Positions 1 to 62,224 of a stretch of DNA of 62,224 bases are shown piece after piece. The position numbers were made by a program, and so were the translations under genes. Below the pieces are notes generated by a model. The model ran no database searches, was not told where the DNA came from, and saw only the letters and a program-made list of their open reading frames with translations. Every line of letters begins with the position of its first letter. Position 1 is the stretch's first letter. Origin of the DNA: Flavobacteriaceae bacterium (GTDB taxonomy: Bacteria > Bacteroidota > Bacteroidia > Flavobacteriales > Flavobacteriaceae); NCBI GenBank assembly GCA_009886755.1, contig QXYU01000010.1, positions 37,113 to 99,336 on the forward strand. The letters are read 5' to 3'.

Positions 1-1
1 C

Positions 2-1045
2 TCATGGCTACGGGTACATTTCAAATCGATTTTTGCTAATTTTTTAAAAGAATTATACCCTCGCTTGCTTATTGGGGTCCTAATTATGGGCTTTGCCTTG
101 CAGTGGTATGACTTTACTCACTTTATGTACTATCTGGTGGGGGGTTACTATCTTCGTTTACTTCTGGTTATTGGGTTTAGCCTATGGGTTTATCGACCGA
201 CTTGGTATTGGCATTTCCCACCGCAATTGACTGCGATTCTTCGGTACAGCGTTTTGATTTTCCTTTCTGGGGCAGCAGCTAGTTTTATTTTAGATATTGA
301 TAAGGCTATGCTTTTGTCTTTTTCGAAAGAAGAAGTTGCCTATTATAGTGTTGCCATCTATATCGCAGCGGTTATTGAAGCTCCAGGACGGGCGTTGTTT
401 CAGATTATTAGCCCTGTAGTGGCAGAGGCAATCAATGCTAACAAGACAGAACGAATTCAACAGCTTTTAAAGAAAAGCAGCAGCAATCTGTTGTGGATCT
501 CCGGAGCATTCTTTTTATTGATTAACCTAAACCTTAATGATTTTTACCAATTGATTGCACCAGAATACCGAGCGGCTTTTCTAGTGGTTCAATTGGTTTC
601 TACAGGAAAACTCTACAGTATGTCAATGGGCTGTTTAAATCAGATCATCAGCAATTCACGTTACTATGCGTATGTGTTGTTTTTTAGTGTTTTCTCAGCC
701 ATTTTAGCCGTGGTGCTTAATATGTGCTTCATTTCGCTTTATGGATTATTAGGAGCCGCCTATGCAACCTTGATTGTCATTGTGATAATCAACAGTTTAA
801 AAATCGTCCTGATTGCGGTCAAAATGCAATTACACCCTTTTAGCAGTGATACACTAAAAATTTTGGGTTGCATCGGGTTGATGTTTACTGTTTTTTACGG
901 GCTTGTACTTCCGTTTCAGCCGGTCATAAATATCTTATTGAAATCAGCGGGTATTGGTATAGTCTATACCGTACTTCTCTATTTTACAGGAGCTTTAAAA
1001 GGAATTACTTCCTACTTGAACCGAAAGGCGTCTGATCTAAGCTAA
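2..1045 (+). CDS. Polysaccharide flippase, C-terminal part (5' truncated by window)
   Basis: The reading frame is open to the left edge of the window, so the first codon seen is not the start; 347 residues are visible. The protein is very hydrophobic, with about nine or ten membrane segments, including a long one near residues 215-265. The layout matches the C-terminal two thirds of the MATE/MOP-type flippases that move lipid-linked sugars across the inner membrane for O-antigen or capsule assembly. Such proteins are usually about 480 residues, so roughly 130-140 residues lie outside. The family is clear from the overall pattern rather than a single motif, and the substrate cannot be told. 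The 3' end overlaps the convergent uvrA gene by 9 bases. Confidence 0.8.
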   Translation, partial: SWLRVHFKSIFANFLKELYPRLLIGVLIMGFALQWYDFTHFMYYLVGGYYLRLLLVIGFSLWVYRPTWYWHFPPQLTAILRYSVLIFLSGAAASFILDIDKAMLLSFSKEEVAYYSVAIYIAAVIEAPGRALFQIISPVVAEAINANKTERIQQLLKKSSSNLLWISGAFFLLINLNLNDFYQLIAPEYRAAFLVVQLVSTGKLYSMSMGCLNQIISNSRYYAYVLFFSVFSAILAVVLNMCFISLYGLLGAAYATLIVIVIINSLKIVLIAVKMQLHPFSSDTLKILGCIGLMFTVFYGLVLPFQPVINILLKSAGIGIVYTVLLYFTGALKGITSYLNRKASDLS

Positions 1046-3817
1046 TTTGGCTTTGAGGTACTGTGCTGTGTAAGATTCCTTGAGATGGATGATTTCTTCA
1101 GGAGTACCTTGGCCTACCAAAAATCCACCTTGATCCCCCGCTTCGGGGCCCAATTCAATGATATGATCTGCACACTTAATTAAATCGAGGTTGTGTTCCA
1201 CGACCAGAATGCTATGCCCTTTTTCGATCAGTGCTTGGAAGGAGATTAGTAGCTTTTTGATATCGTGAAAATGGAGACCTGTGGTGGGCTCATCAAAAAT
1301 AAAAAGTAGTTTTTCTTGGGTATTGCCACGTCCAATGAAGGATGCTAACTTGATCCGTTGTGCTTCTCCGCCAGATAGGGTGGCAGAAGACTGCCCCAAT
1401 GTGATATACCCCAAGCCTACCTGTTGAAGCGGAGATAATTTGGTAACCAATCGTTTTTCGCCGTGTTGAGTGAACAAGTCTACGGCATCGTCTACGGTCA
1501 TCAAAAGTAATTCATCAATAGAAACACCTTGGTATTTGACCTCACGAACTTCTTTTTTAAAGCGTTTTCCCTTGCAATGCTCACATTCCAAAACCACATC
1601 CGCCATAAACTGCATTTCGATGGTTACGACCCCTTCTCCTTTGCATTGATCACAGCGCCCTCCGTCTACGTTAAATGAAAAATGTTTGGGTTGGAAATTA
1701 CGCTGCTTTGAGAGTGCTTGTTTGGCAAACAAAGCACGGATATCATCATAGGCTTTGATATAGGTCACGGGATTGGATCGCGAAGACCGTCCAATAGGGT
1801 TTTGATCAACAAACTCTACGCCGGCTAGGGCAGAGAGGTCTCCTTTGAGTTCGGTGAACTCTCCAGGTTTCTGAGTGTAAATATCAAAATTGCGCAGGAG
1901 GGCAGGATAGAGAATTTTCTTTACCAATGTGGATTTTCCGCTTCCGGAAACCCCCGTTACTACAGATAATCCACCCAAAGGTATGGTGACGTCAATATTT
2001 TTAAGATTGTTCTCACGAGCCCCTATAATTTCCAGTTTTCTGGAATTTGTTTTACGCTTTTCAGGAACGGGAATGCATTGTATTCCATTGAGATACTGTG
2101 CAGTAAGACTATTGGTCTTCTTTACTTCCTCAAGGGTTCCTTCGGCTACAATTTCACCACCCAAACTTCCAGCTTCCGGTCCCAAATCAACCACTCGGTC
2201 CGCGGCTTTCATGATTTCTTCATCGTGTTCCACAACGATTACGGTATTTCCTAAGTCACGTAACCGCTTCAGAACAGCAATCAATCGCTCATTGTCCTTT
2301 GAATGCAAACCAATAGACGGTTCATCAAGAATATACATAGAGCCGACCAAACTACTTCCCAAAGAAGTTGCTAAGTTTATTCGTTGGGATTCACCCCCAG
2401 ACAGGGTATTGGAACGTCGATTCAGAGTCAAATAGCCCAGTCCTACATCAAGCATAAACTGGATACGGCTGTTAATCTCTTGAAGCAAACGATCGGCGAT
2501 GGCTGCCTGGTGCGAATCTAAATGCAGTTGCTGAAAAAAGGCCTCTACTTCAATCAAAGAAATATTCAGTAATTCCGAGATACTTTTCCCTCCGATTTTC
2601 ACATAGTCTGCTTCTTTCCGTAGGCGACTGCCCTGACAATCGGGGCATTTGGTTTTTCCGCGGTATCGTGAAATCAATACACGATTCTGAATTTTATAGT
2701 TTTTGGCTTCTAGCTTTTTAAAGAAATGATCAATGCCGGCAAAATACTTATTCCCTTTCCACAGCAGTTCCTTTTCCCCATTGGTCAACTCAAAATAGGG
2801 ACGGTGGAGGGGAAAATCAAACTCATAAGCGTTATTGATGAGGTCTTGGTAATACTTTTTAAAACCTGTACCCCGCCAAGGTGCAATTGCATGATCATAA
2901 ATGGATAAGCTAGTATCTGGGACGACCAATTCTGGATCAATTCCCATCAAATCTCCAAAACCTTCGCAGTTAGGACAGGCTCCATGAGGATTATTGAAGC
3001 TGAACAAATGGACTCGGGGAGTGTGAAAACGCATCCCATCTCGTTCAAAGGCATTGGAAAAAAGTATGCGACTTTCATCATCTAAGGAAAGCAAGCTACA
3101 TTGCCCTTTACCCTCGTAAAAAGCGAGGTCAACAGCATCTGAGAGTCGTTGGTAAAAGTCTTCTTCATGCCGAACAATGATTCGATCAATTACGAGCTCA
3201 AAGGGTTTGCTTGGAACCGTGTCCAACTGATCTAACCGAAACATTTTTCCTTCAGAATAAATACGAGAGAAACCCTGCTGTTTGATAATTGTAAATACTT
3301 CTTCCGAACTCCGTTGGCTATTATTCAGCACTGGAGCTAGTAGTAATAATTTCTGTCCAGCGTCTAATTTCTTTAAACTATGGACAACATCTCTTACGGT
3401 GTCTTTACGAACAACTTCATTGGAAATGGGGGAGTAGGTAACACCCACACGAGCAAACAATAATTTTAGATAATCATAAATTTCGGTGCGTGTCCCAACA
3501 GTAGATTTGGGGTTGGCGGTTGCAACTTTTTGCTCAACAGCAATGGCAGGTGCAATGCCACGAATTTGCTCTACTTTGGGTTTATTCAAACGTCCCATAA
3601 ACTGTCTCGCATAGGAAGAAAGGCTTTCTACATATCGTCGTTGACCTTCTGCGTAAAGGGTATCAAAGGCAAGGGAGGACTTGCCAGATCCAGACAATCC
3701 GGTAATCACAATCAGTTGATTCCTCGGTAGCGCCACTGACACATTTTTGAGGTTGTGCAGTTGAGCCCCTTGGATAATGATGTTTTTCTTAGGATCGAGA
3801 TGTTGGATGTTTTTCAT
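1037..3817 (-). CDS. uvrA: Excinuclease ABC subunit A (UvrA)
   Basis: UvrA is the DNA-damage recognition ATPase of nucleotide excision repair. Two ABC modules are present: the first Walker A is GLSGSGKSS near residue 40 and the second is GVSGSGKST in the second half. Both have LSGGE signatures (NTLSGGESQRINLA and ATLSGGEAQRIKLA) and Walker B segments ending in DEP. The C-terminal zinc module is intact (CDQC ... CEHC). In the N-terminal zinc module only one Cys pair, ACPNCEGFG, is seen; the segment where the other CxxC should lie reads FERDGMRF. The ATG at 3815-3817 was chosen because the longer frame adds 25 residues with no family likeness and would include the promoter. The product is 926 residues, normal for the family. 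Confidence 0.97.
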   Translation of the reverse strand: MKNIQHLDPKKNIIIQGAQLHNLKNVSVALPRNQLIVITGLSGSGKSSLAFDTLYAEGQRRYVESLSSYARQFMGRLNKPKVEQIRGIAPAIAVEQKVATANPKSTVGTRTEIYDYLKLLFARVGVTYSPISNEVVRKDTVRDVVHSLKKLDAGQKLLLLAPVLNNSQRSSEEVFTIIKQQGFSRIYSEGKMFRLDQLDTVPSKPFELVIDRIIVRHEEDFYQRLSDAVDLAFYEGKGQCSLLSLDDESRILFSNAFERDGMRFHTPRVHLFSFNNPHGACPNCEGFGDLMGIDPELVVPDTSLSIYDHAIAPWRGTGFKKYYQDLINNAYEFDFPLHRPYFELTNGEKELLWKGNKYFAGIDHFFKKLEAKNYKIQNRVLISRYRGKTKCPDCQGSRLRKEADYVKIGGKSISELLNISLIEVEAFFQQLHLDSHQAAIADRLLQEINSRIQFMLDVGLGYLTLNRRSNTLSGGESQRINLATSLGSSLVGSMYILDEPSIGLHSKDNERLIAVLKRLRDLGNTVIVVEHDEEIMKAADRVVDLGPEAGSLGGEIVAEGTLEEVKKTNSLTAQYLNGIQCIPVPEKRKTNSRKLEIIGARENNLKNIDVTIPLGGLSVVTGVSGSGKSTLVKKILYPALLRNFDIYTQKPGEFTELKGDLSALAGVEFVDQNPIGRSSRSNPVTYIKAYDDIRALFAKQALSKQRNFQPKHFSFNVDGGRCDQCKGEGVVTIEMQFMADVVLECEHCKGKRFKKEVREVKYQGVSIDELLLMTVDDAVDLFTQHGEKRLVTKLSPLQQVGLGYITLGQSSATLSGGEAQRIKLASFIGRGNTQEKLLFIFDEPTTGLHFHDIKKLLISFQALIEKGHSILVVEHNLDLIKCADHIIELGPEAGDQGGFLVGQGTPEEIIHLKESYTAQYLKAKLA

Positions 3818-3828
3818 AGCGCAATGCG

Positions 3829-3858
3829 CAAAATTACGATATACTGTGGGCTGGCAAA
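3829..3858 (-). promoter_or_regulatory. Probable uvrA promoter
   Basis: On the minus strand there is TTTG (plus-strand positions 3855-3858), an 18-base spacer and TAATTTTG (3829-3836), which fits the Bacteroidota consensus TTTG-N(about 19)-TAnnTTTG. Transcription would begin a few bases upstream of the uvrA ATG at 3817, giving a very short leader. This supports the shorter UvrA start. Confidence 0.65.
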
Positions 3859-3946
3859 TTTTTTGGAAATAAAAAAATGTAGTATATTGCAATCAAACGC
3901 CACGCTTATACAACAAGAATACTTTTAAAAACTTAATGTTTCAACC

Positions 3947-3962
3947 TAGCGCAACTGCGCTA
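3947..3962. repeat. Inverted repeat TAGCGCA-AC-TGCGCTA
   Basis: Two perfect 7-base arms are separated by two bases, 14 bases upstream of the sigma-factor ATG. A related shorter repeat, GCGCA-A-TGCGC, lies at 3819-3829 next to the uvrA start at the other end of the same divergent intergenic region. This could be an operator pair or chance; no protein can be assigned. Confidence 0.4.
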
Positions 3963-3976
3963 TAAGTATTTTTGTT

Positions 3977-4564
3977 ATGTCACAAACAACCCGTATTTCT
4001 GATGATGCCTTACTGGTATCCGATTACCTCAATGGCAATGAATGGGCTTTAGAAAAGCTAATCAATCGCCACCAGCAACGAATTTTCAACTTTGTCTATT
4101 CCAAGGTGCATTGTCGTGATACCACAGAGGATATTTTCCAAGACACTTTCATCAAGGTGATCAAAACCCTCAAAAATGGACAGTATAACGAAGAAGGAAA
4201 GTTTTTGCCTTGGGTAATGCGAATTGCACACAACTTGGTTATTGACCATTTTAGAAAAAGCAATCGGATTCCAAAATTTGAAAGCAGTGATGATTTTGAT
4301 ATTTTTCAATTCATCAGTGATGGGTCTGTAAACGCAGAAGATGCTATGGTTACCGATCAGATCGTTAACGATCTGCAGAAGCTGATTTTGGAGCTGCCAG
4401 AAGATCAGCGAGAAGTACTCATGATGAGGGTTTACCGAGAAATGAGCTTTAAAGAAATAGCTGACTCTACAGGAGTTAGTATCAACACCGCTTTAGGACG
4501 TATGCGTTATGCCATCATCAATTTGCGGAAATTAATTGAAGAGAATCAGATTGTTTTGTCTTAA
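3977..4564 (+). CDS. ECF-type RNA polymerase sigma factor
   Basis: This 195-residue protein has the two domains of extracytoplasmic-function sigma factors. Region 2 (about residues 25-95) carries NFVYSKVHCRDTTEDIFQDT and PWVMRIAHNLVIDHFRK, which bind core polymerase and the -10 element. Region 4 (about 130-185) carries LPEDQREVLMMRVYREMSFKEIA and a helix-turn-helix, which bind the -35 element. No anti-sigma factor with a membrane segment follows; the next gene is a 50-residue soluble mini-protein. Related single sigma factors are common in flavobacteria with no known signal. A TATTTTTG element lies only 2 bases before the ATG, too close for a normal leader, so the promoter is unclear. Confidence 0.92.
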   Translation: MSQTTRISDDALLVSDYLNGNEWALEKLINRHQQRIFNFVYSKVHCRDTTEDIFQDTFIKVIKTLKNGQYNEEGKFLPWVMRIAHNLVIDHFRKSNRIPKFESSDDFDIFQFISDGSVNAEDAMVTDQIVNDLQKLILELPEDQREVLMMRVYREMSFKEIADSTGVSINTALGRMRYAIINLRKLIEENQIVLS

Positions 4565-4615
4565 GTAGACAATATTTCGAAACGAGTTGCGTTACTATAT
4601 TAAACTATGTACTGA

Positions 4616-4768
4616 ATGGAAAAAGATTACACTGCACTACAAAAAAATGAAACCGCTTGTCCGATTGCACCTAGAGACCTTGTAATCAAGCGTATTATGG
4701 CTTTTTCAAAAGCCTATGAGGATCAAAAAGTTTCAGAAAAAGACATACTCGATAGGCTTAAGAATTAA
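4616..4768 (+). CDS. 50-residue conserved-looking mini-protein after the sigma factor
   Basis: ATG at 4616, TAA at 4766-4768. The peptide begins MEKDYTALQKNETACPIAPR and ends KVSEKDILDRLKN. It is soluble and charged, with a central stretch (DLVIKRIMAFSKAYEDQK) likely to be helical and no signal peptide or membrane segment. It starts 51 bases after the sigma-factor stop in the same direction, so it is probably co-transcribed. Its last 11 bases overlap the 3' end of the convergent nth gene. Codon use looks like that of neighbouring genes. The function is unknown; a small partner or antagonist of the sigma factor is a guess from position only. Confidence 0.7.
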   Translation: MEKDYTALQKNETACPIAPRDLVIKRIMAFSKAYEDQKVSEKDILDRLKN

Positions 4769-5417
4769 GCTTTTCCAGTTCTTTTCTAACAAGAGGCCTT
4801 CGTCCTACTTTTAGGGTGATTGGGTCTTTTGTTATATCCCATCCTCTCGCAGGACAATATTCCCTTCCATACCATATGATCTGCAAATGCAAATCATTCC
4901 ATTTTTCCTTTGGAAATAGTCGCTTTGCGTCACGTTCCGTTTGCACAACATTCTTTCCATTGGTCAAACCCCAACGATACAACAATCGATGAATGTGGGT
5001 ATCCACGGGAAAAGCAGGTATGCCAAAAGCTTGTGAAAGTACCACTGCTGCAGTTTTGTGGCCTACTGCTGGCAATGCTTCAAGGGCTTCATAAGACTGG
5101 GGAACCTTGCCTTCGAATTTTTCCAAGAGAATCTCTGACAGCCCATGAATCCCTTTGGATTTCATAGGCGAAAGACCTACAGGTCGAATAATATCACGGA
5201 TTTCGTCTACCGTAAGTTTGACCATATCTTCTGGGCGACGCGCTTTAGCAAAAAGAAGAGGTGTGATTTGATTGACTCTTACATCGGTGCTTTGAGCAGA
5301 CAATAAAACAGCAATCAATAGGGTGTAGGGGTCTGTATGATCTAATGGAATAGGAATTTCCGGATACAGGGTCTCAAGCGTTTGCATGATGAATTCTACT
5401 TTTTCTTTTTTCAGCAT
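4758..5417 (-). CDS. nth: Endonuclease III (DNA glycosylase/AP lyase) without an Fe-S cluster motif
   Basis: Endonuclease III removes oxidised pyrimidines in base excision repair. The helix-hairpin-helix with the catalytic lysine is LPAVGHKTAAVVL (Lys121 in this numbering), and the catalytic aspartate is in FPVDTHIHRL (Asp139). The four cysteines that bind the [4Fe-4S] cluster in the E. coli enzyme are missing: the C-terminal loop reads GREYCPARGWDITKDP, with one cysteine (188). The ATG at 5415-5417 gives 219 residues and a family-like N-terminus (MLKKEKVEFIMQTLETLYP); the 21 extra residues of the longer frame show no likeness. It is divergent from bcp. Confidence 0.93.
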   Translation of the reverse strand: MLKKEKVEFIMQTLETLYPEIPIPLDHTDPYTLLIAVLLSAQSTDVRVNQITPLLFAKARRPEDMVKLTVDEIRDIIRPVGLSPMKSKGIHGLSEILLEKFEGKVPQSYEALEALPAVGHKTAAVVLSQAFGIPAFPVDTHIHRLLYRWGLTNGKNVVQTERDAKRLFPKEKWNDLHLQIIWYGREYCPARGWDITKDPITLKVGRRPLVRKELEKLNS

Positions 5418-5421
5418 TGTG

Positions 5422-5429
5422 TACATTTG
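5422..5429 (+). promoter_or_regulatory. Probable bcp -7 element
   Basis: TACATTTG fits the Bacteroidota -7 consensus TAnnTTTG and lies 25 bases before the bcp ATG. No good TTTG is seen at the expected -33 position, so this rests on one element. Confidence 0.45.
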
Positions 5430-5454
5430 TTTCGAACAAAGAAAATAAATTGCT

Positions 5455-5913
5455 ATGAATACCTTACGAGTAGGGGACAAGCTTCCTCAATTTTACGTAA
5501 CCGATCAAAATGGGAACACTATTAGTGATGCCGATTATACGAATCAAAAACTGGTTGTGTTTTTCTACCCCAAAGCCAACACCCCGGGCTGTACGGCCGA
5601 AGCCTGTGATTTACGCGATCACTATGCTGAACTGCAAAAAGAGGGCTATGCCTTGTTGGGCGTAAGTGCTGACAGTGTCAAAAAACAAAAAAACTTCTCC
5701 GATAAGTTTGACTTTCCGTTCCCTCTATTGGCCGATGAAGACAAAGCGGTGATAGAAGCATTTGGTGTTTGGGGACTTAAAAAATTTATGGGAAAGGAAT
5801 ATGACGGTATCCACCGTAAGACTTTTATTTTTGATGACAAGGGGCTTTGTAGTCGCGTGATTGATAAAGTTAAAACCAAGGAGCATGCAGCTCAAATTTT
5901 AGAGACTTCTTAG
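5455..5913 (+). CDS. bcp: Thioredoxin-dependent peroxiredoxin (Bcp/PrxQ)
   Basis: A 152-residue peroxiredoxin of the Bcp/PrxQ class, which reduces hydrogen peroxide and organic or lipid peroxides with electrons from thioredoxin. The peroxidatic cysteine is in NTPGCTAEACD (Cys46) and a second cysteine four residues later (Cys51) is the usual resolving cysteine of the atypical 2-Cys form. The downstream pattern FPLLADEDKAVIEAFGVWG is typical. Length is normal. It is divergent from nth, with a 37-base spacer. Pairing of peroxide removal with oxidative base repair is plausible, but no shared regulatory site was found. Confidence 0.96.
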   Translation: MNTLRVGDKLPQFYVTDQNGNTISDADYTNQKLVVFFYPKANTPGCTAEACDLRDHYAELQKEGYALLGVSADSVKKQKNFSDKFDFPFPLLADEDKAVIEAFGVWGLKKFMGKEYDGIHRKTFIFDDKGLCSRVIDKVKTKEHAAQILETS

Positions 5914-6127
5914 GTATTTTTATTTTACTATTTTTATAAAAACACCCAAAGGAATTTATCATTAAGACTGTTTTTTTTCTATTTTATATTAATTACTAAA
6001 AGCATCCGTTACACCCTAAACTTTCACCCATATTTTGTTATTTAATAACGCTTTAATACAGTTTTCACTCTTATTATTTGTTGGAAAACATTTTAGTGGA
6101 AACAACCCTTTTCGGTTTACCACTCCT

Positions 6128-6153
6128 ATGGTATTTAGCGAATGAAATACCAT
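6128..6153 (+). promoter_or_regulatory. 9-bp hairpin in the egtB leader
   Basis: ATGGTATTT and AAATACCAT form a perfect 9-bp stem with an 8-base loop (AGCGAATG). It ends 42 bases before the egtB start. No run of T follows, so it is not an intrinsic terminator. If transcribed it would be a stable 5'-UTR structure; as DNA it could be an operator. Confidence 0.45.
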
Positions 6154-6180
6154 GATCAACCCTTGGGCAGGAAAATTTTT

Positions 6181-6186
6181 AAGGAG
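6181..6186 (+). promoter_or_regulatory. Ribosome binding site deciding the egtB start
   Basis: AAGGAG ends 9 bases before ATG 6196. It is one of the few clear Shine-Dalgarno sequences in the window. It selects this start over the in-frame ATG at 6142, which has no such signal. Confidence 0.6.
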
Positions 6187-6195
6187 CCTATCATC

Positions 6196-7353
6196 ATGAA
6201 TAGTTACAAACAAAAATTCACAACCATACGAGCCTATTCGGAAGCTCTCTGTGCTCCGCTTAAGATGGAAGACTATGTTGTTCAAGTATCTCACTTTGCC
6301 AGCCCTGCTAAATGGCATTTGGGACACACGACCTGGTTTTTTGAAACATTCATTCTCACTCATTTTTCAGAGGGTTATGTGCTCTTTGATGAACGTTTTA
6401 ACTTCATATTTAATAGTTACTACAACAATGCAGGAGAGCGTATTCCTCGCGCCGACAGAGGCAATCTGTCTCGTCCCAGCGTTGATCGAGTGTATGCCTA
6501 TAGAAAACACGTAGATGCTGCGATTCTTCAGCTGATTTCTCATTCCCCGACGAACAAAACGATTTATGCACTCTTGACACTTGGTCTTAACCATGAACAA
6601 CAACATCAAGAACTGCTTTTGACGGATATTAAGTATATGTTGGGGAATAATCCATTATTGCCAGCATACAGTCAAGATTATGATCTTGTTAACCAAACCC
6701 AAAAGCAGATTTCAGACTTTATTAATATCAAGGAGGGAGTTTATGAGATCGGATATATTGGGAAGGATTTCTGTTACGACAATGAGCAGAGCCCCCACAA
6801 AGTGTATGTTCATGATTTTGAAATTTGCACTTCTTTGGTGACCAATGGGGAGTTTATGGCATTTATGGAGTCTGGAGGATACAAAGATTTTAATCTTTGG
6901 TTGGAAGAAGGCTTGCACTGGAAAGAACAAAATACAATAGAGCATCCCTTGTATTGGATACAAAAAGAGGAACATTGGTATCAATATACTTTGGCAGGCT
7001 TGCAAAAGATTAATCCTAAGGCACCATTGTCTCACATTAGTTTTTATGAAGCAGCGGCCTATGCAGAGTGGAAACAAATGCGGCTTCCTACAGAGTTTGA
7101 ATGGGAAATTGCAAGTGATCAATTTGAATGGGGACTCCTTTGGGAATGGACTAATAGCGCCTATTTGCCCTATCCAAATTTCAAAAAAGTCGAAGGAGCC
7201 GTTGGGGAGTACAACGGCAAATTTATGGACAAACAAAAAGTGCTGAGAGGTGCTTCTGTGGCTACTTCTCAAAACCACAGCAGAAAAACCTACCGCAATT
7301 TTTTCTATTCCGAAGACCGCTGGCAGTTTACGGGTATTCGATTGGTAAAATAA
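6196..7353 (+). CDS. egtB: Ergothioneine biosynthesis protein EgtB-like, non-heme iron sulfoxide synthase
   Basis: EgtB joins hercynine to a sulfur donor (gamma-glutamylcysteine or cysteine) using iron and oxygen. The N-terminal DinB-like four-helix domain carries WHLGHTTWFFE (His44) and LNHEQQHQEL (His133 and His137), which supply the expected three iron-binding histidines. The C-terminal half (about 180-385) is a formylglycine-generating-enzyme fold, seen in LPTEFEWEIAS, WEWTNSAYLPYP and VLRGAS. At 385 residues it is shorter than the mycobacterial enzyme of about 430. It is followed after one base by egtD. No egtA, egtC or egtE is nearby, so the sulfur donor cannot be told from context. Confidence 0.9.
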   Translation: MNSYKQKFTTIRAYSEALCAPLKMEDYVVQVSHFASPAKWHLGHTTWFFETFILTHFSEGYVLFDERFNFIFNSYYNNAGERIPRADRGNLSRPSVDRVYAYRKHVDAAILQLISHSPTNKTIYALLTLGLNHEQQHQELLLTDIKYMLGNNPLLPAYSQDYDLVNQTQKQISDFINIKEGVYEIGYIGKDFCYDNEQSPHKVYVHDFEICTSLVTNGEFMAFMESGGYKDFNLWLEEGLHWKEQNTIEHPLYWIQKEEHWYQYTLAGLQKINPKAPLSHISFYEAAAYAEWKQMRLPTEFEWEIASDQFEWGLLWEWTNSAYLPYPNFKKVEGAVGEYNGKFMDKQKVLRGASVATSQNHSRKTYRNFFYSEDRWQFTGIRLVK

Positions 7354-7354
7354 G

Positions 7355-8305
7355 ATGATAGAACAATTCAAAAAAGACGTAGATACCGGCCTTAGCAATT
7401 GCCCTAAAAGCCTTCCTTCAAAATACTTTTATAATAAAAAAGGCGATGCCCTCTTTGAGCAAATCATGGAACTGCCAGAGTACTATGTGACTCGTGCGGA
7501 GCATGAGATTTTTCAGCAGAAAAAGCAAGAGATACTAAAAAGCCTAGGGCTACAACCAGAAGTGCCTTTTGAATTGATAGAACTCGGAGCAGGGAATGGC
7601 TTAAAAACAAAGGAACTCTTAAAAGAATTGTTACTGCAAGACTGTCAATTTGATTTCATCCCCATTGACATTTCTCAAAACGCCTTAGACAAGCTTGAAA
7701 AAGAGATTAACCAACATTTACCAAGTGTATCGATAAAGAAAAAGCAAGGGGATTATTTTAACGTTTTAGCTTCGTTACAGGCCACGAAACGTCCCAAGAT
7801 CGTTTTGTTTTTGGGATCTAACATTGGGAATATGCCCGATGCTGTAGCAAATACATTTATCAATACACTAGTACAAAATCTGACAACCATTGATCGTTTG
7901 ATTTTGGGGGTTGATCTGATAAAACCCAAAACCATTGTACTGCCCGCCTATGATGATGAGCAGGGGGTAACAAAGGCTTTTAACCTAAATCTTTTGACTC
8001 GAATCAACAGCGAATTGGGAGGACATTTTGATCTACATAATTTCAGTCATCTAGCGGAATATACTGAGGAAGATGGCATTGCCAAAAGCTTTTTGGTAAG
8101 CACTACAGAGCAGCTAGTAGCTATCGATGCACTGGAAAAATCGTTTTTCTTTCAAAAAGGTGAAAAAATCGCCACCGAAATATCCAGAAAATATAACGAT
8201 GCGATTATGTGTGAAATTCTAAACGGTAGCGGGCTCAAAATCCAATGTAAGTTCAGTGACTCCCAAAACTACTTTGCTGATTATATTCTTCAGAAAAACG
8301 AATAG
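7355..8305 (+). CDS. egtD: L-histidine N-alpha-methyltransferase (EgtD)
   Basis: EgtD transfers three methyl groups from S-adenosylmethionine to histidine to make hercynine, the first step to ergothioneine. The product is 316 residues, normal for the family. The N-terminus SLPSKYFYNKKGDALFEQI and the substrate loop ELPEYYVTRAEHEIF are typical. The SAM site is ELIELGAGNGLKTKELL, followed by VLFLGSNIGNMP and LILGVDLIKP. The ATG lies one base after the egtB stop, so the two are almost certainly one operon. The 3' end overlaps the convergent SnoaL-like gene by 16 bases. Confidence 0.95.
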   Translation: MIEQFKKDVDTGLSNCPKSLPSKYFYNKKGDALFEQIMELPEYYVTRAEHEIFQQKKQEILKSLGLQPEVPFELIELGAGNGLKTKELLKELLLQDCQFDFIPIDISQNALDKLEKEINQHLPSVSIKKKQGDYFNVLASLQATKRPKIVLFLGSNIGNMPDAVANTFINTLVQNLTTIDRLILGVDLIKPKTIVLPAYDDEQGVTKAFNLNLLTRINSELGGHFDLHNFSHLAEYTEEDGIAKSFLVSTTEQLVAIDALEKSFFFQKGEKIATEISRKYNDAIMCEILNGSGLKIQCKFSDSQNYFADYILQKNE

Positions 8306-8691
8306 GGGTTAAATTTTCCGCTATTGACGTCATTTTCTGGAACGGGTTCTGCATTGTACCAATGCTCTACCACTTTACTGTTTTCAATTCTAAAAAGATC
8401 TACTTGGGCGTATTCCTGTGCTCCATTGCCATCATCTAGGATTGCTCTTGATAGTGTGGCGAGAAAGTTTCCTTGTCCAACCATTAGTACAATTTCATCA
8501 TAATTGAGCGGTCTATTGGGCATACTAGCAAACTGCTGAAAAGAATCCAGTCCATCAGCTATTTCACTATTGTGCTGTATGTATTGCTCTTCAGAAATAT
8601 ATTGAGACAATCGAGAAGGATCGCCGCCTTTCATAAGCCCATCACGAATTAAATTCCGAACGATTCCTTTGTTTTCTTCTAGTTTTATCAT
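8290..8691 (-). CDS. SnoaL-like/NTF2-fold protein (second of a tandem pair)
   Basis: A 133-residue protein of the nuclear-transport-factor-2 fold, close to the predicted SnoaL-like aldol-condensation group. The family pattern is visible: YISEEQYIQHNSEIADGLD, then VDLFRIENSKVVEHWYNAEP near the C-terminus. There is no signal peptide. It starts inside the end of the upstream paralogue at 8642-9090 (50-base overlap), so it is probably translated from the same message. The substrate is unknown and the annotated reaction of this family is itself only predicted. Confidence 0.8.
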   Translation of the reverse strand: MIKLEENKGIVRNLIRDGLMKGGDPSRLSQYISEEQYIQHNSEIADGLDSFQQFASMPNRPLNYDEIVLMVGQGNFLATLSRAILDDGNGAQEYAQVDLFRIENSKVVEHWYNAEPVPENDVNSGKFNPYSFF

Positions 8692-9090
8692 GATCTGTTA
8701 TCACAGTTGGTCTGTCTGTAGCAGTGTGTTCAGAAGGGGTGCTGTCTGAGTAAGCAGCAATTACATACCAGTGTTCCACAATTTTATCGTTCGAATCAGT
8801 GTCAAAAAAGTCTGTTGTCACCCACTGAGCAGCCCCTTCATTGATGTTCTGATAGATATGAAGAAATACATGATTTCCGTCAACAAGACTGAGTAGAATA
8901 CGAATATCACGCTTTGGATTTTTTTTGACAAAGGGCTGAAAAACTCTACAAAACTTTCAATACCATCATTTACTCCAGTACTGTGTTGGGTGTAGCGATC
9001 ACCAGTGTATTGCGTTACTGCTTCTCGCACATTTCCGTCTCGAATGCCCTCTAGGTAGTGGCTTTGGGCGTTTTTAAGTTTTTGATTCAT
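8642..9090 (-). pseudogene. SnoaL-like/NTF2-fold protein, frameshifted at an A8 run
   Basis: Starting at ATG 9088-9090 the frame reads MNQKLKNAQSHYLEGIRDG ... QYTGDRYTQHSTGVNDGIES, matching the neighbouring paralogue. After SPLSKK it runs into unrelated sequence. Reading one base back at the T8 run (plus 8919-8926; A8 on the coding strand) restores the family pattern: NPKRDIRILLSLVDGNHVFL, then FDTDSNDKIVEHWY, ending at a stop at 8642-8644. The total would be 149 residues. The run has the form A_AAA_AAA in frame, a classic slippery site. A one-base deletion, a sequencing error or programmed -1 frameshifting all fit. Confidence 0.75.
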
Positions 9091-9396
9091 AAGTAGGTGT
9101 TTTCGGATTAATTTTTTGGGGGGCAAGTAAATTTGGATATTAAGTTGCAAGCTTGGAATGAATTATAAAAATACACGGTTGCGTTTAGTGAATTCTATCA
9201 TGCAATCGCCGCTAATATATATGTCCAAAATCATGAATTAAGTAAACATTTATTGAGGCTTTGAAGGATGATTTTTAAAATATAATTGTCTTTTTTATTG
9301 AAAATTTGTTTGAGGTAATTCTAATTTTTCTAAATCCTTTGTAGGAATTTAGGTGGGGGATTAAGGTGCTTTTTTGAGGTGTGTTTTTTCTCATTT
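9091..9396. other. Non-coding gap, no feature seen
   Basis: 306 bases between the SnoaL-like gene and the YihY gene, rich in A and T. No open frame with coding character, hairpin with a T tract, or clear TAnnTTTG element was found. It should hold the promoter of the minus-strand SnoaL pair and the terminator of the minus-strand YihY gene, but neither can be pointed to. Confidence 0.5.
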
Positions 9397-10224
9397 TTAT
9401 TTAGATACGATTTCATATCCAAAGCGCTGGCTTAGTATTTTGATAAAAGAGGCACCAAAGAAAATAATCTGTGATGTATAATATACCCAGACTAGGACTA
9501 AAGCGAGAACACTTGCCGAGCCAAAGGTGGAAGAAAGATGACTATGACCAATATAGATTCCAATCGCAATTTTCCCTAGCATAAATAGCAATGTAACCAC
9601 GAACCCTCCCAAAAGGACAACTTTCCATTTTATAATAGCATTCCCTAAAAATTTATACATGGCAGCAAAAGCGAAACCTGTAAGGACAAAAGAGATGATA
9701 TGTTCGTATTGATAGTAAAGTTGATAGGACGCTGCTAAGTAATATGAATGTTTCAGTAAGAAACTGTTTATTGAAGCACTAATCAGAAGGATTGAAAATA
9801 AGAAAATTAGTGTAGCTAAAGAGATCAAACGCTTGGAAAAATAGTTCAAAATTGTGTTTCTCGGTTTTTCGATTACCTCCCAAATATCATTAAAAGAATT
9901 GTGTATTTGAGTGAACATTCCAGAGGCGCTCAACCCTAAGGTTGCAAAACCAATAATTGTAGTGATGATACTATTGTGATTGGAATGTTGATTGGCTATA
10001 AGATCCTGTATTTGCATTGCCGCTTCTTCGCCTAAGGTTCCTTTGAATTGCGCATAAATTCCCCCAGAAACAGCCTGTTGCCCAAAGAACAATCCCAAAA
10101 GTGATGTCATGATCATAATGATTGGAAGCAATGAAAACACAGCATAATATACCAAAGAAGCTCCTTTTTGAAAGGCGTTACTATCGTTGAAATGGGATAT
10201 TACTTCTTTGACAAATGACAGCAT
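9397..10224 (-). CDS. YihY/BrkB-family inner-membrane protein
   Basis: A 275-residue integral membrane protein with about six hydrophobic segments. The start, NDSNAFQKGASLVYYAVFSLLPIIM, carries the family hallmark of a polar helix entering the first membrane segment, and the segment near the C-terminus (ASVLALVLVWVYYTSQIIFFGA) is characteristic. The family was once called ribonuclease BN by mistake; its true role is unknown. The first bases overlap the tail of the decayed DUF1835 frame upstream, so the two may have been co-transcribed. Confidence 0.88.
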   Translation of the reverse strand: MLSFVKEVISHFNDSNAFQKGASLVYYAVFSLLPIIMIMTSLLGLFFGQQAVSGGIYAQFKGTLGEEAAMQIQDLIANQHSNHNSIITTIIGFATLGLSASGMFTQIHNSFNDIWEVIEKPRNTILNYFSKRLISLATLIFLFSILLISASINSFLLKHSYYLAASYQLYYQYEHIISFVLTGFAFAAMYKFLGNAIIKWKVVLLGGFVVTLLFMLGKIAIGIYIGHSHLSSTFGSASVLALVLVWVYYTSQIIFFGASFIKILSQRFGYEIVSK

Positions 10225-10671
10225 TAGCGTTTGGTTCTTTAGGTGTTTGTTGTTGGAAAAGACCTTTTAATTCTTCAGAAGTATAGACGGAAAAGGCATA
10301 GGGTGAACGTGCATCAAGACGTATTAAGATAACTGACAACCAACTTGATCTTGGAGAAGTGCAAGAACAAGCCAGCAGTTAACCTGACAAAACAAGTCAT
10401 CCTCAAACCAGAGATAAATAGCGCTGTTTGGTGGAATGTTTTGAATGCGTTCAAATTCAGTCACCACATTCTTATGATATTCTTCTATTGTGCCTATTGG
10501 GTATTCGGCCGTTAAAAACCGGGTACGCATTTTATAAAAATCATGAAGCGTATCTGCGGCAACAGGACCATCCATCAGACATTCTCGTATTACGATACGT
10601 GTTCCCGTGATTTCAGGCGATAATTGTGCTAAGAGTTGATCGCCATTAAAGATGTGGTATTCAGAGGCCAT
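10181..10671 (-). pseudogene. Remnant of a DUF1835-domain protein
   Basis: The frame from ATG 10669-10671 gives 115 residues with the DUF1835 pattern: MASEYHIFNGDQLLAQ, RIVIRECLMDGPV and the strongly conserved WFEDDLFCQVNCWLV. It stops at 10324-10326. In the -1 frame the likeness continues (LIRLDARSPYAFSVYTSEEL) and ends at 10181-10183, inside the start of the YihY gene. Intact flavobacterial members are about 270 residues with a further C-terminal domain, so both a frameshift and loss of the C-terminal part are inferred. The 115-residue piece may still be translated. Confidence 0.65.
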
Positions 10672-10708
10672 TTTAGTTCCGTTGGCTTACGATCAAAAGG
10701 GGAAAGTT

Positions 10709-12151
10709 TTATTTTTTGTACCCAAACATTTCTTCTTTTACAATCATCTCCGAAATTCCTTCGGGTAATTGTTTTTCCCAACCTTTCTCATTCTGTTTGA
10801 TTTTGCTTAAAATCTCACGAGAAAAAATACTGAGATATTCTTCTTCATAGTCGAAGATGTCGACAATCTTACCGTTGTATTTGAAGAACTTATAAAAGTC
10901 CTTCATTCGAGGATGCAGTCGTAAATTGTTACTGTTGACCACTTCTTGTGTTTCGGAATTTTTGGTAGGATAGAGATATACTTTCAAATTGTTATAAAAC
11001 ATTTTCCCAAAGGCTTCCAAAATACCACCACTTAAATCGCTGTAGTAGTCCTCTTTGAAGATTTCAATAAAGCTGTTAACTCCAATTGAGAGGGCCATTT
11101 GTTTTTTGGTATAATCCGAGAAATAGTCTACCAATCGATAGTATTCTTTAAAATTGGAAATCATTACAATATGGCCGAGGGAGCAAAGGAGTTTGGCTCG
11201 ATCCATAAAATCTTGTTCGTCAATTTCTCCTTGAGCCATCAGATTCGAGAGAGTGATTTCAAAAATGACTACAGTGTTGTCTTCTTCAACGTTTTCTTCC
11301 TTGATAAAAATATCATAGGATTTTTCAAACATGTCAATATTGACCCGGGTAACAGGGCGGAAGCTTCCTCGTAGTGCCAAAATATTTTTCTTGTAGAGAA
11401 TACGGGCCGGCAAGATATTGTTCCCAGAGGAGTCAAACATAACGGCTTCGGTCATTTTGTTCTTGACCAGTTGAAGGCTCATCAAACGATTGTCAACCTT
11501 TTCAAATAAAGGCCCTTTAAAGTTGATGGTATCAATCTCAATCGCATCATCATCAATATAATCATAAAGATAACGCAGTATTTTTTTGGGCTCGTTGTGT
11601 TTATAAAAAGCTCCATATACAAGGTTTACCCCCATAAAACCCAGAACCTCTTGTTGCAATCGTGCTTCGGCTTGGTGGAATCGCACATGCAGAGTAATTT
11701 CATTGTAGGGTGCGTTGGGAGCGGTTTGAAAGCGAATTCCCATCCAGCCGTGACCTTTAAATTTTTTAGCAAAATCAATAGTTGCCACTGTGTTGGCCAG
11801 TGTAAAAAACATTTTATTGGGATGCTCATCTTTGGGGATACGGCTTTCCAGCAAACGCATCTCATGATCTAGCATTTTGTTCAAACGCGCTTCGGTTACG
11901 AAGCGACCATCGGATTCTTCTCCATAAATGGTGTCACTAAAATTTTTATCGTAGGCCGAAATGGTCTTTGCAATGGTTCCAGAAGCTCCACCCACGCGGA
12001 AAAAGTGGCGAGCCACTTCTTGACCGGCACCAATTTCGGCAAAGGTTCCGTATATGTGTTGATTCAGATTGATTCGTAGGGCTTTGGCTTCAATGGAAGG
12101 GCGATTTTCAAAAGATTGATCACCAAGTAGGGATGGACTCATAGGTTTCAA
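10709..12151 (-). CDS. Large conserved Bacteroidota protein of unknown function
   Basis: A 480-residue soluble protein I recognise as widely conserved in flavobacteria, where databases give it unsupported names (nicotinate-nucleotide adenylyltransferase, TonB-dependent receptor). It has neither the HxGH motif of nucleotidyltransferases nor a signal peptide or barrel. Conserved-looking blocks are GTFAEIGAGQEVARHFFRVG near residues 35-54, GTIAKTISAYDKNFSDTIYG, and GHIVMISNFKEYYRLVDYFS near 350. The GxGAGQE block resembles a nucleotide-binding loop, but that is only a likeness. It is divergent from the PhnP-like gene. An alternative ATG lies three codons in. Confidence 0.85.
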   Translation of the reverse strand: MKPMSPSLLGDQSFENRPSIEAKALRINLNQHIYGTFAEIGAGQEVARHFFRVGGASGTIAKTISAYDKNFSDTIYGEESDGRFVTEARLNKMLDHEMRLLESRIPKDEHPNKMFFTLANTVATIDFAKKFKGHGWMGIRFQTAPNAPYNEITLHVRFHQAEARLQQEVLGFMGVNLVYGAFYKHNEPKKILRYLYDYIDDDAIEIDTINFKGPLFEKVDNRLMSLQLVKNKMTEAVMFDSSGNNILPARILYKKNILALRGSFRPVTRVNIDMFEKSYDIFIKEENVEEDNTVVIFEITLSNLMAQGEIDEQDFMDRAKLLCSLGHIVMISNFKEYYRLVDYFSDYTKKQMALSIGVNSFIEIFKEDYYSDLSGGILEAFGKMFYNNLKVYLYPTKNSETQEVVNSNNLRLHPRMKDFYKFFKYNGKIVDIFDYEEEYLSIFSREILSKIKQNEKGWEKQLPEGISEMIVKEEMFGYKK

Positions 12152-12195
12152 TTGATACTTTCAAAATTACACATTTTTATATAGGGACAAATATA

Positions 12196-12203
12196 TATCT
12201 TTG
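12196..12203 (+). promoter_or_regulatory. Probable -7 element of the PhnP-like gene
   Basis: TATCTTTG fits TAnnTTTG and ends 8 bases before the ATG at 12212, so the message would have almost no leader. The -33 region has no clear TTTG. Confidence 0.45.
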
Positions 12204-12211
12204 ACTATCGC

Positions 12212-12982
12212 ATGCTCAAAATAACTTTTTTAGGAACTGGTACTTCTCAGGGGATTCCCATCATCGGAAGCGATCACCCCGTTTGTTTGAGTAATGATCC
12301 CAGAGACAAGCGTTTGCGTGTTTCTGTAATGCTTGAATGGGATCAGCAATACTTTGTAATTGACTGCGGCCCTGACTTTCGGCAGCAGCTTCTAGCCAAT
12401 CCCATTCCTCGATTGGACGGTTTGTTATTTACTCACGAACATGCCGATCACACCGCTGGTTTGGATGATATTCGCCCTTTCTTCTTTCGTCAAGGTGCAT
12501 TGGATCTCTATGCCGATATACAGGTGCAAAAAGCACTACGGCAGCGGTTTGCCTATATTTTTGAAACAGAAAATAAGTATCCGGGGGCTCCTACTGTAAA
12601 CTTAAATACACTTCACAAAGACCAGCCTTTTGATTTGGGTGGTAAAAAAGTTATTCCTGTTGAAGTGTTACACAACCAATGGCCTGTTACGGGATTCCGA
12701 ATTGATGATTTTGCCTATCTCACCGATGTTAAAACCATAGCCAAGGAGGAACGCGAAAAACTACAAGGCCTAGATATACTGGTGATAAGTGCCTTGCGAG
12801 TGGCGCCTCATCCCATGCATTTAAACCTTGAGGAAGCCCTGCAAATAGTAGAAGAACTAGAACCCAAACGCACCTATTTCACTCATATAAGCCATCTGTT
12901 AGGCTTTCATAAAGAAGTCTCAGAGCAACTCCCCGAAACTGTTTTTTTAGCCTACGACAATCTACAAATCGAAGCTAGCTGA
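12212..12982 (+). CDS. PhnP-like metallo-beta-lactamase-fold hydrolase
   Basis: A 256-residue metallohydrolase. The first strand LKITFLGTGTSQGIP and the metal-binding motif FTHEHADHTAGLDDIRPF (HxHxDH) are clear; further ligands are probably in EVLHNQWPVTGFRI, YLTDVK and YFTHISHLLGFH. The GTSQGIP start and DDIRPF are typical of the PhnP group of cyclic-phosphate phosphodiesterases. No phosphonate genes are nearby, so here it is more likely a general phosphodiesterase; the substrate is unknown. The stop is one base before the next ATG, so it forms an operon with the anchored protein that follows. Confidence 0.88.
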   Translation: MLKITFLGTGTSQGIPIIGSDHPVCLSNDPRDKRLRVSVMLEWDQQYFVIDCGPDFRQQLLANPIPRLDGLLFTHEHADHTAGLDDIRPFFFRQGALDLYADIQVQKALRQRFAYIFETENKYPGAPTVNLNTLHKDQPFDLGGKKVIPVEVLHNQWPVTGFRIDDFAYLTDVKTIAKEEREKLQGLDILVISALRVAPHPMHLNLEEALQIVEELEPKRTYFTHISHLLGFHKEVSEQLPETVFLAYDNLQIEAS

Positions 12983-12983
12983 T

Positions 12984-13481
12984 ATGAAAAAACAAATCTT
13001 TATTTACCTATTCGTATTCACGCTGTTGATTCTCATTTTTCAGTTAGTGAATTCCAATAAAGTACTCAACAGCATCGAGTCTGACTGGCGTAAAGAAGTA
13101 GGACTGCGCAAGCAATTACAGGATTCAGTACAGGTATTACAAGAACGATTGGATGATGAAGTTTACTTTTCTCTAATTCAAAATGAAGGAGCACAAGTGT
13201 TTTTTCCACAAGAAGATTTGGTAACCCTTGAAAGCCAGCTGGTAGATGCTGTTTACGAAACCAACCTATTGGCTAATGATCAAAAACTGGTTCCTTTTGC
13301 TCCCATGGGGGAGGGCGGTTTTTTGATTAATAAAGTCAAAGTACTTAATCACAAATGGCTCGTGGCTGATTTTACAGATGGCACCTATTGGGGAGAAATA
13401 TTTGTAACCTATCAAAAACTCAAAAATGGAAACATTCGTTTTACCGTTCGAGAATCCTTCCTATATCCACTATCGGACTAG
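12984..13481 (+). CDS. Membrane-anchored protein of unknown function
   Basis: A 165-residue protein with an N-terminal membrane segment (residues 5-22, IFIYLFVFTLLILIFQLV), a short coiled-coil-like region (about 30-60, rich in E, K, Q and L), and a soluble beta-rich domain (VLNHKWLVADFTDGTYWGEI) probably in the periplasm. I do not recognise a named family, though similar small anchored proteins follow the PhnP-like gene in other flavobacteria. It begins one base after the upstream stop and overlaps the convergent esterase by 12 bases. Confidence 0.8.
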   Translation: MKKQIFIYLFVFTLLILIFQLVNSNKVLNSIESDWRKEVGLRKQLQDSVQVLQERLDDEVYFSLIQNEGAQVFFPQEDLVTLESQLVDAVYETNLLANDQKLVPFAPMGEGGFLINKVKVLNHKWLVADFTDGTYWGEIFVTYQKLKNGNIRFTVRESFLYPLSD

Positions 13482-14123
13482 CCATTGTAGCATATCGTTA
13501 AAATTTTCTTGACTAATGGTGTGCCGGGCAGGATATTCTTTGTACGTGATGGTAGGATTTGTATCGCTTAGTGTACCAATGCTTTCTCTGGCGTAATCAA
13601 CTGGTAATGTGGCATCTTCAGTACCGTGGGAAGCAAAAGCAACAATATCACGATAGGTATCCAAGGGCTGCTGAAGTAGTTCCGAATCTATGAGTCCGCT
13701 GAGCCCAATTATTCGTTGAATTTGATCGGGGGCATCCAAACCTAAGGCCCAACTCAGTATGGCTCCTTGACTAAATCCGAGACAACTAACCTGACTTTTA
13801 TCCAATTGATAGTGATTACAAAAGTGCTGGATATTCTCTTTTAGTCGCTTTAGACTGCCTCGGGCTTGGTCATAATTACTCAATCGCTCCATGTCAGCAG
13901 TAAATTGAAGTTCGTACCACGCATAACCACCAAAGGGGAGTGCAATAGGTCCATTCAAGGCAATGACGGCATAGTGTGACGGAAGGTAATTAGAAAAAGA
14001 AAAAAGATCTTCTTTATTACTACCATAACCATGTAATAAGAATAAAACAGCTGCCTGCTTATTGTTCGTTTGGGCAGGGCGATACAGATGGTCTAGGGGG
14101 TTGTCAAGTGGGGTTGTTGGCAT
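13470..14123 (-). CDS. Alpha/beta-hydrolase of the carboxylesterase/phospholipase type
   Basis: A 217-residue serine hydrolase. The oxyanion-hole loop is LLHGYGSNKEDLF, the nucleophile elbow is CLGFSQGA, the acid is likely in HGTEDATLPVDYARE and the base is the histidine of ARHTISQENF. This is the order seen in the small carboxylesterase/acyl-thioesterase group (YpfH-like). The ATG at 14121-14123 was chosen because MPTTPLDNPLDHLYRP is a sensible N-terminus while the upstream 15 codons overlap the dihydroorotase-like gene. With this start the overlap is still 20 bases, suggesting coupled translation. The substrate is not known. Confidence 0.88.
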   Translation of the reverse strand: MPTTPLDNPLDHLYRPAQTNNKQAAVLFLLHGYGSNKEDLFSFSNYLPSHYAVIALNGPIALPFGGYAWYELQFTADMERLSNYDQARGSLKRLKENIQHFCNHYQLDKSQVSCLGFSQGAILSWALGLDAPDQIQRIIGLSGLIDSELLQQPLDTYRDIVAFASHGTEDATLPVDYARESIGTLSDTNPTITYKEYPARHTISQENFNDMLQWLVR

Positions 14124-15366
14124 TCCAATGCAATTGTTTGTTGTTGTAACATCCCAATACTTTCCCACTCAATTGATACCCTAAAAAGGCGCAGTTCTTG
14201 GAGGTGGAAAGGAGATCTGATGGGGAGAGCTGGTTGTTTTGATTGGGGTCAAAAAAAGTAAAGTCAGCGACTTGACCGACTTCTATTTTGGGTTCTGGAA
14301 CGGAAAAGATAGCTTTTCCGCGCGTCAAAAAGCGCACGGCTTGTTCCAGCGGAAATAGAGAGGATAAGATACCAAAGCAGGCTTCTAATCCGATGCTTCC
14401 GGGCAGTGCCAATTCAAACTCAAGTTCCTTATATTCTGGGTTGATCGGCTGATGCATGCTACTCACACAGTCAATGGTACCATCGAGTAAGCCTTCGCGT
14501 AGGGCTTTTTGATCTTCTTGTGTGCGAATGGGAGGAAAGAGTTTGAGGTTGGCGTCAAAACTTGCTAAAGCAGTGGCATCAAAAAATAAATGCGGAAGCC
14601 CAACAGAACAACTGAGATTCAGTCCTTTCTTTTTTGCTGCTCGAATATGCGCCACTCCAGCAGCTGAGCTTATAAAAGGGATATGCAAACGACCACCGCT
14701 GTTTTCTAGGAGTTCTAAATCACGGTTGATTTGGATGCTTTCAGCAATGCTGGGAATGCCTTTGAGACCCAATTCTGTACTGGTGACCCCTTCGTGCATT
14801 TGGCCATTGGCTTCCAATGTTATGTTAGAGGGATGGGAAAGGAGTAAGCCATCGAAGGATTGGCTGTATTCCAATGCTATTTTTAATAATTGTGGATTGT
14901 AAATCGGTTGAAAAGCATCGTAAAACGCCAGGGCTCCAGCTTGTTGCATATTGTAAAGCTCGGCGAGTTGCTTGCCGTCACTGGCTAAGGATAATGCGCC
15001 CAAGGGGTGTAGGGTACAGGTAGCACCGTTGGCTTGGGTTTTTTGGTGAACAATTCCACTTTGTGAATCCACTACAGGAACCACATTGGGCAATAAGCCC
15101 AAATGGGTAAATCCACTACTAGCAGCAGTGTGCAAGCCATTGGCAATGGTTTCGCGTTCCTCATATCCAGGTTCTCCAAAACTTACCAGAGGATCAAACC
15201 AACCCCTAGAAAAATGAAGGTTTTCAGAGGTGATAATATGATCTGCCTTGGCTGAGGAATTTCCGATTTCAATGATGAAACCATCTTCAATAAGAAGGGA
15301 AAATACCTGCCCATGGGCGGCGTGTGAGGGATCAATAAGCGTGGCATATTTTACAAGTACGCGCAT
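14104..15366 (-). CDS. Dihydroorotase homologue lacking the metal ligands
   Basis: The 420-residue protein follows the dihydroorotase fold from end to end, but the key residues are changed. The DxHxHLREPG motif reads FDPLVSFGEPGYEERET, so both metal histidines are gone. The region of the carboxylated lysine is not conserved, the HCED-like block reads SHPSNITLEANGQMHEG, and the catalytic ATDHAPH block reads VSSMHQPINPEYKELEFE. It therefore resembles the inactive PyrC-like partners that, in some bacteria, hold aspartate transcarbamoylase together. No pyrB is adjacent, so a structural role is inference only. It sits in a minus-strand run with the esterase. Confidence 0.88.
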   Translation of the reverse strand: MRVLVKYATLIDPSHAAHGQVFSLLIEDGFIIEIGNSSAKADHIITSENLHFSRGWFDPLVSFGEPGYEERETIANGLHTAASSGFTHLGLLPNVVPVVDSQSGIVHQKTQANGATCTLHPLGALSLASDGKQLAELYNMQQAGALAFYDAFQPIYNPQLLKIALEYSQSFDGLLLSHPSNITLEANGQMHEGVTSTELGLKGIPSIAESIQINRDLELLENSGGRLHIPFISSAAGVAHIRAAKKKGLNLSCSVGLPHLFFDATALASFDANLKLFPPIRTQEDQKALREGLLDGTIDCVSSMHQPINPEYKELEFELALPGSIGLEACFGILSSLFPLEQAVRFLTRGKAIFSVPEPKIEVGQVADFTFFDPNQNNQLSPSDLLSTSKNCAFLGYQLSGKVLGCYNNKQLHWNANNPT

Positions 15367-15430
15367 ATAGTTTTGCCTTCAGGCGGTGAACAAAAATAGC
15401 AAAGATTCTGCTGCGAACGCAGGAAGCTAT

Positions 15431-16183
15431 TTAGAATTTTTCAAAAACGCCTAAACCAAAGAGGGCAAAGTCATATTTTACAGGGTCTTTAGGATCCATT
15501 TTTCGCAGGCGCGCATCCAAGGCTTCTAAGGCTTTACGGTCACTTTGTTTGCGTTTTAAAAGCTTTAATTTTCGAGCTACATTGCCTGTGTGGACATCTA
15601 GGGGAAGTGAGAGTTCCGCTGGCCGGATTGCTTTCCACAGTCCAAAATCCACTCCTGCTTTTGCGTCACGAACCATCCACCGAAAGAACATATTAAAACG
15701 TTTGGCAGCAGAACCCTTGAGCGGATTTGAAAGGTGTTTTTCACTTTGTTTTTCATGAGGAGAAAGAAGCATAAAATCGCGAAATGCACAAATTTTTTTG
15801 GCCACAGTTCCATCTCCCTGCGCTACAAAGAAGGCATCCATGTCAGGAAAATTCTGATACAAACGCTGCAAACCTTGGCATAAAAATGTCAAATCGGCTG
15901 TTTTAAATGTGCGGTGAACAAAATCGGGGAGTGGTGACATCTCGTAATTCATCACAAAATCATGAGGGGTTCCTCCAAGTATCGTCATCATTTTCTGAGC
16001 ACTATTCAAAATAGATTTCCGATTACCCCAGGCAATAGTAGCCGTGAGAAAGGCTGCAATTTCAATATCTTGTTTGTGGTGAAACTGATGTGGAATTTGA
16101 ATGGGATCCGTTTCGATAAAACGCGGGTGTTCGTAATACGCTGCTTTTTCATCCAGAAACGCCTTAAGTTCTGCTTGTTTCAT
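15431..16183 (-). CDS. TIGR02757 family protein
   Basis: A 250-residue soluble protein I recognise as the TIGR02757 (DUF2400) family, common in Bacteroidota. Blocks that support this are DIEIAAFLTATIAWGNRKS near residue 40, KRFNMFFRWMVRDAKAGVDF near 165 and LDVHTGNVARKLKLL near 200. The last recalls the catalytic-aspartate region of helix-hairpin-helix DNA glycosylases, and a distant link to that fold has been suggested by such likeness, but no activity is established. Its ATG overlaps the stop of the LolD-like gene by 4 bases, so the two are co-translated. Confidence 0.88.
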   Translation of the reverse strand: MKQAELKAFLDEKAAYYEHPRFIETDPIQIPHQFHHKQDIEIAAFLTATIAWGNRKSILNSAQKMMTILGGTPHDFVMNYEMSPLPDFVHRTFKTADLTFLCQGLQRLYQNFPDMDAFFVAQGDGTVAKKICAFRDFMLLSPHEKQSEKHLSNPLKGSAAKRFNMFFRWMVRDAKAGVDFGLWKAIRPAELSLPLDVHTGNVARKLKLLKRKQSDRKALEALDARLRKMDPKDPVKYDFALFGLGVFEKF

Positions 16184-16851
16184 GTTACAATCTGTCCGTC
16201 ATGCAATACGATTTTTCGATCACTCAGATCTGCCAGTTCATGGTTGTGGGTTACAATGACAAACGCACAGCCCAGTTCTTCTCGCAAATCAAAAAATAGC
16301 TGATGAAGTTGTGCGGCATTTTCACTGTCTAAATTCCCACTGGGTTCGTCTGCAAAAATGATAGAAGGCTCATTGATCAACGCTCGGGCAACGGCTACAC
16401 GCTGTTGTTCGCCACCTGACATCTCTGAAGGTTTGTGCTGCGCCCTGTTTCCAACACCAAGTTTTGCAAGCAATGACTTGGCTCGTACCTCAGTTTCTCT
16501 TTTATCTTTTTTACCAATCCAAGCCGGGAGACATACGTTTTCCAAAGCGGTAAACTCAGGCAGGAGCTCATGAAATTGAAAGATAAAACCGAGTTTCGAA
16601 TTTCGGAATGCAGCCAGTGCTTTTCGAGACATTTGATTGACATCCTCTCCCAGTAATTTGAGGGATTGATTGGGGAGGGGAGATGGGGTGTCAAGAGTTC
16701 CCAAAATTTGTAACAAAGTGCTTTTTCCTGCCCCTGAAGGCCCTACAATAGCGACGATCTCCTTGGCTTTAAGTTGCAGATTTACACCTTTTAACACAGT
16801 CAATGTCTGGTGTTTTTTCGAAAGGGATTGGGCCTCAATGACATATTCCAT
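16180..16851 (-). CDS. lolD: ABC transporter ATP-binding protein, LolD-like
   Basis: A 223-residue ATPase with Walker A GPSGAGKST near residues 37-45, Q-loop region GFIFQFHELLPEFTALENV, signature MSGGEQQRVAVARAL, Walker B IIFADEPSGNLD and switch histidine in VIVTHNHELA. The FADEPSGNLD block and the QFHELLPEFTALENV region are typical of the LolD/MacB group, which powers lipoprotein release from the inner membrane or macrolide efflux. No permease gene is adjacent, as is usual for LolD in this phylum. The ATG at 16849-16851 begins the conserved part; the extra 16 codons upstream look non-coding. Confidence 0.85.
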   Translation of the reverse strand: MEYVIEAQSLSKKHQTLTVLKGVNLQLKAKEIVAIVGPSGAGKSTLLQILGTLDTPSPLPNQSLKLLGEDVNQMSRKALAAFRNSKLGFIFQFHELLPEFTALENVCLPAWIGKKDKRETEVRAKSLLAKLGVGNRAQHKPSEMSGGEQQRVAVARALINEPSIIFADEPSGNLDSENAAQLHQLFFDLREELGCAFVIVTHNHELADLSDRKIVLHDGQIVT

Positions 16852-16961
16852 AGAGTAAAAATACTGCAAATATTCCAACTCCAATAGGTCTTTGGTCATT
16901 GCTCTCTTGTTTAGGCTTTTATGAACAATATGGATAAAAGACTACAATTTGTAAAAAAAAA

Positions 16962-16992
16962 ATTGATTTTGTTTAATTTTTTTATATGTTTG
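16962..16992 (+). promoter_or_regulatory. msrA promoter
   Basis: ATTG at 16962-16965, a 19-base spacer and TATGTTTG at 16985-16992 match the Bacteroidota vegetative promoter (TTTG-N19-TAnnTTTG) well. The expected start of transcription is near 16998-17000, about 15 bases before the TTG codon at 17014. Confidence 0.7.
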
Positions 16993-17013
16993 TTAAACAA
17001 ATATACTATTACA

Positions 17014-17544
17014 TTGAAAAAAACAGCCTATTTTGCCGGTGGATGTTTCTGGTGTGTCGAAGCGGTTTTTCAGCGCGTTACAGGCGTTGAAGCAGTTGTT
17101 TCTGGCTATATGGGGGGAACGATTAAAAATCCGGCTTATAGAGAAGTATGTACGGGCCGAACGGGTCACACCGAAGCTGTGAAAGTAACATACGACCCCT
17201 CGGAAGTCACTTATGAGCTGTTGGTTGCTATCTTTTTTTCAACCCATGACCCTACAACTTTAAATCGCCAAGGAGCAGACGTAGGAACCCAATACCGATC
17301 CGCGATTTTTTATACCAATGACGAACAAAATGACATCATTGTGAAAATCATTTTAGAACTAACAGAACAAAAAGTATTTGACGCCCCCATTGTTACTGAA
17401 GTGGGACCTGAAGTTCCTTTTTATCCAGCCGAAGTAGAACACCACAATTATTTTAATGATAATTTACAACAACCCTATTGTCAGGCTGTCATTGAACCTA
17501 AGATCAAAAAATTTATTGCTAACCATAAAACGCATCTCAAATGA
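17014..17544 (+). CDS. msrA: Peptide-methionine (S)-S-oxide reductase MsrA, TTG start
   Basis: MsrA repairs methionine-S-sulfoxide in proteins. The catalytic motif [13 protein letters not shown] is at the N-terminus, and [26 protein letters not shown] and [12 protein letters not shown] are the family substrate-site blocks. No usable ATG lies next to the conserved start. A longer frame from ATG 16921 adds 31 residues rich in K, L, F and N that resemble translated promoter sequence, and a good promoter lies inside it. TTG at 17014 gives 176 residues, the usual length. The stop overlaps folE by 4 bases (ATGA). Confidence 0.9.
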
Positions 17545-18134
17545 ATGACAATTTCAACATAGACACCCTTCCAATCACAGAAGCGATCAGCGAAAACTAT
17601 ACCCATATTATTGATTTATTGGGTGAAAACGCTACTCGAGAGGGCTTACTCAAAACGCCTGAACGTGCTTCTAAAGCCATGAAGTTTTTGACTAAGGGCT
17701 ATGAGATGGATCCCAAACAGATCCTTCAAGGAGCTATGTTTAAGGAGAATTATAATGAAATGGTAATTGTAAAGGATATCGAATTATACTCGCTTTGTGA
17801 ACACCATTTACTTCCCTTTTTTGGAAAAGCGCATATTGCCTACATTCCCAATGGGCAGATTGTAGGACTGAGCAAAATCCCTCGTATCGTGGATGTGTTT
17901 GCTCGACGTCTGCAAGTGCAAGAACGCTTGACCGAACAAATTCTTGATTGCATCAATGATACTTTACAACCCAAAGGAGTGGCAGTGATTATTGAAGCCT
18001 CCCATATGTGTATGATGATGCGAGGAGTCCAAAAACAAAACTCAACCACCACTACATCTGGTTTTAGAGGGGCTTTTAAGGGCACGGATACGCGCAATGA
18101 ATTTTTAAAACTCGTTTCCTCTACTTTGACTTAG
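17541..18134 (+). CDS. folE: GTP cyclohydrolase I
   Basis: FolE converts GTP to dihydroneopterin triphosphate, the first step of folate and pterin synthesis. Zinc ligands are in [20 protein letters not shown] (Cys and His) and [15 protein letters not shown] (Cys), and the active-site block [20 protein letters not shown] is intact. At 197 residues it is normal. It is translationally coupled to msrA by a 4-base overlap. Its 3' end overlaps the convergent small membrane-protein gene by 14 bases. Confidence 0.97.
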
Positions 18135-18441
18135 AATCTTTTTCCTTGGGATACAAGCGCATTTTACGAAGCATTTTCTTTTCAAATTCCCAAAAGAACT
18201 TGAATTGAAAGAAAAGGGTGCCGAAGAATACCAACAATACTTGGTACAGTGGAAAAATCAAAAGAATTCGTAGCAGGTAATAAAGGAAACTTCCGAAACG
18301 TTCGGTACTAACATCAAGAAACTCTAACAATGGCTGACCGAGCTTAACGCTCATGGAGCCTGTGATAGCGAAGACGATAAAGATAATCGCCAGTTGGAAA
18401 TTGGATTCAATTCCCCAACGTTTTTTTAGTTTTTGAAACAC
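18121..18441 (-). CDS. Small two-helix membrane protein (DUF6787-like)
   Basis: A 106-residue protein with two membrane segments (about residues 17-36 and 51-78) and basic ends ([16 protein letters not shown] at the start, [19 protein letters not shown] at the end). It looks like the flavobacterial family often labelled DUF6787 or, wrongly, diacylglyceryl transferase; it is far too short for that enzyme. It follows serA on the same strand after 5 bases and is probably co-transcribed with serC-serA. The function is unknown. Confidence 0.75.
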
Positions 18442-18446
18442 TTATT

Positions 18447-19397
18447 TTACTTGAGAATGCTGATGATTTGATCAGCTAATTCTTGACCAATGCGATCTTG
18501 GGCTTCTAGGGTAGCAGCACCAATATGAGGAGTCAACGAAATCTTAGGGTGCATCAATAATTTGATTTCAGGTTTTGGCTCGTTTTCAAAAGTATCTAAT
18601 CCGGCAAAGGAAAGTTTTTTGCTATCCAATGCATCTACCAGGGCCACTTCATTGACAACTCCACCGCGAGCGGCATTAATCAGAACCGCTCCGTCTTTCA
18701 TAAGGTCAAACTGGGCTGTGTCAATCACATAGTCTTTCTGAGCAGGTACGTGCAAACTGATAAAATCAGCTTCTTGAAGAAGTGAATCAACACTGATGGT
18801 TTCAATCTCGACATCAATGCTAGCACCGTTGAACAACTCTACTGTAACGCTGGCTTTGTCCATAAACGTATCGGCAGCAACAACGCGCATTCCTACCCCT
18901 AGGGCAATCTTAGCAACTTCTTGCCCGATTCGACCAAAACCGATGATCCCCATGGTTTTACCACGAAGTTCTACGCCTTTAGCATAGGCTTTTTTAAGCC
19001 CTTTGAAATTGGATTCGCCTTCTAGCGGCATGTTTCGATTGGCGTCGTGTAAAAAGCGAACGCCACCATACAAATGCGCAAAAACCAATTCAGCTACAGA
19101 AGCAGAAGAGGCGGCAGGCGTATTGATAACGTGTAAGCCTTTACCACGAGCATAATCGACATCGATATTATCCATCCCAACACCCCCGCGACCAATAATT
19201 TTCAAATTGGGACACGCATCAATAAGTTCTTGACGGGCAGTGGTTGCAGAACGAACCAATAAAACGGTGATGTCGTTATCGTTGATATATGCGATTAACT
19301 GCTCTTGCGCAACATTGGTTGTTTCAACACTAAATCCTGCGGCTTCGAGTGCTTCAATACCTGCATTTGAAATTCCGTCGTTAGCTAATATTTTCAT
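18447..19397 (-). CDS. serA: D-3-phosphoglycerate dehydrogenase
   Basis: A 316-residue D-2-hydroxyacid dehydrogenase. The NAD-binding motif is GIIGFGRIGQEVAKIAL, and the catalytic set is Arg in LINAARGGVVNE, Glu in FENEPKPE and His in SLTPHIGAAT. The early block VLLVRSATTARQELIDACP is typical of phosphoglycerate dehydrogenases. It lacks the C-terminal ACT regulatory domain of the E. coli enzyme. It lies 98 bases downstream of serC on the same strand, so the pair covers the first two steps of serine synthesis. Assignment to SerA rather than another 2-hydroxyacid dehydrogenase rests partly on that context. Confidence 0.93.
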   Translation of the reverse strand: MKILANDGISNAGIEALEAAGFSVETTNVAQEQLIAYINDNDITVLLVRSATTARQELIDACPNLKIIGRGGVGMDNIDVDYARGKGLHVINTPAASSASVAELVFAHLYGGVRFLHDANRNMPLEGESNFKGLKKAYAKGVELRGKTMGIIGFGRIGQEVAKIALGVGMRVVAADTFMDKASVTVELFNGASIDVEIETISVDSLLQEADFISLHVPAQKDYVIDTAQFDLMKDGAVLINAARGGVVNEVALVDALDSKKLSFAGLDTFENEPKPEIKLLMHPKISLTPHIGAATLEAQDRIGQELADQIISILK

Positions 19398-19495
19398 CTG
19401 TTTAAAAAAATATGAGTGTGGTTATAATTGTAGTCATCCCAATGGATGTGTATTTATCAATCCAATAGCCCATATCTTGGACTTCATGGATAATT

Positions 19496-20560
19496 TTAGT
19501 TCGTGCGTTCAAATTCTTTCATGATCTCAATAAGCAGCTCTACGCTGGCAAGCGGAAGCGCATTGTAGATGGATGCTCGATAGCCCCCTACAGAGCGGTG
19601 TCCTTTGAGCCCACTGATTCCTGCTTCATTCCAAAGCTGATCAAATCGTTCAGCGGTGGAAGCATCTGTCAAATTAAATGTGGCATTCATTTGGCTACGG
19701 TCTTCGGTAGCGGCAAACCCCACAAAACAATCGTTGCGATCGATTTCAGAATACAATAAACTGGCTTTGTGTGCATTGGCTTTTCCAACCCCTTTCAATC
19801 CACCTTGTGCTTTGATCCATCGCATATTGAGTAATGCAGTGTAAATTGGAAATACAGGTGGGGTATTAAACATACTGTCTTTGGCCATCTGCAACGAATA
19901 ATCCATCATGGAGGGCACAGCACGGGATACTTTTCCAAGAATATCCATATCTGCAATCACAAGGGTGGTTCCGGCAGGACCAAGATTTTTTTGGGCTCCA
20001 GCGTAAAAAAGACCAAACTTACTGTAGTCAAAAGTACGTGAGAAAATATCCGAACTCATATCGGCCACTAAGGGGGCGGAGAGAACGGGAATATCATGGA
20101 ATTGTGTCCCAAAAATAGTATTGTTAGTTGTAATATGAACGTAGTCCAAATCGCCAGTAGGTTTTAATTCTTTGGGAATATAGTTGTAGTTATCCGCTTT
20201 GGAGGAGGCCAACTCAACGACATTTCCAAACAGTTTCGCTTCTTTGATGGCTTTGTCAGACCATGAACCTGTATTGATGTAGCCCGCTTGCTTTTCCAAA
20301 AGGTTATACGCTGTCATCAAAAACTGAGTACTGGCACCACCTTGCAAAAACAAGGCTCGATACGTAGTTTTTTCTAAGCCGGAAAGTTCCAATGACAAGG
20401 CACAGGCTTCTTCCATTATATTGACAAATGCTTTGCTACGGTGGGATATTTCAATTAGAGAAAGCCCCGATCCATTCAAATCACGAACGGCATCAGCGGC
20501 CTGACTTAAAACCTCTTGAGGGAGAATAGCAGGGCCTGCGCTGAAATTGTGTTTTTTCAT
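19496..20560 (-). CDS. serC: Phosphoserine aminotransferase
   Basis: SerC makes phosphoserine from 3-phosphohydroxypyruvate, with glutamate as donor. The 354-residue protein begins MKKHNFSAGPAILPQEVL, the usual start; the longer frame adds nine residues from upstream. Typical blocks are ISHRSKAFVNIMEEA, FLQGGASTQFLMTAYN and the pyridoxal-phosphate lysine in YAGAQKNLGPAGTT. Length and order are normal. It is followed by serA. Confidence 0.97.
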   Translation of the reverse strand: MKKHNFSAGPAILPQEVLSQAADAVRDLNGSGLSLIEISHRSKAFVNIMEEACALSLELSGLEKTTYRALFLQGGASTQFLMTAYNLLEKQAGYINTGSWSDKAIKEAKLFGNVVELASSKADNYNYIPKELKPTGDLDYVHITTNNTIFGTQFHDIPVLSAPLVADMSSDIFSRTFDYSKFGLFYAGAQKNLGPAGTTLVIADMDILGKVSRAVPSMMDYSLQMAKDSMFNTPPVFPIYTALLNMRWIKAQGGLKGVGKANAHKASLLYSEIDRNDCFVGFAATEDRSQMNATFNLTDASTAERFDQLWNEAGISGLKGHRSVGGYRASIYNALPLASVELLIEIMKEFERTN

Positions 20561-20704
20561 AGATTTCTTTTCTGCTGCAAATATCAAAACTTCTCACAAA
20601 TCAAGGCTAAATGAAGACACTTTTTATTCATTTTTGTCAACATTTGTTAAGGCTCAATCAACACAATAAGCATTCATTATAAAAAAAAGTAAAAATGAGC
20701 TCTT

Positions 20705-21727
20705 TTACGGAAGATTTGAAAGAAAGCTAAGCGTATTGACTCCGTCGGCATAATCCCATAACTGTGGTTCTTGTGCCTGCCCTAGGGGAAAAGCTTTTTC
20801 CAATGGAAGCTCGCTAACAACACATTGTATTTTATCTTCATTTTTAATGATTTCTTTTTGAACGCTTTTGAGGTCTTCATAAAAAGAGTAGTGAAGGCAA
20901 GCAATAGGAGCCGCCCACTCATCCGATTCACGCACTAAAAAGAAGCCGTTTTCGAGAAAATCAAAGTCACTCATCAGGTACACCGCTTTATTGTAATCGT
21001 AGTTGTTGGCATATTTTTGCCCGTTAATGACCTCCCGATAGGGGTAGAGAGAACCAAAGAGTAAATCCAAATCATAGCCCTTGGGAAGGTACACTTTTGA
21101 CACATTACGACAACCGAGTCCATAGTAGCGAAGAATGTCTTCCCCCAGGGCTTCAAGCTGTGTTTTGCTTTCCGATCCATCCAATACGGCAATGGCATTT
21201 CTGTTTTTTCGAATCAAATGCGGAACGGCTTGGAAATAAGATTCGAAATAACGTGCTGAATTGTTACTTCCTGTTGCGATGACCGCTTCATAGTTTTTCA
21301 AAGGCCCTTGGGTGAATGCTATTCGTCCTTTATCATTAGGGCTAATTGATTCTAGTTCTTCCACTATCCAAGGCAGTAGATAAGGGTCTTTACGAGCGCA
21401 TTTGATCAGCGTTTTGTGAGGACTTGCCCACAGACACAAAAGGTCATGCATTCCCACAAGGGGAATGTTTCCAGCAACGATCAATCCGATGGTTCTGGGC
21501 GTGGTATTGGCAAACGAAGTATTGGCGAGCCACTGACGGATGTTTGCCTCCGATAGTGCTTGTGACCAACTGGAAACAGCTTTTCGAACCTGTTCTGGGT
21601 CAAACCAACCATTGCTGTGGTGTACTTTTGTGAGCAAGGCATCAAATGCTGCGCCGGAAGTATTTGGATCGGCATGGTGGACAAGTTTTTCGCCCAATTG
21701 GACAAAGGTGGAAAGGGTATTATTCAA
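20705..21727 (-). CDS. Acyl-CoA reductase (LuxC-like)
   Basis: A 340-residue protein with the pattern of LuxC-type acyl reductases: GLIVAGNIPLVGMHDLLCLW as the nucleotide-binding start, VIATGSNNSARYFESYF, and the likely active-site region YYGLGCRNVSKVYLPKGYDL with its cysteine. These enzymes reduce acyl-CoA to aldehyde with NADPH. It is conserved in flavobacteria beside the ferredoxin gene, as here, where the two are divergent 70 bases apart. The physiological acyl substrate is unknown. Confidence 0.88.
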   Translation of the reverse strand: MNNTLSTFVQLGEKLVHHADPNTSGAAFDALLTKVHHSNGWFDPEQVRKAVSSWSQALSEANIRQWLANTSFANTTPRTIGLIVAGNIPLVGMHDLLCLWASPHKTLIKCARKDPYLLPWIVEELESISPNDKGRIAFTQGPLKNYEAVIATGSNNSARYFESYFQAVPHLIRKNRNAIAVLDGSESKTQLEALGEDILRYYGLGCRNVSKVYLPKGYDLDLLFGSLYPYREVINGQKYANNYDYNKAVYLMSDFDFLENGFFLVRESDEWAAPIACLHYSFYEDLKSVQKEIIKNEDKIQCVVSELPLEKAFPLGQAQEPQLWDYADGVNTLSFLSNLP

Positions 21728-21763
21728 AAAAAGAAAATATTATGGAAACTCTGTGTTTTAGCC

Positions 21764-21771
21764 TATTTTTG
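21764..21771 (+). promoter_or_regulatory. Probable ferredoxin-ychF -7 element
   Basis: TATTTTTG matches TAnnTTTG and ends 26 bases before the ferredoxin ATG. No clear -33 TTTG is present. Confidence 0.45.
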
Positions 21772-21797
21772 TCAAAAGTAATGAAAAAGAAAATCCC

Positions 21798-22151
21798 ATG
21801 GCGATTGTAATTACCGACGAATGTATCAATTGCGGTGCCTGTGAGCCCGAATGTCCAAATACCGCCATTTATGAAGGTGCTGAAGAATGGCGTTACCAAG
21901 ATGGAACCTCCTTAGAAGGAGCTTTTGTTTTACCCAATGGTGAAAAAGCAGAAGCGGAAACCGTCATGGAACCTGTTTCGGATGAATATTACTATATCGT
22001 ACCTAGTAAATGCACGGAATGTAAGGGCTTTCACGATGAACCTCAATGTGCCGCTGTTTGCCCAGTGGACTGTTGTGTCCCTGATGAGGAACATGTTGAA
22101 ACAGAAGAAGCATTACTTTCCAAGCAACGTTTTTTACATAAAGAGAATTAA
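21798..22151 (+). CDS. 2[4Fe-4S] ferredoxin
   Basis: A 117-residue electron carrier. The first cluster motif is CINCGACEPECPNTAIY and the second is CTECKGFHDEPQCAAVCPVD, with the longer loop between the second and third cysteines seen in the YfhL group. An acidic insertion of about 45 residues separates them. It is followed after 6 bases by ychF and is probably in the same operon. The electron partner is unknown; the divergent acyl-CoA reductase is an obvious neighbour, but those enzymes normally use NADPH. Confidence 0.94.
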   Translation: MAIVITDECINCGACEPECPNTAIYEGAEEWRYQDGTSLEGAFVLPNGEKAEAETVMEPVSDEYYYIVPSKCTECKGFHDEPQCAAVCPVDCCVPDEEHVETEEALLSKQRFLHKEN

Positions 22152-22157
22152 GATCAT

Positions 22158-23252
22158 ATGAAAGCTGGTATTGTAGGCTTGCCCAATGTTGGGAAATCCA
22201 CCTTATTTAATTGTTTGTCCAACGCCAAAGCGCAAAGTGCCAACTTCCCGTTTTGTACCATTGAACCCAATATTGGGGTAGTCAATGTGCCTGATCCGCG
22301 CTTGGATCGTTTGGCAACGCTTGTCAGTCCTGAAAAAGTGATTCCAGCTAGTGTAGAAATTGTTGATATTGCAGGTTTGGTTAAAGGCGCTAGTAAAGGC
22401 GAAGGACTGGGGAATCAGTTTTTGGGAAATATCCGCGAAACAGACGCTATTATCCATGTATTGCGCTGCTTTGAAAACGACAATATTGTTCATGTTGAAG
22501 GTTCTGTAGATCCTATTCGCGATAAGGAGATTATTGATTTTGAATTGCAGCTTAAGGACTTGGAAACCGTAGAAAAAAAATTGGAAAAAGTTAAAAGAGC
22601 GGCACGAACTGGAAACAAAGAATCCATCAAAGAACTAGAAGTTCTAGAATTACTACACAAAGGTTTGGAGCAAGCGCAAAATATTCGTGGGATCGCTCTT
22701 TCAGATGAGGATCGCGTGGCTTTTGTGCATCCCATGCAGTTGTTAACAGACAAGCCCGTCCTTTATGTATGTAACGTAGATGAGGGCGCTGCGGTTCAGG
22801 GCAATGCCTTTGTGGATAAAGTCAAAGAGACCATTGCCCAGGAAAATGCAGAGCTTTTGGTTTTGGCTGTTAGTATTGAGGCCGATATCAATGAATTAGA
22901 ATCCTATGAGGAACGACAACTCTTTTTAGAGGACTTAGGACTTGAGGAGCCCGGTGCGGCCAAGTTGATTCGTTCTGCTTACAATCTGCTAAATCAACAA
23001 ACCTATTTTACCGCAGGTGAGAAGGAGGTTCGTGCTTGGACGATATCTATCGGATCCAGTGCTCCTCAAGCTGCAGGGGTCATTCACACCGATTTTGAAA
23101 AAGGTTTTATCCGTGCGGAAGTGATCAGCTATGCCGATTATGATGGGTATGAGACGGAAACCAAGGTCAAAGAAGCTGGTAAAATGCGAATCGAAGGAAA
23201 GGAGTATATCGTGTCCGATGGAGACGTCATGCATTTTCGTTTTAATGTGTAA
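22158..23252 (+). CDS. ychF: Redox-regulated ATPase YchF
   Basis: YchF is an Obg-related P-loop protein that binds ATP and the ribosome and is linked to oxidative stress. The 364 residues include Walker A GLPNVGKSTLFN, switch II region DIAGLVKGASKGEGLGNQFL, and a nucleotide-specificity block reading VCNVDE in place of the NKxD of GTPases, which is the family hallmark. The helical arm (about 130-200) and the C-terminal TGS domain (about 280-364, ending DGDVMHFRFNV) are complete. Confidence 0.97.
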   Translation: MKAGIVGLPNVGKSTLFNCLSNAKAQSANFPFCTIEPNIGVVNVPDPRLDRLATLVSPEKVIPASVEIVDIAGLVKGASKGEGLGNQFLGNIRETDAIIHVLRCFENDNIVHVEGSVDPIRDKEIIDFELQLKDLETVEKKLEKVKRAARTGNKESIKELEVLELLHKGLEQAQNIRGIALSDEDRVAFVHPMQLLTDKPVLYVCNVDEGAAVQGNAFVDKVKETIAQENAELLVLAVSIEADINELESYEERQLFLEDLGLEEPGAAKLIRSAYNLLNQQTYFTAGEKEVRAWTISIGSSAPQAAGVIHTDFEKGFIRAEVISYADYDGYETETKVKEAGKMRIEGKEYIVSDGDVMHFRFNV

Positions 23253-23361
23253 GTAAAACAACACAAAAAAACTTCTCAACAACCCCTAGTTTATTTTGTT
23301 AATTTTTTAGCACCCAATCGGTGTTGAGCCTATTGGCTATCTTTTAACTTAGTGCCTGTTT

Positions 23362-25227
23362 ATGGCACAACCTACCAACTATACAGAAGATAACATACGT
23401 TCCCTCGATTGGAAAGAGCATATCCGGATGCGACCCGGTATGTATATTGGGAAGTTGGGTGATGGGTCCTCTCCAGACGATGGGATTTACATTTTGCTCA
23501 AAGAGATTCTGGACAACTGTATTGACGAGTTTGTGATGGGCGCTGGAAAGACCATAGAAATCAAAATCGAAGACAGCAAAGTTCAAATTCGTGACTACGG
23601 TCGCGGGATTCCTTTGGGGAAAGTTGTTGATGTTGTTTCGAAAATGAATACGGGTGGAAAATACGACAGCCGTGCCTTTAAAAAATCAGTTGGTTTGAAC
23701 GGGGTGGGGACCAAAGCGGTGAATGCGCTTTCGTCTTCTTTTACAGTAGCTTCTTTTCGCGACCAGCAAACCAAAACTGCCTCTTTTGCGTTTGGAGAAC
23801 TCCAAGAGGAATCCGACTTGGTAAAAAGTTCCAAGCGGAAGGGAACTCTTGTACAATTTGAACCGGACGCTCAGATTTTTAAAAACTTCAAGTACCGTTT
23901 GGAGTATGTCGAGCGCATGTTGAAATACTATGTGTATCTGAATCCGGGACTGACCATTGATTTAAATGGAGTAGCTTATAAATCGGAAAATGGACTTAAA
24001 GACCTTTTGGAAGATCAAACCAACGCGGCAGATCTGTTGTATCCGATCATTCACCTTCACGGAGAAGACATAGAAGTGGCTCTTAGTCATAGTAAAACTC
24101 AATATAGCGAGGAATATCACACCTTTGTTAATGGACAAAACACAACGCAAGGAGGGACTCACCAAGCGGCTTTCCGAGAAGCCGTCGTGAAAACCATTCG
24201 GGAGTTTTTTGGAAAAAACTACGACGCCTCGGATATTCGAAAATCCATTATTGCCGCACTCAGCATCAAAGTAATGGAGCCTGTGTTTGAGTCGCAAACC
24301 AAAACAAAATTAGGATCGACAGATATGGGTGGAGACCTCCCTACGGTACGCACCTATATCAACGATTTTATGACGACCCAGTTGGATAACTTCTTGCACA
24401 AGAATCCAGTAACAGCGGAAGCCATCCAACGAAAGATCATCCAGGCGGAAAAAGAACGCAAGGAACTTTCTGGGATTCGAAAATTGGCACGGGAACGAGC
24501 TAAAAAAGCCAGTCTCCACAACAAGAAATTACGTGATTGTCGTGTTCATTTGGGAGACCTAAAGAAAGATCGTCGTTTGGATTCCACGCTGTTTATCACC
24601 GAAGGAGATTCTGCCAGTGGATCCATTACCAAATCCCGTGATGTCAATACGCAGGCCGTATTTAGTCTTCGGGGAAAGCCTTTGAACTCTTATGGGATGT
24701 CCAAGAAAATTGTGTACGAGAATGAAGAGTTTAACCTCCTACAAGCGGCATTGAATATTGAAGAAAGCATGGAGGACTTACGCTATAATAATATTGTAAT
24801 CGCCACCGATGCCGATGTTGATGGAATGCATATTCGACTCCTTTTGATTACGTTCTTTTTACAATTTTTCCCAGAACTCATCAAAGAAGGGCATTTGTAC
24901 ATATTGCAAACTCCTTTGTTCCGTGTGCGTAATAAAAAAGAAACGATCTATTGCTACTCTGAAAGAGAACGCATAGCGGCCATTCAAAAACTTAAAGGAA
25001 AGCCAGAGATCACTCGATTTAAGGGATTGGGAGAAATATCTCCGGATGAATTCAAGTATTTTATAGGTGAAGATATACGCCTAGACCCGGTAATGCTCGA
25101 CAAGGTAACTACCGTGGAAGAACTGCTTGAGTTCTACATGGGTAAAAACACCATGGACCGACAAAAATTTATTATTGAAAACCTCAAAGTAGAGCTAGAC
25201 CTCCTAGAGGAAAGCCTAGCAGAATAA
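23362..25227 (+). CDS. parE: DNA topoisomerase IV subunit B
   Basis: The 621-residue ATPase subunit of the type II topoisomerase. The GHKL ATP site is visible in [23 protein letters not shown] and [13 protein letters not shown]; the TOPRIM domain carries [11 protein letters not shown] and [14 protein letters not shown]. The stop is 2 bases before the partner subunit gene, which is the usual arrangement. The split from GyrB rests on that pairing and on the typical short C-terminal form. Confidence 0.95.
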
Positions 25228-25229
25228 AT

Positions 25230-27827
25230 ATGGCTTCAGATCCAATGGACAACACCCCGCAAGAATTTCCAGAAACCCCTTCAACTGGATCGGCAGAAAG
25301 CTTGATTCGGGTTTCAGGAATGTACCAAGATTGGTTTTTGGACTACGCTTCCTATGTGATTTTGGAACGAGCGGTGCCTGCCATTGAGGACGGTCTTAAG
25401 CCTGTTCAACGTCGAATCCTTCATTCGATGAAAGACTTAGACGATGGACGCTACAATAAAGTGGCGAATATTGTAGGGCATACCATGCAGTATCACCCAC
25501 ATGGAGATGCCAGCATCAGTGATGCCATGGTTCAAATTGGGCAAAAGGAATTGCTCATTGACATGCAAGGAAACTGGGGGAATATCCTCACAGGGGATCG
25601 TGCTGCGGCTTCGCGTTATATCGAAGCGCGATTATCCAAGTTTGCTTTAGAGGTAGTTTTTAGCCCCAAAGTAACCGATTGGCAGTTGTCTTATGACGGA
25701 CGAAAAAAAGAACCCGTCAATTTGCCTATCAAATTCCCATTACTGTTGGCACAAGGAGCCGAAGGAATTGCGGTGGGCTTGTCCACTAAAATACTTCCGC
25801 ACAACTTCAATGAGTTAATCAAAGCATCCATACAACACCTTAAAGGAAATTCATTTACGATTTATCCTGATTTCATGACGGGTGGAGAAATGGATGTGGA
25901 GAATTATAACGATGGAAATCGTGGAGGGAAGGTTCGCGTTCGAGCTAAAATTCAACAGCAAGACAAAAATACGCTGGTGATTACAGAGATTCCTTACGGA
26001 ACTACAACCACTAGTCTGATCGATAGCATACTGAAAGCCAACGATAAGGGGAAGATTAAGATTCGAAAGATAGAAGACAATACGGCGGCTGAAGTAGAGA
26101 TTCTTGTACATCTCCCCAATGGGATTTCACCCGACAAAACGATTGATGCACTTTACGCTTTCACCTCTTGCGAAAATTCGATATCGCCCTTAGGCTGTGT
26201 GATTATTGATAACAAGCCTCATTTTATTGGAGTGTCTGAAATGCTGAGAATTTCTACGGACAATACCGTTTCTCTTTTGAAAAAGGAACTGGAAGTAGCT
26301 CTGGAAGAACTCGAGAATCAATGGCATTTTGCCTCTTTAGAGCGGATATTCATTGAAAACAGAATTTATCGCGATATTGAAGAGGTTGAAACTTGGGAAG
26401 GGGTCATCGAAGCTATTGATACGGGACTTAAACCCCATATTGCCCATCTAAAACGAGTAGTCGTTGAAGAGGATATTGTTCGTTTGACTGAAATTCGGAT
26501 CAAAAGAATTTCCAAATTTGACATTGACAAAGCACAGCAAAAGATTGACGCACTTGAAGAAGAGATTGCTTCAGTCAAAGACAATTTGGCGAATCTTATT
26601 GACTATGCTGTTCGTTACTTTGAGCATTTACTCAAGACATACGGTAAGTCCAAAGCCCGGAAAACAGAGATCAAAGCTTTCGATGATGTTGACGCTACCA
26701 AAGTAGTCGTTCGAAATCAGAAATTATATGTCAACCGCGAGGAAGGTTTTATTGGAACTTCGCTACGCAGAGATGAATATATCTGTGATTGCTCCGATAT
26801 TGATGACATTATTGCGTTTACCAAAGACGGGCATATGATGGTCGTTAAGGTAGATAGTAAAGTCTTTGTAGAAAAGGATATCATCCATGTGTCTGTGTTT
26901 AAGAAAAAAGACAGCCGCACCATTTATAATATGATCTACAGAGACGGCAAACGCGGCACTTCCTTCATTAAACGCTTTGCCGTTACGGGTGTTACCCGTG
27001 ATAAAAAATACAATTTGACACAAGGAAAACCAGGTTCAGAAGTACTGTATTTCACCCCCAATCCTAATGGAGAAGCAGAGATCGTATCGATCAGTCTGCG
27101 CAACAATGGCAGTATCAAAAAATTGAAATGGGATTTGGACTTTGCAGACCTTCAGGTAAAAGGTCGTGGCGTACGGGGTAATATTGTAACCAAATACGGA
27201 ATTCGAAAAATTGAACTCAAAGAAAAAGGCGTCTCTACCCTCAAACCGCGAGATATTTGGTTCGATAAGGCCATCAGCCGCTTGAATCTTGATGAACGAG
27301 GCGACTGGGTAGGAGCTTTTAGTGGTGATGATAAGCTATTAACCGTGAATGAGCGGGGTGAATCCAAAGCCGTTACTCTAGATATGGCATTGCATTTTGA
27401 TGGTACACCGCTTATTCTTGAGAAATGGATTTCCGAAAAACCGCTGACAGCTGTATATTTTGACCCGGAGAAAAATCGATATTTTCTGAAACGTTTTTTG
27501 ATTGAAACAGCAGAAAAAGTGGATTCTTTTATCAAAGAAGGAGGGGAGCTGTTATTCGTAAGTTCTGAGTGGCGGCCTGTGATAAAACTGGAGTTTGTAA
27601 AACCCAAAGGAAAACCAGTACCCGAAGCTCAAGAAATCAATGCAGAAGAATTCATCAGTGTAAAAGGCTACAGCGCTCTAGGGAATCAATTGGGAAGCAA
27701 GAAAATCAAAAAAGTAAGTTTGGCGGAAAGCCTTCCTTACGAGGCACCCACCCCAGAACCCCTTGAAAACATAGACGTTGAAGTGGAAGATGAGGATGAC
27801 GATTCACAAATCAAGCTGGATTTTTAG
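25230..27827 (+). CDS. parC: DNA topoisomerase IV subunit A
   Basis: The 865-residue cleavage subunit. The catalytic tyrosine is Tyr130 in DRAAASRYIEARLS, preceded by DGLKPVQRRILHSM and the HPHGD motif of the quinolone-resistance region. The C-terminal half should form the DNA-wrapping beta-pinwheel, and the last 40 residues are strongly acidic (DVEVEDEDDDSQIKLDF). Two in-frame ATGs are possible, at 25230 and five codons later; the first is used. The 3' end overlaps the convergent terC by 17 bases. Confidence 0.95.
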   Translation: MASDPMDNTPQEFPETPSTGSAESLIRVSGMYQDWFLDYASYVILERAVPAIEDGLKPVQRRILHSMKDLDDGRYNKVANIVGHTMQYHPHGDASISDAMVQIGQKELLIDMQGNWGNILTGDRAAASRYIEARLSKFALEVVFSPKVTDWQLSYDGRKKEPVNLPIKFPLLLAQGAEGIAVGLSTKILPHNFNELIKASIQHLKGNSFTIYPDFMTGGEMDVENYNDGNRGGKVRVRAKIQQQDKNTLVITEIPYGTTTTSLIDSILKANDKGKIKIRKIEDNTAAEVEILVHLPNGISPDKTIDALYAFTSCENSISPLGCVIIDNKPHFIGVSEMLRISTDNTVSLLKKELEVALEELENQWHFASLERIFIENRIYRDIEEVETWEGVIEAIDTGLKPHIAHLKRVVVEEDIVRLTEIRIKRISKFDIDKAQQKIDALEEEIASVKDNLANLIDYAVRYFEHLLKTYGKSKARKTEIKAFDDVDATKVVVRNQKLYVNREEGFIGTSLRRDEYICDCSDIDDIIAFTKDGHMMVVKVDSKVFVEKDIIHVSVFKKKDSRTIYNMIYRDGKRGTSFIKRFAVTGVTRDKKYNLTQGKPGSEVLYFTPNPNGEAEIVSISLRNNGSIKKLKWDLDFADLQVKGRGVRGNIVTKYGIRKIELKEKGVSTLKPRDIWFDKAISRLNLDERGDWVGAFSGDDKLLTVNERGESKAVTLDMALHFDGTPLILEKWISEKPLTAVYFDPEKNRYFLKRFLIETAEKVDSFIKEGGELLFVSSEWRPVIKLEFVKPKGKPVPEAQEINAEEFISVKGYSALGNQLGSKKIKKVSLAESLPYEAPTPEPLENIDVEVEDEDDDSQIKLDF

Positions 27828-28590
27828 ATTTACGAGTCCGCATTTTCATATTGATAAATTCAACACCCACCGAAAAAGCAATGGCAAAGTAGAGGTAGCC
27901 TTTGGGGATACTCCCGATGGCTTCGTTCATAAACTTGGTGTGTGACAGATGTGCTGCTTCGGTAACCAACATAAAGCCAATCAATAATAAAAAAGCCATT
28001 CCTAAAACCTGCAAGGAGGGATGCTTGCTGACAAAATTTCCAACGGGATTGGCAAAAAGCATCATGATTAGGACGGAAACAATCACCGCGATGACCATCA
28101 ACCAAAAAGCGTTGGGCAAGCCGTTGGTCATTCCAATAGCTGTTAGAATGGAATCAAAGGAGAATACAATATTGATTAGCGTGATCTGCAATACGGCTTT
28201 CGAAAGCAACAGCTTCCCAGATTGAAGCGTTTCAATGGAGTGATTGGGTTCTTCCACACGCTCGTATATTTCTTTGGTGGCTTTGTAGATCAAAAATAAG
28301 CCCCCTATAAAAAGGATAAGGCTTTGTCCGCTGACTTCAGTGTGGAGAAGGGCGGTGTCAATTACAAACCAGCTTTCTTGCATTCCAATAAAAATGGAAA
28401 TCCCCATTAATAAAAAAATGCGGAGTAACATTGCAAGAACCAATCCGATTTGGGTCGCTCGCGTACGGTCTTTCACCTCCAGTTTATTAGCAATCAGGGT
28501 GATGAAAAGAATGTTGTCAATTCCTAAAACGATTTCTAAAAAAGTAAGGGTTAGAAAAGCCGAAAGGGCTTCTGTAGTAAAGAAATCCAT
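27811..28590 (-). CDS. TerC-family membrane protein
   Basis: A 259-residue protein with about seven membrane segments. The family pattern is clear in LTFLEIVLGIDNILFITLIA near residue 15 and LINIVFSFDSILTAIGMTNG near 135, which carry the conserved acidic residues inside membrane helices. TerC/Alx proteins are linked to manganese export and to membrane insertion or metal loading of secreted proteins; which applies here is not clear. It lies 1 base downstream of the lipoprotein gene, so they are likely co-transcribed. Confidence 0.92.
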   Translation of the reverse strand: MDFFTTEALSAFLTLTFLEIVLGIDNILFITLIANKLEVKDRTRATQIGLVLAMLLRIFLLMGISIFIGMQESWFVIDTALLHTEVSGQSLILFIGGLFLIYKATKEIYERVEEPNHSIETLQSGKLLLSKAVLQITLINIVFSFDSILTAIGMTNGLPNAFWLMVIAVIVSVLIMMLFANPVGNFVSKHPSLQVLGMAFLLLIGFMLVTEAAHLSHTKFMNEAIGSIPKGYLYFAIAFSVGVEFINMKMRTRKSKNPA

Positions 28591-28591
28591 A

Positions 28592-28969
28592 TTACTTGAT
28601 TTTTTCTATGGTCCCGCGCTGGGTGTTTTTAGTATCCCCCACCAAGGCATACTCAAAGGTGTACTCCGTACTGTCTTTGGTTTTTAAAATTTTCATTCGG
28701 ATGGGGCGTTTGTCTTGGTTGTTGGAAGGATTGAGTTTTGTCAACACGCATTCACAGTCATTGACCCAGCGAATCCTTGCAGAATCAATTGCGCCTTGAT
28801 AGGTTTCGATTTCCAAATCGCCAGTGCGGACAAAAACAGATTGCTGCATTTCTCCATTGACCATAGTAGTGAATTGAAAATGTCCTTCATGAAAAGGCAA
28901 ACAATTACGCTCCACTCGGTAGCACCCCGAAAATAGACCGATTAAAAGGAAGATTCCCAATTTATTCAT
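28592..28969 (-). CDS. Small lipoprotein of unknown function
   Basis: A 125-residue protein with a lipoprotein signal peptide (MNKLGIFLLIGLFSGC, cysteine 16). The mature part has two further cysteines (RNC near 22 and DCEC near 92). Similar proteins near parC in flavobacteria are sometimes labelled DNA topoisomerase IV by position only; no such domain is present. It lies 12 bases after the XRE regulator gene and 1 base before terC on the same strand. Confidence 0.8.
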   Translation of the reverse strand: MNKLGIFLLIGLFSGCYRVERNCLPFHEGHFQFTTMVNGEMQQSVFVRTGDLEIETYQGAIDSARIRWVNDCECVLTKLNPSNNQDKRPIRMKILKTKDSTEYTFEYALVGDTKNTQRGTIEKIK

Positions 28970-28981
28970 TGGGCGAAAATA

Positions 28982-29404
28982 CTAAGAATTTGAGGAATAA
29001 TTTTCAAAGCTCCCATCTTCAAATAAAATGAGAATTCGTTTTGGATTTCCGGTTGCGGCCGATTTTGTAATCGGGACAGAGGTCGGGGGGGCTTCTGTGA
29101 ATAAGTCGTTTGTTGTGATTGCTGAATCCGTAGCCCCAGGAATTGGTTCCGGTGTATTTTCCTCAGAAGTGGATGAGGGAGGCGGGGAGGTCTCTTTTCC
29201 ATAAACCAAACCATCGAGCGAAACATGGGGAAAGAAACTCACAATTTTGACCAAGAGATCCAGGGAAGGTTTATTTCGTCCCGAAACCAAATGCGAGAGA
29301 GAAGAACGGGGAATGCCAATTTTTTGAGCAAAAGCAGCGGCCGTCAATCCTTCTTGTTCACGTATGACTTCGATTCTTTTAACGATATCAGAGTGATTTA
29401 ACAT
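28982..29404 (-). CDS. XRE-family DNA-binding regulator with C-terminal tail
   Basis: A 140-residue protein. Residues about 5-65 form a Cro/C1 helix-turn-helix (LTAAAFAQKIGIPRSSLSHL and RNKPSLDLLVKIVSFFP). The rest is a linker rich in P, S, T and E and a short hydrophobic end (KRILILFEDGSFENYSSNS). No ligand domain is recognised. The ATG at 29402-29404 was preferred over a TTG three codons upstream. A copy of TTGTTTACAA overlaps this start on the minus strand, and further copies lie in front of the divergent peptidase gene, suggesting self-regulation. Confidence 0.88.
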   Translation of the reverse strand: MLNHSDIVKRIEVIREQEGLTAAAFAQKIGIPRSSLSHLVSGRNKPSLDLLVKIVSFFPHVSLDGLVYGKETSPPPSSTSEENTPEPIPGATDSAITTNDLFTEAPPTSVPITKSAATGNPKRILILFEDGSFENYSSNS

Positions 29405-29413
29405 TGTAAACAA
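29404..29413 (-). promoter_or_regulatory. TTGTTTACAA site at the XRE gene start
   Basis: An exact 10-mer of the form TTGT-N2-ACAA, on the minus strand, touching the start codon of the regulator. Identical copies occur at 29551-29560 and 29594-29603 on the plus strand. Candidate operator. Confidence 0.45.
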
Positions 29414-29550
29414 TTATAATATTACTGTAAAGTTATAAAATTTTTAGATTTATAAAAAAGCTTAAAACAAAAGAATTTACTTAAAGCTGCAGTTGATATT
29501 GCTTATTTAAATCACTCAAAAGCAATAGGATAGATTCAAAAAAGTGCAAT

Positions 29551-29603
29551 TTGTTTACAATTCCAAACAAACAGCATCAAATCAAATGGATATTTGTTTA
29601 CAA
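29551..29603 (+). promoter_or_regulatory. Two TTGTTTACAA sites upstream of the M14 peptidase
   Basis: Exact copies at 29551-29560 and 29594-29603, 43 bases apart start to start (about four DNA turns). The core hexamer recurs as GTAAAC at 29629-29634 and GTTTAC at 29643-29648, closer to the gene. Candidate operators for the adjacent XRE regulator. Confidence 0.5.
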
Positions 29604-29621
29604 GAGTAACAACCACTTGTT

Positions 29622-29629
29622 TATTTTTG
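29622..29629 (+). promoter_or_regulatory. Probable -7 element of the M14 peptidase gene
   Basis: TATTTTTG matches TAnnTTTG and ends 28 bases before the ATG at 29658. A GTAAAC half-site begins at its last base, so a bound repressor would cover it. Confidence 0.5.
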
Positions 29630-29657
29630 TAAACATATCAAAGTTTACTTTTGTAAC

Positions 29658-30728
29658 ATGACACGATATACACCTCCAGATACAATTGCTCGTTTTGTAA
29701 ACGCGACAGAAGGAAAACTACCTTTTAAAGTTATAGGGACTTCAGTAGCCCAACTATCGATTTATGGCTTGGAAATAGGCTCAGGTTCAATTAAAGTGCT
29801 TTTATGGTCACAGATGCACGGAAACGAAAGCTCTACTACAAGGGCTCTATTACGATTTTTAGAAGCCTATACACAAGAGGTTCGCTATTCTTTTTTAGAG
29901 AAACTGACCCTTTATATTATCCCACAGCTCAGTCCAGATGGGGCAGCTGCCTTTACACGTTTGAATGGCAATGGGGTTGACTTGAATAGGGATGCGGAAG
30001 CACAAACCCAGCCCGAAAGCAAGGTGTTGGCGCGAATTTTTAAAGACTTTCAACCTGATTATGCGCTGAATCTCCATGGGCAACGGACTATTTTTGCGGC
30101 TGGAGAAGGGGGGAAGCCCGCTACTCTTTCATTTTTGGCCCCTGCTGCCGATCCCAAGCGTACAATTCCAGCACAAAGACTCGTTGCCATGCAGCTAATC
30201 GCAGCTTTATGTGATGATTTAAGTGGACTAAAAGGTGCTATTGGTCGCTATGACGATAGTTACAATGCCCATTGTGTTGGAGATCGTTTTATGAGTGCGG
30301 GGGTTCCCACGCTTTTGTTTGAAGCGGGTCATTATCCCGAAGATTATCAACGAAATAGGACCACTGATTGGATTTATAAGGCATTACTATCCTGTTTTGA
30401 TCATATTGCACAGCAAGATTTCAACCATAAATCAATAGCTGATTACGAAGCCATACCTAAAAACCACAAAGGATACGTGGATTTGATTGTTTTGGATGTT
30501 TCGCTTCAGGTTGATGGGAAATACTATACCCATCAGCAGTTGGCGGTGCAGTATGAAGAACGTCTGCAGGATGACAAACTGCTTTTGATTCCTGTTTTTC
30601 ACCGTTTTGGTTCTGAATTGCCGCTTCGCGGGCATCGTTATAAAACGCTTCAAAATGAAGAAAAATCAACTTTTTGGCCATTTAGGGTGGGTGAGACGGT
30701 AGATTTTTTGGAAAATATAACAATTTGA
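29658..30728 (+). CDS. M14-family zinc carboxypeptidase, cytoplasmic
   Basis: A 356-residue metallopeptidase. The zinc ligands are in SQMHGNESS (His and Glu, about residues 53-56) and ALNLHGQRT (His near 141); the NGNGVDLNRDAEA block holds the substrate arginine, and FEAGHYPEDYQR near 217 supplies the catalytic glutamate region. There is no signal peptide, so unlike most M14 enzymes it should act in the cytoplasm. The C-terminal 100 residues form an extra domain I do not recognise. It is divergent from the XRE regulator, which probably controls it. Confidence 0.87.
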   Translation: MTRYTPPDTIARFVNATEGKLPFKVIGTSVAQLSIYGLEIGSGSIKVLLWSQMHGNESSTTRALLRFLEAYTQEVRYSFLEKLTLYIIPQLSPDGAAAFTRLNGNGVDLNRDAEAQTQPESKVLARIFKDFQPDYALNLHGQRTIFAAGEGGKPATLSFLAPAADPKRTIPAQRLVAMQLIAALCDDLSGLKGAIGRYDDSYNAHCVGDRFMSAGVPTLLFEAGHYPEDYQRNRTTDWIYKALLSCFDHIAQQDFNHKSIADYEAIPKNHKGYVDLIVLDVSLQVDGKYYTHQQLAVQYEERLQDDKLLLIPVFHRFGSELPLRGHRYKTLQNEEKSTFWPFRVGETVDFLENITI

Positions 30729-30807
30729 TGAAAATTTGACATCATATTCTTTAGATCGTTGCGAATACTCAATTTTATCTGCATTTTTGTATTCAAAATA
30801 AATCGCT

Positions 30808-31290
30808 ATGAGCCCAGTTAAATTGGATGATGTTGACCATCAGATCCTTGACATACTAATCGAAAATACCCGCGTCCCTTTTACAGATATCTCAAAACGC
30901 TTATTGATTTCCGCCGGAACGGTACACGTACGGGTTAAGAAAATGGAAGAAGCTGGAATCATCAAAGGTTCCTCTTTAAACCTAGACTATGTAAAGTTAG
31001 GGTATTCTTTCATCGCTTATGTGGGAATCTTTTTGGACAAAACCAGTCAAACTCAAAATGTTTTGGATGCGCTAACGGCTATTCCCTTTGTTACCGTGGC
31101 ACACATCACTACTGGAAAGTTTAATATTTTCTGCAAAGTACGTGCTCGTGATACCTCGCATGCCAAAAGCATCATCTTTTCCGTTGATGATGTGGATGGT
31201 GTAGCCCGAACGGAAACCATGATTTCCATGGAAGAAAGTATCAACGATAAGCGACGCTTAATGCATCATATTTTTAACGAATTAGACTAA
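30808..31290 (+). CDS. Lrp/AsnC-family transcription regulator
   Basis: A 160-residue regulator with an N-terminal winged helix-turn-helix (LDDVDHQILDILIENTRVPF and ISAGTVHVRVKKMEEAGII) and a C-terminal RAM/ACT-like ligand domain (about 70-150). Such proteins sense amino acids. It is 5 bases before ppc and probably co-transcribed with it, which would suit control linked to the anaplerotic supply of aspartate-family precursors; the ligand is unknown. Confidence 0.94.
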   Translation: MSPVKLDDVDHQILDILIENTRVPFTDISKRLLISAGTVHVRVKKMEEAGIIKGSSLNLDYVKLGYSFIAYVGIFLDKTSQTQNVLDALTAIPFVTVAHITTGKFNIFCKVRARDTSHAKSIIFSVDDVDGVARTETMISMEESINDKRRLMHHIFNELD

Positions 31291-31295
31291 CCAAA

Positions 31296-33884
31296 ATGGC
31301 TAGAATCCCCAAAATAGACCGTTTTAACGAACGGGTACTATCTAAATTTCAGATTTATAACAACTTATTTCTGACTCTTCCTTTTGAAAGCATTAAAAAA
31401 ACGGGGCTTTACTTGCCGCTCTTTGCCAATATTTGTCAGGATTCCTATGCGGAAAACAAATCCCCTGAAGATATCGTGGGATCTTTTTTTGATAAATACC
31501 TCCCCGAACTGCCACAAAAGGAGCAAAATGACTTACTTTTTCAATTCATTCAATACATTGAACGTCAAGTAGTTCTTTTTGATGCTATTGAAGACGCTGG
31601 ATATGCCTATGTCAATAATATGCATGGGCGGGGAACCATTCGTAACATTAAGGAAGAAGCGACATCCAAACAAAAACAGGATGCCTTGATTGATTACCTG
31701 AATCGTTTTCGGGTTCGGATTGTTCTAACGGCACACCCCACACAATTTTATCCAGGGAGTGTTTTGGGAATCATCAATGAACTCTCGGAAGCCATCCAGA
31801 TGGACGATTTGAGTCGTATCAAAACACTCTTGAGTCAGTTGGGGAAAACCCGCTTTTACAACAAACAAAAACCCACACCATTTGACGAGGCGATTAGCTT
31901 GATATGGTATTTGGAAAATGTATTCTACCAGTCTGCCAGTACCATTTATAACTATTTGGATCAAAACGTTTTTCAAGGACGTTCTATTGATAATTCTATT
32001 TTTGATTTTGGCTTTTGGCCGGGTGGTGACCGTGACGGAAACCCCTTTGTAACACCAGATATTACAAGAAAAACCGCCGATTCCCTTCGGTTTTCAATCC
32101 TGCGCAACTACTACCGTGATATTCGAAAACTCAAACGAAAAATCACCTTTGACCACGTAGATGAAACCATCAGTAAATTAGCGGATTTGCTATTGGAGGA
32201 ATTATTTTACCCAAAGAAAGAACCGGTGGTCAGTTCGGAATTTTTACTTTCGGAGTTGCATGCTGTTAAAGCCATCCTCGAAGCAGAACACAATGGAATC
32301 TACGGCCATGAGGTAGGGGATATGATCAATAAGATCAAACTGTTCGGGTTTCATTTTGCCAGTTTGGACATACGACAAGACTCCAGAGTGCACAACGGCG
32401 TATTTGAAACACTTTTGGCACAACCAGACGCAGCAAATCACATCACTCATTACCCAGAAGGATACACCGAAATGGACCCCTCAGCCCGACACAAGGCGTT
32501 ATTGCAAGTTCAAGGGAACTATCCTACGGAGATTCTGGAGAAAGACAGTATCGCCTACAACACACTGGAAAGTATTCACGCCATGAAAGCCATTCAGGCT
32601 GAAAATGGGGAAAAAGGCTGTAATCGTTACATCATCAGCAACTGCCAGTCCGTGGAAAATGTCTTACAGTTATTCGCGTTTTTCCGTCTGTGTGACTGGG
32701 AAAATCCTTCGGTGGATATCATACCCTTATTTGAAACCATTCCCGATCTGGAAGCGGCAGAAGCCGTGATGCATACGCTATACAGCAATCCAGAATACCG
32801 CGCCCACCTAAAGCGTCGTGAGGACAAACAGACCATCATGCTTGGTTTCTCCGATGGCACCAAAGACGGTGGTTATTTTATGGCGAATTGGAGTATCTAC
32901 AAAGCCAAGGAAGTACTGAGTCAATTATCCAAAAGTTTTGATCTAAACGTTGCCTTTTTTGACGGACGTGGAGGTCCTCCGGCCCGTGGTGGCGGGAACA
33001 CCCATAAATTTTACGCCTCTATGGGTGATTTGATTCAGTCTGACGATATTCAACTGACCATCCAAGGGCAGACTATCAGTTCCAATTTTGGAACCCTTGA
33101 TTCCTGTCAATTCAACCTAGAACAATTGTTGAGTTCCGGAATCGAAAATCAGGTATTTGCTTCGGAAAACAATACGTTGTCTGATGATGACCGACTGACT
33201 TTAGAGCAGTTGGCACAAGACGGTTATGCAGCCTACCAAGCTTTTAAGGCGCATCCGCAATTTGTACCCTATTTGGAAAAAATGACCACTTTACCCTACT
33301 ATGCTAAGACAAATATTGGAAGTCGTCCGGCCAAGCGTGGGAAAAGCGATGCCTTGGTCTTTGAAGACCTGCGTGCCATTCCCTTTGTTGGGGGGTGGAG
33401 CCAGTCCAAACAAAACGTTCCCGGTTTTTACGGAGTGGGTAGGGCCTTACAGGAACTAAAATCTGCGAATGAATTTGACCGGGCGGTCCAGCTCTATCAA
33501 AATTCTCGTTTTTTCCGGACGCTGATTGCCAACAGTATGATGAGCATGACCAAATCCTTTTTCCAACTTACCGCCTATATGGCGGAGGATTCTCAGTTTG
33601 GTGCTTTTTGGACACAGATTCATGAGGAATTCCAATTGACAAAAAAGCTGGTTTTGGAGCTGACAGGAATGAAAACCCTTATGGAAGATGAAAAGGCGGG
33701 CAAGGCCTCTATCAAAGTTCGGGAGGAGATAGTACAGCCGTTGCTGACCATTCAGCAATATGCCTTGCAACAAATTCAAACTGCCAAAGCCCAAGGGAAT
33801 ACTTCCAAAGACCTTGCGCTTTTTGAAAAAATGGTTACCCGTTCATTGTTTGGAAATATCAATGCCAGCCGAAATTCAGCCTAG
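31296..33884 (+). CDS. ppc: Phosphoenolpyruvate carboxylase
   Basis: PEPC makes oxaloacetate from phosphoenolpyruvate and bicarbonate. The catalytic histidine is His147 in VLTAHPTQ, and the blocks FWPGGDRDGNPFVT, LDIRQDSR, GFSDGTKDGGYFMANW and NIGSRPAKR are all present. Two parts differ from the E. coli form: the glycine-rich loop reads FDGRGGPPARGGGNTH rather than starting FHGRGG, and the C-terminus ends ASRNSA rather than RNTG. The length, 862, is a little short but complete. It is probably active; the changes may be lineage-typical. Confidence 0.93.
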   Translation: MARIPKIDRFNERVLSKFQIYNNLFLTLPFESIKKTGLYLPLFANICQDSYAENKSPEDIVGSFFDKYLPELPQKEQNDLLFQFIQYIERQVVLFDAIEDAGYAYVNNMHGRGTIRNIKEEATSKQKQDALIDYLNRFRVRIVLTAHPTQFYPGSVLGIINELSEAIQMDDLSRIKTLLSQLGKTRFYNKQKPTPFDEAISLIWYLENVFYQSASTIYNYLDQNVFQGRSIDNSIFDFGFWPGGDRDGNPFVTPDITRKTADSLRFSILRNYYRDIRKLKRKITFDHVDETISKLADLLLEELFYPKKEPVVSSEFLLSELHAVKAILEAEHNGIYGHEVGDMINKIKLFGFHFASLDIRQDSRVHNGVFETLLAQPDAANHITHYPEGYTEMDPSARHKALLQVQGNYPTEILEKDSIAYNTLESIHAMKAIQAENGEKGCNRYIISNCQSVENVLQLFAFFRLCDWENPSVDIIPLFETIPDLEAAEAVMHTLYSNPEYRAHLKRREDKQTIMLGFSDGTKDGGYFMANWSIYKAKEVLSQLSKSFDLNVAFFDGRGGPPARGGGNTHKFYASMGDLIQSDDIQLTIQGQTISSNFGTLDSCQFNLEQLLSSGIENQVFASENNTLSDDDRLTLEQLAQDGYAAYQAFKAHPQFVPYLEKMTTLPYYAKTNIGSRPAKRGKSDALVFEDLRAIPFVGGWSQSKQNVPGFYGVGRALQELKSANEFDRAVQLYQNSRFFRTLIANSMMSMTKSFFQLTAYMAEDSQFGAFWTQIHEEFQLTKKLVLELTGMKTLMEDEKAGKASIKVREEIVQPLLTIQQYALQQIQTAKAQGNTSKDLALFEKMVTRSLFGNINASRNSA

Positions 33885-34314
33885 ATTCATCAATGACATT
33901 CGTAATACTCGTTTCAAACTTGTCCGTAGTATTCGTTTTGGCACTTATACGGATTTTCTAATACAAGATATTCCGCAGACGTATTTCAATTCAATTAACC
34001 TTAATGTAAATTTGAATTTTGATCTCTTTAATGTAAGGGGCTTTTCTGTATTTATTGGTTCTGGGTTAACTGGAAACTTCAGATTTGGTTTGATAGGATT
34101 GGGAGGATGGTATGAGAGACTTTCATCTAATCACCTTAGAGATTTTAACCTTGCCATCAATGGGTTATCTGGTTTTAGACTAAATCCTTCTAAAAAAAGA
34201 ATTGGATATGAATTATTATTGTTTCCAGTAAGTTTTGGGCTAAATGATAGTTCTTTTTTAGAACTGTCTGTTGTCCAAATGAGGGTTATCATTAAATTAT
34301 TTGATTCTCCGTAA
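33862..34314 (+). pseudogene. Fragment resembling an outer-membrane barrel C-terminus
   Basis: An open frame continues beyond ppc for about 145 codons, with alternating polar and hydrophobic residues (YFNSINLNVNLNFDLFNV, GFSVFIGSGLTGNFRFGLIG, LLLFPVSFGLND, FLELSVVQMRVIIKLF) as in beta-barrel strands. Its only ATG lies inside the ppc end and gives no signal peptide, so it is likely the tail of a once larger gene. It may instead be a small protein of unknown type. Confidence that it encodes something is moderate, in its function low. Confidence 0.4.
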
Positions 34315-34380
34315 TTAAACAGTTATGATTAAATAGTTCTCTGACTCCTAGGTTTGCAAATATGGCCTACAAAATCTTCC

Positions 34381-35514
34381 TTACTCTCCCAAAAGGTTAA
34401 AGGCTCCTTTGGTTAAGAATTGGGTACTGGGTTGAAAGTTCTTTTCACTCTTTAGCGCCGAATAGCCCCTATAGCTTTCATTAACGACCACTTCAATTGG
34501 CTTAAAAGCGTAGGTGTTTGCTTCTTTTTTCTCCAATACTAAAACATAGGAAATGCCATCAATTTCAATGATGGCTTCACTAGGAATCGCTTTCGCGATA
34601 GTGGAATCGGTAATTATACTAGCCTCTACAAACATCCCTGTCAAGAAATTATTTTCAAGGATATCTTCGGGATGTCCGTGTACCTTAACCGTTCTGTTTT
34701 GCTCTATGGCTGTTCCTGTCAAATGAACCGTTGCGGGGTAGGTTTCGGATGTTATTTCAGGGGTTTTAAATTCAATTTTTTGTCCTTTTTTGACCTTTGA
34801 GATATCTTTTTCATAAACGGAAAGTTCCAAATGAATATGGTCATTGTCTATGATCTCTAAAATCTCAGTGGCGGGGGAAACATAAGTGCCTTTGGTCACA
34901 TTTACTTTTGTAATACTCCCCGAAATAGGAGCATAGATACGAGCTGTAGTACTTAGGTTCCCTTGGCGAACGTTTGCGGGAGAGATATTGAGCATTCGCA
35001 ACTGTTTATCCAAACCGATATGCCGAGCCAGGGCGGTTTTGTATTCGCTTTCTGCTTTTAAAAAGCTTTTTTGCGAGCTTATATTTTCCTTTTTCATTTG
35101 GGTTTGACGTTCATAGGCTGCTTTTAGATAGGCGAGTTGGGCATTCACTTCCATATATTGCTGTTGCAGCACAACAAACTCAGGGTTTTCAACGCTAACA
35201 AGCAACTGCCCCTTGACCACCTTATCACCAACCAGTAGGGGAGTTGTTTTGATGTAGCCGCCCATGGAGGCGTTAACCACTGCTCTGTTTTCTGGCGGTA
35301 CGTCAATCGTTCCATTTGCCAAAATGGTATTGGGAAACGCTTTTTCTTCAAAGCCCCCCAATAGCATTTTTCCTTGGGTAAATTGCGCTTGGGTGATTTG
35401 GATGAGGAGATTGTCCGTTTTGTTGTCTGTCGCTTCTTTTTTAGTGTCGTCACAGCTCCCAAACAATACCAGTACAAGGCTAAAAAGAAATGATGTATAG
35501 GGGTCACGCTTCAT
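34381..35514 (-). CDS. Metal-efflux RND periplasmic adaptor lipoprotein (CzcB/CusB type)
   Basis: The 377-residue membrane-fusion protein links pump and outer-membrane channel. The N-terminus ends in a lipobox (VLFGSC, cysteine 20), so it is lipid-anchored. Order of domains: barrel-sandwich half (GGYIKTTPLLVGDKVVKGQLL), a coiled-coil hairpin (about 120-175), the second lipoyl half (ARIYAPISGSITKVNVTKGTYV) and beta-barrel and proximal domains. It lies 11 bases downstream of the pump gene on the same strand. Confidence 0.93.
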   Translation of the reverse strand: MKRDPYTSFLFSLVLVLFGSCDDTKKEATDNKTDNLLIQITQAQFTQGKMLLGGFEEKAFPNTILANGTIDVPPENRAVVNASMGGYIKTTPLLVGDKVVKGQLLVSVENPEFVVLQQQYMEVNAQLAYLKAAYERQTQMKKENISSQKSFLKAESEYKTALARHIGLDKQLRMLNISPANVRQGNLSTTARIYAPISGSITKVNVTKGTYVSPATEILEIIDNDHIHLELSVYEKDISKVKKGQKIEFKTPEITSETYPATVHLTGTAIEQNRTVKVHGHPEDILENNFLTGMFVEASIITDSTIAKAIPSEAIIEIDGISYVLVLEKKEANTYAFKPIEVVVNESYRGYSALKSEKNFQPSTQFLTKGAFNLLGE

Positions 35515-35525
35515 GAGGTTGTAGT

Positions 35526-38500
35526 TTATAGGGTTAGGTAATTAATGGCAATGATGGTTTTGTTGTATGCGTTGAGCGTATCTAGATAGGTCAATTGCAT
35601 GTCATAAGCACTTTCCACGCTTTGGGTGTATTGATAGGAGTCAATCTCTCCGTTTCTAAAACTGCTGGTGGCTGTCTTGAGTATTTCATCGGAAAGGCTT
35701 TGCCCTTCTTTCTCATAATAATCCAGTGTTCTTTGAAGCTGTGCCAGTTCTAGCTTCAGTGCGTCATACTTTGTGTGGAGTTGTATTTCGTATTCCGTCG
35801 ATTCTGCAATGGCTTTTTTTTCTGCGAATTTGGCTGCTTTGATTCGTGAGGATTGCCCATTAAAGAGAAGGGGAATTTTTAACCCAAATTGATATCCAAA
35901 AAGATTGCCGTCTACACCGGAATTAGTGCCTTGAAAATAATTGAGACTGATATCGGGCAACAGCTTTTGTTTTTCCAAACGCCGCTGCGCTTCTAATAGA
36001 CGGATCCTGTTTTTATAATAGTCTATTTCTACACTTTTGATCGGGTCTGTGTTTTCCAAATCTAGCTTTAATTGGGGCTCTTCTGCAATGGCAATCGCTT
36101 CGCCTGTTTGAACTATTTTTAATAAATGGTTATAGGCTAGGCTTACTTCTTTTTGGATTTGAGTATTGTTCAGATTGATTTGCTTTTGTTTCGAATCGGC
36201 AGTGATCTTTTCTAGGTAGTTTGTTTCTCCCAATTCAAAACGTCTTGCCGCAATTTTGGAAAAGTCCGTATAAAGACGATCTAATTCATTGTAAACCTTT
36301 TCTTTTTCCCTCGCGATTTGGTATTCATAATAGGCAGTGGTCACTTTGCGAAGGATTTCCTTTTTCTTGATGGCAAACAGGCTTGAATTAACGCCGTAGC
36401 GTACTTTATTAACCTTTTTTTCAGAGAAATAAACACTTGGAAACTTAAAGTCCTGCTGCAATCCATAAACATGTAAAGCCAGATTATTAAGGGTTAGATT
36501 GTTCTCGTCAAAACCATAATAGAGTTGTGTTTTATCAAAGCTAAAGGCGCTATTGACCAAAGCATTTGATTGTTCTGCCTGCCATTCAGAAGCCCTTAAT
36601 CCGGCATTGTTTTCAAGGGCTAAAGGAATCAATTCTTGGAGCGTCATGGGGTCTTGTTGCGCGCTTGCATTGATAAAAAACAACAATAAGATTATACTCA
36701 AGCCAATGGTATTTGGTTTTGAAGCTCTTTTGTCCGTGTTATTGGGTTTGTTGAGATAGGCGTACAATATGGGTAAAACCACAAGGGTTAGGAGTGTAGC
36801 TGAGATCAGCCCCCCGATCACGACAGTAGCCAAAGGGCGTTGCACTTCGGCTCCGGCACTGGTGGATATTGCCATGGGTAAAAACCCTAAAGCGGCAGCG
36901 GTTGCTGTGAGTAATACGGCTCTCAACCGATCTTTTGTGCCTTGTTTAATTAGCGTTTCCATATTTTTGAATCCTTCTTTTTTTAATTCTTTAAAATGTT
37001 CTATGAGCACGATTCCATTGAGAAGGGCAATACCAAATAGGGCTATAAATCCTACCCCTGCGGATATGCTAAAGGGTAAATCACGAAGCCACAAAAATAG
37101 CACTCCACCCACAGCGGCCAGAGGAATTGCAGAAAATATCATCAGGGCTTCTTTGACCGATTTAAAGGCAAAGTATAGGAGAATAAAAATCAATGCAAGC
37201 GCGATGGGTACGGCAATTAGCAATCGGGATTTAGCACTTTGCAAGTTCTCAAACTGACCGCCATAAGTAATCGAATAGCCCACAGGCAACTGTATGTTTT
37301 TCTCGATCAATTGTTGGATGGCATCAACCACCGATTGTAAGTCACGATTGCGAACATTCACTCCAACCACAATTCTACGTCTTGTATTGTCTCTCGAAAT
37401 CTTAGCAGCCCCTTTTTGATAGGAAATGGTTGCCAATTCGCGAAGTGGAATTTTACCTCCATTGGGGAGGTCAATATACAGATTGTTTATGTCGTTGATG
37501 TCTTGTCGTTTTTGTTGGTCCAGTCGCACCACAAGATCAAACCGTTTTTCCCCTTCAAAAACACTGCCTACACTTCTCCCAGAAAATCCCATTGTAACCA
37601 GATCATTAACATCCTGAATGTTGAGTCCATAGCGGGCTATTTTCTTTCTGTCAAATCGGATATTCATTTCGGGAAGTCCTGCGATTTTCTCCACAGAAAT
37701 ATCGGCGGCTCCAGGAACGGTGGCTATCAAGGCACCAATTTCATTTCCTTTTTTGGCAAGTATTTCAAGATCATCACCAAAAATCTTAATGGCGATATCT
37801 GCGCGAACGCCTGTGATCAGCTCATTGAAACGCATCTCAATGGGTTGGGTAAATTCTACTTCCATACCGGGAATGATGCTAAGGGCTTCCTTAAACTTGT
37901 CTGCCAGTTCATCCTTTGAATCGTCCGATGTCCATTCGTTTTTAGGTTTTAATACAATGATGACATCACTTTCTTCCATAGACATGGGATCTGTAGGGAC
38001 TTCTGCTGCTCCAATACGGGTAACTACTTGTTTTACTTCGGGGAATTCTTTTAAAAGGATTTTTTCTATCTCCGTGGTTAGAGCCACGGTATTGCTTAGG
38101 GATGTTCCTGTTTTTAAAATGGGTTGAATGACAAAATCACCCTCGTCCAGAGTGGGGACAAATTCACTGCCCATGGTTGAAAATAGAGTAGTGGATAGAA
38201 CTAAAAGTACTAGAGCCATTCCCAACACTGTTTTCTTGCTTTGCAATGCCCAATCGATAATGGGTTCATAGTGACGATGAAGCCACGCAATAAAGCGAAC
38301 AGATCTATTTTTAGCAGTTGTTTTGGAAGGCTTTAAAAATAGGGAAGCCGCCACGGGCACATAAGTAAAACACAACAGCATGGCACCTATCAGCGCAAAA
38401 CTGAATGTCAATGCCATGGGTTTAAACATTTTACCCTCCACGCCACTGAGGGATAAAATGGGAATGAATACAATTAGGATAATCAACTGACCGAAAATGG

Positions 38501-39857
38501 CAGAGTTCATCATTTTTAATGCCCCAGAAAAGATGATACGGTCTTTTAATTCTTGCCGTTCCACTTTGGTAAAACCGGTAATTTCATCGGCTTTTCGTGT
38601 TATTTGAAAAGCGATATATTCAACAATAATCAATGACCCGTCGATAATGATACCGAAGTCAATAGCCCCCAAGCTCATCAGGTTGGCATCGACTCCAAAC
38701 ACATACATCAACGATAGGGCAAACAACAAACACAAAGGGATTACTGAGGCTACCACCAAACCGGATCGGAGGTTTCCTAAAAGTAAAACGACCACAAAAA
38801 TCACGATCAAACACCCTAGAATTAGGTTTTCTGAAACGGTAAATGTGGTTTTGGAGATGAGTTCACTACGATCCAGAAAGGCGTTGATATATACTCCTTT
38901 TGGGAGTGATGTTGCAATGGACGCAACACGTTCCTTAACCGCTTCGATGACTTTCTTGGAATTAGCGTCCTTGAGCATCATGACCTGACCCAATACCTTT
39001 TCTCCTTCACCATTCCCTGTAATGGCACCAAAGCGCGTGGCACTGCCAAAGCCTACCGTTGCTACATCTTTAATGTAAACGGGCAAATTATCTTCATTTT
39101 TAACAACAATATTTTTGATATCCTCCAGCGATGCAATTAACCCTTCACCGCGGATAAAAAAGGCTTGATTTACTTTTTCAATATACCCCCCTCCAGCAAC
39201 ACTGTTATTCTTTTCTAAAGCACTAAAAACCTGTTCTGCGCTGACATTCATGGCATTTAACCTTTCGGTGTTGATGGCAACTTCGTATTGTTTTAAAAAA
39301 CCACCCCAGCTGTTTACTTCCACGACCCCTGGGATTCCTGAAAGCTGTCGTTTGACAATCCAGTCTTGAATGGTTCGTAGGTCTTCGGCGGTGTATTGAT
39401 CTTTGTATTCGGGTGCTACATCTAAGATATACTGATAGATCTCCCCCAATCCGGTAGTGATAGGACCCATTTCGGGGCTTCCAAAACCTTCTGGGATTTT
39501 GGCTGCTGCGGATTTTATTTTCTCCGCAATAAGTTGTCGGGGTAAAAAGGTACCCATGGCATCTTCAAAAACAATTGTAACGACGGAAAGGCCAAACTTT
39601 GATATGGAACGAATTTCTACGACCCCTGGTAAATTTGCCATTTCCAACTCCACAGGATAGGTGATAAACTGCTCCATGTCTTGCGTGGACAGATTACGAG
39701 AGGTGGTGATCACCTGTACTTGGTTGTTGGTAACATCGGGAACCGCACCAATGGGAATTTGAGATAGTGAATACAACCCAAACCCAATAATGGCAGTGGT
39801 TAATAGCAGAACAATGAATTTGTTCTTTAGGCTAAAATTGATAATATAAGAGAGCAT
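35526..39857 (-). CDS. czcA: CzcA/CusA-family RND metal pump fused to a TolC-like domain
   Basis: A 1443-residue protein. Residues 1 to about 1035 are a complete heavy-metal RND transporter with 12 membrane segments: QIPIGAVPDVTNNQVQV near the start, the proton-relay segment GAIDFGIIIDGSLIIVEY, and GFIALFGIALLNGIVLIEH in the second half. After a short linker comes a hydrophobic stretch ending NASAQQ, like a signal peptide with cleavage site, then about 370 residues (1071-1443) of an outer-membrane factor: MTLQELIPLALENNAGLRAS, long helices, and a repeat structure. It therefore combines the pump and the TolC-like channel; the adaptor gene follows. Likely substrates are divalent metals or copper. 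Confidence 0.93.
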   Translation of the reverse strand: MLSYIINFSLKNKFIVLLLTTAIIGFGLYSLSQIPIGAVPDVTNNQVQVITTSRNLSTQDMEQFITYPVELEMANLPGVVEIRSISKFGLSVVTIVFEDAMGTFLPRQLIAEKIKSAAAKIPEGFGSPEMGPITTGLGEIYQYILDVAPEYKDQYTAEDLRTIQDWIVKRQLSGIPGVVEVNSWGGFLKQYEVAINTERLNAMNVSAEQVFSALEKNNSVAGGGYIEKVNQAFFIRGEGLIASLEDIKNIVVKNEDNLPVYIKDVATVGFGSATRFGAITGNGEGEKVLGQVMMLKDANSKKVIEAVKERVASIATSLPKGVYINAFLDRSELISKTTFTVSENLILGCLIVIFVVVLLLGNLRSGLVVASVIPLCLLFALSLMYVFGVDANLMSLGAIDFGIIIDGSLIIVEYIAFQITRKADEITGFTKVERQELKDRIIFSGALKMMNSAIFGQLIILIVFIPILSLSGVEGKMFKPMALTFSFALIGAMLLCFTYVPVAASLFLKPSKTTAKNRSVRFIAWLHRHYEPIIDWALQSKKTVLGMALVLLVLSTTLFSTMGSEFVPTLDEGDFVIQPILKTGTSLSNTVALTTEIEKILLKEFPEVKQVVTRIGAAEVPTDPMSMEESDVIIVLKPKNEWTSDDSKDELADKFKEALSIIPGMEVEFTQPIEMRFNELITGVRADIAIKIFGDDLEILAKKGNEIGALIATVPGAADISVEKIAGLPEMNIRFDRKKIARYGLNIQDVNDLVTMGFSGRSVGSVFEGEKRFDLVVRLDQQKRQDINDINNLYIDLPNGGKIPLRELATISYQKGAAKISRDNTRRRIVVGVNVRNRDLQSVVDAIQQLIEKNIQLPVGYSITYGGQFENLQSAKSRLLIAVPIALALIFILLYFAFKSVKEALMIFSAIPLAAVGGVLFLWLRDLPFSISAGVGFIALFGIALLNGIVLIEHFKELKKEGFKNMETLIKQGTKDRLRAVLLTATAAALGFLPMAISTSAGAEVQRPLATVVIGGLISATLLTLVVLPILYAYLNKPNNTDKRASKPNTIGLSIILLLFFINASAQQDPMTLQELIPLALENNAGLRASEWQAEQSNALVNSAFSFDKTQLYYGFDENNLTLNNLALHVYGLQQDFKFPSVYFSEKKVNKVRYGVNSSLFAIKKKEILRKVTTAYYEYQIAREKEKVYNELDRLYTDFSKIAARRFELGETNYLEKITADSKQKQINLNNTQIQKEVSLAYNHLLKIVQTGEAIAIAEEPQLKLDLENTDPIKSVEIDYYKNRIRLLEAQRRLEKQKLLPDISLNYFQGTNSGVDGNLFGYQFGLKIPLLFNGQSSRIKAAKFAEKKAIAESTEYEIQLHTKYDALKLELAQLQRTLDYYEKEGQSLSDEILKTATSSFRNGEIDSYQYTQSVESAYDMQLTYLDTLNAYNKTIIAINYLTL

Positions 39858-40045
39858 TCTTTTTCTATGTTTAAAAAAATGTAAATAGCTGTAATAGAAT
39901 CTCTAGTCATTTTGGCAAGTAAAAAGTCTTATGTTAAATTATCAGCTGTCTACCTATCAGAAATTTATAGGAATTGTTAAAAATCAATGTAAAACTCCCA
40001 TAATCATATCGATCAGGGAAGTAAATTAAAAAACGAATCAATTCT

Positions 40046-40474
40046 TTAGAAGTGCCGTGGTGGCTGAAAAGGACTGTCTGAATAGAGGGCGGAGGAGGGG
40101 GCGAGATAACGAAAATTATCGGCTTTAAAATCTGAAAACGCTAGCGCATCAACGCTTATTTTTTCCGTGTTTAAAACAAAATATTGAATGGAAGAAAGCT
40201 GTGAATGCTGTTGAAAAGGTAACTTTTCGTGCTCTTCTTTTTCTTCTTGGTGTTCTTTGTCGTGTTCCGCTTTCAGGTCGCCGTAATGCTTTGAGATAAA
40301 CACCAGCACATTGTCGCCATATTGGGCGCTATGAAACTGGGCGTGTTCGATAAATTCATCAATCTGGGAGATATCCGAAAGGGCCACTCCAAAACTCTGG
40401 ATAAGGATCACAAAAGACAGCGATATGGACAAGAGCCTACTCAACACTCTCAAATATAATAATTTAAATTGCAT
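40046..40474 (-). CDS. Exported histidine- and glutamate-rich small protein upstream of the efflux genes
   Basis: A 142-residue protein with an N-terminal hydrophobic segment (LSRLLSISLSFVILIQSFGVA) that should be a signal peptide or anchor. The mature part is rich in His, Glu, Lys and Asp (AEHDKEHQEEKEEHEKLPF) with scattered histidines before it (EHAQFHSAQYG, KHYGD). Such composition fits metal binding. It lies 188 bases upstream of the pump gene on the same strand. The ATG at 40472-40474 gives the signal-like start. The metal and role are inferred. Confidence 0.75.
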   Translation of the reverse strand: MQFKLLYLRVLSRLLSISLSFVILIQSFGVALSDISQIDEFIEHAQFHSAQYGDNVLVFISKHYGDLKAEHDKEHQEEKEEHEKLPFQQHSQLSSIQYFVLNTEKISVDALAFSDFKADNFRYLAPSSALYSDSPFQPPRHF

Positions 40475-40746
40475 TTTTTTAGTATTTTTATTCAGACAAC
40501 CCTCCAAATCTGTTCTACTATCATGACATACCTACGGTTGATAACCATCATAGATCGATTGCGGTTCATTCTTAAAGAGCTTTTTACTATTGGGGCGGAT
40601 TCCCATTCGACTTCTCGATTTAAGCTTTACCCTAAAAGGTCAGACTTGTTTTTGAGCAATGGGCAAAAGCATTTATTTACTGCAGTTTTTAACAAAAAAC
40701 ACTTTTTGATATAAATAGTTATAATGAAATAAGTAGGGCAGAATTC

Positions 40747-40920
40747 ATGCAATTTTTCCGGGATGATGAAAAACTAAATGAATTAACTCCTGATTACAGA
40801 GTAGAAGTCTTCAGAACAAACCTGCTTGGAAGTAGCGATTTAACAAAAGAATTATTGGAAGCTATTATTACGGATTATTCAGTAAGTAATCTTCAGGTGA
40901 TAAAAGTTGAACATGCATAA
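40747..40920 (+). pseudogene. Unidentified gene fragment before the HNH remnant
   Basis: A 57-codon frame from ATG 40747 (open back to 40693) with good protein character: FRDDEKLNELTPDYRVEVFR and LTKELLEAIITDYSVSNLQV. There is no family assignment. Its end lies just before the HNH nuclease remnant. Given the decayed neighbour it is probably the C-terminal part of a lost gene, but a small intact gene cannot be excluded. Confidence 0.4.
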
Positions 40921-40931
40921 AAATAATTAGA

Positions 40932-41670
40932 CAAGAGAAGAAACAATTATTGCTTTTAATGTCTATTGTAAAATTCCTTTTAAACGTAGTAGTAAATTCA
41001 ATCCAACTGTTATAAAATATGCTAAATTAATCCACAGGACTCCTTCTGCATTAAATATGAAAATAGGTATATTGGGAGGCTGGATCCTGAACTGAAAAAA
41101 CAAGGCGTTGTAGGACTTAAACATGGTAGTAAATTAGAAGAAGAAGTATGGGAGGAGTTTAATGGAGATTGGGAAAGTCTTGCTTTTGAAAGTGAAGCAT
41201 TAATAGCAAAACTTTCTGACAAGTCAATCGAAGAAGTAGTAGAAATTGAAGATATCAAGGAGGGTGTTGATAAAGAAGTTCTTGTAAAGCAAAGAGTTAA
41301 TCAAAATTTCTTTCGATCTACAATTTTATCGTCTTATTATTTTAAATGCTGCATAACGGGCTTATCGATTCCTGAATTTTTAGTTTCAAGCCATATAGTT
41401 CCTTGGTCAAAGAATAAAGAAAATAGACTTAACCCAAGAAATGGACTTTGCTTAAATTCTTTGCATGATAAGGCTTTTGACAGGGGTTTTTTAACTATAA
41501 CACCTGATTACGTTGTAAAACTATCAAGTTCGTTTGGTGATTATTTATAAAGTTATTCTGTTCAAGAATATTTCGCAAAGTATCAAGACCAAAAAATTAT
41601 GCTACCTGATAAATTTCTACCAAAAAAAGATTTTCTAGATTATAACAATCAAAATATATTTAAAGGATAA
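40932..41670 (+). pseudogene. Decayed HNH endonuclease gene
   Basis: The reading begins TREETIIAFNVYCKIPF, typical of the N-terminus of a group of HNH nucleases linked to restriction, but is preceded in frame by a TAG (40929-40931) where a Trp codon is usual. It continues KYAKLIHRTPSALNMKIG, then shifts frame near 41074-41079 to RLDPELKKQGVVGLKHGSKL. The HNH core follows: CCITGLSIPEFLVSSHIVPW, then RLNPRNGLCLNSLHDKAFD. A TAA at 41548-41550 interrupts the C-terminus, which goes on as KIMLPDKFLPKKDFLDYN to the final stop. Three lesions make it a pseudogene. The catalytic histidines themselves remain. Confidence 0.85.
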
Positions 41671-41763
41671 ATTCAGCTTAGTGTATAAAATTCAAATGAA
41701 AAACCAATAGATATGACGTACCTAAGAGGGTTGTTGTTAATGTTCACGGTTCACAGTGCGTTA

Positions 41764-42840
41764 TCACCTTTTATAAAATGCAAAAGCCTCTTTAAACAAC
41801 TCACTTGGTACCTGAACGTCAAGCTTTGGCTTTCCAATAGCTTCTAGGAGCATAAAATTAACTTGTCCGTGGCTGTTTTTCTTATCAAAGATGAGCAATT
41901 CCAAGATTTTCTCTTGGGCGGTGGCCGAAAACACTTCCTTGTCAAAAATAGAATGAAAGACCGTTTTGATCGCCTCGGCCGCACTCATGGGCAGGCCACA
42001 AAGGGAAACTGAAAGATAGGCTTCTAAGACCATTCCCACGGCAATGGCTTCGCCGTGTAGCAAGGTTTTTTGTTCTGGGCTTTGCAGCGCATAGGATTCC
42101 ACCGCATGGCCTAGGGTGTGTCCAAAATTCAAAATCTTGCGCCAGCCTTGTTCTGTGGGATCTTGTTTCACCACTTCGTTTTTTATTCCAACCGAATGAT
42201 GAATAGTTGGTAAAAGGCTATCTACGGTAAACTGGCTATAATCGGCCAATTGTTCCCAATAGGCGGGATCGGCAATGAGTCCGTGCTTTAGCATTTCCGA
42301 ATAGCCACTGCGAAACTGCTCCTTGGGGAGTGTTCCCAAAAATTGATCGGAAACCCATACCAGTTGCGGCTGCTGGATCACCCCAATTTGGTTTTTAAGC
42401 ACTCCTAAATCAACCCCAGTTTTTCCCCCTACAGAAGCATCAACCATTGCTAGGAGTGAGGTGGGGATATTGATAAAGTCGATACCTCTTTTAAAAGTAG
42501 AAGCAACAAAGCCCCCCAAGTCGGTTACTACCCCGCCACCGAGGTTAATCATCACACTTTTACGATCGGCTCCGTTTTCGGACAGCGTTTCCCAAACCCC
42601 CATACAGGTTTCGATATGTTTGTGTTCTTCTCCAGCTTCTATTTCAATAATATCAATGGGTCGTTCTGTTTCCAAAATCTCCAAAAACAAGGGCAAACAA
42701 TTGGGGTGCGTATTGGAATCCACCAAAATAAAAAGGGAAGAGTAATGTGCCTGTTTTAAAAATTGGTTTAGGCTTTCGACTCCGGTGTCTCCGAAAACCA
42801 CTTCGTAGTTTAGGGAGGGGATGGGTGCTAGTGTGCTCAT
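41764..42840 (-). CDS. aroB: 3-dehydroquinate synthase
   Basis: AroB closes the ring in the second step of the shikimate pathway. The 358-residue protein has the NAD-binding block MINLGGGVVTDLGGFVAS, the segment RGIDFINIPTSLLAMVDAS followed by VGGKTGVDL, and the metal-binding histidines in ILNFGHTLGHAVE and LLHGEAIAVGM. The ATG at 42838-42840 was chosen as it begins the conserved part; 16 further codons upstream look like leader sequence. It is divergent from the proline dehydrogenase gene. Confidence 0.97.
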   Translation of the reverse strand: MSTLAPIPSLNYEVVFGDTGVESLNQFLKQAHYSSLFILVDSNTHPNCLPLFLEILETERPIDIIEIEAGEEHKHIETCMGVWETLSENGADRKSVMINLGGGVVTDLGGFVASTFKRGIDFINIPTSLLAMVDASVGGKTGVDLGVLKNQIGVIQQPQLVWVSDQFLGTLPKEQFRSGYSEMLKHGLIADPAYWEQLADYSQFTVDSLLPTIHHSVGIKNEVVKQDPTEQGWRKILNFGHTLGHAVESYALQSPEQKTLLHGEAIAVGMVLEAYLSVSLCGLPMSAAEAIKTVFHSIFDKEVFSATAQEKILELLIFDKKNSHGQVNFMLLEAIGKPKLDVQVPSELFKEAFAFYKR

Positions 42841-42985
42841 TGGATACAAAAATAGCAGTTTCCTTTGTACTTCCTGTATTTTTTTCAACCCTCAACTTTT
42901 GCATCGTTCCAAAGACTGAAAGGATTTAAAAATCAAATAGGTTTTATATCTTCGATATGCCATTCACTTAAAAATTGATACCAAT

Positions 42986-44173
42986 ATGAATACCGATTTT
43001 TTTGAGAATACTCAAGTCGCGTTCCGGTTAAAATCGGACTTTGAATTGAAACGTGCCTACTGGTTGTTTCGTCTTGTGCAAAGCCGAAGTTTTGTAAGGT
43101 TGGGTAAGGTACTGACACACTTGGCTCTAAAGCTGCGTTTGCCTGTGGAAGGTTTGATCAAAGCAACCGTTTTTAATCAGTTTTGTTCGGGTACTTCCGC
43201 TCAGGGATCACAGACAGTAGTCAACTGTCTGGGGAAATTAAACATTGCTTCCGTATTGGCGTATTCTGTGGAAGGCATTGCTTCCGAAGTAGGCTTTGAA
43301 ACCTCTTTGGAAAAAACACTCGCCACCCTAGAAGCACAAGCAGGCAACCCCCATCATCCCTATGGCGTTTTTAAACCCACCGCCATCGGTGCCTTTGCAC
43401 TTTTTGAAAAGGTGTCCGCTGAAGCTCCTTTGAGTCCGGAGGAAACAGCGGCATGGGAAAGGATAGAACAGCGATTTGACAAACTTTGTCGTTCGGCGGT
43501 TCATTTGAAAATGAAACTCTTTGTGGATGCAGAGGAAAGCTGGATTCAACCCGCGATCGATCGTCTAACTGAGGTTGCGATGGCTAGGTACAACCAAGAA
43601 CAATTGTGGATTGTGACTACTGTGCAAATGTATCGCCACGACCGACTGGCGTATTTAAAATCCTTGGTCGCTAAGGCTGATAAAGAAGGTTTTCAAGTAG
43701 GGGTTAAGTTGGTGCGTGGGGCCTATATAGAAAAAGAAACAGAACGATCGATCGCTCTAGGATACCGCAATCCGATCTGCAAAAGCAAAGCCGTCACAGA
43801 TATAAATTTTGATGCTGGGGTAGCCTATTTGGTTGATAATCTCGACCGTTGTACCTTGTTTATGGGGAGCCATAATGAAAATAGTATTGCGGGCTTAATG
43901 CTCCTTTTAGAGGATAAGAACATCCCTAATGAGCACCCGAATATTTGGTTTGGACAACTGTACGGAATGAGTGATCATTTGTCTTTTAACCTCGCCAAAG
44001 CTGGGTATAATGTTGCCAAATACATTCCCTTTGGTCCGGTTCGGGAAGTTTTGCCCTATTTGATCCGTCGGGCGGAGGAAAACACTTCAGTAGTAGGACA
44101 GTCTTCCCGAGAGTTGGAGATGATTGTAAAAGAATTAAAACGCCGTAGATCTAAGGTTGCTGGAGCTGCGTAA
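42986..44173 (+). CDS. Proline dehydrogenase (monofunctional)
   Basis: A 395-residue FAD enzyme that oxidises proline to pyrroline-5-carboxylate. The barrel blocks are VGVKLVRGAYIEKE, MGSHNENSI, FGQLYGMSDHLSFNLA and YIPFGPVREVLPYLIRRAEE, the last forming the substrate pocket with paired arginines. It lacks the C-terminal aldehyde dehydrogenase of bifunctional PutA. The 3' end overlaps the convergent DUF4258-like gene by 23 bases. In flavobacteria it often lies beside aroB, as here. Confidence 0.95.
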   Translation: MNTDFFENTQVAFRLKSDFELKRAYWLFRLVQSRSFVRLGKVLTHLALKLRLPVEGLIKATVFNQFCSGTSAQGSQTVVNCLGKLNIASVLAYSVEGIASEVGFETSLEKTLATLEAQAGNPHHPYGVFKPTAIGAFALFEKVSAEAPLSPEETAAWERIEQRFDKLCRSAVHLKMKLFVDAEESWIQPAIDRLTEVAMARYNQEQLWIVTTVQMYRHDRLAYLKSLVAKADKEGFQVGVKLVRGAYIEKETERSIALGYRNPICKSKAVTDINFDAGVAYLVDNLDRCTLFMGSHNENSIAGLMLLLEDKNIPNEHPNIWFGQLYGMSDHLSFNLAKAGYNVAKYIPFGPVREVLPYLIRRAEENTSVVGQSSRELEMIVKELKRRRSKVAGAA

Positions 44174-44516
44174 CAATAAGTTTGTCGCTGCAATTTTCGA
44201 GGTCAATCCAATAGATTATGTCTTGGTAATTGCTTTGTAATCGGTAACGTTTACAGCCCTCTCGCTGGGTGTCACTGGCTGAAAAATCGACTTTGGAACC
44301 TTGGAGCATTTCGGAGAATCGTGTCGAATCCAAGGCCTTTTCTTGCCATAAAACAGCACTGTCAATAACCACCTGTTTCTTTTTTAAATCAGCTAGTACA
44401 CGAGCATTTGGACCATAGTTACAACTTGTTCTTTTACCACTAAAAACAAAGCTAACAATCACCATTCCCAGCGATACGCCTACCAAATAATAACCAATAC
44501 GATAAAGAAGTTTCAT
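44151..44516 (-). CDS. Anchored small protein (DUF4258-like)
   Basis: A 121-residue protein with one N-terminal membrane segment (about residues 5-27) and a soluble domain with cysteines at CNYGPN and GCKRYRL. It resembles the flavobacterial proteins labelled DUF4258 that lie next to tsaE. It is co-transcribed with tsaE, overlapping it by 4 bases. The function is unknown. Confidence 0.75.
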   Translation of the reverse strand: MKLLYRIGYYLVGVSLGMVIVSFVFSGKRTSCNYGPNARVLADLKKKQVVIDSAVLWQEKALDSTRFSEMLQGSKVDFSASDTQREGCKRYRLQSNYQDIIYWIDLENCSDKLIVTQLQQP

Positions 44517-44923
44517 GCGTCGAATATAAGTTTACGGGTGTTGGCACCCAAAGGTTCTATTTGAATTTGGTGAAAGGCATCGGACAGCAGGGGGCGGATG
44601 CGTTCGGGCCATTCAATCATACAACGCGCTCCCGAATCCAAATATTCCTCAATACCGATATCCAAGGCTTCTTCCAAGCTATTGAGACGATACAAATCAA
44701 AATGATACAATGTCTTTCCTTCGGAATCTTGATAGCTATTCACCAAAGAAAAAGTGGGACTGGATACGGCTTGCATAACTCCTAATTCACTGCAAAGTGC
44801 TTTGATTAGGGTCGTTTTTCCAGCACCCATAGGGGCTTCCAACAAAAGAATAGGATGTTTCCATTGGGCAATGATCTGCTGGGCAATGGGTTTTAATTCC
44901 GAAAGTGCATAGGCTGTTTCCAC
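44513..44923 (-). CDS. tsaE: tRNA threonylcarbamoyladenosine ATPase TsaE
   Basis: TsaE is the small ATPase of the TsaBDE complex that makes t6A at position 37 of ANN-decoding tRNAs. The 136 residues carry Walker A EAPMGAGKTTLIKALC, the conserved SSPTFSLVNSY and the YHFDLYRL and EWPERI blocks. Length is normal. It lies 12 bases after porX, a gene order often seen in flavobacteria. Confidence 0.95.
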   Translation of the reverse strand: METAYALSELKPIAQQIIAQWKHPILLLEAPMGAGKTTLIKALCSELGVMQAVSSPTFSLVNSYQDSEGKTLYHFDLYRLNSLEEALDIGIEEYLDSGARCMIEWPERIRPLLSDAFHQIQIEPLGANTRKLIFDA

Positions 44924-44935
44924 CGCGCAAAGGTA

Positions 44936-46489
44936 TTAGCTTTTGGGGGTCATTGCAACAAAGGGGATGATCATTTCTTCCAATGAAATACCACCGTGCT
45001 GAAAACTGTTTTGAAAGAGTTTAGCAAAATAATTATAATTCTTGGGATAAAGGAAATAGGCATCTTCTTTGGCAAATACAAATTGGTGGTTAAAAGACAA
45101 ACGGGGAAGTCCCAATTGCTCTGGGTCGTCTGTTGCCATAACCTGCTTGGGTTCGTAGGTCAAACCCCGACCGGTTTTGTAGCGTAGGTTTTGACTTGTC
45201 TCACGGTCTCCGATGATGCTGGAGGGGGTTTGTACATTTACCGTCCCATGGTCTGTGGTAAGAAGCAGATTGAAGTTCAACATTGCCGCTTTTTGAATGA
45301 TTTCCAATAAGGGGGAGTTGTTAAACCAAGAACGCGTAAGGGAGCGATAGGCTTTGTTGTCCGCAGCCAGTTCTTTGATGATTTCCATTTCTGTTTTGGC
45401 ATGGGAAATCATATCTACAAAATTATACACCACAACGGTAAGCTGCTCTTTGGAATGATTCTGAAAAGATTTGACCAACTGCCGTCCTTCGGTAAGGTTG
45501 CGAATTTTGTGATAGCTCCATTTCAAATCCAAATTTTTCCGCTTCAGATGCGCCCCTAAAAATTCTTTTTCAAAAAGGTTTTTCCCCCCTTCATCGGTGT
45601 CGTTTTTCCACCATTCAGGGTGGGTTTTGGACATGGCCAAGGGCGTCATGCCGGAGAATAAGGCATTTCGGGCGTATTGTGTGGCCGTGGGAAGCAGACT
45701 ATAATACTTCTTTTCGGCTTCAACCGTATAAAGGTTCGTAAGGCTTTGTGAAATAATCTTCCATTGATCCAAACGCAGGTTGTCGATAACGACAAGCAAA
45801 GTGGGTTTTGAAGAACTCAGGCGTGGCAACACTTCTTGGGCCAATAGCTGATGTGAAAAAGTGGGAGCATTTTTTGGGTCTTGGAGCCAATCGGCATAAT
45901 TGTTTTCAATAAACTTGGCAAAAAGCTGGTTGGCCTCCTGCATCTGGGTTTCAAAGATTTCAAGCATACTCGGATCTTCCAAGGCCTCGAGTTCAGCTTC
46001 CCAAAAGATCATTTTTTCATAAAAATCAGCCCACTCCTGATGAGTGTTAAGGTCCTGCAGGGAAAGAGCGATTTTGCGAAATTCTTGCTGGTAGTTTTTG
46101 ATGGTGGTTTCCGCGACTAAATTCCGATGCTGCAATAACTTTTTCAGGGAAAGTAGAATCTGATTTGGGTTGACGGGTTTGATGAGATAGTCCGATATTT
46201 TGGAGCCTATGGCTTCTTCCATGATGTGTTCTTCTTCATTCTTGGTGATCATAACCACAGGAAGATTGGGACGTAATTGCTTGAGCTCCGTAAGCGTTTC
46301 CAGACCGTTAAGACCGGGCATATTTTCGTCTAGCAACACCACTTCAAAGAGCTGTTTTTGAATGCGTTCCAAGGCCTCGCGACCGTTGTTGCAGGAGTGT
46401 ACATGGTAGCCTTTGTTTTCAAGAAATAGGATGTGGGGTTTGAGTAGATCGACTTCGTCGTCGACCCAAAGGATATTGATTGTGGACAT
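44936..46489 (-). CDS. porX: PorX-type response regulator with alkaline-phosphatase-like (PglZ) domain
   Basis: A 517-residue two-domain protein. The receiver domain (1-120) has acidic residues Asp10-Asp11, the phosphoacceptor Asp54 in VVLLDENMPGL and lysine in YLIKPVNP. The C-terminal domain (about 200-517) is of the PglZ/alkaline-phosphatase superfamily: LLVVIDNLRLDQWK, FVDMISHAKTEME and LLLTTDHGTVNV hold the metal sites. In Porphyromonas and flavobacteria PorX works with PorY and the sigma factor SigP to control the type IX secretion system. It is divergent from the HD-domain gene. Confidence 0.95.
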   Translation of the reverse strand: MSTINILWVDDEVDLLKPHILFLENKGYHVHSCNNGREALERIQKQLFEVVLLDENMPGLNGLETLTELKQLRPNLPVVMITKNEEEHIMEEAIGSKISDYLIKPVNPNQILLSLKKLLQHRNLVAETTIKNYQQEFRKIALSLQDLNTHQEWADFYEKMIFWEAELEALEDPSMLEIFETQMQEANQLFAKFIENNYADWLQDPKNAPTFSHQLLAQEVLPRLSSSKPTLLVVIDNLRLDQWKIISQSLTNLYTVEAEKKYYSLLPTATQYARNALFSGMTPLAMSKTHPEWWKNDTDEGGKNLFEKEFLGAHLKRKNLDLKWSYHKIRNLTEGRQLVKSFQNHSKEQLTVVVYNFVDMISHAKTEMEIIKELAADNKAYRSLTRSWFNNSPLLEIIQKAAMLNFNLLLTTDHGTVNVQTPSSIIGDRETSQNLRYKTGRGLTYEPKQVMATDDPEQLGLPRLSFNHQFVFAKEDAYFLYPKNYNYFAKLFQNSFQHGGISLEEMIIPFVAMTPKS

Positions 46490-46494
46490 ATTTT

Positions 46495-46502
46495 TATATT
46501 TG
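46495..46502 (+). promoter_or_regulatory. Probable -7 element of the HD-domain gene
   Basis: TATATTTG matches TAnnTTTG and ends 24 bases before the ATG at 46527. TTG at 46476-46478 lies 16 bases upstream and may serve as the -33 element. Confidence 0.5.
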
Positions 46503-46526
46503 CGTCATAAATTAGGGCACACGGCT

Positions 46527-47735
46527 ATGAAACCTTTAATAATCAACGATCCAATTTACGGTTTTATTGCCATCAAATCTCCTTTGATTGCCCGACTTAT
46601 CAACCATCCCTTCTTTCAACGCCTTCGTCGTATTTCGCAGATGGGCTTGTCTGTATTTGTTTTTCCGGGAGCCCATCACAACCGTCTGGAGCACGCATTA
46701 GGCTGTTTGCATTTGGCTCAAAAAGCGATAATGGCTCTTCGCGAAAAAGGAGAAAAAATCTCTGAAGCCGAGTCTGAAGCATTGCAAATCGCCTTGCTGT
46801 TTCACGATATTGGTCATGGCCCTTTTTCTCATGCCATCGAAAAAGCTTTACTGCCTGGAATTACCCACGAGCAGATTTCGGAAGTTCTCATTGAAAAAAT
46901 CAATACCGAAATGGATGGCGCGCTGGCTTCGGCACTGGCCATTTTCAACAATAGTTATGAACGTCCTTTTTTTCATCAGTTGCTTACAGGACAGGTAGAT
47001 TTGGATCGGTTGGATTATCTAAAACGTGACAGCTTTTATACGGGAGCCATGGAGGGAAACATCAATTCCTCACGATTGATATCCATGATGCGAGTAGTTG
47101 ATAACCAATTGGTTTTTGATGAAAAAGCCAATTATTCTTTAGAGAAATTCTTGTTGGCCCGTCGTTTAATGTATTGGCAAGTCTATCTTCACAAAACCAG
47201 TTTGGTTTCAGAACTTATTTTAGTAAAAATACTACACCATGCGCGAAAGGTACTAGCGCAAGGAAAACCCCTGAAAGGTTCTGACGCCTTACTGGCCCTT
47301 CTTTCTAAGGGAGATGCGCCACTAGCCATTGACACGGTCGATTGGTCAACGTTTTTGGCTCTAGACGACTCAGATGTTTGGTATTCGCTAAAGCAGTGGC
47401 AAGAAGCATCTGATTTCATTTTGAGTGATTTGTCACAGCGTATTATCAAACGAAATCTCTTTAGGGTAGAGGTGCAAGACCATCCTTTTGAAGAATTAGC
47501 AGTTGTACGACTGCAAGAGCAATGGGCGAAACATTATAATTCGGAAGAAATTGCTCAAGCCTATGTCTTTACAGGGCATGTGTCTAACCAGACCTATTCG
47601 TCTAACAAACACCCTGTGTTGTTGCAAAACGCAAGTAATGAAATCCTTCCGATTCACCAACATCCAAGTTTTAGTGCTTTGATGAAATACACCAATTCCC
47701 AAAAGCTCTATTATTTGTGCAGTCCCAAAAGCTAG
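46527..47735 (+). CDS. HD-domain phosphohydrolase
   Basis: A 402-residue protein of the HD superfamily close to the dNTP triphosphohydrolase-like (SAMHD1-type) group. Metal ligands are in HHNRLEHALGCLHLA (His), LLFHDIGHGPFSHAIE (His-Asp) and TGQVDLDRLDYLKRDSF (Asp). The ATG at 46527 follows a promoter and begins the conserved MKPLIINDPIYGFI; the longer frame runs through porX antisense sequence. The substrate is unknown. Confidence 0.92.
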   Translation: MKPLIINDPIYGFIAIKSPLIARLINHPFFQRLRRISQMGLSVFVFPGAHHNRLEHALGCLHLAQKAIMALREKGEKISEAESEALQIALLFHDIGHGPFSHAIEKALLPGITHEQISEVLIEKINTEMDGALASALAIFNNSYERPFFHQLLTGQVDLDRLDYLKRDSFYTGAMEGNINSSRLISMMRVVDNQLVFDEKANYSLEKFLLARRLMYWQVYLHKTSLVSELILVKILHHARKVLAQGKPLKGSDALLALLSKGDAPLAIDTVDWSTFLALDDSDVWYSLKQWQEASDFILSDLSQRIIKRNLFRVEVQDHPFEELAVVRLQEQWAKHYNSEEIAQAYVFTGHVSNQTYSSNKHPVLLQNASNEILPIHQHPSFSALMKYTNSQKLYYLCSPKS

Positions 47736-47759
47736 TTTCCTAGGAAATTGCTATTTTTG
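47736..47759 (+). promoter_or_regulatory. Palindrome and -7 element in front of lpxD
   Basis: A perfect 12-base palindrome TTTCCTAGGAAA (47736-47747) is followed by TATTTTTG (47752-47759), a match to TAnnTTTG only 4 bases before the lpxD ATG. A message from here would be leaderless or nearly so. No -33 TTTG is seen. Confidence 0.4.
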
Positions 47760-47763
47760 CCCT

Positions 47764-48786
47764 ATGAAATTTACGGCCCAACAGATCGCTGCCCAATTAA
47801 AAGGATCGATCGATGGAGACCCCCAAATTGTCGTTTCGGAATTGTCAAAAATTGAAGAAGCCCAATCGGGCTCGCTTTCCTTTCTTGCCAACCCTAAATA
47901 CACCCCATATATATACAAAACCAACGCCTCTGTAGTCATTGTAAATCAAGACTTCGAGTCGAATCAACAAATCAAACCAACATTGATTCGGGTTGAAAAT
48001 GCTTATCAAGCCTTTTCTGAATTATTGGAGTACTATCAAACCGTCAAGAATAAACGAGAAGGGGTTCATCCTTCTGCTCAGATTGCACAGGATATAGAAT
48101 TGCCATCGGGAGTGTATATTGGCCCCAACGTAATTATCGAGGAAAACTGTGTTTTGGGAAAAAACATTAAGATTTTCCCAAATGTATATATCGCTAGTAA
48201 TGTCATCATTGGGGATCATTGCACCATTCACTCTGGAGCCCAAATTCTCTCGGACACCGTTATTGGTAATTATTGCAACATCCATAGTGGCGTTGTGTTG
48301 GGATCGGACGGCTTTGGTTTTGCGCCTCAAGAAAATGGAACGTATAAAAAAGTACCTCAAACCGGAAATGTTGTTTTGGAAGATCATGTTGATGTTGGAG
48401 CAATGAGTACTATTGATAAAGCAACCTTAGGCTCAACACTTATCCGAAAAGGAGTTAAGCTAGATAACCAGATTCAGATTGCACACAATGTTGAGATAGG
48501 GGAGAACACTGTCATTGCTGCACAGACAGGAATTGCCGGTTCGGCTAAAATCGGACAGAACTGTATCATTGGCGGACAGGTAGGCGTTGCTGGACATATT
48601 AGCATTGGTGATAATGTTCAGATTCAAGGCCAGACAGGAGTAACCAGTAATATTGAAGATAACATGAAGTTGCAAGGGACACCAGCTGTTGATTATTTTA
48701 GCTATAGCAAGTCCTATGTACACTTTAAGAACTTACCCAAATTAGTTAAACAAATAAACCAAATCGAGAAGAACCAAAAATCATGA
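47764..48786 (+). CDS. lpxD: UDP-3-O-acylglucosamine N-acyltransferase
   Basis: LpxD adds the second 3-hydroxyacyl chain in lipid A synthesis. The 340-residue protein has the N-terminal uridine-binding domain (1-100, LSFLANPKYTPYIYKT), then left-handed beta-helix hexapeptide repeats (about 105-300), with the catalytic histidine in NQIQIAHNVEIGEN, and a C-terminal helix. It opens the lipid A cluster and overlaps lpxC-fabZ by 4 bases. Confidence 0.97.
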   Translation: MKFTAQQIAAQLKGSIDGDPQIVVSELSKIEEAQSGSLSFLANPKYTPYIYKTNASVVIVNQDFESNQQIKPTLIRVENAYQAFSELLEYYQTVKNKREGVHPSAQIAQDIELPSGVYIGPNVIIEENCVLGKNIKIFPNVYIASNVIIGDHCTIHSGAQILSDTVIGNYCNIHSGVVLGSDGFGFAPQENGTYKKVPQTGNVVLEDHVDVGAMSTIDKATLGSTLIRKGVKLDNQIQIAHNVEIGENTVIAAQTGIAGSAKIGQNCIIGGQVGVAGHISIGDNVQIQGQTGVTSNIEDNMKLQGTPAVDYFSYSKSYVHFKNLPKLVKQINQIEKNQKS

Positions 48787-50192
48787 TCCAAAAAACGGAT
48801 TTACAACAAACCATTAAGAAGGCCATCATACTGGAAGGTGTTGGGCTTCACACCGGAAAAAACGTAACCCTACGTTTTGAACCTGCTCCCGAAAACACAG
48901 GCTATGTTTTTGTGCGTGACGATCTAGAGGGAACTCCTGAGATTTCAGCTGATGTACAATATGTGGTCAATACAGATCGTGGCACTAATCTTGAGAAGGA
49001 TGGAGTGAAAATCCAAACTTCAGAACATGTTTTAGCGGCCCTAGTGGGGCTTCAAATTGACAACTGTTTTATTCATCTTGATGCTTCCGAACCACCAATT
49101 ATGGACGGTTCGTCCAAGTACTTTATCGAAGCCATCGAAAAGGCAGGTGTTGAAAAACAAGAAAAACCACGTGAAGAATATGTAGTTGACGAAGTGATTT
49201 GCTTTAAAGACGAAGAGAGTGGAAGTGAGATTACAATCATACCTTCAGAAAGCTATCAAATCACAACAATGGTTGATTTTGGCACCAAAATTTTAGGAAC
49301 CCAAAATGCAACCTTAGACAACTTGAGTGATTTTAAAGGAGAAATCGCTCCTGCTCGAACTTTTAGCTTCCTTCATGAGTTGGAGATGCTCTTAGATCAT
49401 GGCTTGATTAAAGGTGGAGACCTGAATAACGCCATTGTCTATGTTGACAAACCACTTTCGGAAGAGACTACGGAGAAATTAAAAAAAGCCTTCAACAAGG
49501 ATCATATCAGCATTAAGCCTAACGGGGTTTTGGATAATTTAACCTTGCATTTTTCGAATGAGGCAGCTCGTCACAAGCTCCTTGATGTTATTGGAGATTT
49601 GGCATTGATTGGTACGCGTATTCGGGGGCATGTTATCGCAAAAAAACCAGGACACCGAGTAAACACAATGTTTGCAGACAAAGTTGCCAAATTAATCAAA
49701 CACGACAAACGTCTTAATGTACCTAAAATTGATTTCACTCAACCACCATTGATGGATACTGTGGCCATTATGAAAATGTTGCCGCATCGTCCTCCATTTT
49801 TATTGGTTGATAAAATCTATGAACTCTCAGACACTCATGTGTTGGCTTTGAAAAATGTCACCATGAACGAGCCATTTTTCCAAGGGCACTTCCCTGGTGC
49901 ACCCGTAATGCCTGGGGTTTTACAGATTGAAGCCATGGCACAAGCAGGTGGAATACTAGTCCTTAATACTGTTCCCGATCCGGAGAACTACTTGACTTTT
50001 TTCATGAAAATTGACAATGTGAAGTTCAAGCGGCCTGTTCATCCTGGAGACACCATGATATTTAAATTGGATTTGATAACGCCCATACGTAGAGGTATCT
50101 GCCATATGCGAGCCACAGCTTATGTCAACGGGGTTTTGACTTCGGAAGGAGATATGATGGCACAAATCATTAAACGTAAAGACACTAAATGA
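48783..50192 (+). CDS. lpxC-fabZ: Bifunctional LpxC deacetylase / FabZ dehydratase
   Basis: A 469-residue fusion typical of Bacteroidota. Residues 1 to about 300 are LpxC, the zinc deacetylase that commits to lipid A: the zinc and active-site blocks are TSEHVLAALVGLQIDN, SEPPIMDGSS and the LLDVIGDLALIG region. Residues about 320-469 are FabZ, the 3-hydroxyacyl-ACP dehydratase: MLPHRPPFLLVDKI and GHFPGAPVMPGVLQIEAMAQ carry the catalytic His and Glu. Joining them ties the use of 3-hydroxyacyl-ACP in lipid A to its use in fatty acids. It overlaps both neighbours by 4 bases. Confidence 0.97.
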   Translation: MIQKTDLQQTIKKAIILEGVGLHTGKNVTLRFEPAPENTGYVFVRDDLEGTPEISADVQYVVNTDRGTNLEKDGVKIQTSEHVLAALVGLQIDNCFIHLDASEPPIMDGSSKYFIEAIEKAGVEKQEKPREEYVVDEVICFKDEESGSEITIIPSESYQITTMVDFGTKILGTQNATLDNLSDFKGEIAPARTFSFLHELEMLLDHGLIKGGDLNNAIVYVDKPLSEETTEKLKKAFNKDHISIKPNGVLDNLTLHFSNEAARHKLLDVIGDLALIGTRIRGHVIAKKPGHRVNTMFADKVAKLIKHDKRLNVPKIDFTQPPLMDTVAIMKMLPHRPPFLLVDKIYELSDTHVLALKNVTMNEPFFQGHFPGAPVMPGVLQIEAMAQAGGILVLNTVPDPENYLTFFMKIDNVKFKRPVHPGDTMIFKLDLITPIRRGICHMRATAYVNGVLTSEGDMMAQIIKRKDTK

Positions 50193-50974
50193 ATCAGCCC
50201 CTAGCATTTGTTCACCCGGGAGCTAAAATTGCTCAAAATGTTGTAATAGAACCCTTTTCCACAATTTCAAATAATGTAGAAATTGGGGAGGGCAGTTGGA
50301 TCGGTCCAAATGTTACTATTATGGAGGGCGCACGTATTGGTAAGAATTGTTCAATTTTTCCAGGCGCTGTTATTTCTGCCATTCCACAAGATTTAAAATT
50401 TAATGGGGAAGACACTACTGCCGAAATAGGAGACAATACTACCATTCGTGAATGTGTCACCATCAATCGAGGGACAACGAGTCGAATGAAAACACAGATT
50501 GGTAGTAACTGCCTGATTATGGCATACTCCCACGTTGCCCATGACTGTTTTGTTGGAGATAACTGTATTTTTTCCAATAACTCAACGCTTGCGGGCCATA
50601 TTAACATTGGAAATCATGTTATTTTGGCTGGAATGACAGCCGTTCATCAATTTGTTACCATCGGAGATCATGCTTTTATCGCTGGAGGTTCTTTGGTGCG
50701 AAAAGATGTACCTCCTTATGTTAAAGCAGCACGTGAGCCCCTGTCTTATGTAGGGATCAACTCTGTTGGACTGCGACGCAGGGGATTTGTTGCTGAAAAA
50801 ATAACAGAGATTCAAAACATCTACAGACTGTTATATCAAAAGAATTACAATAACGCCCAAGCAACTGAAATTATAGAAGCGGAGATGATTGCCTCACCAG
50901 AACGCGATGAAATTCTACAATTTATCCGAAATTCGCAACGCGGAATTATGAAAGGCTATTTCCAACGCAATTAA
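50189..50974 (+). CDS. lpxA: UDP-N-acetylglucosamine O-acyltransferase
   Basis: LpxA performs the first acylation of lipid A synthesis. The 261 residues show hexapeptide repeats from the start (AKIAQNVVIEPFSTISNNVE), the catalytic histidine in MAYSHVAHDCFVGDN and the C-terminal helical domain (about 190-261, ITEIQNIYRLLYQKNYN). It is coupled to lpxC-fabZ by a 4-base overlap and is followed by efp after 9 bases. Confidence 0.97.
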   Translation: MNQPLAFVHPGAKIAQNVVIEPFSTISNNVEIGEGSWIGPNVTIMEGARIGKNCSIFPGAVISAIPQDLKFNGEDTTAEIGDNTTIRECVTINRGTTSRMKTQIGSNCLIMAYSHVAHDCFVGDNCIFSNNSTLAGHINIGNHVILAGMTAVHQFVTIGDHAFIAGGSLVRKDVPPYVKAAREPLSYVGINSVGLRRRGFVAEKITEIQNIYRLLYQKNYNNAQATEIIEAEMIASPERDEILQFIRNSQRGIMKGYFQRN

Positions 50975-50983
50975 ACATTAATC

Positions 50984-51550
50984 ATGGCAACAACATCAGA
51001 CATCCGGAAAGGATTGTGTATCAAATATAGTAACGATATTTATAAAATTATAGAGTTTCTTCATGTAAAACCGGGGAAAGGTCCCGCTTTTGTTCGAACG
51101 AAATTGAAAAGTGTTACCTCTGGAAAAGTGGTGGATAATACCTTTTCAGCCGGTCATAAGATTGAAGATATTCGTGTGGAAACAAACAAATATCAATTTC
51201 TTTATCAAGACGGAGATCAGTACCACTTTATGAATTCGGATGATTATGAGCAAATTAGTATCAACGTAAGCATTCTAGAAAATGAAGACTTGATGAAAGA
51301 AGGTGAAATTGTCACCATCTCCATTAATACTGAAGATAGCATGCCCTTGTCTGTTGAACTTCCGGCAAGTGTTGTCCTAGAAGTCACACACACAGAGCCA
51401 GGGGTCAAAGGAAATACGGCAACCAACGCTACTAAACCTGCTACTGTTAAAACAGGAGCAAAAATCAATGTTCCATTGTTCATTAACGAAGGGGATAAAA
51501 TTAAAGTGGATACAGAAAAAAGAAGTTATCAGGAACGCATCAAAGAATAA
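50984..51550 (+). CDS. efp: Elongation factor P
   Basis: EF-P relieves ribosomes stalled at runs of proline. The 188-residue protein has the three beta domains, with the tip loop HVKPGKGPAFVRTKL carrying the lysine that is modified in many bacteria, and the C-terminal block SYQERIKE. No epmA- or epmB-like gene is in the window, so modification is unknown. It sits at the end of the lipid A genes, 29 bases before sucD. Confidence 0.97.
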   Translation: MATTSDIRKGLCIKYSNDIYKIIEFLHVKPGKGPAFVRTKLKSVTSGKVVDNTFSAGHKIEDIRVETNKYQFLYQDGDQYHFMNSDDYEQISINVSILENEDLMKEGEIVTISINTEDSMPLSVELPASVVLEVTHTEPGVKGNTATNATKPATVKTGAKINVPLFINEGDKIKVDTEKRSYQERIKE

Positions 51551-51579
51551 ACTAAACAGAATTTAAGCGAAACTATATT

Positions 51580-52452
51580 ATGAGTGTACTCGTCAATAAA
51601 GACTCAAAAATCATCGTTCAAGGATTTACAGGAAGTGAAGGAACGTTTCATGCCTCGCAAATGATTGCATATGGCACTAATGTTGTCGGGGGAGTAACCC
51701 CTGGTAAAGGAGGTCAGACCCATTTGGATCGTCCTGTTTTCAACACAGTTGCCGAAGCTGTAGCCCAAGAAGACGCCGATACAACGATCATATTTGTACC
51801 CCCGGCCTTTGCTGCGGATGCGATTATGGAAGCGGCAGAGGCAGGAATCAAAGTGATCATTACCATCACGGAAGGAATTCCCGTAAATGATATGGTCAAA
51901 GTAGCGAGCTATCTTAAGACCAAAGATTGCCGTATGGTTGGACCTAACTGCCCTGGAGTGATTACACCAGAGGAAGCAAAAGTTGGAATCATGCCCGGTT
52001 TTGTCTTTAAAAAAGGAAATGTTGGTATTGTCTCTAAATCAGGTACATTAACCTATGAAGCCGCTGATCAAGTTGTGCGCGAAGGCTTGGGAATCACCAC
52101 GGCCATTGGCATTGGAGGAGATCCAATTATAGGAACCACCACCAAAGAAGCGGTTGAATTATTAATGAATGATCCGGAAACCGAAGCTATCGTAATGATC
52201 GGAGAGATTGGCGGACAACTAGAAGCTGATGCCGCTCGATGGATTAAAGAAAGTGGAAATAAAAAACCCGTAGTAGGGTTTATTGCTGGCGAAACGGCAC
52301 CCAAAGGGAGAACTATGGGGCATGCCGGCGCAATTGTTGGAGGCGCAGAAGACACTGCCGAGGCCAAAAAAGCAATCATGACAGCATGTGGGATTCACGT
52401 AGTAGATTCTCCAGCTCAAATCGGACGTAAAATCGCTGAAATACTCGCGTAG
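51580..52452 (+). CDS. sucD: Succinyl-CoA synthetase alpha subunit
   Basis: The 290-residue alpha subunit of the TCA-cycle enzyme. The CoA-binding start is [18 protein letters not shown], and the phosphorylated histidine is in [14 protein letters not shown] (about residue 246). [20 protein letters not shown] is the usual middle block. The beta-subunit gene sucC is not adjacent, which is common in flavobacteria. Confidence 0.97.
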
Positions 52453-52540
52453 CAATGCGACAAACACATATTATTTGACGTCTCCTGAAGGAATGGAACA
52501 GCAGAATATCCATTGACCTCAAAATAAAATCAGAAATCAA

Positions 52541-53287
52541 ATGAAATTACTTGATCAAAAAACCGCTATTATAACTGGAGCCAGTCGTGGTATTGGCAGA
52601 GGGATCGCATTGACCTTTGCCCAAAACGGTTGTGCCGTTGCGTTCACCTACAGTAGTTCCACAGCAGCTGCAGAGCAGTTGGAGACGGAGCTCAAGGCTC
52701 TTGGAGTCAATGCCAAGGGGTACCAAAGCAATGCGGCTGACTTTGAAGCAGCGCAACAATTAGTGGAAGATGTAATGGCTGATTTTGGACAAATTGACAT
52801 CCTTATCAACAATGCGGGTATTACAAAAGACAATCTTCTCATGCGAATGGGAGAAGCTGATTTTGATTCAGTTATCAATATAAACCTAAAGTCTGTGTTT
52901 AATATGACAAAAGCTGTTCAGCGTACGTTTCTAAAGCAACGTCATGGAAGCCTGATTCATATGAGTTCGGTGGTGGGTGTTAAAGGAAACGCAGGACAAG
53001 CCAATTACGCTGCTTCCAAAGCAGGTATTATTGGTTTCTCTAAATCAATCGCTTTGGAATTAGGATCCCGAAACATTCGTTCCAATGTCATTGCTCCAGG
53101 CTTTATCGAAACTGAAATGACAGACAAACTTGCTGAAGACGTTGTACAGTCTTGGCGTGATGGTATTCCACTCAAAAGAGGGGGACAGCCTGAAGATGTA
53201 GCCAATGCCTGTGTGTTTTTGGCTTCTAATTTATCAAATTATATCACAGGGCAAGTCCTCCATGTTGATGGCGGAATGCTCACTTAA
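52541..53287 (+). CDS. fabG: 3-oxoacyl-ACP reductase
   Basis: A 248-residue short-chain dehydrogenase that reduces 3-oxoacyl-ACP in fatty-acid synthesis. The NADPH site is ITGASRGIGRGIALTFA and the catalytic Ser-Tyr-Lys are in HMSSVVGVKGNAGQANYAAS followed by KAG. INNAGITKDNLLMRM and the C-terminal NYITGQVLHVDGGM are typical of FabG. It lies 88 bases after sucD. Confidence 0.94.
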   Translation: MKLLDQKTAIITGASRGIGRGIALTFAQNGCAVAFTYSSSTAAAEQLETELKALGVNAKGYQSNAADFEAAQQLVEDVMADFGQIDILINNAGITKDNLLMRMGEADFDSVININLKSVFNMTKAVQRTFLKQRHGSLIHMSSVVGVKGNAGQANYAASKAGIIGFSKSIALELGSRNIRSNVIAPGFIETEMTDKLAEDVVQSWRDGIPLKRGGQPEDVANACVFLASNLSNYITGQVLHVDGGMLT

Positions 53288-53300
53288 ACCTAAAATTATT

Positions 53301-54119
53301 ATGCTAAAGTTACCTAAAATTGGACTACCGGTCATTCTCATTGTATTGGCCCTCATGATTTTTGCTTCCAAATCCTCTATTAATATTGGGTATGGAGAAG
53401 CAGGCGTATTGTTCCGCACCTTTGGTGGTGGGGTTGTTACTGACGCTCCTCCATTGGGAGAAGGATTTCATATTATTGCCCCTTGGAATCGTGTGTATGT
53501 TTATAATGTCAAGCAGCAGGAATTCTTTGAAGGAAATATGCAGGTATTGTCCTCCAATGGTTTGGAGATATCCCTAGATGTTTCCGTTTTGTACCAACCC
53601 AACATCGACCGTTTGGGATTGTTGCACAGAACCAAAGGTGAAAACTATGTAAACATAGTCCTGATTCCTCAAATAAGAGCCGTGGCTCGTTCTATAGTAG
53701 GACGCTACACGCCTGAACAGCTTTATTCCACCAAACGGGATGCTATTCAAAATGAAATCTTTGAAGAAACGCAAAAGAATGTTGAGAGCCAACACATACA
53801 GGTGAATGCAGTTCTTGTGCGTGACGTAACGCTCCCTATGGCAATCAAAGAAGCCATCGAGCGAAAATTGCGCCAAGAACAAGAAGCGTTAGAGTATGAA
53901 TTTCGTTTAGCAAAAGCCAAGCAAGAAGCGGAAAGACAAAGAATTGATGCTGAAGGAAAGGCACGTGCCAATAAAATCCTTAGTGCTTCATTGACATCTA
54001 AAATTCTCCAAGAAAAAGGAATTGAAGCAACCCTAAAGTTGTCCGAATCTCCCAATAGCAAAGTCATTGTGATTGGTGGTGGGGATACTGGAATGCCGAT
54101 AATCTTAGGAAATAACTAA
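53301..54119 (+). CDS. Prohibitin/SPFH-domain membrane protein
   Basis: A 272-residue protein with one N-terminal membrane segment (about residues 6-25), an SPFH/band-7 domain (GEGFHIIAPWNRVYVYNVK, LSSNGLEISLDVSVLYQPN, RAVARSIVGRYTPEQLYSTK) and a charged C-terminal helix (about 185-240) that should form coiled coils. Prohibitin-like proteins build ring assemblies that organise membrane proteases and lipids. The ATG at 53301, 13 bases after fabG, was chosen; a longer frame overlaps fabG. Confidence 0.93.
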   Translation: MLKLPKIGLPVILIVLALMIFASKSSINIGYGEAGVLFRTFGGGVVTDAPPLGEGFHIIAPWNRVYVYNVKQQEFFEGNMQVLSSNGLEISLDVSVLYQPNIDRLGLLHRTKGENYVNIVLIPQIRAVARSIVGRYTPEQLYSTKRDAIQNEIFEETQKNVESQHIQVNAVLVRDVTLPMAIKEAIERKLRQEQEALEYEFRLAKAKQEAERQRIDAEGKARANKILSASLTSKILQEKGIEATLKLSESPNSKVIVIGGGDTGMPIILGNN

Positions 54120-54122
54120 TAA

Positions 54123-54156
54123 TATTTTTGATTGTTGCCGCAAAATTAGATATTTG
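54123..54156 (+). promoter_or_regulatory. Probable his operon promoter region
   Basis: TATTTTTG at 54123-54130 matches TAnnTTTG and would start transcription near 54137, giving the leader peptide a 25-base 5' end. The alternative is TTTG 54127-54130 as a -33 element with GATATTTG 54149-54156 (18-base spacer, one mismatch) as -7, which would make the leader peptide leaderless. Confidence 0.5.
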
Positions 54157-54161
54157 CACCA

Positions 54162-54197
54162 ATGAATTTAAAAACACATCATACACATCATTCCTAA
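54162..54197 (+). CDS. His operon leader peptide
   Basis: ATG at 54162 gives MNLKTHHTHHS and a TAA stop at 54195-54197. Four of eleven residues are histidine, in two HH pairs (54177-54182 and 54186-54191). The peptide lies between the promoter region and an intrinsic terminator in front of hisG. Its ribosome would sense charged histidine tRNA and so control termination, as in the leader peptides of enteric his operons. Confidence 0.85.
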   Translation: MNLKTHHTHHS

Positions 54198-54200
54198 ACG

Positions 54201-54249
54201 CTCAAACGTGCAGGATGTTGTTGTATGACACTCCATAGACCCGTTTGAG
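54201..54249 (+). promoter_or_regulatory. His attenuator: antiterminator pairing
   Basis: CTCAAACG (54201-54208), four bases after the leader stop codon, is the exact complement of CGTTTGAG (54242-54249), which contains most of the left arm of the terminator. When a ribosome waits at the His codons, this pairing can form and block the terminator. When it reaches the stop codon it covers 54201-54208 and the terminator forms. Confidence 0.75.
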
Positions 54250-54268
54250 CAATCAAACGGGTTTTTTT
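54240..54268 (+). terminator. Intrinsic terminator of the his attenuator
   Basis: CCCGTTTGA and TCAAACGGG form a 9-bp stem around a GCAA tetraloop, followed at once by seven T. It lies 13 bases before the hisG ATG, so it would stop transcription before the operon. It is the only strong intrinsic terminator seen in the window. Confidence 0.9.
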
Positions 54269-54281
54269 ATTAAAAACATTC

Positions 54282-55133
54282 ATGCTTAAAATAGCCATTC
54301 AAAAATCAGGACGTCTCAACGAAGACTCTTTCAAGCTTTTAAAAAGTTGTGGTATTTCCATAGACAACGGAAAAGACCAGCTGAAAGCCACCGCCCGGAA
54401 TTTCCCCTTAGAAGTATATTATCTCCGTAATGGGGATATTCCTCAGTATTTAAGAGATGGGGTAGTGGATCTTGCGATTGTAGGAGAAAATTTGCTGTTT
54501 GAAAAAGGGACAGATCTTAAAACACTACTTCCATTAGGCTTCTCCAAATGCCGGGTGTCAATTGCGATACCCAAAGAAGCTCCTTTTGACAACGTCAAAG
54601 ATTTAGCTGGCAAACGCATCGCTACATCTTATCCCAATACAGTTCAATCCTTTTTGGCTACTCAGAACATTGAAGCGGATTTACACATCATCAACGGGTC
54701 AGTAGAGATTGCCCCCAACATTGGTTTGGCCGATGCTATTTGCGACATTGTGTCCAGCGGGAGTACTTTGTTTAAGAACAATTTAAAAGAAGTTATTAAA
54801 ATTGTAGAATCCCAAGCTGTTTTGGTGCAGGGATCCCATGTGTCAGATGAAGCGAGTACCTTAATTGAAAAGCTTGTCTTTCGAATTTCAGCCGTATTAC
54901 GAGCTAAAGAATCTCGCTATATTTTATTGAATGCGCCCAATAATAAGATTCAGGCAATTAGTGATATCCTTCCCGTACTTAAAAGCCCAACGGTACTTCC
55001 ATTGGCACAAGAGGGGTGGAGTTCCTTACACTCCGTTATTGACGCCCATCGTTTTTGGGAGGTTATCGACGAGCTAAAAGCTGCAGGTGCAGAAGATATT
55101 TTGGTGTGCCCTATTGAAAAAATGGTCCTCTGA
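54282..55133 (+). CDS. hisG: ATP phosphoribosyltransferase
   Basis: HisG catalyses the first and feedback-controlled step of histidine synthesis. At 283 residues it is the long form, with a C-terminal regulatory domain (about 205-283), so it should not need HisZ. Blocks: MLKIAIQKSGRLNEDSF at the start, DLAIVGENLLFE and ADAICDIVSSGSTLF at the PRPP site. The stop overlaps the hisD start by one base (TGATG). Confidence 0.97.
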   Translation: MLKIAIQKSGRLNEDSFKLLKSCGISIDNGKDQLKATARNFPLEVYYLRNGDIPQYLRDGVVDLAIVGENLLFEKGTDLKTLLPLGFSKCRVSIAIPKEAPFDNVKDLAGKRIATSYPNTVQSFLATQNIEADLHIINGSVEIAPNIGLADAICDIVSSGSTLFKNNLKEVIKIVESQAVLVQGSHVSDEASTLIEKLVFRISAVLRAKESRYILLNAPNNKIQAISDILPVLKSPTVLPLAQEGWSSLHSVIDAHRFWEVIDELKAAGAEDILVCPIEKMVL

Positions 55134-56416
55134 TGCAGCAGTACACCAATCCTACACAAAACGAGTGGGAAGCGATCTGCCAGCGCCCTACTGCATCATT
55201 AGAAGCAATGATGCCAACCATAAAGTCCGTTTTTGACCGCGTGGCAGAAGAAGGAGATAGAGCACTCAGGGCTTATACTAAAGAATTTGATGGGGTGATT
55301 TGTGATTCTTTGTGTATAACCCAAGACCAAATATTAGCTGCGGTGGCGCAAATTCCAAACCCTCTAAAAGAAGCCATCCAACAAGCGCATCAAAATATTG
55401 AAACCTTTCACAAGGCTCAGCAGACAGAGCCTGTTCATGTTGAAACACAGGCAGGTGTCAAATGCTGGCAGCAAAAATACCCCATTGAAAAAGTAGGTTT
55501 ATACATTCCAGGAGGAACAGCTCCTTTGTTCTCTACCGTATTAATGCTAGCAATCCCAGCCAAGATTGCAGGCTGTCGTGAAATTGTTCTTTGTTCCCCA
55601 CCCCAAAAGAATGGTCAAATTGCACCAGAAGTGGTTTATACAGCACAACTGTGTGGTGTTACACAACTTTTCACTGTAGGTGGCGCACAAGCTATTGCAG
55701 CCATGGCATTAGGGACGGAATCCATTCCTCAGGTCGATAAATTATTTGGACCAGGCAATCAGTATGTTACCGCTGCGAAGCAATACGCAAGCCAAGGGAA
55801 AGCTGCGATCGATATGCCCGCTGGCCCTTCGGAGGTATTAATCGCCATTGATGCTACGGCTAATTTGGAATTTGTAGCGGCCGATTTGTTGTCCCAAGCA
55901 GAACACGGCGTTGACAGTCAGGTGGTTCTTGTAACCACAGCTCCTGATAAAATCCCCATTCTTGAAGAAATATTAAAACACCAGCTAAATGCTTTAGCAC
56001 GGAAGGAAATGGCTGCCAAAGCGCTTGGAAATTCAAAACTGATCAGTTTTAACGATTCGGAAACCGCCATTGCGTTTGTCAATGATTATGCGCCCGAGCA
56101 TTATATCATTAATGTTTCCGATACGCAGACCTACGTCAATGGTGTCCGTCATGCAGGTTCTGTATTTATTGGCCCCTATACCCCCGAAAGTGTAGGTGAT
56201 TATGCGTCTGGAACCAACCATACCTTGCCTACCAATGGCTATGCTCGCCAATATAGCGGGGTAAACTTGGATAGCTTTCTTAAAGCCATCACCTTTCAAG
56301 AAATCAGTGTTGAAGGAATCCAAGCTTTAGGCCCTGCTGTAGAAAAAATGGCTGCTGCAGAAGGTTTGGACGCACACAAAAATGCCGTAAGCCTGCGGTT
56401 AAAAAGTTTGTTATGA
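55133..56416 (+). CDS. hisD: Histidinol dehydrogenase
   Basis: HisD carries out the last two steps, histidinol to histidine. The 427 residues include EKVGLYIPGGTAPLFSTVLM, VDKLFGPGNQYVTAAKQYAS, MPAGPSEVLI, the zinc and catalytic residues in DLLSQAEHGVDSQV and FVNDYAPEHYIINV (paired Glu-His), and SGTNHTLPTNGYARQYSGV. Length is normal. It overlaps hisC by 4 bases. Confidence 0.98.
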   Translation: MQQYTNPTQNEWEAICQRPTASLEAMMPTIKSVFDRVAEEGDRALRAYTKEFDGVICDSLCITQDQILAAVAQIPNPLKEAIQQAHQNIETFHKAQQTEPVHVETQAGVKCWQQKYPIEKVGLYIPGGTAPLFSTVLMLAIPAKIAGCREIVLCSPPQKNGQIAPEVVYTAQLCGVTQLFTVGGAQAIAAMALGTESIPQVDKLFGPGNQYVTAAKQYASQGKAAIDMPAGPSEVLIAIDATANLEFVAADLLSQAEHGVDSQVVLVTTAPDKIPILEEILKHQLNALARKEMAAKALGNSKLISFNDSETAIAFVNDYAPEHYIINVSDTQTYVNGVRHAGSVFIGPYTPESVGDYASGTNHTLPTNGYARQYSGVNLDSFLKAITFQEISVEGIQALGPAVEKMAAAEGLDAHKNAVSLRLKSLL

Positions 56417-57447
56417 AGAATTACCTCCGAAAACATCTGCAAAACCATGCGATTTATCAGTCGGCACGACAAGAGTTCACAGAGGGCGCAAAAGAGATGA
56501 TTCTTTTGGATGCAAATGAAAATCCTTTTGACTGGCCCTATAATCGCTACCCAGATCCCATGCAACAAAAGTTGCGATCTAAAATATGTGAATGGCGCCA
56601 AGTAAAACCTGATGAACTTTATCTAGCCAATGGAAGTGATGAAATCATCAACCAGTTGATTTTGGCCTTTTGTGAACCCGGAGAAGAAGAAATATTGATC
56701 TGTCCACCCACATTTGGGATGTATAAGGTTGCTGCCCAGTTGTACCAGGTGGATTTATGTGAAGTTCCACTGACTAAAACCTTCCAACTGGATATGCCAG
56801 CCCTTGAGGCAGCCATCAAACCGCATTCAAAACTTTGTTTTATCCCTACACCTAACAATCCTACAGGCAATCGTTTTGCGACCGAGGATTTACAGCAACT
56901 TGCGCGCCTTTTTCCCGGCATTCTTGTGATTGATGAAGCCTATGCTGAGTTTAGTCCAGAGGTGTCAACCTTAAGTTGGCAGGCTGAGTATCCGAATGTA
57001 TTGGTGCTTCAAACCTTTTCCAAAGCCCAGGGGATGGCTGGAGCTCGTTTGGGAATGGCATTTGGACACAAAACAATTATGGAAGGACTGCACAAGGTTA
57101 AAGGCCCTTACAATCTAAATGACCTAACGCTGGATGCGGTCTGTGATCAGATCGAAAATCAGCAAGATCGTGTTAAGGAAATGGTGGTTTTAATGACCCG
57201 AGAACGAGAACGAATAGTTGCTGCCATAGAAGACCTTCCTTATATTAAAACAATTTTTCCTTCGGATGCCAACTTTTTTATGATCCGTGTTGATGACAGT
57301 CAATTGCGCTATCAACAATTGCTGGATCACAGCATTGTTGTACGAAATGCCTCAAAAAACATTTTGTGTGATAACTGTCTGCGCATCAGTATTGGTACGG
57401 TATCCGAAAACAACCAATTGATTAAGGTTCTAAGAACGCTACTATAA
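56413..57447 (+). CDS. hisC: Histidinol-phosphate aminotransferase
   Basis: A 344-residue pyridoxal-phosphate aminotransferase of fold type I. The start ILLDANENPFDWPYNRYPDP and LANGSDEIINQLI are typical of HisC; the cofactor lysine is in LQTFSKAQGMAGARLGMA. It overlaps hisD by 4 bases. The gap of 113 bases to hisB holds competing hairpins. Confidence 0.97.
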   Translation: MKNYLRKHLQNHAIYQSARQEFTEGAKEMILLDANENPFDWPYNRYPDPMQQKLRSKICEWRQVKPDELYLANGSDEIINQLILAFCEPGEEEILICPPTFGMYKVAAQLYQVDLCEVPLTKTFQLDMPALEAAIKPHSKLCFIPTPNNPTGNRFATEDLQQLARLFPGILVIDEAYAEFSPEVSTLSWQAEYPNVLVLQTFSKAQGMAGARLGMAFGHKTIMEGLHKVKGPYNLNDLTLDAVCDQIENQQDRVKEMVVLMTRERERIVAAIEDLPYIKTIFPSDANFFMIRVDDSQLRYQQLLDHSIVVRNASKNILCDNCLRISIGTVSENNQLIKVLRTLL

Positions 57448-57455
57448 CTATGAAA

Positions 57456-57513
57456 GCCCATAATCTGCCTGTCGGAAGACAGGTGGGCATTTAATACAGC
57501 ATACCAATGCCCA
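57456..57513 (+). promoter_or_regulatory. Two competing hairpins between hisC and hisB
   Basis: One fold has an inner CCTGTC-GGAA-GACAGG hairpin (57468-57483) extended by GCCCA (57456-57460) pairing with TGGGC (57484-57488). A second fold pairs TGGGCAT (57484-57490) with ATGCCCA (57507-57513). Both need the same TGGGC bases, so they exclude each other. No T tract follows. It could also be a small dispersed palindromic repeat. Confidence 0.45.
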
Positions 57514-57560
57514 TCGAAATGACTAAAGTTTTAATAATAACTACTTACATTTTTTAACAA

Positions 57561-58694
57561 ATGAGAAAGGTACTTTTTATCGATCGAGATGGAACGCTTG
57601 TAAAGGAGCCTCCAGTAGATTATCAACTCGATACTTTTGAGAAGCTGGAATTCTATCCTGACGCATTAATATTTCTCTCCAAAATTGCTCGCGAGCTTGA
57701 TTTTGAACTGGTTATGGTGAGCAATCAAGACGGTTTGGGTACCGATAGCTTCCCTGAGGACCACTTTTGGCCTGTACATAATTTAATGATGCAAACCTTT
57801 GAAGGAGTGGGGGTTCGCTTTGATAAGGTTTTAATCGATAAAAGTTTTCCGGAAGAGAATGCTCCTACCCGCAAACCAAGAATTGGGTTGCTAAATGAGT
57901 ACTTAGACAGTGCTGCCTATAATCTCAAGGAGTCTTTTGTGATAGGGGATCGTCCCACGGACATGCAATTGGCGTTAAATCTCGGATGCCAAGGAATCTA
58001 TATGGGTACGGAAACGGCTCCGGGGCAGGAAGAACTGAATGACTCTGAATGGCAAGATGCCGTAGGATTATCTACATTGAGTTGGGAAGCCATTTATCGC
58101 TATTTAAAACTAGAAAGCAGGCTTATTACTTGGGAACGAAACACCAAGGAAACGAAAATTTCTCTAAAACTAAACCTTGACGGTACGGGTAAAAGCACTA
58201 TCGATACAGGGATTGCTTTTTTTGATCACATGCTCGATCAACTGTCGCGGCATGGGCAAATGGACTTAGAACTCAAAGTAAAAGGGGATTTGGAGGTAGA
58301 TGAACACCACACCATCGAAGATACTGCCCTGGCTTTAGGAGAAGCTTTTGATGGCGCTATAGGCGATAAAATGGGAATGGAGCGTTATGGCTTTTGTCTG
58401 CCCATGGATGATTGCCTAGCACAGGTAGCTATTGATTTTGGAGGACGTCCTTGGTTGGTTTGGGAAGCCGCTTTTAAACGAGAATATGTTGGGAAGATGC
58501 CCACAGAGATGTTCATGCACTTTTTTAAATCTTTTTCAGATGCTGCACGAGCCAATTTAAATATCAAAGCTGAGGGGCAAAATGAGCACCATAAGATAGA
58601 AGCGATTTTTAAAGCTTTTGCTAAATCCATAAAAATGGCGATAAAACGTGATCCAGAAAAGCGAATTTTGCCCTCAACCAAAGGACTACTTTAA
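57561..58694 (+). CDS. hisB: Bifunctional histidinol-phosphatase / imidazoleglycerol-phosphate dehydratase
   Basis: A 377-residue fusion. The N-terminal HAD phosphatase (about 1-170) starts [14 protein letters not shown] with the catalytic aspartates Asp8 and Asp10, and has [12 protein letters not shown]. The C-terminal dehydratase (about 185-377) has the manganese-binding repeats [33 protein letters not shown] and [14 protein letters not shown]. The fused form is usual in enteric bacteria and in this phylum. Confidence 0.97.
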
Positions 58695-58711
58695 TTGAAA
58701 AAGCAAAACAA

Positions 58712-59296
58712 ATGAAAGTTGTCATTTTGGATTACGGTGCTGGAAATGTTCGAAGTGTAGCCTTTGCCTTAGAGCGACTGGGGGTAGATGCAATACTCAC
58801 AGCCGATCCCGAAAGCATTAAAAATGCCGATCGAGTGATTTTTCCTGGACAAGGGGAAGCACGCATGGCTATGCAAAAACTCGCCGCTTCAGGTTTGGAG
58901 CAAATTCTTCCGAAATTGAAACAGCCCGTACTGGGTATTTGTTTGGGAATGCAACTGTTATTTGAGAGTACCGAAGAAGGGAACACCAAGGGTTTGGGGA
59001 TTATCCCTGGCGCGGTAAAACGCTTTTCCTCTGGTAAAATTCCCCAGATGGGATGGAATACCCTCTTTGACTTGCAGGGACCCCTTTTTGAGGGTATTCA
59101 TGAAAACGACTATATGTATCTTGTACATAGTTATTTCGCTCCATTGGTGGCGGAAACAACCGCTACAGCTCATTATGGATTAAACTACAGTGTAGCCGTT
59201 CAAAAGAATAATTTTGTAGGGGTTCAGTTTCACCCTGAAAAAAGCGGTAAAGCGGGACAACGCTTGTTGCGAAATTTTTTAAACTGGAACAAATGA
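58712..59296 (+). CDS. hisH: Imidazole glycerol phosphate synthase, glutaminase subunit
   Basis: The 194-residue class I glutamine amidotransferase that feeds ammonia to HisF. The nucleophile is in LGICLGMQLLFE, and His-Glu are in GVQFHPEKSG. The opening VVILDYGAGNVRSV is standard. It lies 17 bases after hisB. Confidence 0.97.
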   Translation: MKVVILDYGAGNVRSVAFALERLGVDAILTADPESIKNADRVIFPGQGEARMAMQKLAASGLEQILPKLKQPVLGICLGMQLLFESTEEGNTKGLGIIPGAVKRFSSGKIPQMGWNTLFDLQGPLFEGIHENDYMYLVHSYFAPLVAETTATAHYGLNYSVAVQKNNFVGVQFHPEKSGKAGQRLLRNFLNWNK

Positions 59297-59337
59297 AAAA
59301 TACTGTTATTACACGAATACAAATAAAAGCCTAACCA

Positions 59338-60057
59338 ATGAAAATCATACCCGCAATTGATATTATTGATGGTAAATGTGTTCGTCTTTCCCAGGGAGAC
59401 TATGCCACGCAGAAGGTCTACAGTGAAGACCCTTTGGAGATGGCCAAACAATTTGAAGATCACGGAATTCAGTACTTGCATCTTGTGGATTTGGATGGTG
59501 CTAAGGCCAAGCAAATTGTGAATTATAATATTTTGGAGCGTTTGGCAACCCATACAGATTTACACATCGATTTCGGTGGCGGGCTTAAATCGGACGATGA
59601 TCTTCGAATCGCCTTTGAATGTGGAGCCAGTCAAGTGACTGGAGGCAGTATAGCTGTGCAAGAGAAGGCTACTTTTCTCCGATGGTTGGAAACCTATGGA
59701 CCGGATAAAATCATCTTAGGAGCCGATGCACGAAATGAAAAAATAGCAACCGGGGGTTGGTTGGAAACCTCTGACCTTGATTTGCTTCCATTCCTGGAAG
59801 ACTATTTTGCCCATGGAATTCAACAGGTGATTTGCACCGACATAAGTAAGGACGGTATGTTGGAAGGGCCTTCAGTGGTTTTGTATCAAAAAATACGAAA
59901 GGCATTCCCAGATTTAAAATTAGTAGCCTCGGGAGGGGTGAGCGATTTGAAAGATTTAGAAATTCTGACTGATATTGGATGCCACGCAGCCATTGTAGGA
60001 AAGGCTTTCTATGAAAACCGAATTACCTTTAAGGATCTCACTACATTTATCCACTAA
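59338..60057 (+). CDS. hisA: Phosphoribosylformimino-AICAR-phosphate isomerase (HisA)
   Basis: A 239-residue (beta-alpha)8 barrel. The catalytic aspartates are in [19 protein letters not shown] at the first strand and [16 protein letters not shown] at the fifth; phosphate-binding glycines are in [12 protein letters not shown] and LVASGGVSD. It overlaps the DinB-like gene by one base (TAATG). Confidence 0.97.
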
Positions 60058-60569
60058 TGGAAAGTCAATTTTGCCAGCATTTTAAAGCCAGCTGTTATTT
60101 CCGAATACAGGAAGCCACGCGTATGTTAGACATCGCCTTGTCGAAACTAAGCCCGAAGCAGCTGTGGGAGCGTCCCAATGAAAACAGCTTAAGCATCGGG
60201 AATCAATTATTACATCTCAAAGGAAACATTACGCAATACATTATTTCCACTTTGGGACAACAAGCCGATATCCGAAATCGTGACTTGGAATTTGACATCC
60301 GAGAAGGGATGGACTTGGAAACACTTTGGAATGATTTAAAGAATACCCTTGAAACAGCAAAGACCTGCATTCAAAAATGCCCAGAAGCACTATTGTTAAA
60401 AGAACATTCCGTTCAGGGATTTGACTTGAGTGGTGTTGATGTAGCCCTTCATGCCGTAGAGCATTTGTCGTATCATACAGGACAGGTAGCTTTTTGGGTA
60501 AAACAGTTAACCAATGCCCCCTTGGGGTTTTATGAGGGGATGGATTTAAACACAAAAAATAAAAGCTAA
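60057..60569 (+). CDS. DinB-like four-helix protein inside the his operon
   Basis: A 170-residue protein of the DinB/YfiT fold. The metal-binding histidines are likely in [15 protein letters not shown] (about residue 55) and [19 protein letters not shown] (about 135-145). DinB proteins are metal-dependent enzymes or thiol transferases of varied function. It starts on the stop codon of hisA and ends on the start codon of hisF (TAATG at both ends), so it is firmly embedded in the operon. It has no known role in histidine synthesis. Confidence 0.85.
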
Positions 60570-61324
60570 TGCTCTGTAAGCGAATAATCCCTTGTTTAGA
60601 CATTAAGGACGGCCGGACAGTCAAAGGTGTCAATTTTGTGAATCTAAGAGACGCAGGGGATCCCGTTGAATTGGCGCAACAGTATGCAGAAGAAGGGGCT
60701 GATGAATTGGTATTTCTTGACATCTCCGCTACAGAACAGCGTCGAAAGACTTTGGTGGAGCTGGTTGAAAAAGTAGCTCGAGCCATCGATATTCCTTTTA
60801 CCGTGGGAGGAGGTATTTCAACTGTAGAAGATGTTCATTTACTCTTGCAACATGGAGCTGACAAGGTGTCTGTGAACTCTGCAGCCGTTAAACGCCCAGA
60901 ACTTATCGATGAAATCGCTTTAACCTTTGGGAGTCAATGCTTGGTTGTTGCTATCGATGCCAAGCAAATTGACAAACAATGGAAGGTTCATTTGGTAGGG
61001 GGGAAGGTGCCTACAGAAATAGATCTTTTTGAATGGGCAAAGACAGTGGAGGAAAGAGGTGCTGGTGAAATTCTCTTTACTTCAATGGATCATGATGGCA
61101 CCAAAAATGGATTTGCCAATGCTGCTTTGGCACAGCTTTCTGAATCACGGCAGATTCCTATTATAGCTTCTGGGGGCGCCGGAAATATATCCCATTTTTC
61201 AGCCACATTTATTCATGGAAAAGCAGATGCCGCCCTTGCTGCAAGTGTTTTTCATTTCGGGAAAATACCCATTCACAAACTCAAAGCAGCCTTAAAAGAC
61301 AATCAAATTCCAGTACGACTATGA
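60569..61324 (+). CDS. hisF: Imidazole glycerol phosphate synthase, cyclase subunit
   Basis: The 251-residue barrel that closes the imidazole ring. Catalytic aspartates are in [17 protein letters not shown] and [15 protein letters not shown]; phosphate sites are in FTVGGGIST and IIASGGAGN. It is coupled to the DinB-like gene and overlaps hisIE by 4 bases. Confidence 0.98.
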
Positions 61325-61920
61325 CCCAACCTAATTTTAATAAATCCTCCGATGGCTTATTGCCTGCTATTGTACAGGATGCCGACACGCAAAAAATATT
61401 GATGCTTGGCTATATGAATGCCGAGGCGTGGGAACAAACTCAAAAAAGTAGTTTGGTGACTTTTTTTAGCCGAAGTAAGAATCGCCTTTGGACCAAAGGA
61501 GAAGAAAGTGAGAATCACTTGACTTTTGTCAGCGGGGCTTTGGATTGTGATCAAGACACTTTTTTAATCAAAGCGCATCCCAAAGGGCCAATCTGCCATA
61601 CAGGAACGGATACGTGTTGGGGGGAGGCCAATAGTCCTTCCTTTGGTTTTTTAACCGAATTGGAGAACACCATCCAATCCCGAAGGGAAAATCCAGATAC
61701 AGAAAGTTATGTGGCAGATTTATTCAAAAAAGGAATCAATAAAATCGCACAGAAGGTAGGGGAGGAAGCCGTAGAAACCGTTATTGAAGCCAAGGACGAT
61801 AATGAAAGTTTATTCCTGAATGAAAGTGCTGATTTATTATTTCATTATTTGATTTTACTGCAAGCCAAAGGCTATCGCTTGAAAGACATTGTTGCGGTAT
61901 TGGAAGGGCGCAAAAAATAA
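61321..61920 (+). CDS. hisIE: Bifunctional phosphoribosyl-AMP cyclohydrolase / phosphoribosyl-ATP pyrophosphatase
   Basis: A 199-residue fusion for the second and third steps. The HisI half (about 1-110) has [29 protein letters not shown], the zinc cysteine in [10 protein letters not shown] and CHTGTDTCW. The HisE half (about 110-199) has [20 protein letters not shown] and [11 protein letters not shown]. It ends the operon; no strong terminator follows, only a weak long-loop inverted repeat. Confidence 0.97.
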
Positions 61921-61981
61921 TAAAACCTGCAGATGTAGTTTAAAAGTTTTATCGGCCAGCCGCAAAAGATGGTATTTGTAT

Positions 61982-62224
61982 TTACTCATCCAAACAGCCT
62001 ATAATCCTCTGAAACAAAAGATTAAAGTCTAAATCATGTTGTTGTCCACTTAGGACGGTAATGACTAAGTTTTTGGAGGGAATGATTAAAATTTTTTGCC
62101 CACCAAAACCATCTGCATAATAGGATTCTCGAGGAACACTTGAATATTCATTTGCTTGATTGAGCCATATTTGAGCTCCATACTTTCCGTCAGAGGCTTG
62201 GGCAGGAAGTGCTATAATCGATCC
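61982..62224 (-). CDS. Serine hydrolase (beta-lactamase class C fold), C-terminal end
   Basis: The minus-strand frame is open to the right edge of the window, and 80 residues are visible up to the stop at 61982-61984. YGAQIWLNQANEYSSVPRES, YYADGFGGQKILIIPSKNLV and ITVLS match the end of penicillin-binding-protein-like serine hydrolases; GFGGQ lies where the KTG-like third motif strand is followed in this family. The catalytic SxxK and YxN motifs lie outside. The substrate is unknown. Confidence 0.8.
   Translation of the reverse strand, partial: GSIIALPAQASDGKYGAQIWLNQANEYSSVPRESYYADGFGGQKILIIPSKNLVITVLSGQQHDLDFNLLFQRIIGCLDE

Follow-up and report, generated by a model that had tools for sequence, protein, structure and literature searches.

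The his operon in this DNA of a marine flavobacterium is very likely controlled by a ribosome-mediated transcription attenuator, which would sense the level of charged tRNA-His. In the window, by which we mean the whole analysed stretch of 62,224 nucleotides, a histidine-rich leader ORF, an antiterminator arm and an intrinsic terminator follow one another upstream of hisG (Table 1). These parts, their conservation in relatives and the covariation of arm and terminator between clades are direct observations, and at the sequence level they support the leader-peptide attenuator that a sequence-only reading had proposed. The Bacteroidota his operon that this reading placed behind the attenuator is intact and runs from hisG through hisIE in order.

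Table 1. Features of the attenuator region and of the his operon, in window coordinates
Feature	Position	Strand	Description and basis
Putative -33 element of a Bacteroidota sigma-A promoter, TTG	54128-54130	+	18 nt 5' of the -7 box; inferred
Putative -7 box, GATATTTG	54149-54156	+	5/6 consensus positions; predicted transcription start 54161
Leader peptide ORF, MNLKTHHTHHS	54162-54197	+	11 codons, stop TAA 54195-54197; sequence
Regulatory codons, CAT CAT ACA CAT CAT (His-His-Thr-His-His)	54177-54191	+	Sequence
Predicted protector hairpin, enclosing the antiterminator arm	54179-54228	+	His-codon region with ~54212-54228, 15 pairs; minimum-energy fold
Antiterminator left arm, GCTCAAACG	54200-54208	+	Exact 9-base complement of 54242-54250; swap test, 155 loci
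Small hairpin within the antiterminator loop	54213-54234	+	Fold
Intrinsic terminator	54240-54268	+	9-bp stem, 54240-54248 with 54253-54261, T7 at 54262-54268; scan and fold
Antiterminator right arm, CGTTTGAGC	54242-54250	+	Common to the left side of the terminator; sequence and fold
hisG, first regulated gene	54282-55133	+	TIGR00070 and TIGR03455, well above cut-off
hisD, hisC, hisN-B, hisH, hisA, DinB-like ORF, hisF, hisIE	55133-61920	+	NCBIfam; Pfam DinB

Leader peptide, competing hairpins and putative promoter

The short ORF upstream of hisG is rich in the operon's own amino acid, as four of its eleven codons specify histidine, all of them CAT (54177-54182 and 54186-54191). Short ORFs with clustered His codons are rare by chance and were found in 1.7% of tiles in the rest of the window and in 1.9% of tiles at non-his loci. 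The earlier description of an 11-residue leader with four His codons and a stop codon at 54195, shorter than its enteric counterpart, is borne out by the sequence; the leader is short because its stop codon falls immediately before the antiterminator arm. A clear Shine-Dalgarno sequence is missing, as had been stated, which is normal for Bacteroidota, and with the promoter predicted here there would be hardly any 5' UTR.

The arm GCTCAAACG begins two bases past the leader stop. It had been described as an 8-base element at 54201-54208 with an exact complement in the terminator; the exact complement is present, but the arm comprises nine bases. The segment 54195-54255 folds into the antiterminator with -18.4 kcal/mol, and this 9-bp pairing and the terminator are mutually exclusive, with the arm in reach of a ribosome on the leader. 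Scan and fold both returned the terminator at exactly the coordinates given in the sequence-only reading. Its hairpin (54240-54261), which lies between the leader ORF and hisG, reads CCCGTTTGA-GCAA-TCAAACGGG and is followed by seven T. The terminator folds with -16.8 kcal/mol where shuffles average -3.8 (z -6.5; 0 of 200 shuffles equal it), and the whole leader folds with -34.0 kcal/mol, compared with -16.4 for dinucleotide shuffles (z -5.8). This site is the sole occurrence of CCCGTTTGA/TCAAACGGG in the genome, and the hairpin therefore does not represent a general terminator there.

Folding added a third structure that was absent from the sequence-only reading, namely a hairpin in which the regulatory codons themselves are paired. 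Across 154 loci, this pairing amounts to -8.4 kcal/mol in native leaders, compared with -6.0 in shuffled ones and -6.8 with swapped partners, and the native pairing beats the swapped one in 111 of them. In the modelled folds, the His codons pair with 54212-54228, and this hairpin is the counterpart of the protector in classic attenuators. The segment from the arm to the terminator, within which the small hairpin of the antiterminator loop is predicted, folds better than shuffled sequence in 118 of 154 loci.

Bacteroidota sigma-A promoters follow the consensus TTG-N17-23-TAnnTTTG. The flavobacterial -7 box occupies positions -12 to -5 (PMC9723704), and the gap of 5 between GATATTTG and the leader ATG in the window thus predicts a 5' UTR of one base. 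A -7 box with at least 5/6 matches is located 2-8 nt 5' of the leader start in 83 of 110 flavobacterial loci, the window included, against 4.9% in the control; the gap is exactly 4 in 11 of the 110, for which a leaderless transcript is predicted. From the position of the -7 box, the leader mRNA is thus probably leaderless or nearly so. Leaderless mRNAs make up only 5.5% of the mRNAs in F. psychrophilum (PMC9723704). A second, less likely candidate for the -7 box is TATTTTTG at 54123-54130, from which a 5' UTR of 27 nt would follow. Preference was given to GATATTTG since L003 and L031, two relatives, retain it at equal distance and have their best score there.

Conservation and covariation in relatives

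The 110 flavobacterial hisG loci were obtained from a search of related genomes (30) and from a scan of genome contigs (80). They include the window itself (L001), and as L003 and L031 apparently represent one genome, slightly fewer than 110 relatives are independent. In all 110, a leader with two or more His codons, an arm and a terminator are present. The leaders have a median of 18 codons (mostly 16-18 in the relatives) and four His, and when these peptides were checked for His codons, they were found to remain His-rich. In most relatives the leader ORF extends through the arm and thus ends ...CSQAR or ...SNEM. The 11-codon leader, in which the stop codon precedes the arm, is peculiar to the genus of the window (the window, L002 and L003). 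A ribosome at either stop position would cover the arm, and the logic of the switch is therefore retained. The spacing from the first His codon to the arm has a median of 24 nt (interquartile range 23-26), which is expected because a stalled ribosome must leave the arm free. The parts thus fit the geometry of stalling and stopping envisaged in the sequence-only reading, and its spacing is conserved.

In a wider draw, the hisG upstream regions of 60 further genomes were analysed, 42 of them from the same class but outside the order of the window, together with 20 genomes from other classes of the phylum. A His-rich leader ORF precedes 54 of the 60 Bacteroidia hisG genes. Seven of the 20 loci from other classes also have an ORF with clustered His codons, and these are less certain except for L176 and L177, in which arms and terminators match too. 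Over all loci, a leader ORF with clustered His codons is present in 160 of 190 hisG upstream regions, compared with 1.1% of dinucleotide shuffles and 5 of 190 in the reverse-strand control. Two loci from another class (L183, L184) carry long and very His-rich leaders before hisG, for example VKRTKLHISHPHHDVHHLHQGHHHA.

Compensating changes in the stems were also sought in relatives, and arm and terminator do vary together between clades (CTCAAGCG/CGTTTGAG, GGTAAGCC/GGCTTACC and others). The terminator is of the CGTTTGAG type in Flavobacteriaceae and of the GGCTTACC type in many other families, with CCGTCTGAG, GCTGTGGTG and CCGGCGC found elsewhere, and nearly all have the matching arm at the end of the leader. 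In a swap test with 155 loci, native arm-terminator pairs reached -12.9 to -15.2 kcal/mol. Exchange of partners within the two main terminator types gave -12.3 and -13.3 kcal/mol, whereas exchange between these types destroyed the pairing (-7.7 and -9.3 kcal/mol, with shuffled leaders at -7.0 to -9.6); kinship between sequences inflates such statistics, and the between-clade contrast is least affected by it. We think that this clade-level result is the strongest evidence that the predicted antiterminator is real. The antiterminator helix is nearly invariant in the close clade, where two-sided changes occur at three pairs and the covariation is modest (score equalled by 6 of 500 shuffles). It is weak there because the helix hardly varies, and the between-clade changes were therefore used. 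One relative, L063, shows a matched change in the arm and on both sides of the terminator.

The terminator CCCGTTTGA/TCAAACGGG is almost invariant in Flavobacteriaceae (L001-L110; near-invariant in 33 relatives), beyond what pairing needs. Where it does differ, the substitutions mostly create G-U wobbles on its right side. Part of this invariance may stem from the dual role of the left side, which does not account for the invariant CCC.

It appears to us an even question whether most of the class Bacteroidia sets his expression by attenuation, with the leader in much of Flavobacteriaceae translated from an mRNA that has no 5' UTR or almost none. If this is true, the ribosome would load at the extreme 5' end without a Shine-Dalgarno sequence and be tied to the polymerase from the first codon, and close coupling of transcription and translation would be shown in a phylum in which such coupling has been little studied.

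The proposed switch and its alternatives

We infer the start site, translation of the leader, stalling, termination and the histidine response, and these would be linked as follows. Transcription would begin at the leader ATG or about one base 5' of it, and a ribosome would trail the RNA polymerase along the 11-codon leader. If histidyl-tRNA is scarce, the ribosome would stall on the CAT codons (54177-54191), which would break the protector hairpin and leave 54200-54208 free. The free arm could then pair with 54242-54250 before the right side of the terminator exists, and the polymerase would continue into hisG. If histidyl-tRNA is plentiful, the ribosome would reach the stop codon at 54195 and cover the arm, so that the terminator would form and transcription would end near 54268. 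In an untranslated leader, the His codons would pair with 54212-54228 and trap the arm, making termination the default.

Folding of growing transcripts is consistent with this sequence of events, assuming a ribosome footprint of ~12 nt downstream of the first base of the A-site codon, a value taken from other bacteria. When the ribosome is placed on the later His codons, the antiterminator remains the most favourable structure until the transcript reaches about 54260. A ribosome at the stop codon prevents the antiterminator from forming, and the terminator is seen from 54258 onward; without a ribosome the state with protector and terminator prevails from 54258. Even when a ribosome is stalled, the full-length transcript at equilibrium favours the terminator with its accompanying hairpin over the antiterminator, and the switch must therefore be kinetic, as in known attenuators.

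The terminator alone could be read differently, as it lies between the upstream Band-7 gene (53301-54119) and hisG, and the end of that gene also precedes hisG in 80 of 110 loci. It might accordingly be a constitutive terminator of the Band-7 gene, with a chance His ORF and with hisG transcribed from its own promoter. We consider this highly improbable: only 13 bases separate the T run from the hisG ATG, which leaves no room for a promoter, and a putative -7 box is present 5' of the leader. Neither the frequency of His leaders, far above chance in the surveyed loci, nor the covariation of the arm with the terminator agrees with it. A mode of action on translation seems just as improbable. Leader ORFs near genes may increase translation by reinitiation, and the leader could thus act on hisG by translational coupling rather than by termination. 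In Bacteroidetes, a peak of stop-start distances at 11-14 bp has been reported (PMC4833913), but 84 nt lie between the leader stop and the hisG start, far outside this range. Moreover, a strong terminator intervenes, and its distance to hisG ranges from 13 to 99 nt among relatives.

A terminator with an antiterminator would by itself be compatible with any metabolite- or protein-sensing RNA, such as a riboswitch, a T-box or the site of a regulatory protein, in which case the short ORF would be incidental. This explanation is slightly less remote than the two others and still very improbable. No Rfam family matched at the gathering threshold in the window locus and nine others, and in the window region no riboswitch or T-box was found up to E = 1; matches to SSRC10 and Cgb105 near the site scored far below gathering and were dismissed as chance. 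The conserved features are a start codon and in-frame His codons at a set distance from the arm, and in the same genome trpE is preceded by Trp codons and pheA by Phe/Tyr codons.

Known attenuators and neighbouring genes

The enteric his leader (Rfam His_leader, RF00514) consists of a His-rich ORF before hisG with competing protector, antiterminator and terminator structures and default termination. The window shares the His-rich leader, the three competing structures and, as proposed here, termination as the default. It differs in its 11-codon leader with four His (mostly 16-18 codons in relatives), in the arm that most relatives carry within the leader ORF, and in a leader that lacks a Shine-Dalgarno sequence and probably has almost no 5' UTR. 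A cmscan search of the window region gave no match to RF00514 up to E = 1, and none reached the gathering score in ten loci. The mechanism is textbook ribosome-mediated attenuation, and its class-wide range in Bacteroidia has hardly been described before.

The local finding is partly anticipated, since a 2021 transcriptome study of Flavobacterium psychrophilum reports a structured conserved 5' element upstream of hisG in Flavobacteriaceae together with clues for leader-peptide attenuation (PMC9723704). This element from a related genus and the attenuator of the window are very probably the same; neither the leader peptide and the arms nor the class-wide range is covered in the main text. Attenuator peptides from leaderless transcripts are known from Streptomyces lividans (trpL, leuL and ilvL), in another phylum, with another promoter type and for other amino acids, and no His leader is listed there (PMC8079986). 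In bacilli, a histidine leader peptide precedes hisS and hisZ; it shares the run of His codons before a terminator but regulates hisS-type genes in Firmicutes, and its authors knew of no earlier leader-peptide system outside Proteobacteria and Actinobacteria (Naville and Gautheret 2010, PMC2965389). A 2022 paper on his regulation assigns T-boxes to Firmicutes and Actinobacteria and attenuators to Proteobacteria (PMC9413887). For the superphylum, his genes were surveyed in 2021, with attenuation discussed solely for enterics (PMC8305728). In the open-licence literature, we did not find the peptide, the arms or the class-wide range of the Bacteroidia his attenuator described, and the element is absent from Rfam 15 (gathering threshold, ten loci). 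A paper by Lopatovskaya and others from 2010 (Mol Biol 44:128), cited in PMC4833913, may list Bacteroidetes attenuators. A class-wide His attenuator with clade-specific arms would fill a gap in the described regulation of his genes and would supply a histidine sensor of known logic for many gut, soil and marine bacteria. It would also imply that the ribosome follows the polymerase closely enough for attenuation without reliance on Shine-Dalgarno initiation.

The gene directly 5' of the attenuator encodes a Band-7/SPFH protein, for which we know of no connection to histidine. Within the his operon, a DinB-family ORF (PF05163, 60057-60569) is inserted between hisA and hisF.

Upstream of ilvD in the same genome, a convincing Ile/Leu/Val leader was not found, and cognate leaders do occur before trpE and pheA. 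At the trpE locus (L233, contig C46), the Trp leader MNNRKTIWWPLDDWKHS precedes a terminator, GGCTTGTC...GACAAGCC with a T run, and the -7 box is located exactly 4 nt 5' of the leader ATG (TATATTTG-GTGT-ATG); WWW leaders precede trpE in most relatives. At the pheA locus (L217, contig C41), the leader MNTQFTYYRSFFYFFSEGGRAL is of the Phe/Tyr type and lies ahead of a terminator, AGTCCTGACC...GGGACT with a T run, and similar F/Y-rich leaders are found in most of 16 pheA loci.
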